DNA of 58,549 nt from an uncultured Prevotellaceae bacterium (lineage in GTDB: Bacteria; Bacteroidota; Bacteroidia; Bacteroidales; Muribaculaceae), in the NCBI GenBank assembly GCA_900317835.1, contig ONIL01000012.1, positions 1-58,549 on the forward strand, read 5' to 3'. Positions within the stretch are counted from its first letter, which is position 1. Each line of letters starts with the position of its first letter. A program made the translations under genes and the position numbers. The notes below the pieces were generated by a model. The model was not told where the DNA came from. It saw only the letters and a program-made list of their open reading frames with translations, and made no database searches. Positions 1 through 58,549 of this stretch are shown here, piece by piece.

Positions 1-1
1 G

Positions 2-229
2 TGTGGACTCCTGTCGCTTTTGGTGCCGTTCCTGCGTGACAATGTCTCAACAGTTGTTCTCATCACGGGCATCTGCCTGTTGTTGTTCAACTTCACCAGT
101 TTGCAGGAATATCTGGCCGAGCGCCGCCTGCGCCGTGCCCTCACCAAGCCAGATGAGAACATGCTTCCTGTCCGCGAGGATGACGAGATTTCCAAGACTG
201 AAGTTTTATCTGAAGAAATACCCAACTGA
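2..229 (+). CDS. C-terminal fragment of a membrane protein (5' end outside window)
   Basis: An open frame enters from the left edge and stops at a TGA that overlaps the ATG of the next gene (ATGA). About 75 residues are visible. A hydrophobic stretch (LLSLLVPF, then VVLITGICLLLF) suggests one or two membrane segments, followed by a charged, acidic tail of about 35 residues that should be cytoplasmic. I do not recognise the family. The 1-base stop/start overlap says it is translationally coupled to the DUF3667 pair downstream. Confidence 0.55.
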   Translation, partial: CGLLSLLVPFLRDNVSTVVLITGICLLLFNFTSLQEYLAERRLRRALTKPDENMLPVREDDEISKTEVLSEEIPN

Positions 230-1329
230 TGTCATCGATTAGGGAATTACATAAGCGATTCAAGGCTTGGCAGAACAGTCCGCAGCGATTTTCGCCTCTG
301 GATAGCGAGTCTCATCGCTGTCTAAACTGTGACCAGGAATATACAGGTCGTTTCTGCCCGCGCTGTGGCCAGAAAACGAGTGCCGGGCGCATCACTTGGG
401 ACACTGTTCGCAAAGGTATGCTGGACATCTTCGGCCTGGGTAGCCGTTCGTTGCCCTCCTCGTTGTGGCAACTGATGTGGCGTCCAGGCTATTTCATCAG
501 TGACTACATCAATGGCAAGTGGCAATCCAGTTTCCCGCCCATCAAGATGCTCGTGCTTGTGACCGTGTTTGTTGTGCTCATCGGCAGGATCATCTATCCC
601 GACTACTGGAATGTGATGGTTGATGAGGAATCAATGCCTATCACTTCAACTGGTTGGCAGTATTACATTGACTATGTCTCCCTGTGGATGAATTATCATC
701 TCGAGTGGGCATTCTTGTTTGTCTTCTCGTTGATGATATTGCCCACATGGCTGGTGTTCAGGCACTCGCCGCGCAATCCGCGGCACACGTTGCCTCAGGG
801 ATTCTTTATCCAAGTGTTCGCGACAACACAGTTTATCCTCTGGCTGTTCTTGCTTTCATCTTGTGCTAAGCTCATGGGGGTGGATTCGGTCTGTTCTGCC
901 GGCAGTTCACAGTATGAGGACTTGGCGGTGGTGGGTTCGTTGTGTCTCATTCCGGTCATCGTTGTTGTCGATTACAGGCAATTGTTCGGTTACGGTTGGT
1001 GGGGAACGGTGTGGCGCTTGATGGTGGTTGTTGTCTCGATTGTCGTTGCCGCCGACTTATTGGCAACACTGGTTATGATCAACAAGATAGATGTCAATAG
1101 CCTTAGGATGTTGAAGCTTGTCCTTTTTGCCTCTATTCTCGTCTTATTCGCCATAGTGTTGCTGCTGGTCACTGATGCGATCAACCGTCGACTGTGGAGT
1201 GTGAAGGGCTGGCTGCGACCGTTGATGGCGCCATTGGTGTTGGTTTGTATAGTTGTAATCCTCGGCATCTATATCGAGACTATTGACCGGGGATTTTGGG
1301 TTGGACTGTTTTCTTTTTGGGATGAGTAA
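229..1329 (+). CDS. DUF3667 zinc-ribbon membrane protein (first of tandem pair)
   Basis: A 366-residue protein. Residues 31-46 hold two CxxC pairs (C31/C34 and C43/C46, ending CPRCGQ), the zinc-ribbon signature at the start of DUF3667 proteins. It is followed by the conserved WQLMWRPGYFI block near residues 80-92 and about five to six hydrophobic segments from residue 105 to the end. The product is an inner-membrane protein with a cytosolic zinc ribbon; the molecular function of DUF3667 is unknown. It starts inside the stop codon of the upstream gene. Two bases separate it from its paralogue, with which it shares layout and the motifs SFPP-KML and RHTLPQGFFIQVF, so this is a recent tandem duplication in one operon. 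Confidence 0.85.
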   Translation: MSSIRELHKRFKAWQNSPQRFSPLDSESHRCLNCDQEYTGRFCPRCGQKTSAGRITWDTVRKGMLDIFGLGSRSLPSSLWQLMWRPGYFISDYINGKWQSSFPPIKMLVLVTVFVVLIGRIIYPDYWNVMVDEESMPITSTGWQYYIDYVSLWMNYHLEWAFLFVFSLMILPTWLVFRHSPRNPRHTLPQGFFIQVFATTQFILWLFLLSSCAKLMGVDSVCSAGSSQYEDLAVVGSLCLIPVIVVVDYRQLFGYGWWGTVWRLMVVVVSIVVAADLLATLVMINKIDVNSLRMLKLVLFASILVLFAIVLLLVTDAINRRLWSVKGWLRPLMAPLVLVCIVVILGIYIETIDRGFWVGLFSFWDE

Positions 1330-1331
1330 CT

Positions 1332-2426
1332 ATGGGTTTGATACAAGACAAATATCGCCGATTCCGACAGTGGCAACAACAGCCGTTTGAGTATCATGAC
1401 AGTCATGATCACCATGGGTGCTGCAACTGCGGGGCCGAGAGCGAGAACAATTACTGCCCCCGCTGCGGCCAGAAGGCTGCCTATGGACCCATCACGTGGC
1501 ACAGCGTGTGGCAGGGAGTGATGGATGTGTGGGGCGTCGGCACGCGCTCGTTGCCCTTCACGCTGTGGCAACTGATGTGGCGTCCGGGTTATCTGATACG
1601 TGATTACATCAGCGGCAAGCGACAGGTGAGTTTCCCGCCGGTCAAGATGCTGGTGGTCATGGCCGTGCTTTTGGCGCTGGTCTATGGCCTGCTGGGGCTC
1701 GGTTTTGAGGATTCGGTAGATGATGAGACGGGCAAGAATGCGGTGCAGGACTTTCTGCAGGGCGACTTCTATAACTGGATGAGCAACCACATCCATTGGG
1801 CTGTGCTCATGAGTTTCTCGTTGTTTATCGTGCCAGTGTGGTTCATCTTCCGATTGGCTCCTCGCTTGCCTCGCCACACTTTGCCCCAAGGCTTCTTCAT
1901 ACAAGTGTTTATCTGGGTGCAGTTCTTGCTGTATCTGCTGATGATAACGCTGGTCTTATACCTGATTCCCCCGGTGTCGGGCAGTGGTGATGATGCGGCT
2001 GGTTTCATGTTCGTGCTGGTGCTGCCGCTCATGCTGTTGTGTGACTACAGGCAGTTGTTCGGATACAGCTGGTGGGGGACACTGTGGCGTGTCGTGGTCG
2101 CTGTCTCTCTGGCCATTATCGTGTCCAAGGTGTTGGTTCGCGCCGGTGGTTTGTGCTATTATCTTTTTGTGGAAGATTGGTCCTTGGGCCTCAAATATCT
2201 CCTGGGTGCTCTTGACCACTTGGCGTTGATGTGGATAGCGCTGGAGGTCGTCTTACTGATTAACGCTAAACCCTGGCGCAATGGCATTGCTTGGATCAGG
2301 ATACTGCGACGCCCCCTGATCGCTGCAGCGGCGTTTTTGTTGACGACGGCCGCATGTGGACAGCTTGGTGTCGAAAATTCGGTGACCAACTTGATCAAGT
2401 CATTGCAGATGATGTTTCTGCCGTGA
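1332..2426 (+). CDS. DUF3667 zinc-ribbon membrane protein (second of tandem pair)
   Basis: A 364-residue paralogue of the preceding gene. The zinc ribbon is at about residues 30-45 (CCNC and CPRC) and is preceded by a histidine-rich stretch (HDSHDHH) absent from the first copy. The WQLMWRPGYLI block, SFPPVKML and RHTLPQGFFIQVF are shared. Several hydrophobic segments follow, so it is an inner-membrane protein of unknown function. The start ATG lies 2 bases after the previous stop. A strong hairpin terminator follows about 40 bases after its stop, making it the last gene of the operon. The extra histidines near the ribbon may change its metal binding; that is inference only. Confidence 0.85.
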   Translation: MGLIQDKYRRFRQWQQQPFEYHDSHDHHGCCNCGAESENNYCPRCGQKAAYGPITWHSVWQGVMDVWGVGTRSLPFTLWQLMWRPGYLIRDYISGKRQVSFPPVKMLVVMAVLLALVYGLLGLGFEDSVDDETGKNAVQDFLQGDFYNWMSNHIHWAVLMSFSLFIVPVWFIFRLAPRLPRHTLPQGFFIQVFIWVQFLLYLLMITLVLYLIPPVSGSGDDAAGFMFVLVLPLMLLCDYRQLFGYSWWGTLWRVVVAVSLAIIVSKVLVRAGGLCYYLFVEDWSLGLKYLLGALDHLALMWIALEVVLLINAKPWRNGIAWIRILRRPLIAAAAFLLTTAACGQLGVENSVTNLIKSLQMMFLP

Positions 2427-2460
2427 CACCACTCGCTGCCGCTCGTGGGATTGCAGAATA

Positions 2461-2513
2461 AACAAGCGACGCGCCCTCCACTTGATGGAAAGGGCGCGTC
2501 GCTGTGTCTTGTT
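2461..2513. terminator. Bidirectional hairpin between convergent genes
   Basis: A perfect 12-base-pair stem (2466-2477 with 2491-2502, GC-rich, arm GCGACGCGCCCT) has a 13-base loop and weaker outer pairing (AACAAG against CTTGTT). It lies between the convergent DUF3667 and L31 genes. No long T run follows on either strand, so termination strength is inferred. Confidence 0.7.
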
Positions 2514-2558
2514 GATGTCTGCCGCGAGCGCTCACGGCAACATTGATGCCATCTTGTC

Positions 2559-2813
2559 TTATTTCTTCTTGCGGTTGCCGTAGCGCTGCATGAACTTGTC
2601 CACGCGACCTGCGGTGTCGACGAGCTTCTGCTTACCGGTGAAGAACGGGTGAGAGGTGTTGGTGATCTCGAGCTTCACCAGGGGATAGGTGGTACCGTCG
2701 ATGTCGATGGTCTCCTTGGTGTTCACAGTGCTGCGAGTGATGAAAACCTCCTCGTTAGACATGTCCTTGAAAGCAACCTCGCGATAGTTGCTGGGATGGA
2801 TATCCTTCTTCAT
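2559..2813 (-). CDS. rpmE2: 50S ribosomal protein L31, type B
   Basis: An 84-residue protein beginning [13 protein letters not shown] and containing [20 protein letters not shown] and the basic C-terminus RYGNRKKK, all typical of L31. It lacks the zinc-binding cysteines of type A L31, so it is the zinc-independent type B form, the usual form in Bacteroidetes. It is a component of the large ribosomal subunit near the central protuberance. It is monocistronic, with a good promoter about 80 bases upstream and a hairpin downstream. Confidence 0.97.
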
Positions 2814-2890
2814 TTTTTCGATATATCTTTAAAATGTTAAACAATACAATTTTGTGGCGGTGGTAAACGCCCAATTTTTGTAATGGCGCG

Positions 2891-2921
2891 CAAAGGTACA
2901 AACTTTTTTCGGACCCACAAA
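2891..2921 (-). promoter_or_regulatory. Bacteroidetes-type promoter for L31
   Basis: Read on the reverse strand, TTTG (2921-2918), 19 bases, then TACCTTTG (2898-2891) match the -33/-7 consensus. The leader to the L31 start would be about 75 bases. Confidence 0.7.
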
Positions 2922-3011
2922 AACTTTTTTTGCTTTTCTTTCACAAAATGCCAAAAGTGTGTCTTTATGAAGTGGTTGTTGTTCAAAAATGTTTGTTGGG
3001 GCAACAATTGT

Positions 3012-3043
3012 TTTGTGGAATCCGTTTTAAAAGTGTATCTTTG
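3012..3043 (+). promoter_or_regulatory. Bacteroidetes-type promoter for the GT2/KdsC/flippase operon
   Basis: TTTG at 3012-3015, a 20-base spacer, then TATCTTTG at 3036-3043: a full match to the -33/-7 consensus. It lies 35 bases before the start codon of the glycosyltransferase. Confidence 0.75.
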
Positions 3044-3078
3044 CAAATTGGACCCTTAAATGGGCAGGGAAGTGAAAT

Positions 3079-4020
3079 ATGGAGAACTCGACTTTAGCAA
3101 TAGTTGTGCCTTGTTTCAACGAGGAAGCAGTGCTGCCGCAAACCAACGAAAGGTTGGCATCATTGCTCAATGCGATGATCAATGACCGTCAAGTGGGCGA
3201 GGGAAGTTATATCCTCTATGTTGACGACGGCTCTCGTGACAACACCTGGTCATTGATTGAGCGGTGCGGTGGCTCTCATGTGCGCGGCTTGAAGCTTGCG
3301 GGCAACGTGGGCCATCAGAATGCGCTCATGGCAGGACTCGAAACGGCCCGCCTGGATGCTGACGTCACTGTCTCGATTGACGCTGATCTGCAAGACGACA
3401 TCAATGCAATCCCCGAGATGATTAGGAAGTTTGATGCGGGCTGCGACATTGTTTATGGTGTGCGCCGTTCGCGTCAGGCCGACTCGTTTTTCAAGCGGAC
3501 GACCGCTCAGGCGTTCTACCGCTTCATGACCAATATGGGAGCCAAGTCGGTCTATAACCATGCCGACTTCAGGCTGATGAGCCGCCGTGCGGTTGACGCC
3601 CTGTGCCAGTATGATGAGCGCAACCTCTACCTGCGTGGTCTGGTGCCCTTGCTTGGCTATCAGACCGATACAGTCTATTATGACCGCAGCGAGCGTCAAT
3701 CGGGCAAGAGCAAATACACCTTCGGCAAGATGTTGTCCCTAGCCGTTGATGGCGTCACTTCGTTCAGCGTCAAGCCGTTGAGACTCATTTTCTATTTGGG
3801 AGCGGTTTTCCTGCTGATTAGCCTGGCGATCCTGGTGTATGTGATTGTAGCACTGTGCAAAGGCAACGGTGTGCCGGGATGGGCATCGCTGATGCTCTCC
3901 ATCTGGTTTGTCGGTGGCTGTATGCTGATGTGCTTGAGTGTCCTGGCTGCTTATGTCGGCCGCATCTATACCGAGGGCAAGCACCGCCCCCGTTACCACA
4001 TTGAGAAATATCTGAAATAA
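3079..4020 (+). CDS. Family 2 glycosyltransferase, DPM1/GtrB/ArnC type
   Basis: A 313-residue protein with a GT-A glycosyltransferase domain (VPCFNEE at about 10-16, DDGSRDNT, DADLQDD near residue 100) followed by two C-terminal membrane helices (about 228-252 and 262-290). This layout is that of enzymes that transfer a sugar from a nucleotide donor to polyprenyl phosphate at the inner membrane, giving a lipid-linked sugar for later envelope modification. The sugar cannot be told from sequence. It is followed at 6 bases by the KdsC-like phosphatase and then the flippase, so it belongs to a surface-glycan operon. A well-formed promoter precedes it. Confidence 0.85.
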   Translation: MENSTLAIVVPCFNEEAVLPQTNERLASLLNAMINDRQVGEGSYILYVDDGSRDNTWSLIERCGGSHVRGLKLAGNVGHQNALMAGLETARLDADVTVSIDADLQDDINAIPEMIRKFDAGCDIVYGVRRSRQADSFFKRTTAQAFYRFMTNMGAKSVYNHADFRLMSRRAVDALCQYDERNLYLRGLVPLLGYQTDTVYYDRSERQSGKSKYTFGKMLSLAVDGVTSFSVKPLRLIFYLGAVFLLISLAILVYVIVALCKGNGVPGWASLMLSIWFVGGCMLMCLSVLAAYVGRIYTEGKHRPRYHIEKYLK

Positions 4021-4026
4021 AAGACA

Positions 4027-4551
4027 ATGGCAAAATCCGATACCTCCAATAATCCTTCGGCTGCTGTTCCACGCCCTGGAGACATACGCCTGCTCTTGAC
4101 TGATGTTGACGGCACGTTGACCGACGGCGGCATGTACTACGGCAGCGACGGCACCGAGTTCAAGAAATTCAATACCCGCGACGGCATGGGCCTGCAGATG
4201 CTGCAGCGCACGGGCGTTAAGGTGGGCATTGTCACCAGTGAGAACACGCCCATTAACGTGAACCGTGCCCGCAAGCTGGGAGTGGATTTCCTCAAGCAGA
4301 GTGCCCGCGACGGCGGCAAGTTGGCCGCTACCCAAGAAATCTGCGACGAGATGGGCATCACGCTGCAAGAGGTGGCTTACGTGGGCGATGACGTGAACTG
4401 TTATGACCTGCTGTCTGCAGTGGGATGGGCGGCATGCCCTGCCGATGCCTGTGACAAGGTAAAGGGAATTCCAGGAATACACATCCTGCAGCGCCGGGGC
4501 GGTGATGCCTGTGTGCGTGAATGGATCGATTTGATTTTGGCTAGGCAATGA
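4027..4551 (+). CDS. KdsC-family HAD phosphatase
   Basis: A 174-residue protein of the C0-capless HAD type. The nucleophile motif is DVDGTLTDG (D26 and D28). Then come KFNTRDGMG, a VTSEN threonine/serine motif, a lysine in the GGKLAA region and the acidic GDDVNCYDLL motif. This is the KdsC signature set: the enzyme removes phosphate from 3-deoxy-D-manno-octulosonate 8-phosphate on the way to Kdo. Relatives act on other sialic-acid-like 9-phosphates. No KdsA, KdsD or KdsB is nearby, so the exact substrate is inferred from family only. Its 3' end overlaps the flippase start by 4 bases (ATGA). Confidence 0.82.
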   Translation: MAKSDTSNNPSAAVPRPGDIRLLLTDVDGTLTDGGMYYGSDGTEFKKFNTRDGMGLQMLQRTGVKVGIVTSENTPINVNRARKLGVDFLKQSARDGGKLAATQEICDEMGITLQEVAYVGDDVNCYDLLSAVGWAACPADACDKVKGIPGIHILQRRGGDACVREWIDLILARQ

Positions 4552-6011
4552 GCAGTGAAGGTATTGATAATCAGAACTTGAAAGAGAAGACAGCCCAAGG
4601 ACTCTTTTGGGGCATCTTGAGCAGTGGCGGTATGCAGCTGCTCAACCTGATTATCGGTATTTTCTTGGCTCGACTTCTTTCTCCTGGCGAGTATGGCATT
4701 GTTGGGATGCTTGCCATCTTCACTCTCATCGCCGGCAACCTTCAAGAGAGCGGGTTCGGTGTGGCCTTGATAAATATTAAGGACATAAAGCACGAGGACT
4801 ATAACTCGGTGTTCTGGTTCAACATTATTGTTAGCCTTGTGCTTTACACGGTTTTGTTCTTTTGCGCGCCCCTCATCGCAAGTTTTTTCCATCAACCGTG
4901 CCTTACCAACTTGTCCCGCTTCATATTTATCGCCTTTATCTTTGCGGCTTTGGGTATTTCTCCCAATGCCAAGCTTGTACGAGCGTTGAAAATGAAGGAA
5001 AAGGCCATCACCTCGCTATCGGCCCTAGTGGTTTCGGGCACGGTGGCTGTGATTATGGCAATGAAGGGGTTCTCTTACTGGAGCCTTGCAACGCAACAGA
5101 TTTTATATAATGTGGTCATTGTCATCGGGCGATTCTATTATACCCGCTGGTGCCCGACACTCAAGGTGGACTTCACTCCCGTGAAACAGATGTTCTCATT
5201 CAGTTACAAGGTGCTTGTTACCGCCGTTTTGACTACAATCAATAATAACATGTTGACGGTGATCTTTGGCCGCTTGTTCCCCGCCCAGGCCGTGGGCAAT
5301 TTCACCCAAGCCAACAAGTGGAACACAATGGCCAATCAGTTGGTAACCAATACTGTGGCCCAGGTGGCACAGCCCGTGCTCACGCGCATTACCGATGACC
5401 AAGAGCGCCAACGTCGGGTCTTCGGCAAGATGCTGCGCTTCACTGCATTTTTGGCATTCCCTACCATGTTTGGCTTGGCAATTGTTGCACCACAGGTGAT
5501 CCTGCTGGCCATCGGCGAGAAATGGATTGACAGTATCCCGCTGTTACAGATCCTGTGTATCAGTGGCGCGTTCATCCCCCTGTACACGGTTTATCAGAAT
5601 TTGTTCCTTAGTCAAGGAAAATCCGATACCTACATGTGGCTCACCATCTCACAGATTGCCGTCATGCTCATTGCGGTACTGGCTTGCCACAAGCTGGGTA
5701 TTACAGCGATGGTTATTGCGTTTGCCTGCATCAACATCCTGTGGCTGCTGGCTTGGCAATTTTTTGCATCAAAACTTATCGGCTACAGTTATTTGCAGAT
5801 GTTGCGTGACCTCTTGCCCTTCATGTTTATTTCACTGGCTGTGATGATGGTGACATGGTTCATCACCAAGCCCATCAGTAATATCTATCTATTGATGTGC
5901 GCTCGGGTGGTAATTGCCGCATTGTTCTATGTCTTGGCCATGAGGCTGTCAGGAGCAAAGATTTATGCTGAATCTGTAGGCTACTTTTCCGACTTGTTCA
6001 AGAGGAAGTGA
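4548..6011 (+). CDS. Polysaccharide flippase (MOP/Wzx family)
   Basis: A 487-residue protein with about 12-14 hydrophobic segments. The N-terminal pattern (KTAQGLFWGILSSGGMQLLN, then LARLLSPGEYGIVGM) is characteristic of WzxC/TuaB-type oligosaccharide flippases that move undecaprenyl-linked repeat units across the inner membrane. It starts inside the stop of the KdsC-like gene, so it is translationally coupled. Its 3' end overlaps the convergent glycosyltransferase by 31 bases. It may export the product of the neighbouring glycosyltransferases, but no polymerase or ligase is visible here. Confidence 0.88.
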   Translation: MSSEGIDNQNLKEKTAQGLFWGILSSGGMQLLNLIIGIFLARLLSPGEYGIVGMLAIFTLIAGNLQESGFGVALINIKDIKHEDYNSVFWFNIIVSLVLYTVLFFCAPLIASFFHQPCLTNLSRFIFIAFIFAALGISPNAKLVRALKMKEKAITSLSALVVSGTVAVIMAMKGFSYWSLATQQILYNVVIVIGRFYYTRWCPTLKVDFTPVKQMFSFSYKVLVTAVLTTINNNMLTVIFGRLFPAQAVGNFTQANKWNTMANQLVTNTVAQVAQPVLTRITDDQERQRRVFGKMLRFTAFLAFPTMFGLAIVAPQVILLAIGEKWIDSIPLLQILCISGAFIPLYTVYQNLFLSQGKSDTYMWLTISQIAVMLIAVLACHKLGITAMVIAFACINILWLLAWQFFASKLIGYSYLQMLRDLLPFMFISLAVMMVTWFITKPISNIYLLMCARVVIAALFYVLAMRLSGAKIYAESVGYFSDLFKRK

Positions 6012-6982
6012 CTGTAATATAAAGATGTGTAGGGGAATAACAACGCCCGCAAGATATTAATCGGGTCTTTCCCCCTGGTGTGGAAAATCTCAGCACGGTG
6101 TGACAGACACATGCCTTCGAGACGTATGAAATCAATGAAACGGTGTGACATCATTAATTCCATGAATTTGATGCCCTCGGTACATGCTTTTGTATTAAGG
6201 GTGAGCCGTTGCAGAAACTCCCTTAATGCGGAGTGCCGCTCAGCTGTAGCTTCTTTCATGATTCTGTAATGCGACATTGACCATGCTGCAATTTTCAATG
6301 CGTTGTTGACTGTTGGAAGGCTCCCTGAGTAGGACGTGTAAGTGGCTGCTGCGATATAACGCCTGTGGTGTACGAGCACTTCATCAACAAATACAATGCT
6401 CTCGTTGGCAGCGGCGGTGACGGCCAGGATAAAGTCGTACATCCTTAACTGGTACATTGCCTCACATCCCTGGGTAGGCAATAGGTCTAATAGACGGCGG
6501 CTGATTAACATGGTGTGACCGGGAATTTCGTTGCAAAACAACAAGCGCAACAATCCGTAGTTGGGCGTACGTTGGTCGTAGTGTGCAAATGAACCGTCTT
6601 CAGAAAACTCCTTAGAGTGGCTGGTGCACATCAGAGCGTCGCCGATCGCCGCCACTTGGTGAGCAATCTTGTCTGGTACCCAAATGTCATCCTGATCGCA
6701 GATGGCAATGAAGTCTCCCGTGCAGCTGCGTATGGCCGAGAAGAAATTGCCGTTGATCCCTTTTTCGTGGGAATTGGTCTTGACGATGATATTGTCATAT
6801 TGGTCAGCATACTCCTGTGCGATTTGCATGGTTCTATCGGTTGAACCATCATCTTGAATAATTATCTCGAATAGTGGAAAGGTCTGATTGACTACACTTT
6901 CCAGTTGTTCAGGCAGGTACTTCTCCCCATTATATGTGCAAACCACTACCGACACCTTGGCTGTGTTAGTATTTTCTGTCAT
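5981..6982 (-). CDS. Family 2 glycosyltransferase, rhamnosyltransferase-like
   Basis: A protein of about 333 residues. A GT-A fold is shown by VSVVVCTYNGEKYL near residue 10, QDDGSTDRT and the CDQDDIWVPDK motif (metal-binding DxD) typical of RfbF/WchF-like transferases that build O-antigen or capsule. There are no membrane helices, so it acts in the cytoplasm or on the membrane face. The frame stays open upstream to 7111, but a -7 promoter box at 7008-7015 lies inside that extension. I therefore take the ATG at 6982 (leader about 20 bases); 6997 is an alternative. Its last 31 bases overlap the convergent flippase. Confidence 0.85.
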   Translation of the reverse strand: MTENTNTAKVSVVVCTYNGEKYLPEQLESVVNQTFPLFEIIIQDDGSTDRTMQIAQEYADQYDNIIVKTNSHEKGINGNFFSAIRSCTGDFIAICDQDDIWVPDKIAHQVAAIGDALMCTSHSKEFSEDGSFAHYDQRTPNYGLLRLLFCNEIPGHTMLISRRLLDLLPTQGCEAMYQLRMYDFILAVTAAANESIVFVDEVLVHHRRYIAAATYTSYSGSLPTVNNALKIAAWSMSHYRIMKEATAERHSALREFLQRLTLNTKACTEGIKFMELMMSHRFIDFIRLEGMCLSHRAEIFHTRGKDPINILRALLFPYTSLYYSHFLLNKSEK

Positions 6983-7007
6983 CTCATTGTCATGCATAAC
7001 CACTGTG

Positions 7008-7015
7008 CAAAGGTA
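7008..7015 (-). promoter_or_regulatory. -7 promoter box for reverse glycosyltransferase
   Basis: TACCTTTG on the reverse strand matches the Bacteroidetes -7 consensus. No good -33 TTTG is seen at 19-21 bases. It decides against the longest possible start of the glycosyltransferase. Confidence 0.5.
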
Positions 7016-7096
7016 AATAATATTCAAGATATTTTGTGCCGGTTTGCAGGATTTTTTTTTGCAGTGAATTCTGATGGTATTTTTAAATTCTTTTGG

Positions 7097-7104
7097 TAAA
7101 TTTG
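7097..7104 (+). promoter_or_regulatory. -7 promoter box for galE
   Basis: TAAATTTG, a match to the -7 consensus, lies 87 bases before the galE start codon in the divergent region. The -33 box is weak. Confidence 0.4.
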
Positions 7105-7191
7105 CACCCACACAGGGCGATTATCGTTTGAGCTGAGTCGTCATGGTCTTATTTAGAAAAGAATATTATAAATAGATTGTTATATAAATAT

Positions 7192-8226
7192 ATGAAAGGC
7201 AAAATCTTAGTTACAGGCGGAACCGGGTTTATCGGTTCTCACACTACAGTAGAGTTGCAGCAGGCTGGATATGACGTGGTCATCATTGACGACCTGAGCA
7301 ATAGTAATATCGAGGTGCTTGACGGTATCGAGCGCATCACTGGAATTCGTCCCATTTTTGTTAAAGGCAATTGTACCGATAGGGCAGTGCTGCGCAAGCT
7401 GTTTGAGGAGAATCCCGGCATCAGCGGCATCATCAATTTTGCTGCCAGCAAAGCAGTGGGCGAGAGTATGCAGAAGCCCATCATGTACTACCGCAACAAC
7501 CTCAATATCCTGCTCAACCTGCTGGAACTCATGCCCGAGTTTGGCGTGAAGGGCTTTGTGTTCTCGTCGTCGTGCACCGTCTATGGCGAGCCCGACAAGA
7601 ACCCCATCACCGAGGATGCGCCTACCAAGAAGGCCACTTCGCCCTATGGCGCTACCAAGCAGATTTGTGAGGATATCATCGCCGATGTTATCCGCAGCGG
7701 CAGCCCCATCAAGGCGATCTTGCTGCGCTACTTCAATCCCATCGGTGCGCATCCCAGTGCCGAAATCGGCGAGTTGCCCAATGGTGTGCCCCAGAATTTG
7801 GTACCCTTCCTCACTCAGACTGCCATTGGCGTGCGCAAGGAGTTGAGCATCTTTGGCGACGACTATCCCACACGCGACGGCTCCTGCATCCGTGACTTCA
7901 TCAATGTCGTGGACCTAGCCAAGGCCCACGTCAAGGCCCTAGAGCGTATGCTTGAGGACAAGAGTGATGAGGCGCTTGAAATCTTCAATATCGGCACTGG
8001 CAACGGCGCTTCGGTACTGGAACTGCTGCATTCGTTTGAGCGCGCCACTGGCGTGAAAGTGCCTCACAAGATCGCTCCGCGTCGTCCTGGCGATATCGTC
8101 CAGATTTGGGCCGACCCCAAGCGTGCCAACGAAGTCCTGGGCTGGCATGCCGAAATTTCACTCGACGACACGATGCTCAGTGCCTGGAACTGGCAGAAGA
8201 AACTGCGTGAGCGCGGCATCATGTGA
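7192..8226 (+). CDS. galE: UDP-glucose 4-epimerase
   Basis: A 344-residue extended short-chain dehydrogenase. The NAD-binding GGTGFIGSH motif is at residues 8-16. It also has DDLSNS, FAASKAVGES, the catalytic SSSCTVYG serine/threonine and the YGATK tyrosine-lysine pair. It interconverts UDP-glucose and UDP-galactose (or the N-acetyl forms) in the cytosol, supplying galactose donors to envelope glycan assembly. The ATG at 7192 (MKGKILVTGG) gives the family length; an in-frame ATG at 7177 would add five residues. Convergent with the EamA gene, with only 9 bases between stops. Confidence 0.95.
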   Translation: MKGKILVTGGTGFIGSHTTVELQQAGYDVVIIDDLSNSNIEVLDGIERITGIRPIFVKGNCTDRAVLRKLFEENPGISGIINFAASKAVGESMQKPIMYYRNNLNILLNLLELMPEFGVKGFVFSSSCTVYGEPDKNPITEDAPTKKATSPYGATKQICEDIIADVIRSGSPIKAILLRYFNPIGAHPSAEIGELPNGVPQNLVPFLTQTAIGVRKELSIFGDDYPTRDGSCIRDFINVVDLAKAHVKALERMLEDKSDEALEIFNIGTGNGASVLELLHSFERATGVKVPHKIAPRRPGDIVQIWADPKRANEVLGWHAEISLDDTMLSAWNWQKKLRERGIM

Positions 8227-8235
8227 CGACAGCTG

Positions 8236-9162
8236 TTACAGGAGGAAGAACAGGGAAACGCCGATGACCGAGATGAAGGCTCCTATCAGGCTCTTGGCAG
8301 TGATGGGTTGCTTGAACATCCAGTAGGCGGGTAAAATGATGATGATGGGCGTCAGTGCCATGAGGGTGCTGGCAATTCCGGCTGCGGTGTATTGTACGGC
8401 AAGTAACGAGCAACCCACACCGACGAATGGGCCAAAGATGGTGGTCAGGACAGCAGCGGCCATGCCCTTGCGGTCATGCAATCCCTTGCGCAGTGGCGCA
8501 AACCCCTCGGTAAACGCCATCAGCAGTGAAAAACCGATAATTCCCGCAACGCAGCGGAAGAAATTGGCGTGGAATGGCAACATCCACGCCTCTATGTTTG
8601 TAGAGAGGGATGCTTCGTAGTGATTCATGCCTATCTTGCTGAGAACCAGTCCAACGCCTTGACACACCGCGGCGCCAGTGGCAAACAATACACCAGCAAG
8701 AGGCAACTTGAGGGACAAGTTGTGATGGTCGCCGCGGCCCAACACGCTGATGGCGATACCCGCCAGTGTGACGGCCATGGCCAGCATGGCTTGGGGGCGG
8801 ATCTGCTGTCCCAACGTGAACCAGGCTGTGATGGCGGCAGCGATTGGCGCAAGGGTCATGAACAACTGACCGAATTTGGAACCGATGATGATATAGCACT
8901 GGAACAGGCAGAAGTCACCGATGACATACCCCACCAGGCCCGACAGCATCATCCACAGGTAGGCCTCGGTGCTTGCTCCAGCGGGCAGGGGTGAGCCTGT
9001 TATTATCCAGAACATGATGACCGAGAAGATGAGTGTGATTGCCATGCGCGTCACGTTTAGCGTCAGATTGCCCATGCGCTTACTGCCAAACTCGCTCAGT
9101 AACGCTGTCGCTGTCCACGAGAAGGCTACTCCTATTGAAATCAGTTCACCAATGTATTGCAT
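8236..9162 (-). CDS. DMT-superfamily transporter (EamA)
   Basis: A 308-residue protein with ten predicted membrane segments in two EamA repeats: the first from GVAFSWTATALLSEF, the second from GVLFATGAAVCQGVGLVL. The substrate is unknown; family members export amino acids, nucleotides or metabolites. The start at 9162 lies only 5 bases from a promoter -7 box, so the transcript may have almost no leader. The next in-frame ATG would remove most of the first helix, so I keep 9162. Divergent from the methyltransferase gene. Confidence 0.88.
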   Translation of the reverse strand: MQYIGELISIGVAFSWTATALLSEFGSKRMGNLTLNVTRMAITLIFSVIMFWIITGSPLPAGASTEAYLWMMLSGLVGYVIGDFCLFQCYIIIGSKFGQLFMTLAPIAAAITAWFTLGQQIRPQAMLAMAVTLAGIAISVLGRGDHHNLSLKLPLAGVLFATGAAVCQGVGLVLSKIGMNHYEASLSTNIEAWMLPFHANFFRCVAGIIGFSLLMAFTEGFAPLRKGLHDRKGMAAAVLTTIFGPFVGVGCSLLAVQYTAAGIASTLMALTPIIIILPAYWMFKQPITAKSLIGAFISVIGVSLFFLL

Positions 9163-9166
9163 GCCA

Positions 9167-9199
9167 CAAAGGTACGATTATTTAAAGAATTTAATCAAG
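9167..9199 (-). promoter_or_regulatory. Promoter abutting the EamA start codon
   Basis: TACCTTTG (9174-9167, reverse strand) lies 21 bases from CTTG (9199-9196), close to the -33/-7 consensus. Transcription would begin about at the ATG. Confidence 0.5.
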
Positions 9200-9237
9200 A
9201 AGTGCCATAAAATGTAACAAGGTAGAGGATTTTTAAT

Positions 9238-9245
9238 TAATTTTG
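9238..9245 (+). promoter_or_regulatory. -7 promoter box for RsmI-like gene
   Basis: TAATTTTG matches the -7 consensus and lies 32 bases before the start codon. No clear -33 box. Confidence 0.45.
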
Positions 9246-9277
9246 CAAATTATATATTATAGAGAACTATTGTATTG

Positions 9278-9997
9278 ATGGCTCTAGAGGCAGGTTTGTA
9301 TTTGATTCCCTGTCAGTTGAGCGACGTGCCGCTGGAAAGGGTTTTGCCCGCGCATAACATTGAGGTTGTGTGTGGTATACGGCATTTTGTGGTCGAGAGT
9401 CTGCGTTCTGCCCGCCGCTTCCTCAAAAAATGTAACCGCAATATCGACATCGATTCGCTCTCATTCAACGAGCTTAATGAGCACTCTGACCTTCAGGATA
9501 TTACTGCTCTCGAGGCTTTGCTCGACCCGATTGCGCAAGGTGAGCCGGTTGGAGTGATCAGTGATGCGGGTTGTCCCGCAGTAGCCGATCCGGGTGCCGA
9601 TCTCGTTGCCATCGCCCAGCGCAAGGGCTACAAGGTGTTCCCGCTGGTTGGCCCGTCAAGCATCCTGATGAGTCTGATGGCATCGGGCTTCAATGGACAG
9701 AGTTTTGCCTTTGAAGGCTATCTGCCAGTCGATTCCAGTGCCCGTCAAGCTCGCCTCAAGGAATTGACACGGCGCATCGAGCGTGAGCATCAGACTCAAA
9801 TCTTCATTGAGGCACCCTACCGCAACAACCAGTTGATTGCCGATCTCGTGGGTCACTTGCCGCCTGATCTGCGCCTGTGTGTAGCCAGTGACATCACTGG
9901 CGAGCAGCAGAGCATTGTCACTCGCTCGTTAGGCCAGTGGAAGCAATCACGGTATGATTATCACAAGATTCCCACGATTTTCCTCTTGTTCCAATAA
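9278..9997 (+). CDS. RsmI-like SAM-dependent methyltransferase (tetrapyrrole methylase fold)
   Basis: A 239-residue protein. The core carries GVISDAGCPAVADPG, the S-adenosylmethionine-site loop of RsmI (usually SDAGTPxISDPG), then PLVGPSSILMSLMASG and FEGYLP. RsmI 2'-O-methylates C1402 of 16S rRNA. This protein lacks the usual N-terminal VATPIGNL motif (here LIPCQLSD) and is shorter than standard RsmI. It is therefore likely the Bacteroidetes RsmI paralogue of unclear target rather than RsmI itself. The ATG at 9278 is chosen over an adjacent in-frame TTG. It is 11 bases from the metallo-hydrolase gene, a probable operon. Confidence 0.82.
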   Translation: MALEAGLYLIPCQLSDVPLERVLPAHNIEVVCGIRHFVVESLRSARRFLKKCNRNIDIDSLSFNELNEHSDLQDITALEALLDPIAQGEPVGVISDAGCPAVADPGADLVAIAQRKGYKVFPLVGPSSILMSLMASGFNGQSFAFEGYLPVDSSARQARLKELTRRIEREHQTQIFIEAPYRNNQLIADLVGHLPPDLRLCVASDITGEQQSIVTRSLGQWKQSRYDYHKIPTIFLLFQ

Positions 9998-10008
9998 CAC
10001 ACCACACT

Positions 10009-11037
10009 ATGTCAGGACACAAATATAAAGGATACACTAATGATGGCCGCCCGTTGAAGATTGCATTTGACGTGAACGGCGATGACACACCTCACTTGCC
10101 TGATAAGCACGACGTGAAGCCATCCACACCCCGCTACACGGGCGTGGGCAAGGGCTTGTGTTTCATGAGCTTCGGCAGCGGCAGTAGCGGTAACTGTGCC
10201 TACCTGGGTACACCGCGAGGCGGCATCCTCATTGATGCGGGCATTAGGGAACCGGTGAAGTATCATAGGAAGAAAAAGAATCCCGAAAAACAGGATGTCC
10301 TCACTCTTGACCAGGCGTTTGCCGAGCTTGAACGCAACGGCGTGTCACCCGATATGGTCAAGGGCGTCTTGCTCACCCATGCCCATCAGGACCACATGCG
10401 CTGCCTGTATGATGCAGTGAAACGATGCCGCTGCAGTGTCTATTGCACGATGGGTGTGATGGCACAACTGCTGCAGCGCACCCGCATCTCGGGGCGCATC
10501 AGCGACTATCATGTGCCCATTTTCAAGGAAATCCCATTCCGCATCCTTGATATGGAGATAACGCCCTTCGAAACGCTACATGATGTGAAAAGTGTGGGAT
10601 TCAGCATCGAGTATGAGGGCGAGACGTTTGTCGTGGGATCTGACATGGGCTCGATTACCCCGCGCGCCGCCCACTACATGAGCCGTGCCAACTACCTGAT
10701 GATAGAGTGCGACTATGATCTCAAGACACTTGAGGAGGGCGGATACTCAGAGTTTCTCAAAGCTAGGGTAAAGAAGGAAAACGGGCATCTGGACAATGCC
10801 GTGGCAGCCGAGTTTGTTGCCCAGAATTACCATGAGGGGCTGCACTATGTCTTCCTGTGTCACTTGAGCGAAAAGAACAACACTCCTGAACTTGCGCTCT
10901 CGGTCATGCGCAATGCCCTGGAGGCACGCGGGTTCACCGTCGGCGATGGCTCGAATGCCGCTTCCCAGCGTAACCGTAATATCCAGATCTGTGCCTTGCC
11001 CCGTTATACCGCTTCCGATTGGTACGTTTTGGCTTGA
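10009..11037 (+). CDS. MBL-fold metallo-hydrolase, YycJ/WalJ-like
   Basis: A 342-residue protein. SFGSGSSGNC (about residue 50) and the zinc motif THAHQDHM (HxHxDH, near residue 124) identify a metallo-beta-lactamase fold of the YycJ/WalJ type. Further metal ligands are likely in VVGSDMG and LCHLS. Bacterial YycJ is proposed to be a 5'-3' exonuclease or to act in DNA metabolism linked to cell division. The N-terminus (about 50 residues, GYTNDGRPLKI) is an extension. The C-terminus LPRYTASDWYVL resembles family members, so its full length is believable even though the last 104 bases overlap the convergent gene. Confidence 0.85.
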   Translation: MSGHKYKGYTNDGRPLKIAFDVNGDDTPHLPDKHDVKPSTPRYTGVGKGLCFMSFGSGSSGNCAYLGTPRGGILIDAGIREPVKYHRKKKNPEKQDVLTLDQAFAELERNGVSPDMVKGVLLTHAHQDHMRCLYDAVKRCRCSVYCTMGVMAQLLQRTRISGRISDYHVPIFKEIPFRILDMEITPFETLHDVKSVGFSIEYEGETFVVGSDMGSITPRAAHYMSRANYLMIECDYDLKTLEEGGYSEFLKARVKKENGHLDNAVAAEFVAQNYHEGLHYVFLCHLSEKNNTPELALSVMRNALEARGFTVGDGSNAASQRNRNIQICALPRYTASDWYVLA

Positions 11038-12115
11038 AAGTGGGCTTGTAGGCGGGACGCTTATAGTAGGACGATTTCTTTTTCTTGGTGTAGGACCTCT
11101 TGTAGGTGTTCTTGGGTGTTGTGACCACGGGCTGTTTTTTCACCTCGGGCTGAGGGTTGATGGGCTCAGGTTTAATCTTGTTCTTGTAGAGCCAGTAGCC
11201 CTCGTTATTATCCTGCAGTTGCTTGAAATCATTGGTGAAGAATGGGGACAGTTTGTCATAGTCGATCATGATTTCGATGGGCTCGTTAGAGATAGAGCCT
11301 TGCTTGAACAGGAATAAGACCCCTTTCTTGCTGCAACAGATGTCGGCAGGCACATTCAGCGCATGCTGGAAACGGTGATCCTCGCCACGCTTCTTGTTGA
11401 GTTCGTCAATCTTGTTGTTGATGACCTTGAGCAGTTGGTTCTCCTTGCTGGCATCGGTAATCAGAATGTCGGGACGCGAGAGTATTCGCTGGTTCTGACG
11501 GTCATAATGGATGTAGTAATTGTTCTCGTCGGTCGAGTTGCCGTCATACTCCACCTTGTCAACCTCTATCACGAGCAGGCGCAGTGATGTCATGTAGGGA
11601 TAGACGAGCACCTGGCTCACGTTGCCGTACAGCGGATAAACCCGTGGCGCCTTGACCAGTGTGCGGTAGTCATCGCCCACCGCCGCGGGGTTATTGAACA
11701 CCGGAGAATTGAGATAGGCGTAACGGGCCTCTTTCAGCTGGGAGTGGCTGGTGCCGAAAGCCACCTTGATGAGTTCCTTATTGAGCTCGGTGAGATCATC
11801 GTTGCCGTTCACCTTCTGAGGCCAGCACACCTTGACGTGCTTGGTGCTGGTATAGTAGGAGGTGTTATCTCCGGCTTTGGCGGGCGTGTTTGCTGTGAAA
11901 TAGTACGTATTGTGGTGTAATTTATCAAACACATCAGCTTGAGTAGTGCTGGTGATAGTGTCGGCCATGGCAATATATTCGGTCGAGTCACGCTGCCCAA
12001 ATAGGCTTTGGCTCTTACCGCTGGCTTCGATGCGCCTTGTGGCATACCATCCTGCCGCTACCAGGTCGATGACTGTGAGCAGGCAGATAATGATAATGAG
12101 GTTTTTTTTGGTCAT
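10934..12115 (-). CDS. Membrane-anchored protein with RsiV/DUF3298-like region and basic tail
   Basis: A 393-residue protein of unknown function. One N-terminal helix follows MTKKN (IIIICLLTVIDLVAAGWYA), so it is probably an anchored periplasmic protein. The middle (about residues 110-260) includes VLVYPYMTSLRLLVIEVD and ILSRPDILI and recalls the DUF3298/RsiV C-terminal fold, a weak call. The last 75 residues are very rich in Lys, Arg, Tyr and Ser (KRSYTKKKKSSYYKRP) and end HSSHRRR. The final 104 bases overlap the 3' end of the convergent metallo-hydrolase. The start ATG at 12115 lies 16 bases after the ispH stop; an open extension upstream would run into ispH. Confidence 0.7.
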   Translation of the reverse strand: MTKKNLIIIICLLTVIDLVAAGWYATRRIEASGKSQSLFGQRDSTEYIAMADTITSTTQADVFDKLHHNTYYFTANTPAKAGDNTSYYTSTKHVKVCWPQKVNGNDDLTELNKELIKVAFGTSHSQLKEARYAYLNSPVFNNPAAVGDDYRTLVKAPRVYPLYGNVSQVLVYPYMTSLRLLVIEVDKVEYDGNSTDENNYYIHYDRQNQRILSRPDILITDASKENQLLKVINNKIDELNKKRGEDHRFQHALNVPADICCSKKGVLFLFKQGSISNEPIEIMIDYDKLSPFFTNDFKQLQDNNEGYWLYKNKIKPEPINPQPEVKKQPVVTTPKNTYKRSYTKKKKSSYYKRPAYKPTFKPKRTNRKRYNGARHRSGYYGYAGKRHSSHRRR

Positions 12116-12131
12116 ATCTATTGAAGGTCGT

Positions 12132-13034
12132 TTATATGCTATTATTCTTGAGATTGATTGGGTTGTCGATGAGCTGTTGCACGGCATCGCTCACGCGTTG
12201 CATGAGCCAGCGTGGCGTTGATGTAGCGCCACAAATGCCGATTCGCTCCTTGCCGACGAGCCATGCAGGGTCGATGTCATCTTCACCACTGATGAGGTGG
12301 GACTCAGCATTGGCGTCCTTGCATTCAGCGAACAGGATGCGCCCGTTACTGCTCTTGGCGCCGCTGACGAACAAAATCAGTTCGTGACGGGACGCAAACT
12401 CGCGGATTTGCGGGATGCGGTTGGCTACCGATCGGCAGATGGTGTCAAAACTTCGGAAAGTAACCCCAGGAGCAACGCGCTGCTTGATGGCCTCGACGAT
12501 GCGCTGGAATTCCAGTACGCTCTTAGTCGTCTGGGAGTAGAGGTAGATGTCGCGGGAAAAATCGATCTTATCAATCTCGTCGATGTTCTCAATGACGGTG
12601 GCATGTCCTTGGGTCTGTCCCACAAGGCCCAGTACCTCGGCATGTCCCCGCTTGCCGTAGATAACGATTTGTGGAGAGCCCTTGCTGGCGTTCTCGCCAT
12701 GATAGGTAGTGTTGATGCGTTGTTGCAGTTTGAGTACCACAGGACAAGTAGCGTCAATGATCTCGATGTGGTTGCGCTGGGCTGTTTGATAGGTCTCGGG
12801 AGGTTCGCCGTGGGCACGCAGCAATACCTTCACGTCATGAAGCTGTTCCAGCTGATCATGGGTGATGGTCTCAAGGCCGCGGCTGGCCAGCCGGTCCACT
12901 TCGGCGGTGTTGTGCACAATGTCGCCCAGGCAATAGAGATGCCCGCTCTCATTGAGCACCTCCTCGGCCTTGCGGATGGCTGTGGTCACCCCGAAACAGA
13001 ACCCGGATCCCTTATCTATCTCAATAATAGCCAT
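12132..13034 (-). CDS. ispH: 4-hydroxy-3-methylbut-2-enyl diphosphate reductase
   Basis: A 300-residue protein. The three iron-sulfur cysteines are visible in GFCFGV, ATCPVV and DTICRS, with substrate-binding histidines in the HNTAEV and RAHGEP segments and the C-terminal GATSTPRW motif. It makes isopentenyl and dimethylallyl diphosphate in the last step of the MEP isoprenoid pathway, a cytosolic reaction. It is 19 bases downstream of cmk, a pairing common in Bacteroidetes, in an operon read on the reverse strand. Confidence 0.96.
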   Translation of the reverse strand: MAIIEIDKGSGFCFGVTTAIRKAEEVLNESGHLYCLGDIVHNTAEVDRLASRGLETITHDQLEQLHDVKVLLRAHGEPPETYQTAQRNHIEIIDATCPVVLKLQQRINTTYHGENASKGSPQIVIYGKRGHAEVLGLVGQTQGHATVIENIDEIDKIDFSRDIYLYSQTTKSVLEFQRIVEAIKQRVAPGVTFRSFDTICRSVANRIPQIREFASRHELILFVSGAKSSNGRILFAECKDANAESHLISGEDDIDPAWLVGKERIGICGATSTPRWLMQRVSDAVQQLIDNPINLKNNSI

Positions 13035-13053
13035 TTGTCAGTTACTGTGAATT

Positions 13054-13755
13054 CTAATTCTTACTACGCTCCAAGTAGAGGTTGTAGAGCCATTCGTCTT
13101 GCTCCTCAAGCGTCATGTGTGAGTTGTCGAGAACAACTGCGTCGTCGGCTTGGCGCAAAGGGCTCTCCTTGCGGGTGCTGTCGATGCGGTCACGCTCAGT
13201 GACATTAGCAAGCACCTCCTCAAGGGTTGTCGTGGTGTCGCCCTTGGCTCGCAGTTCATCATAGCGTCGCTGGGCGCGCACTTGGGCACTTGCTGTGGCA
13301 AACACCTTCATCTCGGCATCAGGGAACACTACTGTGCCAATATCGCGTCCATCCATTACCACACCCTTGTTCTTGCCCATGGCTTGTTGCTGCTTGACCA
13401 TAGCTTTGCGCACAAAGCCGATGGCGGCAATGATGCTCACCACGTTGCTCACCCGCATCGAGCGGATGTAGCGTTCTACATTTTTGCCGTTGAGCACGGT
13501 CACGCTCTTGCCGTCGCGCGTTGGACGGAAGGTGATGGTGATGTCGCCGCGTCTCAAGTGCTCCTTGAGCGTGGGCTCGTCAACCTTGCCGCGACTGATG
13601 AGCTTGTTGCGCAAGGCGAACAACGTCACGGCACGATACATCGCGCCTGTGTCAACGTAGGCATAGCCGATGCGACGTGCCAATGCTTTGGCCATAGTGC
13701 TTTTACCCGTTGATGAGTGACCATCAATGGCAATGGTAATCTTCTTCTGTGTCAT
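13054..13755 (-). CDS. cmk: Cytidylate kinase
   Basis: A 233-residue protein. The P-loop is GHSSTGKST near the N-terminus, followed by [10 protein letters not shown] (nucleotide-binding, diagnostic for Cmk), [14 protein letters not shown] and the [10 protein letters not shown] lid region. It phosphorylates CMP and dCMP with ATP in the cytosol. [12 protein letters not shown] at 13755 is the proper start. The frame is open further upstream, but a -7 promoter box at 13784-13791 lies in that extension. Followed by ispH. Confidence 0.96.
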
Positions 13756-13783
13756 TTTCCCATTAATGTTGATTAACTGCCGA

Positions 13784-13791
13784 CAAAGATA
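13784..13791 (-). promoter_or_regulatory. -7 promoter box for cmk-ispH
   Basis: TATCTTTG on the reverse strand, 28 bases before the cmk start, in the 73-base gap after the PAS gene. It suggests that cmk-ispH has its own promoter; the -33 box is not clear. Confidence 0.5.
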
Positions 13792-13828
13792 ATCAAAAAA
13801 ACTGAGATTATTATCGTTGTGGAATGAA

Positions 13829-14185
13829 TTAACGGATGTAATGAGGCATCTCTTGTGGAATGACCATTGAGATTTCCACCATGCCACACACCTTTCCGTC
13901 ACGCCGCCAGGGTGTCTGGTAGATCATTTTCTTGACGCCTTGCTTGTCGATGGTGTAACAGTTGACGGTGTCGGTCTCGATCATGTGGCGGATTTTCTCC
14001 TGTGACTTCGGGCTGTGGCAGGGCATGAGATTCTTGCCCAACATCGTGTGCCCCTCCTTGTCAAAGGTGGCCCTTGACCGCTCATTCATGAAGATCACTT
14101 TCCCCTCCAGGTCACACACGGTGATGGCGCAATGCGTGCCCTCGGCCCAAGCAAGGGCCTCGCTGATAATTTCTTGCTCGTTCAT
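13829..14185 (-). CDS. Stand-alone PAS-domain protein
   Basis: A 118-residue protein that is essentially one PAS domain: [22 protein letters not shown] (core strand and helix), [10 protein letters not shown] and the closing strands with [17 protein letters not shown]. There is no output domain and no membrane segment. It could be a small cytosolic sensor or ligand-binding protein; the ligand and partner are unknown. It sits 11 bases after the hydroxyacid dehydrogenase gene, so the two are probably co-transcribed, and it may bind a related metabolite (inference). Confidence 0.78.
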
Positions 14186-14196
14186 GGCGGACAGAA

Positions 14197-15162
14197 TTAT
14201 TTGTGGTTAACAACGTTGACAGGATGACCGTCGAGATAAGCTGCGACATTGCTGGTGATGACGTCCATCAAGCGCGTGCGTGCTTCAAAACTGGTCCAGC
14301 CGATGTGAGGCGTGAGGTAGCAGTTGCGGGCCGTGAGCAACGGGTGGTCGGCAGCAGGCGGCTCGACACTGGTGCAGTCCACTGCGGCGGCATACAGGTG
14401 TCCGCTGTTCAGCGCGTCGGCAAGGTCTTGCTCGACAATGAGAGCTCCACGTGCCATGTTGAGTACGATGGATCCCTTCTTCATCATCGCCAGACGCTCG
14501 GCATTGATCATGCCGGTGGTTTCGGCATTAAGCGGGCAATGCATGGTGAGCACATCACTGGTGCGCATCAGGTGCCCAAGGTTGTCGGCCTTGATGATGC
14601 CTTCGGGCAACTGGTCGGGACTCTTGCTGGTGAGGGCCATCACACGCATGTTCATTGCCTGTGCGATGCGGGCCACAGCACTGCCGATGTTTCCCATTCC
14701 CACTACGCCCATCTGCTTGCCAGCCAACTCGATGAGAGGAGTGTTGAAATAGGCATAGCTGCCACAGTTGGTCCACTTCAGGTCTTTAGCCTCGTCGGTG
14801 TAGTGCTGGGGCTGCCAGCAGATGTTCAACAAGTGGGCAATAGTCAGTTGGGCCACGCTGTCGGTGCTGTAGGCGGGAACGTTGGTAACGACAATTCCTC
14901 GGCGAGTGGCCTCAGCGACGTCAGCGACATTGAAACCTGTAGCCATCACGCCGATGTATTTCAAATCGGGCAATTGGGCGATTGTGGCAGCATCGATGGG
15001 CACTTTGTTGGTCAACACCATTTCGGCACCTTGGCAACGTTCAACTACAGTGTCGGCAGTGCCGAAATCATGGATGTCACAGGGGGCTAATGCCCTCATC
15101 GGTTCCCACGAGAGGTCGCCGGGATTACCTGCATATCCGTCAAGAATGACAATTTTTCTCAT
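14197..15162 (-). CDS. D-2-hydroxyacid dehydrogenase (glycerate dehydrogenase-like)
   Basis: A 321-residue protein. The Rossmann motif is GVVGMGNIGSAVAR. The catalytic arginine lies in NMARGALI, the glutamate in SVEPP and the histidine in LTPHIGW. The family reduces 2-ketoacids with NAD(P)H; closest to HprA-type glycerate/hydroxypyruvate reductases. The segment before the catalytic Glu reads AAVDCTSVEPP rather than the usual DVxxxEPP, so cofactor or substrate preference may differ. It is the first gene of a reverse-strand series with the PAS gene. A complete promoter lies just upstream, back to back with the HU promoter. Confidence 0.85.
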   Translation of the reverse strand: MRKIVILDGYAGNPGDLSWEPMRALAPCDIHDFGTADTVVERCQGAEMVLTNKVPIDAATIAQLPDLKYIGVMATGFNVADVAEATRRGIVVTNVPAYSTDSVAQLTIAHLLNICWQPQHYTDEAKDLKWTNCGSYAYFNTPLIELAGKQMGVVGMGNIGSAVARIAQAMNMRVMALTSKSPDQLPEGIIKADNLGHLMRTSDVLTMHCPLNAETTGMINAERLAMMKKGSIVLNMARGALIVEQDLADALNSGHLYAAAVDCTSVEPPAADHPLLTARNCYLTPHIGWTSFEARTRLMDVITSNVAAYLDGHPVNVVNHK

Positions 15163-15215
15163 AATGAATGTATTATAATAATGTATTGTTTATCAAGTGA
15201 AGGTTAATGAATTGA

Positions 15216-15246
15216 CAAAATTAAGTGAAAATCGTCAAATGACAAA
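15216..15246 (-). promoter_or_regulatory. Bacteroidetes-type promoter for the hydroxyacid dehydrogenase
   Basis: On the reverse strand, TTTG (15246-15243), 19 bases, TAATTTTG (15223-15216): a full -33/-7 match. It lies within a short divergent region shared with the HU gene. Confidence 0.65.
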
Positions 15247-15255
15247 AAATATAGC

Positions 15256-15282
15256 TAAATTTGCACACTGATAACGAAAGGA
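15256..15282 (+). promoter_or_regulatory. -7 promoter box and ribosome-binding site for HU gene
   Basis: TAAATTTG (15256-15263) matches the -7 consensus. AAAGGAG (15276-15282) ends 7 bases before the HU ATG, a rather strong Shine-Dalgarno site for this phylum. Confidence 0.5.
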
Positions 15283-15289
15283 GTACACT

Positions 15290-15562
15290 ATGGATAACAA
15301 AAAACTGGTGGAGACTATTGCTGCTAATCTGGGTCGGACGACCAAGGATGTGGACAAACTTGTGGACGCTCTTGCAGGTATATTGAGAACTAGATGTGGT
15401 GAGATGGACAGCGTGTATATCCCTGGATTTGGTACCTTTGAGCCTAAAAAGCGCAACGAGCGTGTCATGGTGAATCCCACTACTGGCAAGCGCATGCTTG
15501 TGCCTCCAAAGGTGGTATTGGGCTTCAAGGTGAGCAATGTACTCAAGGCCAAGCTCAAATAA
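15290..15562 (+). CDS. HU-family DNA-binding protein
   Basis: A 90-residue protein with the HU/IHF fold: N-terminal helices, then VYIPGFGTFEPKKRNERV leading into the DNA-binding arm with NPTTGKRMLVPPK, and the closing strand and helix VVLGFKVSNVLKAKLK. It bends and compacts DNA as a dimer. A Shine-Dalgarno AAAGGAG precedes it. The following gene, 18 bases on, begins with a second HU-like domain, so the two may form a heterodimer (inference). Confidence 0.92.
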   Translation: MDNKKLVETIAANLGRTTKDVDKLVDALAGILRTRCGEMDSVYIPGFGTFEPKKRNERVMVNPTTGKRMLVPPKVVLGFKVSNVLKAKLK

Positions 15563-15580
15563 TAAGGAAAGGATTGTATC

Positions 15581-16804
15581 ATGAATGCTAAAATCACATT
15601 AGTTGAACTTGTGGATTTGATGGCCGCGTCAACCTCGACGTCCAAGCGTCTGTGTGACCTCTTTGTCCGTGAATTGTTTGCTACCGTATCCCAAGCCCTT
15701 ATCGATGGTGAAAGTGTCAAGGTCAAGGGCATCGGCACTTTTAAGGTGACGGCAGTTAAGTCACGCAAGAGTGTTGATGTGTCAACTGGCCTACCTGTTC
15801 AACTTCGAGGGTACAATAAAGTGACATTCACCCCTGACAAAAACCTTGCCGAGTCCATCAACCAGCCATTCGCCCAATTCGAGGCCGTGGTGCTGGATGA
15901 TGCCGTGACTGATGAGAAGCTGGCGGCTATCGACAAGCAGTTCCCGTCAACGATGTATCAGCCGCAGGATGCTCCCGAGGACGCTACTGCCGCCAAACAA
16001 GAGACTTCCCCCGAGAAAAAAGAAAAAGAAAAGGAGGAGAAACCTATCGAGGAGGAAATGATTCTGCGAGAGGATCACCACCAGGAAAGCTTTTTTGAAC
16101 CAGAGGAACTCTTCCCTGACTCGGAACCTGATGAGTTCTTTGTGCCAGAACCCCTAGGTCATGTTTTACCGCAACAGCCCGAGGAACCCGAGCCTGTTAA
16201 AGAACCCGAGCCCGAGCCGAACCCCGAGCCAAAACCGGAACCGGAACCCGAGCCGGTTGTTGCTAACGATAATACTGAGTCAAGTGCTCCATCCACGCCA
16301 ACTGTTGAGGAGGCCGAGGAGCCTGATGACGGTTTTCGCCGTCCCGAACCCCGTAATTTATATACGCCGACCGAGGAGCAATTAGCCCGACGTGACCGAA
16401 GGGTGAGAAGACGCTGGTTGTGGCCCGTGCTTGCAGTGGCGGCTGTTGCCTTGCTATCATGGCTATTCCTGCACAACAGCGGGGATAAAACTGGTGCTTC
16501 TTCACCTGAGGTGGCTATGAGCGACAGTATTGAAACGGCTTTGGAATCAACGCCAGCCGTGATTACCGATACTGTCACCGCCAAGATTGTATTGAGCACG
16601 CTGTCCGATAGGTACTATGACAGCCCTTGGTTCTGGGTGTATATCTATGAGGAGAATAAGAACATCATTTCAGACCCGAACAATGTGCGTCCGGGCACAA
16701 TAGTCGTCATTCCTCCCGCCGACAAGTATGGCATCGATGCCTCCGACCCTGAAAGCCTCAAGAAGGCCCAGCGGCTGTCGTGGGAGATACTGAAAGGCAA
16801 ATAA
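15581..16804 (+). CDS. Membrane-anchored HU-like protein with LysM-like periplasmic end
   Basis: A 407-residue fusion. Residues 1-95 are HU-like (SVKVKGIGTFKVTAVKSRKS, then KVTFTPDK). About 125-245 is an acidic, proline-rich linker with EPEPEP and KPEPEPEP repeats. A basic cluster RRDRRVRRR is followed by one membrane helix (about 279-297, WPVLAVAAVALLSWLFL). About 110 residues would then be periplasmic, with a LysM-like stretch (WFWVYIYEENKNIIS, then NVRPGTIVVIPP). By the positive-inside rule the HU domain is cytoplasmic. The layout could tie DNA to the envelope or peptidoglycan. The domain calls are solid for HU and the helix, moderate for LysM. Confidence 0.82.
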   Translation: MNAKITLVELVDLMAASTSTSKRLCDLFVRELFATVSQALIDGESVKVKGIGTFKVTAVKSRKSVDVSTGLPVQLRGYNKVTFTPDKNLAESINQPFAQFEAVVLDDAVTDEKLAAIDKQFPSTMYQPQDAPEDATAAKQETSPEKKEKEKEEKPIEEEMILREDHHQESFFEPEELFPDSEPDEFFVPEPLGHVLPQQPEEPEPVKEPEPEPNPEPKPEPEPEPVVANDNTESSAPSTPTVEEAEEPDDGFRRPEPRNLYTPTEEQLARRDRRVRRRWLWPVLAVAAVALLSWLFLHNSGDKTGASSPEVAMSDSIETALESTPAVITDTVTAKIVLSTLSDRYYDSPWFWVYIYEENKNIISDPNNVRPGTIVVIPPADKYGIDASDPESLKKAQRLSWEILKGK

Positions 16805-16816
16805 TTGAAAAATCAG

Positions 16817-17944
16817 TTAGAAACGGTTGATGATGTCGGCGATGGAGCGGGCATCATCAATTGTTGTTGGTGCAGCGATAGGCAAGGAGACCACCTCGGC
16901 GGCTAGCTGCTCGGTCAAGGGCAGGTCGAGCTGTGATAACTCCCTGTAGCAAGGTTGACGATGGGGTGGGGTGGCATAGTGGATGTCACTGCCCACACCG
17001 TTGTCGGCAAGATGGGCACGGAAAGCCTCACGATCATCAACGCGCACCACATACTGGTGCCAAATCTGCTTCATGCCCTCAAGAATGACGGGAGTCTTAA
17101 CTCTAGGGTTGGAAATACTCTCATCATAAGTGCGCGCGATGGCTGAACGGGTATCATTCTCTTCTTGCAAATGACGCAGTTTCACGCACAGCATCGCGGC
17201 TTGGATCTCGTCCAGACGGCAGTTGTAACCCAAGTATAGATTGTGGTATCGACGGTCAGAGCCATAATTGGCGAGTGCCCTGACGCAATTGGCCAGATCG
17301 TCATCATTGGTGGTGACGGCTCCGCTGTCACCTAGCGCTCCCAGGTTTTTAGTGGGGTAGAAACTGTTGCCGGCAGCGTTACCCAGTCCTCCTGTGACAA
17401 AGGTGCCGTTCAAGCCGGCTGTGTCGCTTGCGGCGCCGATGGCTTGGGCGTTGTCCTCGATGATGAGCAAACCATGTTCACGGGCCACTTGCATCAACGT
17501 GGGGTCCCAGCATGGAGTGCCGTACAGGTGCACGGGCATGACGGCGCGTGTGCGGGATGTGATCAGTCCCTCCAGCAGTCGGCTATCCATGTTCATGGTG
17601 TCCTCGCGGGGCTCACACAGCACGGGTGTCAAGCCATTGTCGCTGACAGCCAGGACTGTTGCTACATAGGTGTTGGCGGGAACGATGACCTCGTCCCCGT
17701 CGTTAAGCATTCCCAGTTCTTTATAGGCGCGCAGGATAAGCCGCAGCGCATCCAGTCCGTTGCTCACGCCGATGCAGTGCTTAACGTGGCACAGCGCGGC
17801 GATTTCCTGTTCCAGCAGTTCGGTTTGAGTGCTGTGGAGATAACGACCGCGTTCAATGACCTCACAGGCCGCTGCCTTGAGCTCGTCCATATAGGGCGCA
17901 TTGGCCAAGGCCAAGTCCAGGAATGGGTATTGCTTCATTGTCAT
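16817..17944 (-). CDS. DegT/DnrJ/EryC1 aminotransferase (FdtB/QdtB-like)
   Basis: A 375-residue PLP-dependent enzyme. VSNGLDALRL, VPANTYVATVLAV, EDNAQAIGA and the PLP lysine in FYPTKNLGALGD are characteristic of sugar aminotransferases making 3-amino-3,6-dideoxyhexoses (FdtB, QdtB). It would aminate C3 of the dTDP-3-keto-6-deoxyhexose made by the neighbouring ketoisomerase. It ends a four-gene reverse operon, 8 bases after the second cupin gene. Its stop lies 12 bases from the convergent HU-fusion gene. The sugar (Fuc3N or Qui3N type) cannot be decided. Confidence 0.87.
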   Translation of the reverse strand: MTMKQYPFLDLALANAPYMDELKAAACEVIERGRYLHSTQTELLEQEIAALCHVKHCIGVSNGLDALRLILRAYKELGMLNDGDEVIVPANTYVATVLAVSDNGLTPVLCEPREDTMNMDSRLLEGLITSRTRAVMPVHLYGTPCWDPTLMQVAREHGLLIIEDNAQAIGAASDTAGLNGTFVTGGLGNAAGNSFYPTKNLGALGDSGAVTTNDDDLANCVRALANYGSDRRYHNLYLGYNCRLDEIQAAMLCVKLRHLQEENDTRSAIARTYDESISNPRVKTPVILEGMKQIWHQYVVRVDDREAFRAHLADNGVGSDIHYATPPHRQPCYRELSQLDLPLTEQLAAEVVSLPIAAPTTIDDARSIADIINRF

Positions 17945-17952
17945 TAGTTGGA

Positions 17953-18414
17953 TTAGTCAATAACATTGCGTTTTAACTCGAGGAAACGGCCATAGTCCCT
18001 GACATAGTCGGCCTCGTCGAAATGATGCGAATTGAGCACCAGGCAGACCGACCCCGATGAGAAATTGTGCAGCCTGTTCCAGATGCCTGGCACTACCAGC
18101 AGTCCTTGATAGGGCCGGTTGAGTGTGTAGGTGAACTGCATGTCGCCATCATCGACGGTGACGTCAAAACTACCGCTGATGGCGATGATGAACTGCTGGC
18201 TGATATAATGGCTGTGCCCTCCTCGTTCGGCTCCTCCTGGCACATCGTAGATATAGAACGTGCGCTGAACATCAAACGGCAGTTCCTCGCCATTGTTCAC
18301 TGCCGTGAGGTTTCCGTTGGCATGATGGTGCCTGTTCAGGCTGATGATGCGGCAGTCATCGAGGCGCGCATGGCGATGGTTCGCCAGTCTATCCATCTTA
18401 TCGTTCGTTTCCAT
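17953..18414 (-). CDS. FdtA/QdtA-type cupin, sugar 3,4-ketoisomerase
   Basis: A 153-residue cupin of the WxcM-like/FdtA family: GNLTAVN, YIYDVPGGAERGGHSHY, then FIIAISGSFDVTVDDG and VPGIWNRLHNFS. The HxH pair (HSH) that lines the active site of FdtA and QdtA is intact. It should convert dTDP-4-keto-6-deoxyglucose into the 3-keto isomer for the downstream aminotransferase. An N-terminal extension of about 20 residues (RLANHRHARL) precedes the domain. Its start overlaps the preceding cupin gene by 17 bases; an ATG at 18396 is an alternative start. Confidence 0.85.
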   Translation of the reverse strand: METNDKMDRLANHRHARLDDCRIISLNRHHHANGNLTAVNNGEELPFDVQRTFYIYDVPGGAERGGHSHYISQQFIIAISGSFDVTVDDGDMQFTYTLNRPYQGLLVVPGIWNRLHNFSSGSVCLVLNSHHFDEADYVRDYGRFLELKRNVID

Positions 18415-18823
18415 GCTTCAGTGTCTTGAACAGTTCAAAGTCTTCGATATAGTCGTTCGGGTCATAGGTGGTGCTTGAAAGCACAAGTGCAACCGAGTTG
18501 GTCGAGAAATTATCAATGTGACGCCACGTCATGGGAGGCACATAAAGTCCTATTTGCGGCCTTGCCAGGTGGAAAGTCTGTTCCCGTTGGCCATCATTGA
18601 CCACCACATCAAAGCTTCCACTCAGCGCCACAATAAATTCCTCCTGAACCTTAAATGCGTGACCGTCGCGCCACATGCCGCTGGGCACGTCATAAATCCA
18701 GTAGTTGCGCTTGACCTCGAACGGGACATGGCTGCCGCTCTCGATAAACGTCAGGTTGCCGCGAGGGTCATTAATCTTGGGCAACTCAATCAAGTGGACC
18801 TCATGTGTGGTGTCATTTGCCAT
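18398..18823 (-). CDS. FdtA/QdtA-like cupin, active-site variant
   Basis: A 141-residue paralogue of the next gene: [57 protein letters not shown]. The second histidine of the family HxH pair is replaced by phenylalanine (HAF). It may therefore be catalytically altered, act on a different face of the sugar, or pair with the other cupin. It begins within the last 11 bases of rmlA and overlaps the following cupin, so translation is coupled. Family known, exact reaction uncertain. Confidence 0.82.
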
Positions 18824-19694
18824 TCTGGGCCAACTTGATGAGGTATTGTCCGTAATTGTTCTTTTTCATCGGTTCGGCAAGTGCCAGGAGCTGCTTAGCG
18901 TCAATCCACCCCTTGCGGAAGGCGATTTCCTCAAGGGCAGCCACTTGCACTCCTTGCATGTTGACGATGGTGCCAATGAAGTTGGACGCGTCGGCCATCG
19001 ACTCGCTTGTGCCCGTGTCAAGCCAAGCAAAACCGCGACCCAACGTCTGAACGTGTACACGGTCTTGAGCCAGGAATTCCTGGTTGACGGTGGTGATTTC
19101 AAGTTCACCGCGTGCGCTGGGCTTGATGTGCTTGGCGATTTCGACCACATCGTTTGGATAGAAGTACAGGCCGGTCACGGCATAGTTGCTCTTTGGATGT
19201 TCGGGCTTCTCTTCAAGACTTGTGGCCTTGCCATGCTCGTCGAATGCTACCACGCCAAATCGGTTGGGATCCTTGACGGCATAGGCCCACAGCGTGGCGA
19301 TATTCTTGGTTTCGGTGCGTTCGACGGTCTCCATCAGCATCTTGGTGAAGCTTTGGCCATAGAAGATGTTATCGCCCAGGACAAGGCACACACTGTCGCT
19401 GCCGACAAACTCCTCACCGATAATGAAGGCTTGGGCCAATCCCTCGGGGCGGGGCTGCTCGGCAAACGTGAAGTGCACACCCAACTCCTCACCTGTGCCC
19501 AGAAGCCTGCGGAACATAGGGAGGTCCTGAGGTGTCGAAATGATGAGGATCTCACGGATGCCTGCAAGCATCAACACCGAGATGGGATAATATACCATGG
19601 GCTTGTCATAGATGGGTATCAATTGTTTGGAAATACCCTTGGTCACTGGGTAAAGTCTTGTCCCAGAGCCTCCTGCCAGTACGATTCCTTTCAT
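18813..19694 (-). CDS. rfbA: Glucose-1-phosphate thymidylyltransferase
   Basis: A 293-residue nucleotidyltransferase. [14 protein letters not shown] at about 6-19, [22 protein letters not shown] and [20 protein letters not shown] are the RmlA/RfbA signatures. It joins dTTP and glucose 1-phosphate to make dTDP-glucose in the cytosol, the entry to 6-deoxyhexose pathways. First gene of the reverse operon with two cupins and an aminotransferase. The 4,6-dehydratase RmlB that must act next is not in the window. Confidence 0.95.
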
Positions 19695-20031
19695 GTCGCG
19701 ATTGATGTATTTATTTGTTATTGTCTATCTTTTGGTTTGGAATGGCGAAGTTACAAAGATTTTCAGAACACACCAAGCAATCGGCATTAAAAAAATGGAA
19801 AGGCAATGATTGCATCACGCGTTCAATGTGTTGAAAGAGCAGTTATTAATTGTAACTTGTGGCGTGGAACGAGCAAAAAATCGTCAGAAATCAGGCTAAA
19901 AGTGTCAAAAATTCTAAATTGGGCTTGATAAATCAAAAAAATGTTAGGTTTTTATGGTGCAGGCGTGACAAATTTGCAGTACTTTTGTCGCCGTAAAAGA
20001 GATTGTTTAATCGTTATAAAATATTCATACA
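19695..20031. promoter_or_regulatory. Divergent promoter region between rfbA and PPi-PFK
   Basis: 337 bases with no gene, AT-rich. On the forward strand TACTTTTG at 19980-19987 matches the -7 consensus, 44 bases before the phosphofructokinase ATG. On the reverse strand AATCTTTG (19761-19754) is a near match for rfbA. Neither has a convincing -33 box. Nothing else recognised. Confidence 0.45.
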
Positions 20032-21690
20032 ATGACTGACAACAAGAGTTATCTGGAGCAAATGAGGCTTACTTACAGGCCCAAGTTGCCCGTTACGCTC
20101 AGGTGCCCCGTGCGCGCCGTCGAGGGTGAACCCACCCAGTCGGTGGGCGATCAAGAAGCTATCAAGTCGCTTTTCCCCTGCACCTATGGCATGCCGCAGC
20201 TTACCTTTGAACGCGATGATTCGGCGATGCCACCCGAGAAACCTTTTAACGTGGGTGTAATCCTCAGTGGAGGTCAAGCCCCTGGTGGCCACAACGTGAT
20301 TTGTGGCCTGTATGATGGCATTAAGGCTTTGAACAAGTATTGCCGCCTGTACGGTTTCCTGGGAGGACCTAACGGTCTAGTAAAGCACCGCTACATTGAA
20401 ATCACTGGAGACATGATCGAGCAGTACCGCAATACTGGTGGCTTTGACCTTATCGGTTCGGGCCGCACCAAGCTGGAGAAGCCCGAGCAGTTTGAGGCCA
20501 GCCTGGAGATCCTGCGTGCCCTCAATATCACCGCCATTGTAATCATCGGTGGCGATGACAGCAACACCAACGCAGCAATCCTGGCCGAGTACTACAAGGC
20601 CCATGATGCAGGTGTACAGGTAATCGGTGTGCCCAAGACCATCGACGGTGACCTCAAGAACGAGCATGTGGAGATTTCCTTCGGCTTCGACACGGCGACC
20701 AAGGTGTATAGTGAGCTTATCGGTAACGTTGCCCGTGACTGTAACTCTGCCAAGAAATACTGGCACTTCATGAAGCTGATGGGCCGTTCGGCATCACACA
20801 TCGCCCTGGAGTGCGCCTTGCAGACCCGTCCCAACTACTGCATCATCAGTGAGGAGGTTGAGGCCCGCGAAATGACCCTGCACGACATCGCCGAGGAAAT
20901 TGCCGACATCGTGGTTAAGCGTCACGACATGGGCATGGACTATGGTACGGTCCTCGTTCCTGAGGGTATCGTGGAATTTGTTCCCACAATGAAGAAACTC
21001 ATTAGCGAGCTCAACGAGATGCTGACCAAGTTCCCCGAGATTTCGGAACTTCGCGAGATGGAACAGAACGAATTTGTGCGTGAGCACTTGAGCGAGGAGA
21101 ACCGTGTCGTCTATGACTCGCTCCCCGACGACGTGGCTCGCCAGCTCGCCCTGGACCGCGACGAGCACGGCAACGTCATGGTATCGCAAATCGAGAGTGA
21201 ACGCCTGCTCAGCCGCATGGTGGGACACGTGCTTGACATGCGTGTTGAGTCTGGAGAGATTAAGCCCATCAAGTTCAAGACCCAGCACCACTTCTTCGGC
21301 TATGAGGGCCGTTGCTCCTTCCCGTCGAATTTTGATGCCGACTACTGCTACTCACTGGGTTACAACGCTTCACACCTCATCTTTGTCGGTGCTACCGGCT
21401 ACATGTCGGCCATCACCCATCTGGGACGCAAGGCTCAGGACTGGGTTGCCTGTGGTGTGCCCATCACGATGATGATGAACATGGAGCGCCGCTCAGGTAA
21501 GGACAAGCCCGTGATTCGCAAGGCTCTGGTTGACCTCGAGGGTGCACCGTTCAAGCACTTTGTCGAGAATCGTGACCAGTGGGCCCTCGAAACGTGCTAC
21601 ATCTATCCTGGCCCCATCCAGTTCTTCGGTCCCGAGGAGTTGGTCGACAAGACGTCCTACACGCTCTTCTTTGAGCAGTTCGGCAAATGA
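20032..21690 (+). CDS. pfp: Pyrophosphate-dependent 6-phosphofructokinase, long form
   Basis: A 552-residue enzyme, the length of the long clade of PPi-PFKs. VGVILSGGQAPGGHN forms the phosphoryl-donor site. GGDDSNT carries the Asp that marks pyrophosphate rather than ATP use. VPKTIDGDLKN holds the catalytic aspartate region, and ISFGFDTATKVYSE and MGRSASHIALE follow. It phosphorylates fructose 6-phosphate reversibly with pyrophosphate in glycolysis and gluconeogenesis. It stands alone, with its own -7 box upstream and a hairpin terminator downstream. Confidence 0.95.
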   Translation: MTDNKSYLEQMRLTYRPKLPVTLRCPVRAVEGEPTQSVGDQEAIKSLFPCTYGMPQLTFERDDSAMPPEKPFNVGVILSGGQAPGGHNVICGLYDGIKALNKYCRLYGFLGGPNGLVKHRYIEITGDMIEQYRNTGGFDLIGSGRTKLEKPEQFEASLEILRALNITAIVIIGGDDSNTNAAILAEYYKAHDAGVQVIGVPKTIDGDLKNEHVEISFGFDTATKVYSELIGNVARDCNSAKKYWHFMKLMGRSASHIALECALQTRPNYCIISEEVEAREMTLHDIAEEIADIVVKRHDMGMDYGTVLVPEGIVEFVPTMKKLISELNEMLTKFPEISELREMEQNEFVREHLSEENRVVYDSLPDDVARQLALDRDEHGNVMVSQIESERLLSRMVGHVLDMRVESGEIKPIKFKTQHHFFGYEGRCSFPSNFDADYCYSLGYNASHLIFVGATGYMSAITHLGRKAQDWVACGVPITMMMNMERRSGKDKPVIRKALVDLEGAPFKHFVENRDQWALETCYIYPGPIQFFGPEELVDKTSYTLFFEQFGK

Positions 21691-21774
21691 TCCAACCCAT
21701 CCCTTTTGGCTTATCGTCTATAGGGCGTTCCCGCTAGACTGTAAGTATATAGTTTAACTTCTAAACAGCTTGCT

Positions 21775-21810
21775 CCCCGTCCCTGGTTGTTCAGGAGGCG
21801 GGGATTTTTT
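21775..21810 (+). terminator. Rho-independent terminator after PPi-PFK
   Basis: An 11-base-pair stem with one bulged A (21775-21785 against 21792-21803, arm CCCCGTCCCTG), a 6-base loop, then a run of six T residues. Confidence 0.8.
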
Positions 21811-21920
21811 GTTTTGCGGGGCCGTTCTATCAGTCCGCATTTTGCCTTCATTGTGCAATAAAGGAGGAGTCAATCACGTTTAATAATATTATTTATTAGC
21901 ATCTACAATAGAAAGAAATT

Positions 21921-22529
21921 ATGTTTTCAGGAATAGTTGAAGAAGCTGCGCGTGTGGTTGCATTGCGCAGGGATGGTGGAAATCTGCACATTACGCTCAA
22001 GTGCAGCTTCACCAGTGAATTGAAGATAGATCAGAGTGTTTCGCACAATGGCGTGTGCCTCACCGTCGTTGAACTGCCTGGCGACGGAACCTACACGGTC
22101 ACAGCCATCCAAGAGACGCTCGACCGCAGCAACCTGGGCCTGCTCAAGGTGGGCGACGAGGTCAATGTGGAACGCTCGATGCTCATCGAGGGCCGCCTCG
22201 ATGGCCACATCGTTCAGGGCCATGTGGACCAGACGGCAGTCTGCACCGATGTCAAGGAGGTGGATGGCAGTCACTATTTCACCTTCAAATATGAGGTGGC
22301 ACCCGAGATGGCCCGCAAGGGATATGTTACCGTTGAGAAAGGTAGTGTGACCGTCAACGGCGTGTCGCTCACAGTGTGCAACAGCGAGCGCGACAGCTTC
22401 CAGGTCGCCATCATTCCCTATACCCGCGAGATCACCAATTTCCATTGCATCGAGGTGGGCACGGTGGTGAATTTGGAATTTGACATCATCGGCAAGTATC
22501 TGGCCCGTTTGATGGAATTTGCCCTCTAA
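21921..22529 (+). CDS. ribE: Riboflavin synthase, alpha chain
   Basis: A 202-residue protein made of two lumazine-binding repeats. The first opens MFSGIVEE with VSHNGVCLTVVE; the second holds GHIVQGHVD, VTVNGVSLTVC and IPYTREITN. It dismutates two 6,7-dimethyl-8-ribityllumazine molecules to riboflavin in the cytosol. It starts a run of four closely spaced forward genes. I see no FMN riboswitch in the 230-base gap upstream. Confidence 0.96.
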   Translation: MFSGIVEEAARVVALRRDGGNLHITLKCSFTSELKIDQSVSHNGVCLTVVELPGDGTYTVTAIQETLDRSNLGLLKVGDEVNVERSMLIEGRLDGHIVQGHVDQTAVCTDVKEVDGSHYFTFKYEVAPEMARKGYVTVEKGSVTVNGVSLTVCNSERDSFQVAIIPYTREITNFHCIEVGTVVNLEFDIIGKYLARLMEFAL

Positions 22530-22535
22530 ACAATC

Positions 22536-23030
22536 ATGAAGAAAATAGGCGTCATCAGTGATACGCACGCATGGTGGGATGACCGTTATGCCGAGCACTT
22601 TGCCGACTGTGATGAGATTTGGCATGCAGGTGATATAGGCAGCGATGAGTTGGCCGACAGGCTGGAGGCGATAGCGCCGGTCTTCCGTGCTGTGTGCGGC
22701 AATGTGGATGGGGCCACCCTTCGTCGCCGCTTCAAGGAGATGGAAATCTTTGAGGTCGAGGGCGTCAAGGTGGTCATGACCCACATCGGCGGTTATCCTG
22801 GCAAGTATGCTCCAGGCATCAGACAACGGCTCGAATTGTCACAGCCCAAGCTGTTTGTGTGTGGCCACAGCCATATCCTCAAGGTGATGCCCGACCGCTC
22901 GCTGGGATGCCTTGTTGTCAATCCCGGCGCTGCAGGCGTGCAGGGGTGGCAGGTGGTGAGAACACTGGTGACACTCACGCTGGATCAGGGAAACATCACC
23001 CATGCCCAAGTCATAGAATTAGCGAAATGA
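22536..23030 (+). CDS. YfcE/MJ0936-type metallophosphoesterase
   Basis: A 164-residue calcineurin-like phosphoesterase. The metal motifs are in order: SDTH (residues 8-11), HAGDIGS, GNVDG, THIGGYPGKY and CGHSH. The family hydrolyses phosphodiesters or phosphomonoesters; the natural substrate is unknown. It is 6 bases after ribE, and its stop overlaps the start of the SPOR lipoprotein gene (ATGA). Confidence 0.92.
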   Translation: MKKIGVISDTHAWWDDRYAEHFADCDEIWHAGDIGSDELADRLEAIAPVFRAVCGNVDGATLRRRFKEMEIFEVEGVKVVMTHIGGYPGKYAPGIRQRLELSQPKLFVCGHSHILKVMPDRSLGCLVVNPGAAGVQGWQVVRTLVTLTLDQGNITHAQVIELAK

Positions 23031-23521
23031 AAAAGACATTATATTTAATCATGTTTCTGCTGGCGGCAGTTTTGATGACGGCCTGCCACAGTAATGAGCA
23101 GAATTACCGCGAGGCCTATGAGAAGGCCATCGAGCGTCGCAAGACGGGTATCGGGGCCGAGACTTATTCTAAAATCGAGGCCGAGCGCCAACGCTATACC
23201 CATATCATTAACGGCGATAGTGTCAGGATGGTCTATATGAATACCAATGTAGCCATCGACTCCACCGATGTGGCTTATCCCTTCAATGTGATAGTGGCAA
23301 CCTTCGCTCAACGCATCAATGCCAAGAGTTATCGTGACCGCCTGCGCGAGGAATGCAATTTCCCGAGTTATGTCCTGTATGGTGGCTCTGAAAGGCAATA
23401 TTTCGTTGTCCTTCAGGGATTTGACGATAAGGAGTCGGCTGCGGCCATGCTTCGTGACTTGGACAAGAAGGTACCGATAAAGATACTTGAACCCCTTCCT
23501 TGGATTCTGTGTAAGATGTAA
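23027..23521 (+). CDS. SPOR-domain lipoprotein
   Basis: A 164-residue protein. The signal sequence MKKTLYLIMFLLAAVLMTAC ends in a lipobox with Cys20. After a charged, probably helical stretch (about 25-65), a C-terminal SPOR-like domain (FNVIVATFAQRINAKSYRDRL, YFVVLQGF, KESAAAMLRDL) should bind denuded peptidoglycan glycan chains at division sites. It probably sits in the outer membrane. The ATG at 23027 overlaps the phosphoesterase stop; the longer open frame upstream is shadow sequence. Confidence 0.87.
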   Translation: MKKTLYLIMFLLAAVLMTACHSNEQNYREAYEKAIERRKTGIGAETYSKIEAERQRYTHIINGDSVRMVYMNTNVAIDSTDVAYPFNVIVATFAQRINAKSYRDRLREECNFPSYVLYGGSERQYFVVLQGFDDKESAAAMLRDLDKKVPIKILEPLPWILCKM

Positions 23522-23526
23522 GTATC

Positions 23527-24570
23527 ATGATGCCACAAGTGAAACAAGATAATAGCGTCAACGGCCGAATCGGGTATATCGATGCCTTGAAAGGATTTAC
23601 CATTTTTCTGGTGGTATTTAATCATGTCTCGATATTCTACTTGCAGGTGCCTGTAGATGCTATCTCGTTTCACTATTATTTCATACAGCTGCAGATGCCG
23701 ATGTTCTTTCTTCTTAGCGGTTTCTTCTCTTACAAGGCCGGTGAGATGTGGAATGTGGGCTCAGTTTTCAATAGGCTCAAGAAGCGCGTTCCTCGGCTAT
23801 TGATAGCGCCGTTCCTGTTTCTTGTGGTTCTGTGTTATGTCAAGGGCATCGGGCTCAATAATGCGCTGTTGAATCCTTTGAAACAAGGCTACTGGTTTAC
23901 GTTCATTCTGTTTGGCTATTATCTGCTGTATGTCATTATTCGCCTGTGCACGCGCAGTGATAAATGGGCAGGAGTGGTTGCCATTGTACTAGGCATCGTG
24001 CTTTTCCCGACCAGTTGGGTCGAATACTATCTGCGCATCCCTGTCCCTGAGCACATCTTGGGGCTGTTGAGTGTGTTCTTTTGGGGATCTTTCATCTATT
24101 TTGTTCTAGGCGTTCTGCTCAAGCGGCATTTTGATCAAGCGTTGGCTTGTCTGCACGGAAAATGGTTGCTGCCTTTGTGCATACTCTCATATATCTTTAT
24201 CAATGTGTTTTATAAGGATATTCCCGTCGGTGACATGTACAAGGAGTTGCCGTTGGTGTTGTCGGGGCTAGTGGTGTTCTTTGGCTTTTTTGAGAAGAAA
24301 CAGGAACTTTTTTCCAATCAGCATCGCTTGGGACGGGTGTTGCAATACATGGGACGTCGCACCCTCGACATTTATCTGATTCATTTCTTCATGATACCGC
24401 TGGATTTCAAGATCATCACCGTCTTTATGGACCATTCGATGCCTGTAATCGAGGCATTTGTTGCGGCTGTCATCGCTGTTCTGATTATCGCGGTGAGCCT
24501 GTTGGTCAGCGAAATCCTGCGCTTGAGTCCTTTTCTTGCCCATTGGTTGTTTGGCGCAAAAAAGGCATGA
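23527..24570 (+). CDS. Acyltransferase 3 family membrane protein
   Basis: A 347-residue protein with about ten membrane segments. It opens with GYIDALKGFTIFLVVFNHVSIF, the Acyltransferase 3 motif with its catalytic-type histidine, followed by FFLLSGFF. The family O-acetylates or O-acylates surface sugars or peptidoglycan. The substrate is unknown. It is 5 bases after the SPOR lipoprotein gene and probably in the same transcript. Confidence 0.85.
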   Translation: MMPQVKQDNSVNGRIGYIDALKGFTIFLVVFNHVSIFYLQVPVDAISFHYYFIQLQMPMFFLLSGFFSYKAGEMWNVGSVFNRLKKRVPRLLIAPFLFLVVLCYVKGIGLNNALLNPLKQGYWFTFILFGYYLLYVIIRLCTRSDKWAGVVAIVLGIVLFPTSWVEYYLRIPVPEHILGLLSVFFWGSFIYFVLGVLLKRHFDQALACLHGKWLLPLCILSYIFINVFYKDIPVGDMYKELPLVLSGLVVFFGFFEKKQELFSNQHRLGRVLQYMGRRTLDIYLIHFFMIPLDFKIITVFMDHSMPVIEAFVAAVIAVLIIAVSLLVSEILRLSPFLAHWLFGAKKA

Positions 24571-24803
24571 CGAGCACAGTGTTGTCATGAATTCATGTTC
24601 CCGCGTCCCTCCCTCGGTGAAGACCAGTGGTCAACTGGTGGTCATGCGAAATGCGATATGCCCTGTGCGCCGTGCCGATGTGCTGGACTTGCGCCGTGAC
24701 GCCCATGTCGGGCAAAAGCAGCGTCCCGTGCTGCTGCAATAAGGGTTTTCAGTTCGCCCCGCCGGTCCTCTACCTACAATTCCTTTTTATACTCTGTTAT
24801 TCC
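24571..24803. other. Intergenic stretch without recognised gene
   Basis: 233 bases between the stops of two convergent genes. The first 170 bases are as GC-rich as coding DNA, with no recognisable protein in any frame and no terminator. It may be decayed coding sequence. Confidence 0.3.
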
Positions 24804-25256
24804 TTACATCAACTCGGTTGAGAAGTTGATTGACTGGATCAGTACGTCAAGTTCACGCAATTGAGCCGACAGTTTGTCAATCTGCTTGGCCATCGCCTTA
24901 ACGTCGATGGTGGTGACATACTTGATTTCGCTGCGTGAATAGCGCTCGCTGGTGGCTGATGCTTGGTTGAACACCTCGCGCAGCACCTGGACGCGCTTGG
25001 TGAGAACGTCGCGCTCGGCCATGAGTTGGGTGAGCGGTTTCTTGCCGCTCATCGTCTGCATGTTAGTGAGGTTGATGCGGTAGATGAGGTCCTGCAACTG
25101 CTTGAGGCAACTGTCAAGTTCCTTAAGCAGTTCTGCAGGCTCCTCGGCTGCCTGCTCGCCTTCCTGGATGCGCACGTTGTTCAGGATGCGCGCCTTGAGT
25201 TGCTCGACGCGCGTCTGTAAATCCTTACGGATGCTTAATGCTTCGGCTAATTTCAT
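24804..25256 (-). CDS. DIP1984 family protein
   Basis: A 150-residue, mostly helical protein starting MKLAEALSIRKDLQTRVEQLK, with LKELDSCLKQLQDLIYRINLTN and a C-terminal helix ending SINFSTEL. The pattern matches the DIP1984 (septicolysin-like) family, whose function is unknown. No signal peptide, so cytosolic. The start at 25256 is favoured because a promoter -7 box lies 36 bases upstream, inside the longer open frame. Confidence 0.85.
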   Translation of the reverse strand: MKLAEALSIRKDLQTRVEQLKARILNNVRIQEGEQAAEEPAELLKELDSCLKQLQDLIYRINLTNMQTMSGKKPLTQLMAERDVLTKRVQVLREVFNQASATSERYSRSEIKYVTTIDVKAMAKQIDKLSAQLRELDVLIQSINFSTELM

Positions 25257-25291
25257 AATACTTGTTCTTATTCGTTCTTGTTTTATAGTTG

Positions 25292-25324
25292 CAAATATAG
25301 TGAGAATTTTTGGATTAATGCAAG
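25292..25324 (-). promoter_or_regulatory. Promoter for the DIP1984 gene
   Basis: On the reverse strand, CTTG (25324-25321), 21 bases, TATATTTG (25299-25292): a good -7 box with a one-mismatch -33 box. Confidence 0.55.
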
Positions 25325-25405
25325 ATGCGTGAATCATTATGGCTTGTAAATAAAAAATATCGAGAAAAAATCGGTTAGTTGATTTATTTATGCGGCTGAT
25401 TTGAT

Positions 25406-25413
25406 TATCTTTG
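25406..25413 (+). promoter_or_regulatory. -7 promoter box for the amidase cluster
   Basis: TATCTTTG, 30 bases before the amidase start. A TTTA at 25383-25386 (19-base spacing) is the nearest -33 candidate. Confidence 0.5.
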
Positions 25414-25442
25414 CGATATCTAATCAAAAGAACTGTTTTGTT

Positions 25443-27380
25443 ATGCGAAAAATTTACCTGGTAATCCTGTGCGTGTGTGCTTTGACAGCGTCGGCTGCCG
25501 GCGTGAAGCACGGTAGTGAAAAGACGTTGGTGGACAGTTGCGGCTTTTTCCCGCAGTTGAGCCCTGATGGCCAATGGTTAATCTACTCACCCACCGAGGC
25601 CACCTCGCTGATGTTGAAAAACCTGTCAACGGGTGCCGTAACGCCTGTTTCCCGAGTGGGATACCCCGGCTTTGATGCTATCTTTGGCCCCGATGGTAAG
25701 GTGTATTATATCACTCAGCAACGCAAGAAAAATGGTCTGGTTTACCGCACAGGGCATTGCTATGATCCTGCGACAGGCAAGGATGAGGTGGTGCTCAAGC
25801 CTCAGCATGGCCGCGTGCAGGCTCTGCGATCGACAAGCGGTGTGGTCATTAATGGTGAGCGCCAAGTGTATTACAGTGGCAAGCAGGTGGGATCTTGGGT
25901 CTATACGCGTGGCGACAAACTTTATCTGGTGGATGAGGCGGGCACGACTCGTGCCTTGCAGCCCATCAAGGACAGTAACGGTTACTTGTGGGCGTCGTTG
26001 TCGCCCGATGGAACGCGGGTGCTGTTCGAGGCCGCTTCACATGGGCTGGTGGTTTGTGACCTTAATGGTGAGGTGCTGTCCGAGTTAGGCGAGTTCCTCA
26101 TGCCTTGCTGGTACAATAATGACTACATCATCGCCATGAGCAATGCGGGAAATGTGCGGCTGAGCGGTTCCCGCATCTGGCTCCTGTCGGTTGATGGTGA
26201 AGTGTTCAAACCGATTTCAGCCAAGGATGAGCGCGCTGTTCAACCTATGGTCTCAGGCAATAAGGTGGTATATAGCGTTATCTACAGTGGCCAGGTCAAG
26301 CAAGTCGAACTGGATTTGACTCCAGTCACATTAAACGCTCAGGCAGCCGGCAAAGGCCGTACCCAGAAAGTGAAGAATGCAGTCAACAAGAAGGATGTGC
26401 CCCGAGTGTTCATCAATCCTGGCCACGGTGGCCATGATAGTGACGACCGCCACATGCCCACATGGGTCGTCGGCGAGCAGGACACGCTCCACTACTATGA
26501 GTCTAACTCCAATTTGACCAAGGGGCTTGCTTTGCAGGAAATTTTGGAGAACAAGGGGTATGAAACGGCCATCTCGCGTAAGACCAATCTCACCGAGGAT
26601 GACCTTGACCTGTTTGAAATCGTGTCGCTTGCGGCGAACAGCGGAGCCGACATTTTCTTTGCCATCCACAGCAATGCCACAGGAACTGATAAATGTGTCA
26701 ATTTCCCCTTGGGGCTGTATCGCGGATGGGACGGCAAGCCAGCTGTGGAGGGCAGCTTGAAGTTAAGTGATGCCGTGATGAAATATGCCTTTAAAAATGA
26801 GTTGACTGTCTGGACTCACGATGAACGCAGCCGCGGCGATTGGTCATTCTATGACTGGGGTTACATGGTCGGACTGGGTGTCTTGCGTTTCAATAAGTTG
26901 CCAGGCATGTTGAGCGAAGGCTCGTTCCATGACTATCTGCCCGAACGAGAGCGCTTGATCAATGACAATTATTGCTGGCTTGAGGCCTGGAACCAGTCGT
27001 TGGGCATTGACGAGTACTTTGGACGAAAAGGCAAATTCAAGAACGGCGTGATTGCGGGAACCGTTCGTTGGGAAGACCAGTTGCGCCATGATGAGGATAG
27101 ACGTTTGTTTGGAGAAGACAATAAACTTCCCGTGAATGGAGCAGTGTTGCGACTGTACAACGGACGTGGCTTGCTGAACCGTGTTTATAAGCTTGACAAC
27201 CGTGACAATGGCGTGTTTGTGTTCACCAATCTGCCCAAAGACAAGTACAAAATCGAGCTTCACTACGGCAATGATGATTTAATGTACAATTCTGTGAATG
27301 TCAAGGTGAAGAAAAACCAGACTTCATACAAGAATTTGAAGATGAAAACAAATCAAAAACCCAAAAAGAGTAAAAAGTGA
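25443..27380 (+). CDS. Secreted N-acetylmuramoyl-L-alanine amidase with N-terminal beta-propeller
   Basis: A 645-residue protein. There is a signal peptide (LVILCVCALTASAA). Residues about 30-290 are a TolB/PD40-like propeller (FPQLSPDGQWLIYSP, LWASLSPDGTRVLFE, MPCWYNNDYIIA). An Amidase_3 domain (about 310-510) shows zinc and catalytic residues in INPGHGGHDSDDR, YYESNSNL, AIHSNATG and MLSEGSFHDY. A C-terminal carboxypeptidase-regulatory-like sandwich ends the protein. It should cleave the peptide from MurNAc in peptidoglycan, in the periplasm or outside. It is colinear with the next two genes, which carry the propeller and the amidase separately. Confidence 0.88.
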   Translation: MRKIYLVILCVCALTASAAGVKHGSEKTLVDSCGFFPQLSPDGQWLIYSPTEATSLMLKNLSTGAVTPVSRVGYPGFDAIFGPDGKVYYITQQRKKNGLVYRTGHCYDPATGKDEVVLKPQHGRVQALRSTSGVVINGERQVYYSGKQVGSWVYTRGDKLYLVDEAGTTRALQPIKDSNGYLWASLSPDGTRVLFEAASHGLVVCDLNGEVLSELGEFLMPCWYNNDYIIAMSNAGNVRLSGSRIWLLSVDGEVFKPISAKDERAVQPMVSGNKVVYSVIYSGQVKQVELDLTPVTLNAQAAGKGRTQKVKNAVNKKDVPRVFINPGHGGHDSDDRHMPTWVVGEQDTLHYYESNSNLTKGLALQEILENKGYETAISRKTNLTEDDLDLFEIVSLAANSGADIFFAIHSNATGTDKCVNFPLGLYRGWDGKPAVEGSLKLSDAVMKYAFKNELTVWTHDERSRGDWSFYDWGYMVGLGVLRFNKLPGMLSEGSFHDYLPERERLINDNYCWLEAWNQSLGIDEYFGRKGKFKNGVIAGTVRWEDQLRHDEDRRLFGEDNKLPVNGAVLRLYNGRGLLNRVYKLDNRDNGVFVFTNLPKDKYKIELHYGNDDLMYNSVNVKVKKNQTSYKNLKMKTNQKPKKSKK

Positions 27381-28276
27381 TGATGAGAAAAAGATTATCC
27401 ATTATGTTGATGCTGGTAGCACTCATGCTGCCGGTTATGGCACAGCAGGTCGAGGTCATCTCGCTCTCACGGTTGTTCGATGAGCCATGGGAACCTGCCT
27501 ATTTCCCTGTGCTCAACCAGACTGGAGAGCGCTTGGTGTACCAGACCGACGACAGCGGGATGAAGATGTATGACTTGACCAATGACCAGATCGCAACTAT
27601 CACCACGGACAAGGTGGCAGGCAATGACGTGTGCTGGGGTGGTGACGGAAAGGTTTATTTCGTGAGTTCAGAAGCCGATGAGAATCACTTGATCTATCGT
27701 ACGGGCAGGTGTTTCGACCTCGTGACGGGCCAGACGGTCAATGTTACTGAGCCGCAACATGGCGCAGTGCGTGCTGTGCCTGCAACCCGTGGCGCGGCGA
27801 TGAGAAGTGATGCACAGAACTTTAAGTCATCGAGCAACATCGGCGGTGCCGCTTGGACTGAGGGCAGCCGCGTGCATGTCCTGGTCGGTGGCGAGGAGCG
27901 CGTCTTCTCGCCTGTGGACTCGTGGGCTGGCTACTTGTGGGCATCGCTCTCGCCCGACGGAAAGCGCGTGGCGTTCTTTGCCGCGGGCAAGGGCATTGTC
28001 GTGATTGACCTGCGGGGCCAGATGCTGGCCATGCTGGGCAATTATGAGATGCCGTGCTGGTACAATAACGACTACCTGGTGGCGCAGAATGCCAAGGATG
28101 ATGGCCACCAGTTCACGTCGTCACAGATTGTGTTGCTCAAGGCCGACGGCACGTTCAAGACAGAGCTGACCAAACCCGAGTCGATGACGATGATGCCCAC
28201 CTGTGGTGGCGGCAAAATCGTCTTTACGACTATCGACGGCCTGTTGCATGAGATGAGAATCAACATTTATGATTAA
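27380..28276 (+). CDS. Secreted TolB/PD40-like beta-propeller protein
   Basis: A 298-residue protein with a signal peptide (MLMLVALMLPVMAQ) and propeller repeats: YFPVLNQTGERLVYQ, WASLSPDGKRVAFFA, EMPCWYNNDYLVA. It is homologous to the N-terminal half of the preceding gene but has no amidase domain. It probably binds a partner or glycan; function unknown. The ATG at 27380 shares a base with the preceding TGA; an in-frame GTG at 27377 is less likely. It is 15 bases before the type IX-tagged amidase, with which it may act as a split version of the fused protein. Confidence 0.83.
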   Translation: MMRKRLSIMLMLVALMLPVMAQQVEVISLSRLFDEPWEPAYFPVLNQTGERLVYQTDDSGMKMYDLTNDQIATITTDKVAGNDVCWGGDGKVYFVSSEADENHLIYRTGRCFDLVTGQTVNVTEPQHGAVRAVPATRGAAMRSDAQNFKSSSNIGGAAWTEGSRVHVLVGGEERVFSPVDSWAGYLWASLSPDGKRVAFFAAGKGIVVIDLRGQMLAMLGNYEMPCWYNNDYLVAQNAKDDGHQFTSSQIVLLKADGTFKTELTKPESMTMMPTCGGGKIVFTTIDGLLHEMRINIYD

Positions 28277-28291
28277 AACCGTTACAGCATC

Positions 28292-30709
28292 ATGAAACAG
28301 AATATTTTCAACTTGATAATGGCTGCAATGGTGATGGCTTTGACTGCGAATGTCATGATGGCTCAGCAGCCCCATGTGTATATTAATCCGGGTCACGGCG
28401 GCTATGACAGCGATGACCGCAACATGGTTATCTATCCCTTCTCTCAGGGTGATAGCGCTGGTTCGTGGGAATCCAAGTCCAACTTGCGCAAGGGCCTCGC
28501 CTTGCAGGAAATCCTGCAAAAGAAAGGCTACAAGACCAGCATCTCGCGCGTGACCAACACCACCGCCGACGACCTGGCCCTTTCGACCATCGTCGCCCTG
28601 TGTAACCAGAGCGGTGCCGACGTGTTCTATTCCATCCACAGCAACGCCACGGGCACCAGTGCGGTGACCAATTTCCCGATGGTCTTCTATCGCGGCTACA
28701 CGGGTTCTCCCCAAGTAGCCAATGCTGATGTGCTGGCTGCCGACCTGGAACCTTACCTGTATGCCAGCCAGACGACCGTGTGGACCAATAACTACCAGAT
28801 CTGGGGCGATTGGTCTTTCCGTCCTGAGTGGGGCACTCAGGGCTATGGCGTGTTGCGTGGTAACCGTGCCGTAGCCAACCTGAGTGAGGGCTCGTTCCAC
28901 GATTACATCCCCGAGGCCTACCGCCTGCTGGGACTGCAGTACTGCTGGATGGAAGGATGGAACATCTCGCTGGGCGCCGACAAGTACTTTGACCGTCTGG
29001 ACCAGTATGACCTGGGCGTGATTTCGGGCAACGTGCGTGATGACCGCATCAAGCGTCTGCAGGAGAATCCCCAGCCGTTCATCGTCTATGGCGAAGACAA
29101 CCTGATGCCCATTCACAGTGCCACTGTGCGACTGCTCGACCAGAATGGCAACGAGGTGCAGCGCACTATGACCGACACCCTGCGCAACGGCATCTACACC
29201 TTTAAGTATGTCGTGCCAGGAACCTATACCGTCGAGGTGAGCGAGCCGTCGCATTTCTCGCAGACAGCCGAGGTCATTGTGAGCGCCAACGCTGCGACCT
29301 ACCAGAACTTCTACCTCAAGCGCGTGCGCGACACGCCGCCCGAGGTGGTGGACTACAGCCCCGTGTGGAACGAGGGTGACCCCGCTGTGAAGTGCAGCGA
29401 GCAGATTGTGCTCAGTTTCAATTGGGACATGGATAGCGTGACCACGTGCAACGCTTTCAGGTTGGAACCTCAGGTTAAAGGCTCGTTCCGTTGGGAGGAT
29501 TCCTATTACCGCCTCATTTTCACGCCCGACGATGCCTTTGACGTGAACACGCATTACACACTCACCCTCGACAAGAGCGCTGAGCATGGCGGAGGTATGG
29601 CAATGGACGAAGATTTTGTGATGCAGTTCTACACCCAGCCTCGAAACCACTTGACCGAGTTGGCGGTGTTCCCTTATGAGGGGGCACAAGTCCATTACAA
29701 GACGCCAACCGTAGAGTTGCGTGTAGACTCGATGCTCGATACTTACAACCTGTTCCAGAAACTGCGCGTCCTTGACAGCGAGGGTAATGAGCTGGCTTGG
29801 AACAAACGCAGCATCAAGTATAATAAGAAAGGTGACAATTACGGTTTCATCCGTGTTCCGCTCACTAATGATATCGAGCCCGGCAAGACCTATCACCTCA
29901 TTCTTGATCGCGACATTGCCGACACCGCTGGCATTCATCTGCCCGCTGCCCGCGATATTTCGTTCACTGGCGTTAACGCTGGCGCCGCCAAGCCTGGCAT
30001 GACGATGTTTGAGGACTTTGATCACGAGAATTACTACTTGGGCCTTTACGTCGGTTATGCAAGTGCTGACAGCCGTTTTGAGACAGGTCTGCTTGGAGGC
30101 GCTATAGTCATCGATTACCATTTCTCGAGAATGGACAGCGAGACTGGACTGCATTATGGTCCTGATTGGGGCTTGGAGGATGCTGATTGGGAAAAGCCGT
30201 TTGTTCTTGGGGACAAGCTCGGCATGCATGTGTGGGGTGATATGTCTTATAATGATCTTGTGCTAATGTTCATGGACCATATGCCATATACTGATGCTGT
30301 TGCTGTGCCCGTTTGCAAGATTGACTTCCATGGTTGGAGGTATGTTGAAATGGACTTGAGTAACTTTGAACCGGGTGTGGATTATTTTTTGAAAGAGATT
30401 TCGTTGAAGCCAGGTAGTGAACTGATGGGTATGACAGGAACGCTCAAACTGGATAATATGATCCGGGGCAAGTCAAGCGGCATCAATGAGGTGCCCGTCG
30501 CTGGCCTGAAGGTGAAATGCGACGGCGACTACATCGTGGCCAGTGCCGACACCTGGGTGCAGGGCATAGAGTTGCTCGACCTCAACGGACGTGTCATCAA
30601 ATCTGCTGGTGGTAACTGCTTGAACGTCGCCAATGTTGCCCACGGCATCTATCTCGTCCGCGTTTACATCAACGGCCGCAGCGCTACCCAGAAGGTCGCT
30701 ATTAACTAA
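28292..30709 (+). CDS. N-acetylmuramoyl-L-alanine amidase with type IX sorting tail
   Basis: An 805-residue secreted protein. A signal peptide (ending NVMMAQ) is followed directly by Amidase_3 (about 30-240: INPGHGGYDSDDR, WESKSNL, SIHSNATG, NLSEGSFHDY). Then come a regulatory-like sandwich (about 245-345), an Ig-like domain with FNWDMDSVTTCNAF (about 350-450), further beta-rich modules, and a C-terminal sorting domain of the Por secretion type (GIELLDLNGRVIKSAGG, AHGIYLVRVYINGRSATQKV). It is likely exported by the type IX system and attached to or released from the cell surface to digest peptidoglycan. A strong terminator follows. Confidence 0.88.
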   Translation: MKQNIFNLIMAAMVMALTANVMMAQQPHVYINPGHGGYDSDDRNMVIYPFSQGDSAGSWESKSNLRKGLALQEILQKKGYKTSISRVTNTTADDLALSTIVALCNQSGADVFYSIHSNATGTSAVTNFPMVFYRGYTGSPQVANADVLAADLEPYLYASQTTVWTNNYQIWGDWSFRPEWGTQGYGVLRGNRAVANLSEGSFHDYIPEAYRLLGLQYCWMEGWNISLGADKYFDRLDQYDLGVISGNVRDDRIKRLQENPQPFIVYGEDNLMPIHSATVRLLDQNGNEVQRTMTDTLRNGIYTFKYVVPGTYTVEVSEPSHFSQTAEVIVSANAATYQNFYLKRVRDTPPEVVDYSPVWNEGDPAVKCSEQIVLSFNWDMDSVTTCNAFRLEPQVKGSFRWEDSYYRLIFTPDDAFDVNTHYTLTLDKSAEHGGGMAMDEDFVMQFYTQPRNHLTELAVFPYEGAQVHYKTPTVELRVDSMLDTYNLFQKLRVLDSEGNELAWNKRSIKYNKKGDNYGFIRVPLTNDIEPGKTYHLILDRDIADTAGIHLPAARDISFTGVNAGAAKPGMTMFEDFDHENYYLGLYVGYASADSRFETGLLGGAIVIDYHFSRMDSETGLHYGPDWGLEDADWEKPFVLGDKLGMHVWGDMSYNDLVLMFMDHMPYTDAVAVPVCKIDFHGWRYVEMDLSNFEPGVDYFLKEISLKPGSELMGMTGTLKLDNMIRGKSSGINEVPVAGLKVKCDGDYIVASADTWVQGIELLDLNGRVIKSAGGNCLNVANVAHGIYLVRVYINGRSATQKVAIN

Positions 30710-30763
30710 CCATCTGCTGCTAAAAGAATCTATAGTATCATACGGGTAAAAAAGCACTTTGGC

Positions 30764-30803
30764 AACAAGAAACTGACATTTTGTCAGTTTCTTGTTTAAT
30801 TTT
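30764..30803 (+). terminator. Rho-independent terminator after the amidase cluster
   Basis: A perfect 13-base-pair stem (30766-30778 with 30782-30794, arm CAAGAAACTGACA), TTT loop, extended by two A-T pairs, then TTTAATTTTT. Confidence 0.88.
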
Positions 30804-30972
30804 TGCTAAAAACATGACACGGTGTCTTTGAATTTTAACAGTAGTTATACTTTGGGCTCTTGGCACCCGGTTTGCTGGATAGGGGAGTGAACGCAGGGCG
30901 CAAGCTCCGCGGGAACTAACAAGAACAATAAAAGACTCATAAATATCAAATCAATAAAAAACAACAAATAAT

Positions 30973-30981
30973 TAGGAGGTA
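30973..30981 (+). promoter_or_regulatory. Strong Shine-Dalgarno site for Hsp20
   Basis: TTAGGAGGT ends 6 bases before the Hsp20 ATG. It is close to ideal, unusual in a phylum where such sites are often weak, and fits a gene needing rapid high translation. Confidence 0.6.
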
Positions 30982-30987
30982 AAGATT

Positions 30988-31437
30988 ATGTATTTTCCTG
31001 TAATTCGAAACAACCGCAACAACTGGTTAGACACCGCATTCAACGACCTGTTTGACATGGATTGGACTCCGCGCCATGTGGCCACTGCTCCCGCCGTTAA
31101 CGTGAAAGAGAGCGACAAGGCCTTCACCATGGAGGTGGCTGCCCCTGGTCTTAAGAAGGAATTCTGCAAGGTCAACATCAACAACGAGGGTAACCTGGTT
31201 GTGAAGATTGAAAACAAGAGCGAGCACGAGGACAACTCCTGCAAGGAGGGCGAGAAGTGCCACTATGTGCGCCGTGAGTTCTCCTACGCCAACTACGAGC
31301 AGACGTACATCCTGCCCGACGAGATTGACAAGGAGGCCATCAGCGCCAAGGTCGAGGACGGCATCCTGTCCATCGAGCTTCCCAAACTGGCTCCCGAGCC
31401 CGAAAAGAAGATGGACCGCGTCATCGAGATCGGTTAA
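30988..31437 (+). CDS. Small heat shock protein, Hsp20/alpha-crystallin family
   Basis: A 149-residue protein. The N-terminal arm (WLDTAFNDLFDMDW) is followed by an alpha-crystallin domain (about 35-140) with EVAAPGLKKEFCKVNI, REFSYANYEQTYILPDEID and GILSIELPKL. It is a cytosolic ATP-independent chaperone that holds unfolding proteins as an oligomer. It is monocistronic: terminators lie on both sides. No canonical -7 box is seen (the closest is a TATACTTTG with one extra base near 30847), so heat regulation is presumed, not shown. Confidence 0.94.
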   Translation: MYFPVIRNNRNNWLDTAFNDLFDMDWTPRHVATAPAVNVKESDKAFTMEVAAPGLKKEFCKVNINNEGNLVVKIENKSEHEDNSCKEGEKCHYVRREFSYANYEQTYILPDEIDKEAISAKVEDGILSIELPKLAPEPEKKMDRVIEIG

Positions 31438-31475
31438 ACTGAGCATGTCTCGATAAGCGGGGCACACACACCGAG

Positions 31476-31528
31476 CCGCCAGGCTCACAACGACGCATGT
31501 TTGCCGTCGGCGTGAGCCTGGCGGTTTT
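31476..31528 (+). terminator. Rho-independent terminator after Hsp20
   Basis: A perfect 13-base-pair stem (31476-31488 with 31512-31524, arm CCGCCAGGCTCAC) and a 23-base loop that itself holds a short GACG/CGTC pairing, then TTTTG. Confidence 0.85.
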
Positions 31529-31845
31529 GTTTGGTAAGGTATAATAGAAAAAGCAACACGCCGAGTAGCTGTGTTGTGGTTTTAGTTCATTTGAATGTGA
31601 ATACATGATTATTATAGTTTAGCGTCTTTGCTTGAGGCATTGTAGCAGACGTTTCATTGAATGAATGGGAAAATCAAAACTGTTAACTGATGATAATATG
31701 TGTTAAATTCAGTGTAAATATGGTAATAAAAATGATGTTTTGTCGGTTCTTATCGGTCTTTTGCATAATTTTGTGGCCATATTATTCACCGCAGGATTGA
31801 AATTAACTATAAATTAACATAAGGATACGTTCGTTAACTGGGTAA
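31529..31845 (+). promoter_or_regulatory. AT-rich leader region of the BadF-type kinase gene
   Basis: 317 bases with no gene. TAATTTTG at 31766-31773 matches the -7 box. TTTG at 31739-31742 lies 23 bases before it, slightly longer than the usual spacing. Nothing else is recognised. Confidence 0.45.
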
Positions 31846-32706
31846 ATGATGGTCAAAGGACAAAATATCACACTCATTGCCGAGAGTAGCACAACGCGCA
31901 CCGAGTGGTCGCTGATTGATGGCGGTGATGTGCTGGAACATGCTTTCACGTCGGGCTTGAACCCGTTCTTCATGACACGCCGTGAGATCAGTCACAGCAT
32001 CCGTCTGGAGTTGCCGCCTGAATTTTTCAAGCGTCGGTGGAATCATGTCTATTTTTATGGTGCGGGTTGCTCAGGTCCTGAGAAGAATAAGATCATTGAG
32101 TCATCGTTGGTAGCTCAGTTCAAGACACCCGTGACGGTGATGAGCGACCTGCTGGGTGCAGCGCGCGGCTTGCTGGTGCGGGAACCTGGTTTGGCATGTA
32201 TTTTGGGCACGGGCAGCAACTCGTGCCTGTACGATGGCAAGGAGATAGTTAAGAATGTGCCTGCGCTGGGTTTCATCCTGGGTGATGAGGGCAGTGGTGC
32301 AGCCTTGGGCCGTGTCTTCTTGGGTGATGCTCTGAAAGGCTTGGCGCCTAAAGATTTGACGGATGCTTTCTTTAATAAATATAAGGTGACACGAGCCGAG
32401 GTGCTTGATGCTGTGCTCAACAACCCCGCTGCTACGCGCAACCTGCGTGCCTATTCGTTCTTCCTGAGCGAACACCTGGATAGCGACTACGTTCATGACC
32501 TGATAGCGCATGAATTCAGGCGTTTCTTTGAGCGTAACGTGGCGCAATATGACTACAAGAGTTATCCTGTGAATTTTGTTGGTCCCATTGCTACAGCCTA
32601 TAGCGAAATCTTGCTCGAAGTAGCCAACGACTTTGGCGCAACCGTTCGCAAGATTGTCCTCAGCTCCATGCCCGGCCTGGTTGCCTATCACAGCGGGCAG
32701 GAGTGA
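31846..32706 (+). CDS. BadF/BadG-family sugar kinase-like protein
   Basis: A 286-residue ASKHA-fold protein of the BadF/BadG family, paralogous along its length to the MurNAc-kinase-like gene at 46914: SDLLGAARGLL, CILGTGSNSC, LGFILGDEGSGAALG, NFVGPIA. Members phosphorylate N-acetylglucosamine or MurNAc with ATP. Here the first phosphate-binding motif reads AESSTTRTEW, whereas the paralogue has ADCGSTKINW. The usual Asp and Gly are thus Glu and Ser, and activity may be changed. It is monocistronic. Two adjacent ATGs (31846, 31849) could start it. Confidence 0.82.
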   Translation: MMVKGQNITLIAESSTTRTEWSLIDGGDVLEHAFTSGLNPFFMTRREISHSIRLELPPEFFKRRWNHVYFYGAGCSGPEKNKIIESSLVAQFKTPVTVMSDLLGAARGLLVREPGLACILGTGSNSCLYDGKEIVKNVPALGFILGDEGSGAALGRVFLGDALKGLAPKDLTDAFFNKYKVTRAEVLDAVLNNPAATRNLRAYSFFLSEHLDSDYVHDLIAHEFRRFFERNVAQYDYKSYPVNFVGPIATAYSEILLEVANDFGATVRKIVLSSMPGLVAYHSGQE

Positions 32707-33051
32707 ATTGGCTGTATCGCGCGCCAACCATGCGGGAAAAAAGAAAGACCAGTTTTTGGGTGAAATAGAATATTTTGTTGTACCCCATTAAACCTTTTTA
32801 ACAAATTCTGGTCAAATCATTGCTTTCCACTAAAAATCTGAATTAGATATTTTGGCGATAATTAGTTTTTTATAAGGCTCAAAATCTATCATATTTTTAA
32901 TCAACCTCCTCAGTATCAATCGGTTTTTGATTGAAATCCGTTCGGCCTTAATGAGACTATAAACTATTGGTTTTCGATACGCTAAAACAAAAATCGTCAA
33001 TTATTTAGTGGACGCTTATGTGGTCAGATATTAAAATGAAATAATACCCAA
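32707..33051. other. AT-rich intergenic region, no gene seen
   Basis: 345 bases between the kinase-like gene and the MG2 protein gene. No canonical TAnnTTTG box, hairpin terminator or RNA gene was recognised; the MG2 gene promoter must lie here but is not obvious. Confidence 0.35.
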
Positions 33052-35694
33052 ATGATGAAGAATCGGATATTACACTTGATAATCATGGCGCTGGCCATTG
33101 TGGTGAATGCTAGAGCCCAGGATGTGCGGGTCATTGCCGACCGTCTTGACCTTCAACGCTATAACTTCCCGCAGGAGAAAATCCATGTGATGACCGATCG
33201 CGGGGCTTACCTAGCAGGCGATACCCTATGGCTGAGGGCTTGGGTGGTTGATGCTGCGACTCATCATCCCGTGTCGGCAAGCAAGTTTGTCTATGTCGAA
33301 TTGCTGTCTCCGACCGACTCGCTGTGCGCATGTGTGAAAATCCATCAGGACGATGACGGGGTGTTCCAGGGATATTTGCCGATACCCGATGATTTGCCCG
33401 AGGGACGTTATCAGTTGACGGCCTACACCCTTTTCATGCAGAGTGCCGGCATCGACTATTTCTCTCGCCAGCCGATTGAAATCACAGGTCTGATGTCGCT
33501 CAAACGGCGCATCACCGCTCAATGTGTGCGTTTTGACAATGAGGTGGATGTGAAATTGCAATATATGGATTTGTCGGGCAACCCTTGCCAGTTCACTGAC
33601 TTCTATTATATGAACCAGTATGGGTATATGAAATCTAAGGGCGGCGGCAATGGCGAGGCGCAATTCACGCTCAAGGGGAAAGAAGCCCTCGAGCCTGTGG
33701 TGCTTGTAGAGATTGACGGTTATGCCAAGTATATCCAGTTGCCCCCAAGCCGCAAGGTGCAGGTGGACTTCTTCCCCGAGGGCGGTTATCTGGTGCCCGG
33801 GGTGGAGAATGCGGTGGCTTTCAAAATGCATGACCCTGCCAACCTGACGGTCAAGGCATCGGGCGAACTGGTGGATGAACAGGGCGTTGTCGTCGCACCG
33901 CTGCTGGTTGAGCACGATGGCATGGGCGTGGTGAGGTTCACTCCGCGTGCCGATGGACGCTACACGGCTCGCTGGCGTGACAACTTTGATGAATACACGA
34001 CTTTTGACCTGCCCCAGGTGCGACCTGATGCCACTGTGCTGCAGGTGCGGCGTGGTGCTGATGGGCAGGTGACGATGCAGGCTGCCGGAGCCCATGCTGC
34101 AGGAACTGTGCTGGTGGTGCATCAGCGAGGCTGCCTGGTTGCAGCGTCGCAGGAAGCAATCACCCTGAATGATAACGAACTCTCTCCTGGCGTGCTACAG
34201 GCTCTGCTGCTTGATGAAAATGGGCATTGCCTGAGCGAGCGCCTGTTCTTTGCCGGCCAGCGAACCTTGACTGCGGCTCGTGTCGAGACGGCTCGTCCCG
34301 ACTATGGCAACCGCGAGGCTGTCCAGGTCACGGTGGACGTAAGCCAACTGACGGCGGGAGCAGGAGGTAACGACTGCGCAGTGGTGGTCGTTGATGACCG
34401 TGCTGCCGTAACCGGCGACAATGACATCTATTCCAACTTGCTGCTGCAGAGCGACCTGCGCGGCAACATCCACGAGCCGGGATATTACTTTGAACAGGGC
34501 GACGGCGTTGACATCAGTGTGCGAGGCCGTCATCTTGACATGCTCATGCTCACCCAGGGCTGGCGCCGCTATGACATTCCCCGTGTGCTCAAGGGCCTGG
34601 TTGCCGAGCCGCAATACCCCATTGAGGTGTCGCAAGTGGTGACAGGACGCGTCTTGAGCGAATTTCGCAAGAAGCCTATTGCCAATGCCGAGGTGAGCCT
34701 GATTATTCCCAAACTGGAATATGCCAATGTGGCAAAGACCGACTCGTTAGGCCGTTTCTCCATCCCGGTTCCCTTGCTTAACGGTCGTGAGGATTGCATC
34801 GTGATGGCCATGGATGAAAAGGGAAAGAAGCAGACTAATCTGGAACTGAACATGGAACAGTTCCCCGACACCTATTATATGATTGATGCAGGATCCTCCA
34901 ATGAACTGACTGCCGATGTGCAGGAAGAACAGGCATGGCGCCTCATTAGCGAGGATGACTGGCGTCACATCAGGCTTGATGAACTGGTGGTGACGGCGGC
35001 TGGTCGTCTGCGCAAATCCACGATTGAGACAAACAATTATTTGACCGCTGACGATATTTCCAAATTGGGCATCACTTCGGTCGATGGAGCCTTGCGGTCG
35101 ATAGGAGTGAGCAACTTTGATAAGGTCAATATCCTGATTGACGGTGAGCCGCTGAGTGAATACTATTTCACCGACACCCAAACTTTCCGTGAAGCGTTGA
35201 CGCTTGTCTCCAGTGATAGGAAAAACGATAGGCTCAAGCGCGTCAAATTCTCACTGTTCGACACGGGGACTGATTATGACTTGAGCAGTGTTTCGATTGC
35301 CGATGGCTTAATCAGTATGACCGATGTCAGCTATATCAGTTTTTCTCGCTCCCGTCGAGGTATGACGACGATAAACATCAGCAGGAAACCGGGTTATGGA
35401 AAAGATTGGACGGAGCCAAGCCCGTATGTCAAGATAGCCCACCCGGTGGGTGCACAGCGCCCTGTGGAGTTTTACACTCCGCGCTATGACCAGGGCGATT
35501 GTGGCATCGAGCCTGGCGCCGACCTGCGCCGTGTGCTCTATTGGAATCCTTGCGTCAAGGTGGGCAAGGACGGTAAAGCCCGCTTTGACTTCTATAGCAA
35601 TGATGCCCGTAATACTACCTATACCATCCTTGTCGAGGGAGTCACCGCTGGCGGCGGACTCATCCACGGCACACAATCCGTTACCAAGCGGTAA
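33052..35694 (+). CDS. Secreted MG2/plug-domain surface protein
   Basis: An 880-residue protein with a signal peptide (MALAIVVNARAQ). Residues about 35-140 are an MG2-type alpha-2-macroglobulin domain (EKIHVMTDRGAYLAGDTLWLRAWV). Further beta-sandwiches follow, including VDFFPEGGYLVPG. A carboxypeptidase-regulatory-like segment lies near 550-620 (VTGRVLSEFRKKPIANAEVSL). A TonB-receptor-plug-like region begins near 645 (RLDELVVTAAG, then SVDGALRSIGVSNFDKVNILIDG). There is no outer-membrane barrel. Such proteins are common in Bacteroidetes and of unknown role, probably at the outer membrane or cell surface. Confidence 0.8.
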   Translation: MMKNRILHLIIMALAIVVNARAQDVRVIADRLDLQRYNFPQEKIHVMTDRGAYLAGDTLWLRAWVVDAATHHPVSASKFVYVELLSPTDSLCACVKIHQDDDGVFQGYLPIPDDLPEGRYQLTAYTLFMQSAGIDYFSRQPIEITGLMSLKRRITAQCVRFDNEVDVKLQYMDLSGNPCQFTDFYYMNQYGYMKSKGGGNGEAQFTLKGKEALEPVVLVEIDGYAKYIQLPPSRKVQVDFFPEGGYLVPGVENAVAFKMHDPANLTVKASGELVDEQGVVVAPLLVEHDGMGVVRFTPRADGRYTARWRDNFDEYTTFDLPQVRPDATVLQVRRGADGQVTMQAAGAHAAGTVLVVHQRGCLVAASQEAITLNDNELSPGVLQALLLDENGHCLSERLFFAGQRTLTAARVETARPDYGNREAVQVTVDVSQLTAGAGGNDCAVVVVDDRAAVTGDNDIYSNLLLQSDLRGNIHEPGYYFEQGDGVDISVRGRHLDMLMLTQGWRRYDIPRVLKGLVAEPQYPIEVSQVVTGRVLSEFRKKPIANAEVSLIIPKLEYANVAKTDSLGRFSIPVPLLNGREDCIVMAMDEKGKKQTNLELNMEQFPDTYYMIDAGSSNELTADVQEEQAWRLISEDDWRHIRLDELVVTAAGRLRKSTIETNNYLTADDISKLGITSVDGALRSIGVSNFDKVNILIDGEPLSEYYFTDTQTFREALTLVSSDRKNDRLKRVKFSLFDTGTDYDLSSVSIADGLISMTDVSYISFSRSRRGMTTINISRKPGYGKDWTEPSPYVKIAHPVGAQRPVEFYTPRYDQGDCGIEPGADLRRVLYWNPCVKVGKDGKARFDFYSNDARNTTYTILVEGVTAGGGLIHGTQSVTKR

Positions 35695-35826
35695 ACAGTA
35701 GTGAGGACGTTCCTTCTCCCCCGTGGAGGAACCGTACAAGAGGTTAAAGAAGATCTAAATAATTCCATAAAAAGTGTAGTTAAATCATAAAAAATGTTGT
35801 AGAACGGGGCTTTTTTAGGGTTTTGT

Positions 35827-35857
35827 TTTGGTTTATTGTTTGGTTTGAGTACTTTTG
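35827..35857 (+). promoter_or_regulatory. Bacteroidetes-type promoter for the large amidase-like gene
   Basis: TTTG (35827-35830), 19-base spacer, TACTTTTG (35850-35857): full consensus match, 38 bases before the start codon. It lies inside the longer open frame, which rules out the upstream start. Confidence 0.7.
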
Positions 35858-35895
35858 TTGCATTAGTTTTTGAGATAAACCGAACGATAAAAGAT

Positions 35896-38800
35896 ATGAA
35901 AAAATCTAGAAAAGTATTGTTGAGTGCCGTGGCTTGCCTGGCAACGATAGTTCCTATGCAGGGTCAATCTTTTGACCAGGAAAAGCAGGACGCAGTGCAA
36001 CGCATTGTGGAGAGTAAGTTGCCCGAGCACATGGGCGTGGGCAACCTGAAGGTGCGCTCACTCGTGGTAGAAAATGACACCGTCAAGGTCGATGTGAGTG
36101 AGAATTTTGGCGATGTGCCGTTCACCGAGGCTGGTGTGGAGCAGATGCGTGGCGAGATCCGCGAGGCATTGGGCGAGGAATACAATGACAGCCCGGTGCT
36201 GATTACCATCGTGGGCAACGACATCAACAAGTACTTTGCCGACTACGAGCCTGCTTATAAGCGTTCTCACAAGCCCTTTATCAGTGAGCTGGACGCCAAC
36301 CGTCATTATAAGCGCGGCTTGGACGGCAACATCATCGCCATGTGGCCCAGTCACGGCTGGTACTTTGAGCCACTGCTCAACCGCTGGGAGTGGCAGCGCG
36401 CTCGACTGATGCAGACCGTAGAGGACATGTACACGCACAGCTATGTGCTGCCGTTCCTCATCCCGATGCTGGAGAACGCCGGTGCCTATGTGTGGAACGC
36501 CCGTGAGCGTGACACCCACAACTATGGCGCCGTGGTCGATAACGACCCGTGCGAATTGGCCCAGAACGGCTACAGTGAGCACAATGGCAAGCAGAAGTGG
36601 CAGGATGGTGAGGGAGCTGGCTTCGCCTTCTTGCGCGACCAGTACAAGGACTTTGAGAATCCCTTCACCGAGGGTACTTACCGTATGGTCAAGGCCGAGA
36701 AGGACAAGAAGAAAGTGTCGACCGCTACTTGGGATGTGGATATGCCCTATAGTGGCGATTATGCCATCTATATCTCTTATAAATCGCTGCCCAACAGCGC
36801 GCGTGATGTGACCTACACCGTCAACAGCCAGGCTGGAAAACGCCAGTTCCGCGTCGATCAGACAATTGCAGGAGGAGTTTGGGTCTATATTGGCACTTTC
36901 CCTCTCGCTAAAGGTATGAATAAGGCCGTGGTTGAGGTGTCCAACCTGAGCGAGGACAAGGATGCCGTCATCACGGCCGACGCTATCAATGTGGGCGGCG
37001 GATACGGCAATATTGCTCGACGTGTGGCACTACCTACCGAGGAAAACCGTCGCATCGCCGCCGAGCAGGAGAACGAGAAATACCTCGGCAAGGAGGGAAT
37101 TGACTATAGTTACATTGGCAGCGGCAACCATCCCTGGTTCCACCTGGGATCACGTTACTATCTGCAGTGGGCGGGTTTCCCCGACAGTGTCTATTCCACC
37201 TCCCATGGCATCAACGACTATAACGATGACTACCGCAGTCGTGGCGAGTGGGTCAACTATCTCGCTGGCGGCAGTGACGTGCTGCCCGACCGCGGAGGCT
37301 TGCGGGTGCCTGTTGACCTGTCGTTCTGTCTGCATACCGATGCTGGCGCTACCCCCGACGATGAGATCGTGGGAACCCTGTTGATCTATTGCACCCGTGC
37401 TAACGGAAAGCAGTTCGGCAAATATGCCAACGGCACCCCGCGTGAACTGTCTCGCCGCTTTGCCAACCTGCTCTCGACCGAGATTGTCAAGGACGTGCGT
37501 GCCAAGTGGGAACCCAACTGGACGCGTCGCGGCATGTGGGACAAGAGTTACTACGAGGCGCGCGTGCCCGAGGTGCCCGCCGTGCTCATGGAGTTGCTCT
37601 CGCACCAGAACTTTGCGGATATGAAATATGGCCTGGATCCGATGTTCCGCTTCGACGTGTGCCGTGCCATCTACAAGGGCATGCTCAAGTTCATCGCCCA
37701 GCGCGATCACCGCAGTTATGTCGTGCAACCCTTGCCTGTCAACAACTTTGCCATCAGCAAGACCGGTAAGGGTCAATATCTGCTCACATGGGATCCTACC
37801 CACGACGACTTGAGCGACAACGCCGATGCCACGGCTTACATCGTGTGTGAGCGCGTGGGAATGGATGGCGGCTTCAAGGAAATCGCCACCGTCAAGGGTC
37901 CGCAGTATAGTGTGAGCATCAAAGATCACAAGATGCACAGTTACCGCATCATCGCCATGAACGACGGCGGCCGCAGTTTCCCCAGTGAGATTTTGAGCCT
38001 GGGCGAGGTCGCTTCGAGCAAGGGCGAAGTGCTGGTGGTTAACGGATTTACCCGCGTGAGCGGTCCCGATTGGTTTGAGGACAGCATTCGTGCTGGTTTT
38101 GACGACGACAAGGACCATGGTGTGCCTTACATCCAGCAGATCAACTACCTGGGCTCGCAGTATGAGTTCCGCCGTAGCATTGAGTGGAAAGACGATGACG
38201 CTCCCGGTTTTGGCGCTAGCCGCAGTGACCACGAGACGATGAACGTGGCCGGTAACTCCTTCGATTATCCTGCCGTGCACGGCGATGCGCTGATGAACGC
38301 CGGTTACTCCTTCGTTTCTTGCAGCCAGCAGGCATTGGAGAACGGTTATAACACCAGTGACTACCGCCTGATGGACCTGATCCTGGGCAAGCAGAAGGAA
38401 ATCTCGACTGGAAGCGGCCTGAAGCCCACACGCTTCAAGATCTATACCACGGGTCTGATGGATGCCTTGCGAGAGTTCACTGGCCGTGGCGGCAGCGTGG
38501 TGATGTCGGGTTCCTATGTGGGTAGCGACTTGTGGGACAATGCCGCCGGCAACAATGACCTGCAGGGTCAGGCTTTTGTCAAGCAGGTGTTCGGTTTTGA
38601 GGGACTGCATGGACGTGCCTCGCTTGACGGCACCGTCATCACGGTCGATTGTCCTGACAGCCGTCTGGGCGAGAAAGGTAAATGCTGGGAATTTGTCAAC
38701 AAGTTGAACGACTATATGTACGCTGTCGAGTCACCTGACGCTATCCGCGCCAGCGACAGCAAGGGCTTCACTTGGCTGCGCTATGGCGAGAACGGCCTGC

Positions 38801-38928
38801 CCGCCGCTGTTGCCAGCGACCGTGGCAACTATCGCACAGTCGTGTTGGGCTTCCCGCTGGAATCCATGACCTATTCCAGTGACTTGACCAACCTGCTGGG
38901 CCGCATCATGGACTACCTCATTCGCTAA
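35896..38928 (+). CDS. Large secreted amidase/xanthan-lyase-like protein with inserted golvesin-type domain
   Basis: A 1010-residue protein with a signal peptide (VLLSAVACLATIVPMQGQ). It shows scattered Amidase_3-like elements: MWPSHGWYFEP, a YVLPFLIPMLENAGAYVW helix-strand, LSFCLHTDAGATPDD and VPAVLMELLSHQNF. Between the first two and the last two sits a beta-sandwich of the golvesin/xanthan-lyase type (YAIYISYKSLPNSARDVTY, GVWVYIGTFPLAKG). A fibronectin III-like segment follows (QYLLTWDP), then a long C-terminal domain of unknown type. It probably cleaves peptidoglycan peptides outside the cytoplasm; the xanthan lyase label used for relatives is not supported by motif here. The ATG at 35896 is set by the promoter upstream. 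Confidence 0.8.
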   Translation: MKKSRKVLLSAVACLATIVPMQGQSFDQEKQDAVQRIVESKLPEHMGVGNLKVRSLVVENDTVKVDVSENFGDVPFTEAGVEQMRGEIREALGEEYNDSPVLITIVGNDINKYFADYEPAYKRSHKPFISELDANRHYKRGLDGNIIAMWPSHGWYFEPLLNRWEWQRARLMQTVEDMYTHSYVLPFLIPMLENAGAYVWNARERDTHNYGAVVDNDPCELAQNGYSEHNGKQKWQDGEGAGFAFLRDQYKDFENPFTEGTYRMVKAEKDKKKVSTATWDVDMPYSGDYAIYISYKSLPNSARDVTYTVNSQAGKRQFRVDQTIAGGVWVYIGTFPLAKGMNKAVVEVSNLSEDKDAVITADAINVGGGYGNIARRVALPTEENRRIAAEQENEKYLGKEGIDYSYIGSGNHPWFHLGSRYYLQWAGFPDSVYSTSHGINDYNDDYRSRGEWVNYLAGGSDVLPDRGGLRVPVDLSFCLHTDAGATPDDEIVGTLLIYCTRANGKQFGKYANGTPRELSRRFANLLSTEIVKDVRAKWEPNWTRRGMWDKSYYEARVPEVPAVLMELLSHQNFADMKYGLDPMFRFDVCRAIYKGMLKFIAQRDHRSYVVQPLPVNNFAISKTGKGQYLLTWDPTHDDLSDNADATAYIVCERVGMDGGFKEIATVKGPQYSVSIKDHKMHSYRIIAMNDGGRSFPSEILSLGEVASSKGEVLVVNGFTRVSGPDWFEDSIRAGFDDDKDHGVPYIQQINYLGSQYEFRRSIEWKDDDAPGFGASRSDHETMNVAGNSFDYPAVHGDALMNAGYSFVSCSQQALENGYNTSDYRLMDLILGKQKEISTGSGLKPTRFKIYTTGLMDALREFTGRGGSVVMSGSYVGSDLWDNAAGNNDLQGQAFVKQVFGFEGLHGRASLDGTVITVDCPDSRLGEKGKCWEFVNKLNDYMYAVESPDAIRASDSKGFTWLRYGENGLPAAVASDRGNYRTVVLGFPLESMTYSSDLTNLLGRIMDYLIR

Positions 38929-38940
38929 CCAGTGTTTTTT

Positions 38941-39064
38941 AACGCGAATTTCACGAATTAAACTAATTATGCGATTTTAGCACATGATTTCTATAACATC
39001 AACGGTTGTCTTATAGAAGTAAACAACAGCATGGATTGTTTCGAAAATTAGCGGAATTCGCATT
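38941..39064. repeat. Palindromic intergenic element, long version
   Basis: The left end (AACGCGAATTTCACGAATTA, then AACTAATTA) and the right end (AAAATTAGCGGAATTCGCATT) are partly inverted copies of each other and match the ends of the element at 44378-44438. The centre carries an extra hairpin (TTCTATAA with TTATAGAA). It lies just before the first gene of the salvage locus. Confidence 0.6.
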
Positions 39065-39105
39065 GATATGACGATTAAATAACAAACTATAAATAGAAGA
39101 AAATT

Positions 39106-40590
39106 ATGGGAAGAATTAATTGCTTTATTCCGTTTGTCAGCGCCGAACAGGCCGCGCAGACCATTGAGCACCTCAAAGGTCAGGAACTGGTGAACAAGAT
39201 TTATCTGCTGGCCACAGTGGACAATCCTCAGCCTGTCGAGGGTTGTGAAATGCTGCCCGTTAACGCGCTGTTCTCCAGCGCCACAATGCGCGAGATCGCC
39301 GCTCGCGCCGATGCCGATTTTGTGTTGTTCTACACCAAGTATGACACCCTCAAGATGGGACCGTTCTCACTGGAACGCTTCGCCAAGTTGGCCGATGACA
39401 CCCGTTCGGGTATGCTCTATGCCGACCACTACAATGTGACCGACAAGGGTGCAGATAAGGCCCCGGTGATTGATTACCAGATGGGTAGCCTCAGGGACGA
39501 CTTCGACTTCGGTTCAGTGCTGTTCTTCTGTGCGCAGTGCTTCAAGAAGGCTGCGGCCGCAATGCAGGCTGACTATGAATTCGCCGGCATGTACGATTTG
39601 CGCCTCAAGCTGTCACAGTTTGCCGCCATCACCCACATCAACGAGTACCTCTACAGCGATGTCGAACTTGACACCCGCAAGAGCGGCGAAAAGATTTTTG
39701 ACTATGTTGACCCACGCAACCGTGGCCGCCAAATCGAGATGGAGCAGGCTTGCACCGAGCACCTGAAGGAAGTGGGTGGATATCTAGCTCCCACACGCAT
39801 CGAGGACGGCAAGGAAGTGCCCAACTTCCGCCACATCGAGTTTGATAAAGGCGATTTCGAGGTCGAGGCAACGGTGATGATTCCCGTGCGCAACCGCATC
39901 CGCACCATCCGCGACGCCATCGACTCGGTCCTCAAGCAGGAGTGCGATTTCAAGTTCAACCTGATGGTGGTTGACAATTTCTCAACTGATGGAACCCGCG
40001 AGGCTATCGCCGAGTACAACGATCCACGCTTGATTCACATCATTGCCGATTTCTATGACATGGGCATCGGCGGTTATTGGAATCTGGCTGCCCACAGCAA
40101 GCGGGCCGGCAAATTCATCGTGCAGCTCGACAGTGATGACATGTATAAGGATGAGCACACGTTGCAGACAATGGTGAACGCTTTCTACGAACAGAATGTG
40201 GCAATGGTGGTGGGTACCTACCAGATGACCGACATCCACCTCAATCCCATTCCCCCTGGTGTCATCGACCACAAGGAGTGGACCCCCGAGAATGGCCGCA
40301 ACAACGCCCTGCGCATCAATGGCTTGGGCGCTCCTCGCGCTTTCTATACGCCAGTGTTGCGTGAGGTCAAGATTCCCAACACCAGCTATGGTGAGGACTA
40401 TGCTCTGGGTCTGAACATCTCGCGTCATTACCAGATAGGCCGTGTCTATACTCCCGTCTATCTGTGCCGCCGCTGGGATGACAACAGTGACGCCTCGCTC
40501 GACGTCGAGAAGATGAACCGTAACAACCTCTACAAGGACCGTATTCGCACCTGGGAACTCCAGGCGCGCATCGCCCTTAACAAGAAATAA
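39106..40590 (+). CDS. Family 2 glycosyltransferase with N-terminal extra domain
   Basis: A 494-residue protein. The C-terminal half is a GT-A transferase: VMIPVRNRIRTIRDAIDSVL near residue 260, DNFSTDGTR, and QLDSDDMYKDEH near 342 with the metal-binding DxD. The N-terminal 240 residues (INCFIPFVSAEQAAQTIEHL, TKYDTLKMGPFSLERF) resemble a degenerate second GT-A fold. There are no membrane helices. The donor and acceptor are unknown. It heads the forward run through DUF4922, SpoIID-like, AmpG, NamZ, MurT, kinase and MurQ genes, so it may act on recycled wall sugars (inference). Confidence 0.82.
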   Translation: MGRINCFIPFVSAEQAAQTIEHLKGQELVNKIYLLATVDNPQPVEGCEMLPVNALFSSATMREIAARADADFVLFYTKYDTLKMGPFSLERFAKLADDTRSGMLYADHYNVTDKGADKAPVIDYQMGSLRDDFDFGSVLFFCAQCFKKAAAAMQADYEFAGMYDLRLKLSQFAAITHINEYLYSDVELDTRKSGEKIFDYVDPRNRGRQIEMEQACTEHLKEVGGYLAPTRIEDGKEVPNFRHIEFDKGDFEVEATVMIPVRNRIRTIRDAIDSVLKQECDFKFNLMVVDNFSTDGTREAIAEYNDPRLIHIIADFYDMGIGGYWNLAAHSKRAGKFIVQLDSDDMYKDEHTLQTMVNAFYEQNVAMVVGTYQMTDIHLNPIPPGVIDHKEWTPENGRNNALRINGLGAPRAFYTPVLREVKIPNTSYGEDYALGLNISRHYQIGRVYTPVYLCRRWDDNSDASLDVEKMNRNNLYKDRIRTWELQARIALNKK

Positions 40591-40607
40591 ATCACGCTAA
40601 GACTCAA

Positions 40608-40631
40608 AGCCGCTGAATTTTTATAGCGGCT
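40608..40631 (+). other. Short hairpin between GT2 and DUF4922 genes
   Basis: A 7-base-pair stem AGCCGCT (40608-40614) with AGCGGCT (40625-40631) and a 10-base loop, with no T run. It could attenuate or process the transcript. Confidence 0.4.
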
Positions 40632-40653
40632 AGGTGTGAGGCAACTGAGAGCA

Positions 40654-41616
40654 ATGATGAACTACAGCATTACCATTGACAGGCTTTTCAAAAAGCAACT
40701 TCGCGATTGGGACGTTGCTAAGCGCAACTATGCGGCTTTGGCAACGGCTGCCACACGCACGTTGCACCTGGGGGGGGCATCGGTAGTGCTGCAGTTCAAT
40801 CCCGAGCGGATACGCTCATCGGCCGCTGCAATCGACAAGAAATCACTTGCTCGGCGCAAGTGCTTCCTTTGCACCGAGAACCAACCCGCACGGCAGAAAG
40901 CGATCCTGTGGGGCAACCGTTACAAAATCCAGGTTAACCCATATCCCATCTTCTCCCGTCACTTGACCATTGTTGACCTGCAGCATGTGCCTCAGCGATT
41001 GGCTGGAAGGGTGGGGGAAATGTTGTACCTGGCCCAGTCGTTGCCTGATTTCGTGGTATTCTACAACGGGCCGCAATGTGGTGCGTCAGCCCCTGACCAT
41101 GCCCACTTCCAAGCGGGTATAAAGGGCGTGATGTCGCTGTGTGATGAGATACTCCATGCCACAACAACGTTGCTGGCCGATAGCGACGAGGGATTTATCG
41201 GATATGTCAATGCCCTGGGACGCAGCCTGTTCACCATCGAGACGACGACTGTGCGTGCGGCCGAGCGTTATGCCCTTCGTTTGCTTGATCTGTTACCGCC
41301 TTCTGTTGGGGGTGATGAGCCGATGGTCAACGTTTTGTGCTGGTGGGACACGACCGATCGCGTGTGGCGCATTGCCATCTTCCCGCGCCGTAAGCACCGG
41401 CCTGCATGTTATGGCGAGGGAGAGGGTAGGCTATTGTTGAGCCCTGGATCCGTGGACATGGGTGGCCTTTGGGCAGTTCCTGAACAAAAGGACTTTGACA
41501 GCCTGACTCCCATGCAGATTCAGGCCCTCTATAACGAGTTGTGTTTGTCGCGTGACGACTTGGCGCCGATTCTCAGCCGTTTCAGTCAACGATGGGATGA
41601 CGCACCATTATTATGA
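40654..41616 (+). CDS. DUF4922 protein, GalT/Ap4A-phosphorylase-like (HIT superfamily)
   Basis: A 320-residue protein. The N-terminal part has a zinc-type CxxC (RRKCFLCTENQP, C70 and C73), then NPYPIFSRHLTIV. The histidine motif is APDHAHFQAG (H149, H151, Q153), very like the nucleophile motif of galactose-1-phosphate uridylyltransferase, Ap4A phosphorylase and GDP-galactose phosphorylase. It should transfer or phosphorolyse a nucleotidyl group on a sugar phosphate or dinucleotide; the substrate is unknown. The ATG at 40654 is preferred to a GTG at 40636. It lies between the GT2 and SpoIID-like genes of the wall-salvage locus. Confidence 0.82.
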   Translation: MMNYSITIDRLFKKQLRDWDVAKRNYAALATAATRTLHLGGASVVLQFNPERIRSSAAAIDKKSLARRKCFLCTENQPARQKAILWGNRYKIQVNPYPIFSRHLTIVDLQHVPQRLAGRVGEMLYLAQSLPDFVVFYNGPQCGASAPDHAHFQAGIKGVMSLCDEILHATTTLLADSDEGFIGYVNALGRSLFTIETTTVRAAERYALRLLDLLPPSVGGDEPMVNVLCWWDTTDRVWRIAIFPRRKHRPACYGEGEGRLLLSPGSVDMGGLWAVPEQKDFDSLTPMQIQALYNELCLSRDDLAPILSRFSQRWDDAPLL

Positions 41617-41639
41617 AATGAGGAAAACTGATAAAGATT

Positions 41640-42974
41640 ATGGACGAGAAACTGATACCTCTAGTGAGGGTGGGCATCATGAATGAGCCCGAATTGGAAT
41701 TTGTGCTCAATGGCGAGTACCGGGTGAATGGGACTGCATGCGTCGGCGCCCATCAGGCCAGATATGCCGATGGGCAAATCGAATGGAACGGCCAGCGCTA
41801 CAGTGAGCTGCTGTTTGAGCCGCAGGATCCCGAGGCTGCCTCGTTTACACTCAAGGGCGTGACCATCGGTGTGAGCTTCCACTGGAAACGTCAGGAGGAC
41901 CAGACATTCAAAGGTGCGCTTCACATCATTGTCGAGAACGGCAAGTTAACGCCAATCAACGTGCTGAGCGTCGAGGACTATCTGTTGAGCGTGATTTCCA
42001 GTGAGATGAGTGCAAATGCGTCTCTTGAACTTCTCAAGGCCCATGCCGTGATTTCGCGCAGCTGGCTGCTGGCACAGATTCATAATGACAAGGCTACCAT
42101 GAAGTCTGAAAGCCGTCCTGATGCCACGGGCGAGATGATGGATACCCCCGAAGAACTTGTCAAGTGGTGGGATCGTGACGACCATGTGAATTTCGACGTG
42201 TGTGCCGATGACCACTGTCAGCGCTATCAGGGTATCACCAGGGCTACCACCGACAAGGTGGATAAAGCCGTTCGCGCTACTTGGGGCGAGGTGCTCATGC
42301 ATGGCGGTGAGTTGTGTGATGCCCGTTTCAGCAAGTCGTGCGGAGGCGTGATGGAGGAATTTGAAAACTGCTGGGAACCGCATCACCACGACTATCTAGA
42401 GGCACGGCGTGACGGCGAAAACGAGGAGGACTATCCCGACCTCACCCGCGAAGACAATGCCGCTGAGTGGATTTTGTCTAGTCCCAGTGCCTTCTGCAAC
42501 ACTACCGACCCCGAAATCCTGTCCCAAGTTCTTAACGACTACGATCAGGAGACCAAGGACTTTTATCGCTGGAAGGTGGAGTACACCCAGGCCGAAATCG
42601 CTCAGCTCATCCATGAGCGCACGGGCATTGATTACGGTCGCATCCGTGACTTGCAGCCAGTGGCCCGCGGCACGAGTGGCAGGCTGTACCGCCTGCGCAT
42701 TGTGGGTGAGAAACGTGAACGCATCATCGGCAAGGAACTGACCATCCGCTACGCCTTGTCGCCATCATGCCTGTACAGTTCAGCCTTCGTTGTCGAGAAA
42801 CACGACGTGGACGATGACGGTTATCCCGCTAAATTCGTTTTGCGTGGTGCGGGTTGGGGACATGGTGCCGGCCTGTGCCAAATCGGGGCTGCCGTCATGG
42901 GCGCCCGAGGCTACGATTACAAGCAGATCCTGCTGCACTATTTTGTGGGTGCCAGCATCGAGAAAAGATATTGA
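41640..42974 (+). CDS. SpoIID/LytB-domain protein
   Basis: A 444-residue protein. The core SpoIID domain shows VEDYLLSVISSEMSANASLELLKAHAVISRSW (catalytic-type Glu and Arg region), FSKSCGGVMEEFENCW and the closing GAGWGHGAGLCQIGA plus YKQILLHYFVGA. SpoIID proteins are lytic transglycosylases that cut glycan strands lacking stem peptides. No clear signal peptide is visible: the N-terminus MDEKLIPLVRVGIMNEP is not hydrophobic, which is odd for a wall enzyme, so a cytosolic or alternatively exported role is possible. Its place before AmpG and NamZ fits release of wall sugars. Confidence 0.87.
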   Translation: MDEKLIPLVRVGIMNEPELEFVLNGEYRVNGTACVGAHQARYADGQIEWNGQRYSELLFEPQDPEAASFTLKGVTIGVSFHWKRQEDQTFKGALHIIVENGKLTPINVLSVEDYLLSVISSEMSANASLELLKAHAVISRSWLLAQIHNDKATMKSESRPDATGEMMDTPEELVKWWDRDDHVNFDVCADDHCQRYQGITRATTDKVDKAVRATWGEVLMHGGELCDARFSKSCGGVMEEFENCWEPHHHDYLEARRDGENEEDYPDLTREDNAAEWILSSPSAFCNTTDPEILSQVLNDYDQETKDFYRWKVEYTQAEIAQLIHERTGIDYGRIRDLQPVARGTSGRLYRLRIVGEKRERIIGKELTIRYALSPSCLYSSAFVVEKHDVDDDGYPAKFVLRGAGWGHGAGLCQIGAAVMGARGYDYKQILLHYFVGASIEKRY

Positions 42975-43020
42975 TGTATTCGCCATCACATGTTAGATAA
43001 TCATAAAATAATCTATTGAT

Positions 43021-44355
43021 ATGAAAGAAATTGAGGTTGAATCCAACAAAAGAAACCCGTGGTTGTGGATTACCACGCTGTATTTTATTGAAGGAATCCC
43101 CTATTTTCTGGTGAACGAGATTTCAGTGATCTTGTTCAAGAAGATGGGTGTTCCTAATGGACAGATGGCGTTGTTCACGAGTCTGATCTATTTGCCGTGG
43201 GTGATCAAGCCCCTGTGGAGCCCCTTTGTAGATATCATCAAGAAAAAACGTTGGTGGATCACAACCATGCAGATTATCATGGCCCTGACGCTGATTCTGC
43301 TCACGGTCACCTTGCCGTCACCTGGCGAGGCGATGATACAAGCCGGGACGACCCCCATCAGCCTGTTCACGATTACGCTGATATTCTTTATCATCACGGC
43401 CTTTGCAAGTGCGACCCATGATATCGCTGCCGATGGCTTCTATATGTTGGCGCTGTCGCAGAAGAACCAGTCTGCCTTTGTTGGTGTCCGCTCGACGTTT
43501 TATCGTCTTGCTAACATCTTCGGTAACGGCGTTCTCGTGTGGATTGCTGGTTACTTGGAGACCAAGACGTCGATACCGCAGGCATGGAAAGTGACGATGG
43601 GCATCGCTGCGGCCATCTTGTGTTTGTTCTCGTTGTATCATCTCTTCATGATTCCTCGCCCTGCTAGCGATAAGCCGTCAATCCAGGGCTCGTTCAAGTC
43701 TAACAGTTCGGCAATCATGGCTGAGTTCGGCCGCACCATCGCCACCTATTTCACCAAGCCTGGTGTCTGGCTCGCCATTGCCTTCATGCTGCTTTACCGT
43801 TTGCCCGAGGCCTTCTTGTTGAAGATGTGCAAACCATTCCTGCTTGACCCGACGGACAAGGGAGGCTTGGCCATGACAACTCAGGATGTGGGCCTTGCTT
43901 ATGGTACGCTGGGCGTTGCGGCTTTGCTTGCCGGAGGCATCTTGGGCGGCATCTTTTCATCAAAAGTGGGACTGAAAAAAGCTTTGTGGTGGATGGCTGC
44001 CTGCATGACTCTGCCGTGCCTCACTTTTGTGTATCTGTCGATGCAGTTGCCTGCCAATTTCTATGTGATTGCGATATGCATCATCATTGAGCAGTTTGGT
44101 TACGGATTTGGTTTCACGGCCTATATGCTGTACATGATGTACTTCTCTGAAGGCGAGTTCAAGACATCGCACTATGCCATTTGCACGGCCTTCATGTCGT
44201 TGAGCATGATGATTCCCGGCATGTTTGCCGGTTACTTGCAGGAGTCGATGGGATATGCCGCGTTCTTCTGGCTGTCATTCGCCTGCAGCATCGCCACGAT
44301 TGCTGTGACATTCTTTGCCGACCGCAAGATTGATCCCGATTATGGCCATAAATAA
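43021..44355 (+). CDS. AmpG-like MFS permease
   Basis: A 444-residue major-facilitator protein with about 12 membrane helices. YFIEGIPYFLVNEISVILFKKMG and ATHDIAADGFYMLALS are the AmpG-type motifs (helices 1 and 4). AmpG proteins import muropeptides or anhydro-disaccharides across the inner membrane. Its place between the SpoIID-like gene and the NamZ gene supports uptake of wall fragments. The exact ligand is unknown. Confidence 0.88.
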   Translation: MKEIEVESNKRNPWLWITTLYFIEGIPYFLVNEISVILFKKMGVPNGQMALFTSLIYLPWVIKPLWSPFVDIIKKKRWWITTMQIIMALTLILLTVTLPSPGEAMIQAGTTPISLFTITLIFFIITAFASATHDIAADGFYMLALSQKNQSAFVGVRSTFYRLANIFGNGVLVWIAGYLETKTSIPQAWKVTMGIAAAILCLFSLYHLFMIPRPASDKPSIQGSFKSNSSAIMAEFGRTIATYFTKPGVWLAIAFMLLYRLPEAFLLKMCKPFLLDPTDKGGLAMTTQDVGLAYGTLGVAALLAGGILGGIFSSKVGLKKALWWMAACMTLPCLTFVYLSMQLPANFYVIAICIIIEQFGYGFGFTAYMLYMMYFSEGEFKTSHYAICTAFMSLSMMIPGMFAGYLQESMGYAAFFWLSFACSIATIAVTFFADRKIDPDYGHK

Positions 44356-44377
44356 ACGTTCAACCCCGATAATTTAT

Positions 44378-44438
44378 AATGCGAATTCCACGAATTAAAC
44401 AAATTAGTGAAATAAGTAGAATTAGCGTAATTCGTATT
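44378..44438. repeat. Palindromic intergenic element, short version
   Basis: A 61-base element whose ends AATGCGAATT and AATTCGTATT are near-perfect inverted repeats. It matches the ends of the longer element at 38941-39064. It lies in the 102-base gap before the NamZ gene. Confidence 0.6.
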
Positions 44439-44457
44439 AAAAGAAAAGAATAGGAAT

Positions 44458-45714
44458 ATGAAAAAGATAGTTTTGATATTGATAGTGGGTGTGCTGGCGG
44501 TGATGACGGCCGGAGCGGTCGTCAAGCCTGGTGTGGAGGTGCTGCGTGACGGCGGTTTTGCACAGTTGCAGGGCAAGCGTGTGGGGCTGGTGACCAACCC
44601 CAGCGGCATAGACAACAACCTCAAGAGCACCGTTGACATCCTCAACGAGGCGCCTGGCGTCAAGCTTGTGGCGCTGTTCGGCCCTGAGCACGGCGTGCGC
44701 GGCAATGCCCATGCGGGCGATGCCGTGGGCGATGCTGTGGACCCGCTGACGGGCATCAAGATGTATTCACTCTTTGGCAAGACCCACGAACCGACGGCCG
44801 AGATGCTTCGGGATATCGATGTGCTCGTGTATGACATTCAGGACATCGGGTGCCGCAGCTACACGTTCTATGCAACGATGGGCGTGTGCATGCAGGCATG
44901 TGCTAAGTATGGCACTGAGTTTATGGTACTCGACCGTCCTAACCCATTGGGAGGCAACAAGGTCGAGGGCAATCTTGTCGAGCCGGGCTATTTCTCGTTC
45001 GTGAGCAAGTATGCTATCCCTTACCTTTATGGTCTCACACCTGGCGAGTTGGCCACTTTCCTCAACGAGGAAGGCATAATCGCCCAGGAGTCTAAAACTG
45101 GCCTCAAGTGTAAATTGACCGTCATCCCGATGGAGGGCTGGACGCGCGACATGAAGTTCCGTGACACGGGCATGCCATGGGTGCTGCCTTCACCGCAGAT
45201 TCCTGCGCCCGAGAACGCCTTCTTTTATCCCGTGTCGGGTATCTTGGGCGAACTTTACATCTTCAACACGGGTATTGGCTACACGTTGCCTTTCGAGACG
45301 TTTGCCGCCTCATGGATCAACGCCGACTCGCTGGCGATGCGCATGAATGCCTTGAATCTGCCGGGCATGCATTTCCGCCCCATCAACTACAAACCGTTCT
45401 ATGCTTTGAGCGTTGCGGTTGACAAGTCTCTGCAAGAGGTGCACGGTGTGCAGATTTACATCACCGACCTCGATGCTGCAAACCTGTGCCTGACGCAGTT
45501 CTACTTCCTGCAGGTCATCCACGAGATGTATCCCAATGTGGAACTGTTCGAGCAGAATCCCAAGCGTTATGCCATGTTTGACAAGGTATGTGGCACCAAG
45601 GAAATCCGCGAGCGCTTCATCAAGCGCTACCGTGTCGAGGATATCGCCGACTACTGGAACAAGGATGTTGATGTCTTCCGCATCCGTTCTGCAAAATATT
45701 ACCTATATCATTAA
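44458..45714 (+). CDS. Exo-beta-N-acetylmuramidase, NamZ type (DUF1343, GH171)
   Basis: A 418-residue protein with a signal peptide (LILIVGVLAVMTAGAVV). GKRVGLVTNPSGID, LFGPEHGVRG (with the likely catalytic Glu), VYDIQDIGCRSYTF and VLDRPNPLGG are the DUF1343 signatures. NamZ enzymes release MurNAc from the non-reducing ends of peptidoglycan fragments in the periplasm. The transporter, kinase and MurQ genes directly downstream complete a route from wall fragment to GlcNAc-6-phosphate. Confidence 0.92.
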   Translation: MKKIVLILIVGVLAVMTAGAVVKPGVEVLRDGGFAQLQGKRVGLVTNPSGIDNNLKSTVDILNEAPGVKLVALFGPEHGVRGNAHAGDAVGDAVDPLTGIKMYSLFGKTHEPTAEMLRDIDVLVYDIQDIGCRSYTFYATMGVCMQACAKYGTEFMVLDRPNPLGGNKVEGNLVEPGYFSFVSKYAIPYLYGLTPGELATFLNEEGIIAQESKTGLKCKLTVIPMEGWTRDMKFRDTGMPWVLPSPQIPAPENAFFYPVSGILGELYIFNTGIGYTLPFETFAASWINADSLAMRMNALNLPGMHFRPINYKPFYALSVAVDKSLQEVHGVQIYITDLDAANLCLTQFYFLQVIHEMYPNVELFEQNPKRYAMFDKVCGTKEIRERFIKRYRVEDIADYWNKDVDVFRIRSAKYYLYH

Positions 45715-45727
45715 TAATCAGAAGTGT

Positions 45728-46888
45728 ATGGCAAAAAACGATAAACGATTGTTGTCGCTTGACATCCTGCGCGGTATCACCATTGCGGGAATGCTGCTGG
45801 TCAATAATCCGGGCACGTGGAGCTATCTTTACCGTCCATTGGCACATGCCGAGTGGATTGGTCTGTCGCCCACCGATCTGGTATTCCCGTTCTTCATCTT
45901 CTGTATGGGTGTATCGATGGCCTTCTCGCTCAAGAAGTTCAATTACAAGCTCTCTGGGCCGTTGATGTGGAAGATTGTACGCCGCACGCTCATCCTGTTC
46001 TTCATCGGTTGGGCAGTACAGTGGTTCGGTCACCTTGTACGAGGTCTGATTAATGGTGATCCTTTCAAGGATGCAGTCAACAATCTCGACACGTTGCGTT
46101 ACTTGGGTGTGTTTCAGCGGTTGGCGCTGGTCTATTTCTTCGGATCGCTGTGTGCGGTATTTTTCAACCGCAAGTTCATCCCGTGGCTTGTAGGCATCAT
46201 TCTGGTCATCTACGCCTTGATTTTAGGCCTGGGACACGGTTATGACTTCACGCTCCAGAACATCATCGCCCAAATCGATAACAGTGTGCTGGGCACTGAC
46301 CACATGTACCACGAGCATGCCTTCGGCGAGAGCCTCTCATTTGACCCTGAGGGTATATTGAGCACCTTGCCGTGTATCGCCCACGTTCTAATCGGTTATC
46401 TGGTAGGCCGCATGATTTTGTCGGTACATAACAATACCGAGCGTGTGACCAAGATGCTGCTGTGGGGCACCTTGCTGCTGCTGGCCGGCTGGCTGTTGCA
46501 GTATGGAATCCCCTGCGGCAAAAAGATGTGGTCATCGACGTTTGTGATGATTACCTGTGGCATGGCGATGTGCATCCAGGCAATGCTCATCTATTTCGTC
46601 GATATCAAGGGGCACAAGGGAAGTTGGGGACGCTTCTTTGAGTCGTTCGGTGTCAATCCTTTGGCTATCTATTTGCTGGGAACAGTGCTGTCAATCCTGT
46701 TTGGCGCTATTCCCGTCGGTCATGACATTGACGGTGGCAATATCTCTATCCACAGCGCGGTTTACCACTTCTTCCAGAGCTTCTGTGACGAGTACACTGC
46801 ATCGGCACTGTATGCCATTGCATTTGTCCTGCTCAACTGGATAGTTGCCCATATTCTCTACAAGAAGAAAATATACATCAAAATCTAG
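45728..46888 (+). CDS. MurT-like MurNAc transporter (COG4299/DUF5009 type)
   Basis: A 386-residue protein with about ten membrane segments. RLLSLDILRGITIAGMLLVNNPGTW and WIGLSPTDLVFPFFIFCMGVSMAF are the markers of the COG4299 heparan-glucosaminide acetyltransferase-like family. As I recall the literature, the Tannerella forsythia protein in the same position, before a kinase and MurQ, is a MurNAc importer (MurT). Transport is therefore the favoured role over acetyl transfer. The ATG at 45728 is 13 bases after the NamZ stop; the open frame upstream of it is shadow. Confidence 0.8.
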   Translation: MAKNDKRLLSLDILRGITIAGMLLVNNPGTWSYLYRPLAHAEWIGLSPTDLVFPFFIFCMGVSMAFSLKKFNYKLSGPLMWKIVRRTLILFFIGWAVQWFGHLVRGLINGDPFKDAVNNLDTLRYLGVFQRLALVYFFGSLCAVFFNRKFIPWLVGIILVIYALILGLGHGYDFTLQNIIAQIDNSVLGTDHMYHEHAFGESLSFDPEGILSTLPCIAHVLIGYLVGRMILSVHNNTERVTKMLLWGTLLLLAGWLLQYGIPCGKKMWSSTFVMITCGMAMCIQAMLIYFVDIKGHKGSWGRFFESFGVNPLAIYLLGTVLSILFGAIPVGHDIDGGNISIHSAVYHFFQSFCDEYTASALYAIAFVLLNWIVAHILYKKKIYIKI

Positions 46889-46913
46889 CTAATAATTTAA
46901 AACTCAAAATATT

Positions 46914-47765
46914 ATGATGATTCTTATTGCTGACTGCGGCTCCACCAAGATCAACTGGACGCTGCTTAATGGAAAAGAGAAGGTAGCGCAGATTTTCACT
47001 ACTGGTATGAATGCCTTGCTGCTCACCGAGGAGGAGATGAAGGAGCAGATCAAGCGTGAATTGATGCCTCATCTGACCAACTACAAGGTGGATGAGATTC
47101 ATTACTATGGCGCCGGCATTATTTCTGACGAAATCAAGCAGCAGGTGGTCAACGCCCTTCGCGCCAATCTGCCCAGTGCCGGCAAGATTGAGGTGGCCAG
47201 TGACCTGCTGGCAGCAGCCCGCGCCGTGTGCGGTCGTGAACCCGGTATCGCCTGTATCATGGGCACTGGCAGCAACTCGTGCTACTATGATGGCGAGAAG
47301 GTGGTGCTTAACGTGTCGCCGCTGGGCTATATCCTGGGCGACGAGGGCAGTGGCGCCGTGCTGGGCAAACTGCTCGTGGGCGATGTGCTCAAGAAACAGT
47401 TGCCAGAGCACCTGTGCGAGAAGTTCATGAAGGAATACAATTTGGATTACACGACCATCATCACTTCGGTCTATCGCAAGCCTGCCGCCAACCGCTTCCT
47501 GGCTCAGTTTGCCCCCTTCTTAGAGCACAACATCGATGAACCGTCAATCCACCGCATCGTGCTGCGCTCGTTTACCGATTTCTTTACCCGCAATGTGGCA
47601 AGCTACCCCAATTACAAGGAACTGCCATGCAATTTTGTGGGCTCCATCGCATTCTGTGAGAAGGCGGTGCTTCAAGAAGCCGCCCAGGCACTGGGCATTA
47701 CCATCGGCACCGTGATCAAGGATCCGATGGAGGGCCTCATGAAGTATCACTCGACTGATGAGTAA
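46914..47765 (+). CDS. BadF-family MurNAc/GlcNAc kinase (MurK-like)
   Basis: A 283-residue ASKHA-fold kinase. The phosphate-1 motif is intact (ILIADCGSTKINW). Also seen are YYGAGI, ASDLLAAARAV, IMGTGSNSCYYDG and LGDEGSGAVLG. It would phosphorylate imported MurNAc (and perhaps GlcNAc) at O6 with ATP, making the MurQ substrate. It lies 25 bases after the MurT-like gene and 18 before murQ. The kinase-like gene at 31846 is a diverged paralogue. Confidence 0.88.
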   Translation: MMILIADCGSTKINWTLLNGKEKVAQIFTTGMNALLLTEEEMKEQIKRELMPHLTNYKVDEIHYYGAGIISDEIKQQVVNALRANLPSAGKIEVASDLLAAARAVCGREPGIACIMGTGSNSCYYDGEKVVLNVSPLGYILGDEGSGAVLGKLLVGDVLKKQLPEHLCEKFMKEYNLDYTTIITSVYRKPAANRFLAQFAPFLEHNIDEPSIHRIVLRSFTDFFTRNVASYPNYKELPCNFVGSIAFCEKAVLQEAAQALGITIGTVIKDPMEGLMKYHSTDE

Positions 47766-47783
47766 CATTAAAAAGACAGAATT

Positions 47784-48599
47784 ATGGCTTTTGTGAAAAT
47801 TAGCGAACAACCATCGCTCTACGATAACCTGGAGAAGAAATCGGTGCATGAATTGCTCACCGAGATCAACCAGGAGGACCACAAGGTGGCCGATGCGGTG
47901 AAGCTTGCGATACCGCAGATTGAGCGCCTGGTCACGGGCATCGTCGAGCGAATGAAAAAAGGCGGGCGCATCTTCTATATGGGTGCCGGCACAAGCGGCC
48001 GCTTGGGAGTGCTGGATGCCAGCGAGATACCGCCCACCTTCGGCATGTCGCCAGGGTGGATAATCGGTCTCATCGCTGGTGGTGATACAGCTTTGCGCAA
48101 CGCCGTCGAGAATGCCGAGGATGATACTGAGCAGGGCTGGAAAGACCTGCAGGAGTATAACGTCTCGCCGCTCGACACGGTTATCGGCATCGCGGCATCG
48201 GGCACAACGCCTTATGTCATCGGCGCCTTGCGCGACGCGCGAGCCAACGGCTGCCTCACCGCCGCTATCACGAGCAACCCTGACGCTCCCGTGAGCGAGG
48301 TGGCCGAGATACCCATCGAGATGATTGTAGGCCCCGAGTTTGTGACTGGCAGTTCCCGCATGAAGAGCGGAACGGGCCAAAAACTCATCTGCAACATGAT
48401 ATCGACCACTGTGATGATTCAAATGGGGCGCGTTAAGGGCAACAAAATGGTCAACATGCAGCTTACTAACCAGAAACTCGTGGATCGTGGCACCCGTTGG
48501 CTCGTCGAGGAGCTGAAGATCCCCTATGACGACGCTAAGCGCCTGTTGTTGCTCCACGGATCGGTCAAGAAGGCTATTGATGCCTACCGCGGCCAGTAA
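47784..48599 (+). CDS. murQ: N-acetylmuramic acid 6-phosphate etherase
   Basis: A 271-residue SIS-domain enzyme. GAGTSGRLGVLDASEIPPTFG and IAASGTTPYVIGALRDARANG are diagnostic for MurQ, with VVGPEFVTGSSRMKSGT-like sequence (here IVGPEFVTGSSRMKSGTG) nearby. It cleaves the lactyl ether of MurNAc-6-phosphate to GlcNAc-6-phosphate and D-lactate in the cytosol. It is the last gene of the salvage run; a 185-base gap follows. Confidence 0.96.
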   Translation: MAFVKISEQPSLYDNLEKKSVHELLTEINQEDHKVADAVKLAIPQIERLVTGIVERMKKGGRIFYMGAGTSGRLGVLDASEIPPTFGMSPGWIIGLIAGGDTALRNAVENAEDDTEQGWKDLQEYNVSPLDTVIGIAASGTTPYVIGALRDARANGCLTAAITSNPDAPVSEVAEIPIEMIVGPEFVTGSSRMKSGTGQKLICNMISTTVMIQMGRVKGNKMVNMQLTNQKLVDRGTRWLVEELKIPYDDAKRLLLLHGSVKKAIDAYRGQ

Positions 48600-48784
48600 T
48601 TGTTAACAATGGTGGCGTATCATTATTATTTTCCGGCGGGACGATAACCGCCCTGCGGACGGGGAATTACTCAAATGATAATTTAAAATCGGTATAAGCA
48701 TTATAGTATTGTTTATTTTTCCGTGCTGCAGCATGGTCAATATGCCGAGATATGATGACGCAACCATACAGTAGACCAGGAATA

Positions 48785-49438
48785 ATGAAAAGGATAGTAT
48801 TATTGATGGTGACGGCACTCGTGTGCCTTACGGTGGTCGCACAGGCCAACCAGGACCCGTATTATGCCCGTCGGGCGACCCTCTTTGACGAGTTGCCCAT
48901 TGGCAAGAAGGACATCGTCATGCTGGGTAACAGCCTCACCGACGGCTGTGAGTTCAATGAACTGCTGGGCAACCGCCACATCAAGAACCGTGGCATCGTG
49001 GGCGATATCGTGCAGGGACTCATCGACCGCATTGGCCCTATCATTGAGGGCCAACCCCGCAAACTGTTCATCATGAGCGGAGTCAACGACATCTCTCACG
49101 ACGTCGGTGCCGACAGTATCGCCCGTGCGATGGAGAAACTGATTGTGATGATCAAAAAAGGCTCTCCAAGAACAAAAATTTACCTCCAGAGCCTGTTGCC
49201 GTTCAACAATGAGGTGCGCGAGTGGAAACTGCTTAAGGGCCATGACCACGTTGTTGTCGAGGCCAATGTGTTGCTTGAACAAGTCGCAAAACGCCAAGGG
49301 GTGACGTGGATCAACTTGTACCCGTTGTTTGCCGATGAGAATGGTCACTTGCGTGCCGACCTCACTAATGATGGCCTTCACCTCATGGGCAAGGGGTATC
49401 TCATCTGGCGTGATGCGATACGTCCTTATATCAAGTGA
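48785..49438 (+). CDS. Secreted SGNH/GDSL hydrolase
   Basis: A 217-residue protein with a signal peptide (IVLLMVTALVCLTVVAQA). The SGNH blocks are GNSLTDG (Ser), the GDIVQGL glycine region, SGVNDI (Asn) and DGLHLMGKGY (Asp and His). It is likely an esterase removing acetyl groups from sugars in the periplasm; substrate unknown. Given its place after murQ it might deacetylate wall sugars (inference). The ATG at 48785 begins the signal peptide; an upstream ATG at 48752 is in frame but adds a hydrophilic leader. Confidence 0.87.
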   Translation: MKRIVLLMVTALVCLTVVAQANQDPYYARRATLFDELPIGKKDIVMLGNSLTDGCEFNELLGNRHIKNRGIVGDIVQGLIDRIGPIIEGQPRKLFIMSGVNDISHDVGADSIARAMEKLIVMIKKGSPRTKIYLQSLLPFNNEVREWKLLKGHDHVVVEANVLLEQVAKRQGVTWINLYPLFADENGHLRADLTNDGLHLMGKGYLIWRDAIRPYIK

Positions 49439-49447
49439 TACTTGTGA

Positions 49448-51016
49448 CTATGCCTCGTTGATGCCGAAGCATTCCTTGATGCAGCGGCGTATGGCTTCGG
49501 CATTCTCGCTGGAGTTCTTGAGGATATTCAGCACGCCGCGAATGTAGTCATCCTTGCTCTTGAAACCGCACAGTGTGGCGACATTGCTGTCGTTGAGCAT
49601 CTGCTTCTGGTTATACACGCGCAGGATGCTGGCGTAGTCCTCATTGTCCTCATAGGCATGGAACTCCCTGCACAGCTGGTCGTACAGGCCGCGCGGATTG
49701 ATCTCGCTTACCAGTTCAATCATGTGCTCCTCCAGGGCGCTGATGGTGCGGAACTTCATGTCGATGCGCAGTTCCACATCGTGCTTCACGCGATGTCGCA
49801 CGTGCTGAAGTGCCTGCTGCTTGAGTTCGCGGGTAAACATATCTATCACACGCTTTTTCACCTTGGGGAACACGATGTTCTCGTTGCGGCGCTTGTTGCG
49901 GGCCACCGCACGGATGACGCCCTCAAGCATGAATAGGTTCTCGATCTCGGCAACGTCAGGAACGAGGATGTTTTTCTTGCGCAAATACTCTACCTCCTCG
50001 TCGCTGCGGCGGTCTCGGTCCACAATGCCGCGGCTGTCAAGCTGATGGAAGTTCTGCAGGTCTCCGAAAGAACGCACCGTTTCGATGACCTTGTTGCAGC
50101 TGCCCAGCGGCTTGATGGTGTATTCTGGGAAAATGAGCGGATAAAGCTTGGCGTCGATGCTGTGCTTGTCATCACCCTCGATGAAGAGGACCGGCTTGCG
50201 GCTGCCCAGCAGGTCGAGCAAGGCAGTGTCCAGGTCGCGGCTCGATGTCATCACCTCATAGTCCCAGGCCATCGACTCGGGATCAAACTCCCTGACCCAA
50301 ACGCACTGGTTGTCGATGCGTGACGTGGCAAATCCCACGTCATGGGTGTTGTAGATAAAGGTGCAGTCGGGGCGCAATTGCTCGAGCACGTTCCACAGCG
50401 TGCGCATGATGCTGCTGTGGATAAAGGTCTCGGGGTCATCAACCAGGATGGCGGCATCGGGCATCGCATAGAGTACCGCACCGATGTAGTAGAGCACCGA
50501 TTTCTCACCGTCGCTCAGTCGCAGTAGCGGATACTTGTCTTCATACCCCTCGGTGGCAAACATCAGCTTGCCGTTCTCGCGTAGCACCTTGTTCTTGGGG
50601 AACACTTCCTGCCACTTCTTCACGGTGATGTCGAGTTTGGTCTTGGGAAACTCCATCTGCTCGCCCATGAGACGGTGCGCCTTGAAATTCATCAACTCAC
50701 GCACCTCGTCGTTGAACATCACGTAGAACAGTTTGTCAAACTCGGTCTCGGCCAGATTTTTCACCTGCGGATTGGCCGCGTTCATGCGGTTGAACAGGTC
50801 CTCGATGGAGCCTTTCAGCGGTTCGGCTTTGACCGAGGTGGTGAAGAGCGCCTTCAGAGCTGAAATGCGGTAAGCCTTGTCTCCTAATTCCTCGACCAGT
50901 GCCGAGCAAAAGCGGCTCTTGCCCGCACCGTTAGTACCAATGATGGTGATCTGCTTTGATTCTTGCAGCACTTCGGGCTGTTTGCCATCTATTCTTTTTG
51001 GTAATCTGATGTCCAT
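49448..51016 (-). CDS. AAA ATPase-DUF4435 (TOPRIM-like) fusion, candidate PARIS-type protein
   Basis: A 522-residue protein with an ABC-type AAA domain: Walker A GTNGAGKS (27-34), signature LSDGEKS (167-173), Walker B ILVDDPE (190-196), and H-loop His225 in NTHD. It is followed by a DUF4435/TOPRIM-like nuclease domain: LFIEGDD with E280, IVDRDRR with D333 and D335, and AEIENLF. The C-terminal third is helical. ATPase and DUF4435 are the two parts of PARIS anti-phage systems (AriA and AriB), which also occur as single fused genes. No cysteine zinc site or toxin is seen. It stands alone, 9 bases from the convergent SGNH gene, with no sign of transfer, so a core cellular role is possible. Confidence 0.78.
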   Translation of the reverse strand: MDIRLPKRIDGKQPEVLQESKQITIIGTNGAGKSRFCSALVEELGDKAYRISALKALFTTSVKAEPLKGSIEDLFNRMNAANPQVKNLAETEFDKLFYVMFNDEVRELMNFKAHRLMGEQMEFPKTKLDITVKKWQEVFPKNKVLRENGKLMFATEGYEDKYPLLRLSDGEKSVLYYIGAVLYAMPDAAILVDDPETFIHSSIMRTLWNVLEQLRPDCTFIYNTHDVGFATSRIDNQCVWVREFDPESMAWDYEVMTSSRDLDTALLDLLGSRKPVLFIEGDDKHSIDAKLYPLIFPEYTIKPLGSCNKVIETVRSFGDLQNFHQLDSRGIVDRDRRSDEEVEYLRKKNILVPDVAEIENLFMLEGVIRAVARNKRRNENIVFPKVKKRVIDMFTRELKQQALQHVRHRVKHDVELRIDMKFRTISALEEHMIELVSEINPRGLYDQLCREFHAYEDNEDYASILRVYNQKQMLNDSNVATLCGFKSKDDYIRGVLNILKNSSENAEAIRRCIKECFGINEA

Positions 51017-51150
51017 ATTCCAGATGATGCTTTGTTTTCCAGTGGGTAAAATTAGCGATTAATTTTCATTGTGCAAAAGATTTGCCCTTGAAAGTGCCCG
51101 ATTGGGCATTTTTTCACATTGTTGTAACACTTGATATGCATTATTATTGC

Positions 51151-51158
51151 TAATTTTG
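51151..51158 (+). promoter_or_regulatory. -7 promoter box next to metal permease start
   Basis: TAATTTTG ends 8 bases before the ATG at 51167, so the transcript would start within a few bases of the start codon. No canonical -33 box (GTTG or CTTG are off spacing). Confidence 0.45.
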
Positions 51159-51166
51159 TCGTCGTT

Positions 51167-52414
51167 ATGATGGACTATGTGAACGCTTTTGTGTCGATGC
51201 TCAATGGCATGTCGCCTTACCTTTTACTGGGTTTCCTGATAGCGGGATTGCTTCATGCATTTGTGCCCTCGACAATCTATAGCCGTTATCTGGCAGGAAC
51301 TGGGTTCCGCTCGGTAGTGACGGCAGCCTTGTTCGGCGTGCCGTTGCCCTTGTGTTCCTGCGGCGTGCTGCCCACAGCGGTTGCCCTGCGGCGCAGCGGC
51401 GCTTCGCGTGCGGCATCAACATCGTTCCTCATCGCCACGCCGCAGACGGGTGTGGACAGCATTGCCGCGACTTACTCGATGATGGGCCTGCCCTTTGCCA
51501 TCCTGCGCCCCGTGGCAGCACTGGTGACCTCGTTGATAGGAGGTCTGGCCGTCGGTCATTGGGAGCGCAAGGGCGACCTTGACGACGCGCATGATGAGGC
51601 TAACTATGAATTCAGCCAGTTGCCACAAGGATTGTGGAAAAAGGTCGTTGAGACTTTCAAGTACGGCTTTTTCGACATGATGCAGAGCATTGGCCGCTGG
51701 TTGCTGATAGGCCTGGTGGTGGCCACGCTCATCACCGTGTTGCTGCCCGATGATTTCTTCTCGACCTATGCCCGCTGGCCGCTGTTGAACATGTTCATCA
51801 TCGTGGCGGTGGCAGTGCCCATGTATGTATGTGCCACGGGTTCCATCCCCATTGCCGCAGCCCTCATGCTCAAGGGTATGTCGCCTGGCTGTGCATTGGT
51901 GTTGCTCATGGCTGGTCCTGCCGCTAATTTGGCTTCGATGTTTGTCGTGAACAAGTCCTTCGGGCGCAAAGCAACTGCAGTCTATCTGATGTCAATTATT
52001 GGAGGTGCCATGGGTTTCGGCCTGCTGGTGGACTATCTGCCGGGTATGAGGGATGCGTTTGTCAATGCGTTGCCCTGCCACATGATGCATCATGAGCACA
52101 TGATGGGTGCTTCGTGGCTGAACACGGTGTGCAGTATTGCCCTGCTTGGCATGATTATTGTGGCATTGGGCGCAAAATACTGGAAATCTTATCAAATCAA
52201 ACAAAATAAAACAACCGCGATGAAAGAATTTAAAGTGAAAGGCATGATGTGTGTCCACTGTAAGGCCAACGTCGAGAAAGGCCTCGCCGCTCTCCCCGGA
52301 GTAGAAAAAGTAACTGTTGACTTGGCTAAAGGTACCGCCCTTGTCGAGGGTAACGTCCCCGACCAACTCGTCATTGACTGCATCGAGGATCTCGGATACC
52401 AGTATGAACCTTAA
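51167..52414 (+). CDS. SO_0444-type metal efflux permease with C-terminal HMA domain
   Basis: A 415-residue protein. About eight membrane helices carry PLPLCSCGVLPTA and YVCATGSIPIAAAL, the cysteine-bearing motifs of SO_0444 Cu/Zn permeases. A histidine/methionine-rich loop (CHMMHHEHMMG, about 305-315) precedes the last helix. The final 65 residues are an HMA metal-binding domain (GMMCVHCKANVEKG). It should export copper or zinc across the inner membrane. The joint SYQIKQNKTTA followed by MKEFKVKG looks like a former intergenic spacer and start codon. The start at 51167 (or 51170) is set by the -7 box upstream, which excludes an earlier ATG. Confidence 0.87.
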   Translation: MMDYVNAFVSMLNGMSPYLLLGFLIAGLLHAFVPSTIYSRYLAGTGFRSVVTAALFGVPLPLCSCGVLPTAVALRRSGASRAASTSFLIATPQTGVDSIAATYSMMGLPFAILRPVAALVTSLIGGLAVGHWERKGDLDDAHDEANYEFSQLPQGLWKKVVETFKYGFFDMMQSIGRWLLIGLVVATLITVLLPDDFFSTYARWPLLNMFIIVAVAVPMYVCATGSIPIAAALMLKGMSPGCALVLLMAGPAANLASMFVVNKSFGRKATAVYLMSIIGGAMGFGLLVDYLPGMRDAFVNALPCHMMHHEHMMGASWLNTVCSIALLGMIIVALGAKYWKSYQIKQNKTTAMKEFKVKGMMCVHCKANVEKGLAALPGVEKVTVDLAKGTALVEGNVPDQLVIDCIEDLGYQYEP

Positions 52415-52432
52415 ATCTGCGACTAAAGCGGG

Positions 52433-53185
52433 TTATTTGAAGGCTGTGTAGATGGTGCAGGTGCCCAAAGTGAGACGCTTGAAGGTGGCGTCGTGGAGAC
52501 CTGCATGTTGCATCAGTTGCAGCATGTCATTGCCCTGGGGGACAGCAGCGATACTGGTTGGCAGGTAGCGATAAGCGCTCTTGTCGCCACTCTTGAGGGA
52601 ACCGAACCATGGAATGATGTGCATCGTGTAAAGGCCATAGAACCAGCGTATTATGCGGTTTGTGGGTGTCGATAATTCCAACACGCACAACATGCCACCC
52701 GACTTGAGCACTCGGGCCATCTCGCAATAGCCCTGTTGCAGGTGCTCAAAGTTCCGTACGCCGAAGGCCACCGTCACGGCGTCAAAGGTCTCATCGGCCA
52801 TCGGTAACGCCAGGCAGTCGCCTTGCTCAAAGGATATCACCTCGTCCAGTCCACGCTGCTTGACCTTGCGGCGCGCCTCGTCAAGCATCCCCTGTGACAG
52901 GTCGATGCCTGTGATGTGGCTGGGCCGTAATGATTGGTGCAACTGGATAGCGAAGTCGCCCGTCCCTGTCGCCACATCAAGAATGTGGGCAGGATGAATG
53001 CACTTTAACCGCTTGACTGCCAGCCGTCTCCACCAAATGTCGATGCCTAGTGTCATCGCACGGTTCATGAAGTCATAGGCGGGCGCAATCGAGTCAAACA
53101 TCTGCCTGACCTGTTCGGTCTTGGCCATGTCATGGGTGCCATAAGGGGTCACCTGTTCGACTTTGTTGCCGTTGTCGGTAGTCAT
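52433..53185 (-). CDS. ubiE: Demethylmenaquinone methyltransferase
   Basis: A 250-residue class I SAM methyltransferase. MFDSIAPAYDFMNRAMTLGID, ILDVATGTGDFAI, GIDLSQGML, VAFGVRNFEHL and YRYLPTSI are the UbiE/MenG signatures. It makes menaquinone from demethylmenaquinone at the membrane surface. Its start overlaps the phoH stop by 4 bases; its stop is 18 bases from the convergent permease with no terminator between. Confidence 0.95.
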   Translation of the reverse strand: MTTDNGNKVEQVTPYGTHDMAKTEQVRQMFDSIAPAYDFMNRAMTLGIDIWWRRLAVKRLKCIHPAHILDVATGTGDFAIQLHQSLRPSHITGIDLSQGMLDEARRKVKQRGLDEVISFEQGDCLALPMADETFDAVTVAFGVRNFEHLQQGYCEMARVLKSGGMLCVLELSTPTNRIIRWFYGLYTMHIIPWFGSLKSGDKSAYRYLPTSIAAVPQGNDMLQLMQHAGLHDATFKRLTLGTCTIYTAFK

Positions 53186-54189
53186 GCGTGCTCTTCGTTG
53201 GGTTGCTTGTAGTCGTCACGCCCCTCTCGGCGTTCAGCGTTGTAGAGTTTGTTCTCCTCTTGGAATCGCTCATAGGCTTCAACAATGCGCTGCACCAGTT
53301 GGTGGCGCACAATGTCCTTTTTCTCAAATACCACCTTTCCGATGCCTTTCACGCCGTCGAGCACATGCAGGGCATGAATCAGGCCCGAAGTGACGCTGCG
53401 TGGCAGGTCAATCTGGGTGGTGTCGCCGGTGACGATCATCTTGGAACCCATGCCCAGTCGGGTGAGGAACATCTTGATCTGGTGAGTGGTAGTATTCTGA
53501 GCCTCGTCAAGCACGATGATTGCGTCGTTGAGCGTGCGGCCACGCATGAAGGCCAGTGGCGCGATCTGGATGACGTTGTTTTCCATGTATTCCTTGAGTT
53601 TGGCTTGCGGAATCATGTCCTCGAGGGCGTCATAGAGCGGTTGCAGGTAAGGATCGATTTTGTCCTTCATGTCGCCTGGCAGGAAACCCAGTTTCTCGCC
53701 GGCTTCGACAGCAGGTCGCGAAAGAATGATTTTGCGTATCTCGCGGTTTTTTAACGCGCGCACGGCCAAGGCTACTGCAAGGTAAGTCTTACCTGTTCCG
53801 GCAGGGCCCAGCGCGAATGTCAAGTCATTGTGCATGAACGTCTTGACTAGCAGTTGCTGATTGGGAGTGCGACCGCTGATTGGCTTGCCGTTCACGCCAT
53901 ACAGAATCACGTCGTCCATCTTCAACTGTTTGGGCGGCGTGCCTTTAATGGTGTCGATGATGACATCCTCGGGCATGGTGTTGTACTGGGCGCAATAGTC
54001 GGCCAGTGAATGGATCTTCTGTTCAAACTCGGCCGTCTCGCTGTCATCGCCGATAACGGTGATGACGCTACCCCGAGCTGCCATGCGCAGTTTCGGGAAC
54101 AGGTTGCGTATAAGTTGTATGTTACTGTTGTTCACCCCATAGAAAGTCACGGGGTCCACGTTGTCAATGATAATGTGTCGTTCTATCAT
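53182..54189 (-). CDS. PhoH-family ATPase
   Basis: A 335-residue protein. After an N-terminal KH-like region (residues 1-100), the PhoH ATPase domain shows GPAGTGKT (128-135), LSRPAVEAGEKLGFLPGD, FMRGRTLND, VLDEAQN (Walker B) and VTGDTTQIDLP. PhoH/YbeZ proteins act with YbeY in rRNA processing and ribosome quality control. The neighbour here is ubiE rather than ybeY. Promoter box at 54215-54222. Confidence 0.94.
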   Translation of the reverse strand: MIERHIIIDNVDPVTFYGVNNSNIQLIRNLFPKLRMAARGSVITVIGDDSETAEFEQKIHSLADYCAQYNTMPEDVIIDTIKGTPPKQLKMDDVILYGVNGKPISGRTPNQQLLVKTFMHNDLTFALGPAGTGKTYLAVALAVRALKNREIRKIILSRPAVEAGEKLGFLPGDMKDKIDPYLQPLYDALEDMIPQAKLKEYMENNVIQIAPLAFMRGRTLNDAIIVLDEAQNTTTHQIKMFLTRLGMGSKMIVTGDTTQIDLPRSVTSGLIHALHVLDGVKGIGKVVFEKKDIVRHQLVQRIVEAYERFQEENKLYNAERREGRDDYKQPNEEHA

Positions 54190-54214
54190 TCAATATTTGT
54201 CATGTATGATACCA

Positions 54215-54222
54215 CAAAATTA
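54215..54222 (-). promoter_or_regulatory. -7 promoter box for phoH-ubiE
   Basis: TAATTTTG on the reverse strand, 26 bases upstream of the PhoH start. The best -33 candidate (GTTG at 18 bases) is off consensus. Confidence 0.45.
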
Positions 54223-54376
54223 CACAAAAAATCGTTTCCACAACATTTCCCGCCTCTTTTTATCATATTTTGTGCCGCTTGGTCCAGGTGCTGTTATCTC
54301 TAAGAAAAATCTTTAAGAAATAATGAAAAGAACTAAAAACTAGCGGCCAATAAATCCACATCTGAAAACTTTTAAC

Positions 54377-54384
54377 TATATTTG
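54377..54384 (+). promoter_or_regulatory. -7 promoter box for the penicillin-binding protein
   Basis: TATATTTG, consensus match, giving a leader of about 80 bases. No -33 TTTG at the usual distance. Confidence 0.45.
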
Positions 54385-54469
54385 CAGGTTAATAGGTTCA
54401 TTTTTGCCTATTGAGATTAATCAATGGGCTGAATGATAATAGATTAATGAGAAATAACAATACCAAGAT

Positions 54470-56920
54470 ATGAGCGAAAAGACTAATGGAAAGAAAAAGA
54501 ACAGGTGCCGCAGCATCGTCCGCAAGATGTGGACATGCTTCGCTGTCTTTGTAGGCTTGCTGGCGTTACTGTTTGTATTGATCTACAACGGTGTGATTGG
54601 CTATATGCCGCCCATCGACCAGTTGAAAAACCCCACCGACAAATTCGCATCCACCATTTTCAGTTCTGATGGTGTGGAGATGGGACGCTATTACCGCAGC
54701 CGCAGTAATCGCATCTATGTGGACTTTGACGAGATGTCTCCTCACTTGACCGATGCTCTTATCGCTACCGAGGATTCGCGATTTGATGAGCACTCGGGCA
54801 TTGATGTGAAGGCTCTGGGCCGCGCTGTCATCAAGCGCATCATCATGGGTCAGAAAAGCGCTGGTGGTGGTAGTACCATTACCCAGCAGCTTGCCAAGCA
54901 GTTGTATTCGCCCGAGTCGCACAACATCTTTGAGCGCGCCTTGAAGAAGCCTGTCGAGTGGGTCATCGCAGTCAAGCTTGAACGCTATTACACCAAGGAC
55001 GAGATCATCAAGATGTACTTCAACCAGTTTGACTTCTTGAACAACGCTGTGGGCATCAAGATGGCCTCTAGGGTCTATTTTGACAAGGAGCCTAAGGACC
55101 TCAACATCCAGGAGGCTGCCACGCTGGTGGGCATGTGCAAGAATCCGTCCTATTATAATCCCGTGCGCTATACCGAGCGTACACGCCAGCGCCGCAATGT
55201 GGTCTTTGAACAGATGGTCAAGGCGGGTTACTTGAGTGAAGCCGAGTGCGAACAGCTTAAGACCCTACCTCTGGTTTGCAAATTCCAGAAGCTGGACCAC
55301 AATGACGGCCCTGCTCCTTACTTCCGTGAAGAGTTGCGACGCGTGATGACCGCCAAGAAGCCCAAACGCAGCGATTATCCCTCATGGAACCAGCAGGCCT
55401 TTATCGATGACTCGGTGGCATGGGCCGTTAATCCCTTGTTCGGCTGGTGCAACAAGAACACCAAGCCCGATGGCTCACATTATGATATTTATACCGATGG
55501 CTTGAAGATCTACACCACAATCGACTCTCGCATGCAGGAATATGCCGAGAAGGCTGTGGTCAAGCACATGAGCAAGACCCTGCAGCCCGCTTTCCTGCGT
55601 GAGCGCGGTGGTACTAAGAATCCTTATACCAACAACAAACAAGAGCTTTCCAGCGCTGGAAAGCAGGCACTTATTAATGCAGCCATTCGTCACAGTGAGC
55701 GCTATCGTGTCCTCAAGAACCAGGGTCTGAGCGATGCTCAAATCATGGAGAACTTCAAGAAGCCGGTGCAGATGCACCTGTTCAACTATGAGGGCGGCTT
55801 TGATGCCCAAATGACGCCGCTCGACTCACTGCTTTACACCAAGTCGTTCCTGCGTTGCTCCATGATGTCGATGGATCCTGTGACAGGCTTTGTGAAGGCC
55901 TATGTTGGCGGTCCCAACTTCCGTTTCTTCAAGTATGACATGGTATCGACCGGTCGTCGCCAGATTGGTTCGACCGTTAAGCCCTTTGTTTATTCCCAAG
56001 CCATTGAGTTTGGTGGCTTGACGCCCTGTTCGACCCGTCCTGGCGGTGCACCTAACATTATATGGAATAATGAGGTGTACAACCCACAAAACGAGGGCAG
56101 CGGTGGCGGTATGGACCTGCGCAATGCGTTGAAGTACTCCAAGAACTGGATTTCGGCCGGATTCATGCGCGGCACCCGCGAGAACTGGATTGAGCGCAAT
56201 GGCTACTACACCATGACCCCTGAGGAATTGGCGAAGTGGATGCACAGCTTCGGCATCACGAGTTACCTCGACCCCGTGCCGGCATTGAGCCTGGGCTCCT
56301 GCGAGGTGACACTGCGTGAGATGGTGGCAGCCTATTCGGCATTTGCCAACGGCGGCATGCGTGTCGAACCAGTTTATGTGTCACGCATCACCGACAACCG
56401 TGGTAATGTACTTGCCGAGTTCACGGGCAACCAGACCGAGATCATGAGTGAAGACACATATCTGAAGATGCTCTCGATGCTTACCGAGGTGGTTGATGGT
56501 GGTACCGGTGCGCGACTGCGCTACGCTTACGGTATTACAGCCGAGATGGGCGGTAAGACGGGTACAACCAACTTCCACAGCGATGGTTGGTTCATGGGCT
56601 TCACTCCCGAGTTGGTGACTGGTGTTTGGGTCGGTGGCGAGGAACGCTACATCCACTTTAACAGTATGGCTATGGGACAGGGTGCCGAGGCTGCACTGCC
56701 CATCTTGGGATACTTCATGAAGTGGATCTATGACGACAAGTCGTTGCCCTACAAACAGAGTACCAAGTTTGAATTCCCCAAGAATTTCAATGCCTGCGGT
56801 GACGAGCTCAGCGGCTACTACGGTGGCGGCGGTGGCGGTTGGCACGGCGGCGGTGGCGGAGATGACGACGGCGGTGGCGGCGGAGGCCAAGACGAAGCCG
56901 TCGAAGGACTCTTCGATTAA
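54470..56920 (+). CDS. Class A penicillin-binding protein (PBP1A-like)
   Basis: An 816-residue bifunctional wall synthase. One N-terminal helix (about 20-45) is followed by the GT51 glycosyltransferase (ATEDSRFDEHSGID with catalytic Glu, GGSTITQQLAKQLY, the RALKKPVEWVIAVKLE segment). The transpeptidase follows, with serine in GSTVKPF, SKN in KYSKNWIS and GGKTGTT. It polymerises and cross-links peptidoglycan in the periplasm. The C-terminal 36 residues are an unusual glycine-rich tail with acidic and His/Trp insertions. Read away from phoH; a strong terminator follows. Confidence 0.95.
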   Translation: MSEKTNGKKKNRCRSIVRKMWTCFAVFVGLLALLFVLIYNGVIGYMPPIDQLKNPTDKFASTIFSSDGVEMGRYYRSRSNRIYVDFDEMSPHLTDALIATEDSRFDEHSGIDVKALGRAVIKRIIMGQKSAGGGSTITQQLAKQLYSPESHNIFERALKKPVEWVIAVKLERYYTKDEIIKMYFNQFDFLNNAVGIKMASRVYFDKEPKDLNIQEAATLVGMCKNPSYYNPVRYTERTRQRRNVVFEQMVKAGYLSEAECEQLKTLPLVCKFQKLDHNDGPAPYFREELRRVMTAKKPKRSDYPSWNQQAFIDDSVAWAVNPLFGWCNKNTKPDGSHYDIYTDGLKIYTTIDSRMQEYAEKAVVKHMSKTLQPAFLRERGGTKNPYTNNKQELSSAGKQALINAAIRHSERYRVLKNQGLSDAQIMENFKKPVQMHLFNYEGGFDAQMTPLDSLLYTKSFLRCSMMSMDPVTGFVKAYVGGPNFRFFKYDMVSTGRRQIGSTVKPFVYSQAIEFGGLTPCSTRPGGAPNIIWNNEVYNPQNEGSGGGMDLRNALKYSKNWISAGFMRGTRENWIERNGYYTMTPEELAKWMHSFGITSYLDPVPALSLGSCEVTLREMVAAYSAFANGGMRVEPVYVSRITDNRGNVLAEFTGNQTEIMSEDTYLKMLSMLTEVVDGGTGARLRYAYGITAEMGGKTGTTNFHSDGWFMGFTPELVTGVWVGGEERYIHFNSMAMGQGAEAALPILGYFMKWIYDDKSLPYKQSTKFEFPKNFNACGDELSGYYGGGGGGWHGGGGGDDDGGGGGGQDEAVEGLFD

Positions 56921-56922
56921 CG

Positions 56923-56961
56923 CACAAAAGAAGCCGAGCAAAATGCTCGGCTTCTTTTGTG
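56923..56961. terminator. Bidirectional rho-independent terminator
   Basis: A perfect 18-base-pair stem (56923-56940 with 56944-56961, arm CACAAAAGAAGCCGAGCA) with an AAA loop. The inner GC core is flanked by A/T tracts that give a T run in both directions, serving the penicillin-binding protein and the convergent folD. Confidence 0.9.
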
Positions 56962-56981
56962 TTAGATACTAGATACTTCTA

Positions 56982-57857
56982 TTATCTAAACAGTCCCTTT
57001 GCTGCTGCAAGAGTGTTGTTCATCAGGGAGCAGATGGTCATGGGACCTACACCACCGGGGACGGGGGTGATGTATTCGCACTTGGGAGCTACCTCGTCAA
57101 ACTTAACGTCACCATTCAAGCGGTAACCCGTCTTGCTCTCAGGGTCGGCAACGCGGGTCGTGCCCACGTCAATGACGATAGCGCCGTCCTTCACCATGTC
57201 GGCAGTGACAAAGTTGGGGCGACCGATGGCAGCGATGATGATGTCGGCCTGACGGCACTCTTCCTTGAGCGTTGCCGAGTGACTGTGGCAAACGGTGACG
57301 GTGGCATCGCCATGCTCTTTCTGGAGCATGAGCTGTGCCATGGGTTTGCCCACGATGTTACTACGGCCCAGCACCACGCACTTCTTGCCTGAGGTGGGGA
57401 TGTTATATCGCTTCAGCAAGGTGATGATACCCAGTGGAGTAGCCGAGATGAAGCTGGGCAAACCCAGCGCCATGCGGCCGGCATTCATCGGGTGGATACC
57501 GTCCACGTCCTTGCGGTAATCGATGGTGTTAATGACATGCTGCTCGTTGATGTGCTTGGGCAACGGCAGTTGCACGATGAAGCCGTCCACATCGTCGTCC
57601 TCGTTGAGTTTCTTGATGCAATCGAGCAGTTGCTCCTCGGTCGCATCCTCGTCAAAGCGGATGAGTGATGACTTGAAACCGCACTTCTCGCATGCGATTA
57701 CCTTATTCTTCACATATGCCTCCGAACCTCCGTCATGACCGACGAGCACGGCAGCCAGATGCGGGCGCTTCATGCCCGCTGCTATCATTTGCTCTACCTC
57801 AGCCTTGATCTCTTCCTTGATGGCCGCGGCAGTTGCTTTTCCGTCTATCAGTTTCAT
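56982..57857 (-). CDS. folD: Methylenetetrahydrofolate dehydrogenase/cyclohydrolase
   Basis: A 291-residue protein. [15 protein letters not shown] holds the active-site Tyr and Lys. [35 protein letters not shown] and [10 protein letters not shown] are the FolD motifs. It interconverts methylene- and 10-formyl-tetrahydrofolate with NAD(P) in the cytosol. It is monocistronic, with a -7 box upstream and the bidirectional hairpin downstream. Confidence 0.97.
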
Positions 57858-57907
57858 AATTACCTAGTTATCTCCTGTTTTTCTAGTTCTTTCTCAGAAT
57901 CAAGGCA

Positions 57908-57915
57908 CAAAATTA
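57908..57915 (-). promoter_or_regulatory. -7 promoter box for folD
   Basis: TAATTTTG on the reverse strand, 51 bases upstream of folD. No convincing -33 box. Confidence 0.4.
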
Positions 57916-57969
57916 CCACAAAAAAACCAATTACCCTATCATTACCCCTATTTTTTCTTACCTCAAGAC

Positions 57970-58549
57970 TCACACGGGATCGACGTCATAGTAGAGACGC
58001 ACGGCCTTCATGCGGGCGTCGGCGGCAATCATCTGCTCGTATAGGTTCCTCAGAATGCCCTTCACTTTGCTCATCGACGCGGCGGTCTCCATCTTGAGCA
58101 TGATTTGGCGGATGTACATGTTTTGTATCCTTGCCACAAATGGCGCCATGGGGCCCAGGACACGTGTGCCGAACACCTGCCGCAGCAGGTTGCTGTACCT
58201 GACCGCTAGCTCGCCCACCGTGGCATCGTCGCGATGCTTGATGTAGATGTTGATGACCTTGGTAAACGGCGGGTAGTTGAATTTCTGGCGATCGGCCAGT
58301 TCGTGCTGGTAAAACCCCTCATAATCGTGGGCTTTTACAAACTTGATGACATCGTGCTCGGGGTTGCTGGTCTGGATGATGACCTGGCCCTGCTTGTGGG
58401 CGCGTCCTGCGCGTCCCGACACCTGCTCAAGCATGTCAAAGGCGCGCTCGTGGCTGCGGAAGTCCGGGAAGTTGATCATCGTGTCGGCATTGAGGATGCC
58501 CACGATGCTCACCGCGTCAAAGTCAAGTCCCTTGGTCACCATCTGCGTG
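57970..58549 (-). CDS. priA: Primosomal protein N' (PriA), C-terminal part, cut by window edge
   Basis: About 193 residues are visible. They include helicase motif V (TQMVTKGLDFDAV), motif VI (QVSGRAGRAHKQGQVIIQT), NYPPFTKVINI and the C-terminal domain VLGPMAPFVARIQNMYIRQI. PriA is a 3'-5' helicase that restarts stalled forks. The coding sequence continues past the right edge, so the first ATG in view is internal, not the start. Confidence 0.95.
   Translation of the reverse strand, partial: TQMVTKGLDFDAVSIVGILNADTMINFPDFRSHERAFDMLEQVSGRAGRAHKQGQVIIQTSNPEHDVIKFVKAHDYEGFYQHELADRQKFNYPPFTKVINIYIKHRDDATVGELAVRYSNLLRQVFGTRVLGPMAPFVARIQNMYIRQIMLKMETAASMSKVKGILRNLYEQMIAADARMKAVRLYYDVDPV

Follow-up and report, generated by a model that had tools for sequence, protein, structure and literature searches.

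The closest described system is the wall-sugar operon of Tannerella forsythia, Tanf_08345-08385, which the available part of the published report lists as xanthan lyase, gtf, gtf, lytB, ampG, ybbC/namZ, murT, murK and murQ, nine genes that form one transcript with a mapped start (PMC5388701). Its authors, in that same part, call the upstream portion of the operon glycosylation-related and GppX-regulated (PMC5388701). As far as the available parts of the published work extend, MurT of T. forsythia is described as a MurNAc transporter, the AmpG counterpart has been tested, and a further kinase, K1058, is encoded upstream of the cluster (PMC10465942). GlcNAc-anhMurNAc is reported there to be used via AmpG although AnmK is lacking, and how this is achieved without AnmK is a question that these parts of the work leave.

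The window (the whole 58,549-nucleotide stretch of DNA analysed) carries a locus of the same kind. Open reading frames and family profiles confirmed that the eight forward genes listed by the sequence-only reading, GT2 through MurQ, are all present at the given place and in the claimed order. The genes of the locus are as follows.

31846-32706, + strand: second BadF-type sugar kinase (56% identity to L110:4116-5024 over 276 aa; weak NagK_SO3507 match)
35836-38928, + strand: 'xanthan lyase'-type protein, XL (Golvesin_C; Amidase_3 match below cut-off)
39106-40590, + strand: GT2, first member of the trio (PF00535, 66.5 bits)
40657-41616, + strand: DUF4922 protein, second member of the trio (PF16269, 206.4 bits)
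41640-42974, + strand: SpoIID/LytB-family protein, third member of the trio (PF08486, 83.9 bits, above the cut-off of 23; TIGR02669, 162.9 bits)
43021-44355, + strand: AmpG-like MFS protein, muropeptide permease (TIGR00901, E 1.4e-53, 182 bits, below the cut-off of 350)
44458-45714, + strand: NamZ, exo-beta-N-acetylmuramidase (NamZ_N and NamZ_C; PF07075, 279 bits; PF20732, 122 bits), with a hydrophobic, signal-like N-terminus in a hydropathy scan
~45728-46888, + strand: MurT/NagX-like membrane protein (NF046061, 124.7 bits against a cut-off of 480, E 4.5e-36; 335 bits against its L110 counterpart)
46914-47765, + strand: MurK-like MurNAc kinase (53.6% identity to T. forsythia MurK)
47784-48599, + strand: MurQ, MurNAc-6-phosphate etherase (TIGR00274, 303.1 bits, above the cut-off of 302)

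Gaps of 13-102 bases separate the genes from GT2 through MurQ, and the DUF4922 gene likely starts at ATG 40657 rather than at GTG 40636. The XL gene lies outside 39106-48599, the interval that the earlier reading had covered.

On the T. forsythia contig NZ_JUET01000082 (L110), nine genes stand in an order and strand identical to those of the present locus, which bears out the likeness to Tannerella that had been claimed. The likeness extends to the content and order of all nine genes; the single transcript and its control by a GppX-type regulator were shown in T. forsythia. The two loci differ in detail, since 66 bases separate GT2 and DUF4922 in the window while the longest ORFs of the pair overlap by 4 in L110, and since the stretch that separates the second kinase from the operon holds an unassigned 880-residue ORF here. 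That kinase is the counterpart of K1058, the kinase encoded upstream of the T. forsythia cluster. The locus is thus a Tannerella-type wall-sugar operon, and the operon itself was already known. The suggestion that GT2 and DUF4922 are the genes of an undescribed branch is not supported in that form, as the available part of the published account shows the T. forsythia operon to be co-transcribed and lists both genes as 'gtf' (PMC5388701).

Conservation of the neighbourhood was assessed in 80 loci from named genomes, chosen by DUF4922 as the closest 80 of at least 588 matches, 27 of them shorter than 20 kb. Among these closest 80, GT2 was found in 77 loci, AmpG in 74, SpoIID in 73, NamZ and MurK in 63 each, XL in 55, MurT in 52 and MurQ in 50, a recurrence of the operon genes that is beyond chance. 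GT2 and DUF4922 adjoin on one strand in 76 of the 77 loci with both, and SpoIID is followed immediately by AmpG in 63 of the 69 loci where the two occur. When the set is narrowed to the 53 loci that reach at least 20 kb, MurQ is present in 44 and NamZ in 46, so that among near relatives GT2 and DUF4922 are indeed linked to the salvage genes, as had been proposed, and rarity of that linkage was not seen there.

A sample of 60 genomes drawn evenly from the order Bacteroidales gave a wider view. MurQ was counted in it only above 100 bits, because weaker matches resemble other SIS-domain proteins. By this measure 8 of the 17 genomes with DUF4922 are without MurQ, which rules it out as a core partner of the trio, and MurQ lies within 8 kb of DUF4922 in 4/17. 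MurQ and NamZ are optional companions of the trio, and the AmpG gene is usually the next gene after it in the order.

The new result of this analysis is that GT2, DUF4922 and the SpoIID-like protein travel as a single unit. Across 257 genomes of the phylum Bacteroidota, strong DUF4922 matches and the SpoIID clade occur in an identical set of 44 genomes, 43 of which also have the GT2. DUF4922 above 100 bits was found in 17/60 order genomes and 28/198 phylum genomes; the SpoIID clade (E<=1e-20) occupies the identical 17 and the identical 28, and GT2 (E<=1e-60) the identical 17 and 27 of the 28. The genome without a GT2 match, G215, has DUF4922 and SpoIID, and the miss may be unreal: the phylum search scored eight GT2 candidates in most of the listed genomes, making absences of GT2 weaker than those of DUF4922 or SpoIID. 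G011 carries a divergent GT2 copy alone, with neither DUF4922 nor the SpoIID clade. Three further DUF4922 matches, in G086, G195 and G219, are weak (19.8-26.6 bits) and were left out of the counts; those in G086 and G219 are barely above the Pfam cut-off.

The three genes co-occur even where they are unlinked (G133, G243, G002, G030, G055). When the order is placed on an rpoB tree (58 genomes, G043 and G046 being left out for want of rpoB), DUF4922 and SpoIID change together in 6/6 independent pairs (p 0.031). Gene fusions also join the members, DUF4922 to SpoIID in G008 and G025 and GT2 to DUF4922 in G059. The open-access papers searched yielded no description of the trio as a unit and no reported activity for any member; DUF4922 was found there in plant papers only, and a paper that links SpoIID with recycling concerns Chlamydia. 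Outside the class, 20 of 27 DUF4922 places were fetched, G215 being a 21st that stands outside those counts.

The SpoIID-like protein offers a clue to where the trio acts. Its profile matches the solved SpoIID structures 4rwr and 5i1t (E 8.3e-27 and 4.5e-22), with the glutamate region aligned. In SpoIID lytic transglycosylases this glutamate is catalytic; these enzymes act on naked glycan strands and are not known to act on disaccharides. The likeness to those enzymes consists of the family match and the glutamate region. The protein differs from 4rwr and 5i1t in having no signal-like N-terminus in its length (444 against ~330 residues) and, in two genomes, in its fusion to DUF4922. In a simple hydropathy scan (12-residue mean >=2.0), a hydrophobic N-terminal stretch was present in 2/86 SpoIID-like proteins, compared with 56/58 NamZ controls. 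Because signal-like N-termini are missing, the SpoIID-like protein, and hence the trio, is probably cytosolic. The sequence-only reading had counted this protein as part of the wall route; instead, it appears to be a cytosolic protein and is the constant partner of GT2 and DUF4922. To our knowledge, a cytosolic role would be the first for a SpoIID-family enzyme.

We tentatively favour, at somewhat below even confidence, the reading that the trio is a cytosolic route for AmpG-imported disaccharide that permits life without AnmK. The three enzymes would act in the cytosol on GlcNAc-MurNAc or GlcNAc-anhMurNAc. The SpoIID-like enzyme, with its kept glutamate region, may work on the anhydro-muramyl end; DUF4922, as a HIT-family protein, could put a nucleotidyl or phosphate group on the released sugar or take it off; and GT2 might use or make a glycoside in that chain. 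Free MurNAc would pass to MurK and MurQ, where present, leaving a cell that manages without AnmK. Which substrates this route uses, in what order its steps run and in which direction are guesses.

Support for the trio as such a route comes from the co-occurrence and fusions of its genes, the position of AmpG after SpoIID, the lack of a signal-like N-terminus and the glutamate alignment. It is further supported by the use of GlcNAc-anhMurNAc in T. forsythia, in whose genome we found no AnmK match, and by the distribution of AnmK in the order sample (n=60), where it is present in 2/17 trio genomes versus 37/43 others. This anticorrelation does not reach significance when relatedness is taken into account: over six pairs on the rpoB tree, AnmK and the trio changed in the same direction in 0 and in opposite directions in ~2.5, with no difference in 3.5 (p 0.25). 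Exclusion of AnmK was accordingly set aside as proof of replacement. Also counted against the salvage route is the coexistence of AnmK with the trio, seen in 9/28 genomes of the phylum sample and, among named genomes with DUF4922, in 6 of the 29 that were searched (30 of the closest 80 loci were chosen and L085 was left out); four of these six are Bacteroides with the whole operon. The naked-strand substrate of SpoIID enzymes and the lack of any reported trio activity in the open-access papers searched weigh on the same side. So does f74, a family of another class: the trio stretches fetched from it showed no AmpG, and SpoIID is followed by a GT4 gene in 8/11 loci, an arrangement that fits glycan building equally well. 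A broader version, in which a phylum-wide three-enzyme cytosolic pathway would take the place of AnmK by opening 1,6-anhydro-muramyl sugars and returning them to use, possibly saving the energy of the anhydro bond by transfer with no ATP spent, we consider unlikely.

The trio may be the missing step for the use of wall fragments without AnmK in bacteria such as Tannerella. A defined set of three genes, open to deletion or purification, makes an AnmK-less route testable. If the proposal were true, DUF4922 would gain a function, and so would a branch of SpoIID proteins at present labelled sporulation or amidase-enhancer.

Glycan building is also suggested by the GT2, which consists of two GT-A-like domains in tandem and has as its best fold and profile match the E. 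coli K4 chondroitin polymerase K4CP (2z86, 2z87). The trio might accordingly build its own glycan or glycoconjugate in the cytosol, extended by GT2, with DUF4922 handling the nucleotide part and SpoIID trimming or releasing the product, while the salvage genes feed it or share its regulation. This explanation, which we rate as doubtful, gains from the K4CP match, from the GT4 gene that, in genomes of other classes, lies beside the gene for the SpoIID-like protein in 10 loci, and from the trio's occurrence without MurQ in 8/17 order genomes. The likeness to K4CP lies in the tandem domains, at an identity of ~15%. DSDD and GED are invariant in the C-terminal domain only (18 sequences); in the N-terminal domain, the place where a DXD should lie, as judged by eye from strand order, shows no acidic pair that is conserved, and a two-site polymerase is therefore unlikely and was set aside for GT2. 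Building a separate glycan is also at odds with the recurrence beside the trio genes, in other classes, of AmpG with BadF-type kinases (L124, L125, L137) and with NamZ (L126, L132).

The sequence-only reading had called DUF4922 GalT-like, which holds at the level of the superfamily and no further. Yeast Ap4A phosphorylase Apa2 (4i5t) is the best fold match (E 7e-9, TM 0.55-0.62), ahead of the GalT folds, and the sole convincing match of a profile search of the PDB (E 1.2e-6). Curated GalT models score 17.8-19.2 bits against cut-offs of 721-865. The window protein reaches 14.7 bits with PF19327, under the cut-off of 23.1, and all 17 aligned DUF4922 members match that family at E<=0.1 (best 8.7e-9). 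DUF4922 shares the fold and the H-x-H-x-Q region with Apa2 and differs from it in its 18% identity, a C-x-x-C invariant in the 17 aligned sequences, and its constant GT2 and SpoIID partners. It is thus a HIT-superfamily protein that resembles Ap4A phosphorylase more than GalT, and a plain GalT role was set aside because Ap4A phosphorylase fits better by fold, PDB profile and PF19327.

These comparisons bear on the branch proposed earlier, in which DUF4922 would activate salvaged MurNAc or GlcNAc as a nucleotide sugar for direct use by GT2. The retained H-x-H-x-Q, the adjacency of the two genes in 76/77 of the closest loci and their fusion in one genome agree with such a branch. We nevertheless regard it as improbable, given that it omits the equally constant SpoIID-like protein, that Ap4A phosphorylase is a closer match to DUF4922 than the sugar uridylyltransferases are, and that the T. 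forsythia authors, in the available part of their work, credit activation to AmgK and MurU. Even less probable, in our estimation, is a role of GT2 and DUF4922 in the glycosylation of proteins or the surface, with shared regulation as the only reason for their place in the operon. The glycosylation-related, GppX-regulated label given to the upstream part in T. forsythia speaks for this (PMC5388701, available part), but the DUF4922-SpoIID fusions do not fit it, nor does the fact that, across classes, the two genes are present jointly with one for a SpoIID-family protein.

The other-class loci also show a set of four neighbouring genes (c3, c5, c4, c6) on the opposite strand. No relative of DUF4922 was found in the viral contigs scanned. 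Among the matches listed in a plasmid search, four Bacteroidales records hold members of the SpoIID clade with identities of 54-60%, and six others lie at 24-26%.

Gene calls and family profiles bore out the eight genes of the sequence-only reading and their order, GT2, DUF4922, SpoIID-like, AmpG-like, NamZ, MurT-like, BadF kinase and MurQ (39106-48599), all on the + strand and of the expected families. Gaps between genes, from GT2 to MurQ, span 13 to 102 bases. ATG 40657 is a likelier start for the DUF4922 gene than GTG 40636. For the MurT-like gene, a start near 45728 is likelier than one at 45536, which lies inside NamZ. The operon's first gene and a second BadF-type kinase fall outside that stretch.

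31846-32706: the second BadF-type kinase; at 56% identity it matches a kinase encoded upstream of the T. forsythia cluster
35836-38928: first gene of the operon
39106-40590, + strand: GT2
40657-41616, + strand: DUF4922
41640-42974, + strand: SpoIID-like

The operon is already known from Tannerella forsythia. As published, Tanf_08345 to 08385 (xanthan lyase, gtf, gtf, lytB, ampG, ybbC, murT, murK, murQ) form one transcript by RT-PCR, starting 17 bases 5' of the first gene, and were under GppX control in a reporter test (PMC5388701; PMC7670621). A scan of named genomes for DUF4922 recovered the T. forsythia contig NZ_JUET01000082, where the order is a xanthan lyase-type gene, GT2, DUF4922, SpoIID, AmpG, NamZ, MurT, MurK and MurQ. 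Because of this order, the second published 'gtf' occupies the DUF4922 position. The GT2 and SpoIID proteins are 64% and 61% identical, respectively, to those in the window.

GT2 and DUF4922 had been singled out as two enzymes without a place in the salvage route. The oddity is real, but the boundary was misplaced: the SpoIID-like enzyme, which is probably cytosolic, belongs with them in a unit of three, and the salvage genes are its frequent companions. With DUF4922 counted above 100 bits, SpoIID-like matches (E ≤ 1e-20) fell in identical genome sets, 17 of 60 evenly drawn order genomes and 28 of 198 phylum genomes, while GT2 matches (E ≤ 1e-60) fell in the same 17 and in 27 of the 28. One genome, that of the window, is common to both samples; among the resulting 257, all three genes occur in 43 and two in a single genome (G215). 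The profiles were partly derived from these genomes, although absences in other genomes are not a consequence of that. The trio is complete even where it is split over three contigs (G133, G002, G030, G055) or widely separated on one (G243). An exception to this all-or-none pattern is G011 (61% complete), an incomplete genome in which neither a DUF4922 nor a SpoIID-like gene was found; its GT2, a divergent member of this family (219.7 bits), lies directly 5' of MurK and MurQ (L216:338-3539). Two others, G086 and G219, contain short frames that match DUF4922 at 26.6 and 26.5 bits, barely above the Pfam cut-off; these matches were left out of the counts.

An rpoB tree was built by a quick method from 58 order genomes, with 24 of its 55 inner branches weakly supported; on it, the trio changed state seven times. 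DUF4922 and SpoIID were concordant in six of six independent pairs (p 0.031); for DUF4922 and GT2, five pairs agreed and one showed no difference (p 0.0625), if G011 is scored GT2-positive. Fusions tie the members further: DUF4922-SpoIID proteins of 787 aa (L027, G008) and 669 aa (L029, G025), and a GT2-DUF4922 protein of 826 aa (L030, G059). One genome has a second, apparently broken GT2-DUF4922 copy, with a stop within GT2 and DUF4922 in two pieces (G106:C140:4454-8270).

Linkage of DUF4922 and GT2 to murQ/NamZ held among near relatives, with MurQ in 44 and NamZ in 46 of the 53 named DUF4922 loci of at least 20 kb, but not order-wide, where coordinates place MurQ within 8 kb in 4 of the 17 DUF4922 genomes (4 of all 60); MurQ above 100 bits occurs in 13 of the 60, nine of them with DUF4922. 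Among 80 named loci picked by DUF4922, we found GT2 in 77, AmpG in 74, SpoIID in 73, NamZ and MurK in 63 each, the xanthan lyase-type gene in 55, MurT in 52 and MurQ in 50, figures that exaggerate linkage in general because the 80 loci are the nearest ones out of at least 588 matches. Where both genes were present, they directly adjoined on the same strand in 76 of 77 loci for GT2-DUF4922, 71 of 73 for DUF4922-SpoIID and 63 of 69 for SpoIID-AmpG. In three order genomes (G029, G023, G055), SpoIID stands apart and the gene after it is AmpG. In other classes (20 of 27 DUF4922 places), GT2 was near DUF4922 in 17, SpoIID in six and AmpG in five. BadF-type kinases lie near trio genes in three loci (L124, L125, L137), and in another MurK and MurQ are fused in one 554-residue reading frame (L035:4130-5794).

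A simple hydropathy scan of the N-terminus found a strongly hydrophobic stretch in the first ~40 residues of 2 of 86 SpoIID-like proteins, against 56 of 58 NamZ controls; both exceptions open directly on the E-P-x-x-x-V-G-I-L body typical of these proteins, not on a separate leader. Taken with its fusions to DUF4922, the scan suggests that the protein is cytosolic. Its alignment to solved SpoIID covers the glutamate region.

The predicted DUF4922 model (mean pLDDT 90.4, pTM 0.91) is closest in fold to yeast Apa2 (E 7e-9, TM 0.55-0.62), with ADP-glucose phosphorylase and GalT ranking behind. Apa2 was also the sole convincing match of the family profile among PDB sequences (E 1.2e-6), and all 17 aligned members matched Ap4A_phos_N at E ≤ 0.1 (best 8.7e-9), the window protein being under the curated cut-off. 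C69, C72, H110, H148, H150 and Q152 are invariant in 17 sequences; as in GalT, zinc could be coordinated by the cysteines and first histidines.

The likeliest role of the trio is processing of the disaccharide imported by AmpG, perhaps at its anhydro end. T. forsythia is reported to grow on GlcNAc-anhMurNAc via AmpG with no predicted AnmK (PMC7670621), and we found none in its genome. AnmK occurs in 2 of 17 trio genomes of the order sample (G007, and G038 with a weaker, split match) versus 37 of 43 others; over the 58 tree genomes, the raw Fisher p is 5.6e-8 when kinship is ignored. The inverse link is nevertheless only suggestive, since independent pairs gave none in the same state, ~2.5 opposite and 3.5 without difference (p 0.25), and AnmK is present in 9 of 28 trio genomes of the phylum sample (versus 126 of 170 others) and in 6 of 29 named genomes carrying DUF4922.

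The main rival explanation is that the trio builds a glycan. The GT2 protein (model pLDDT 87.9, pTM 0.84) is nearest to the chondroitin polymerase K4CP in both fold and profile, and DSDD and GED motifs are invariant in its second domain across 18 sequences. In its first domain, no conserved acidic pair was found at residues 70-90, where a DXD would be expected from the order of strands; further along, Y-x-D (Y105, D107) is invariant.

Upstream, the protein at 25401-27380 might be another wall enzyme: it matches a CwlD-type amidase profile, though weakly, at 20.4 bits against a cut-off of 221.55. A possible fourth member, in another class, is a GT4 glycosyltransferase. It lies directly 3' of SpoIID in 8 of 14 loci chosen for SpoIID lying apart from DUF4922 (L196, L197, L200, L202-L206), all eight in one family (f74, 11 loci fetched), and overlaps it in L196, L200 and L205. 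Two further loci (L122, L123) place GT4 between SpoIID and the remaining trio genes, bringing the total to 10.
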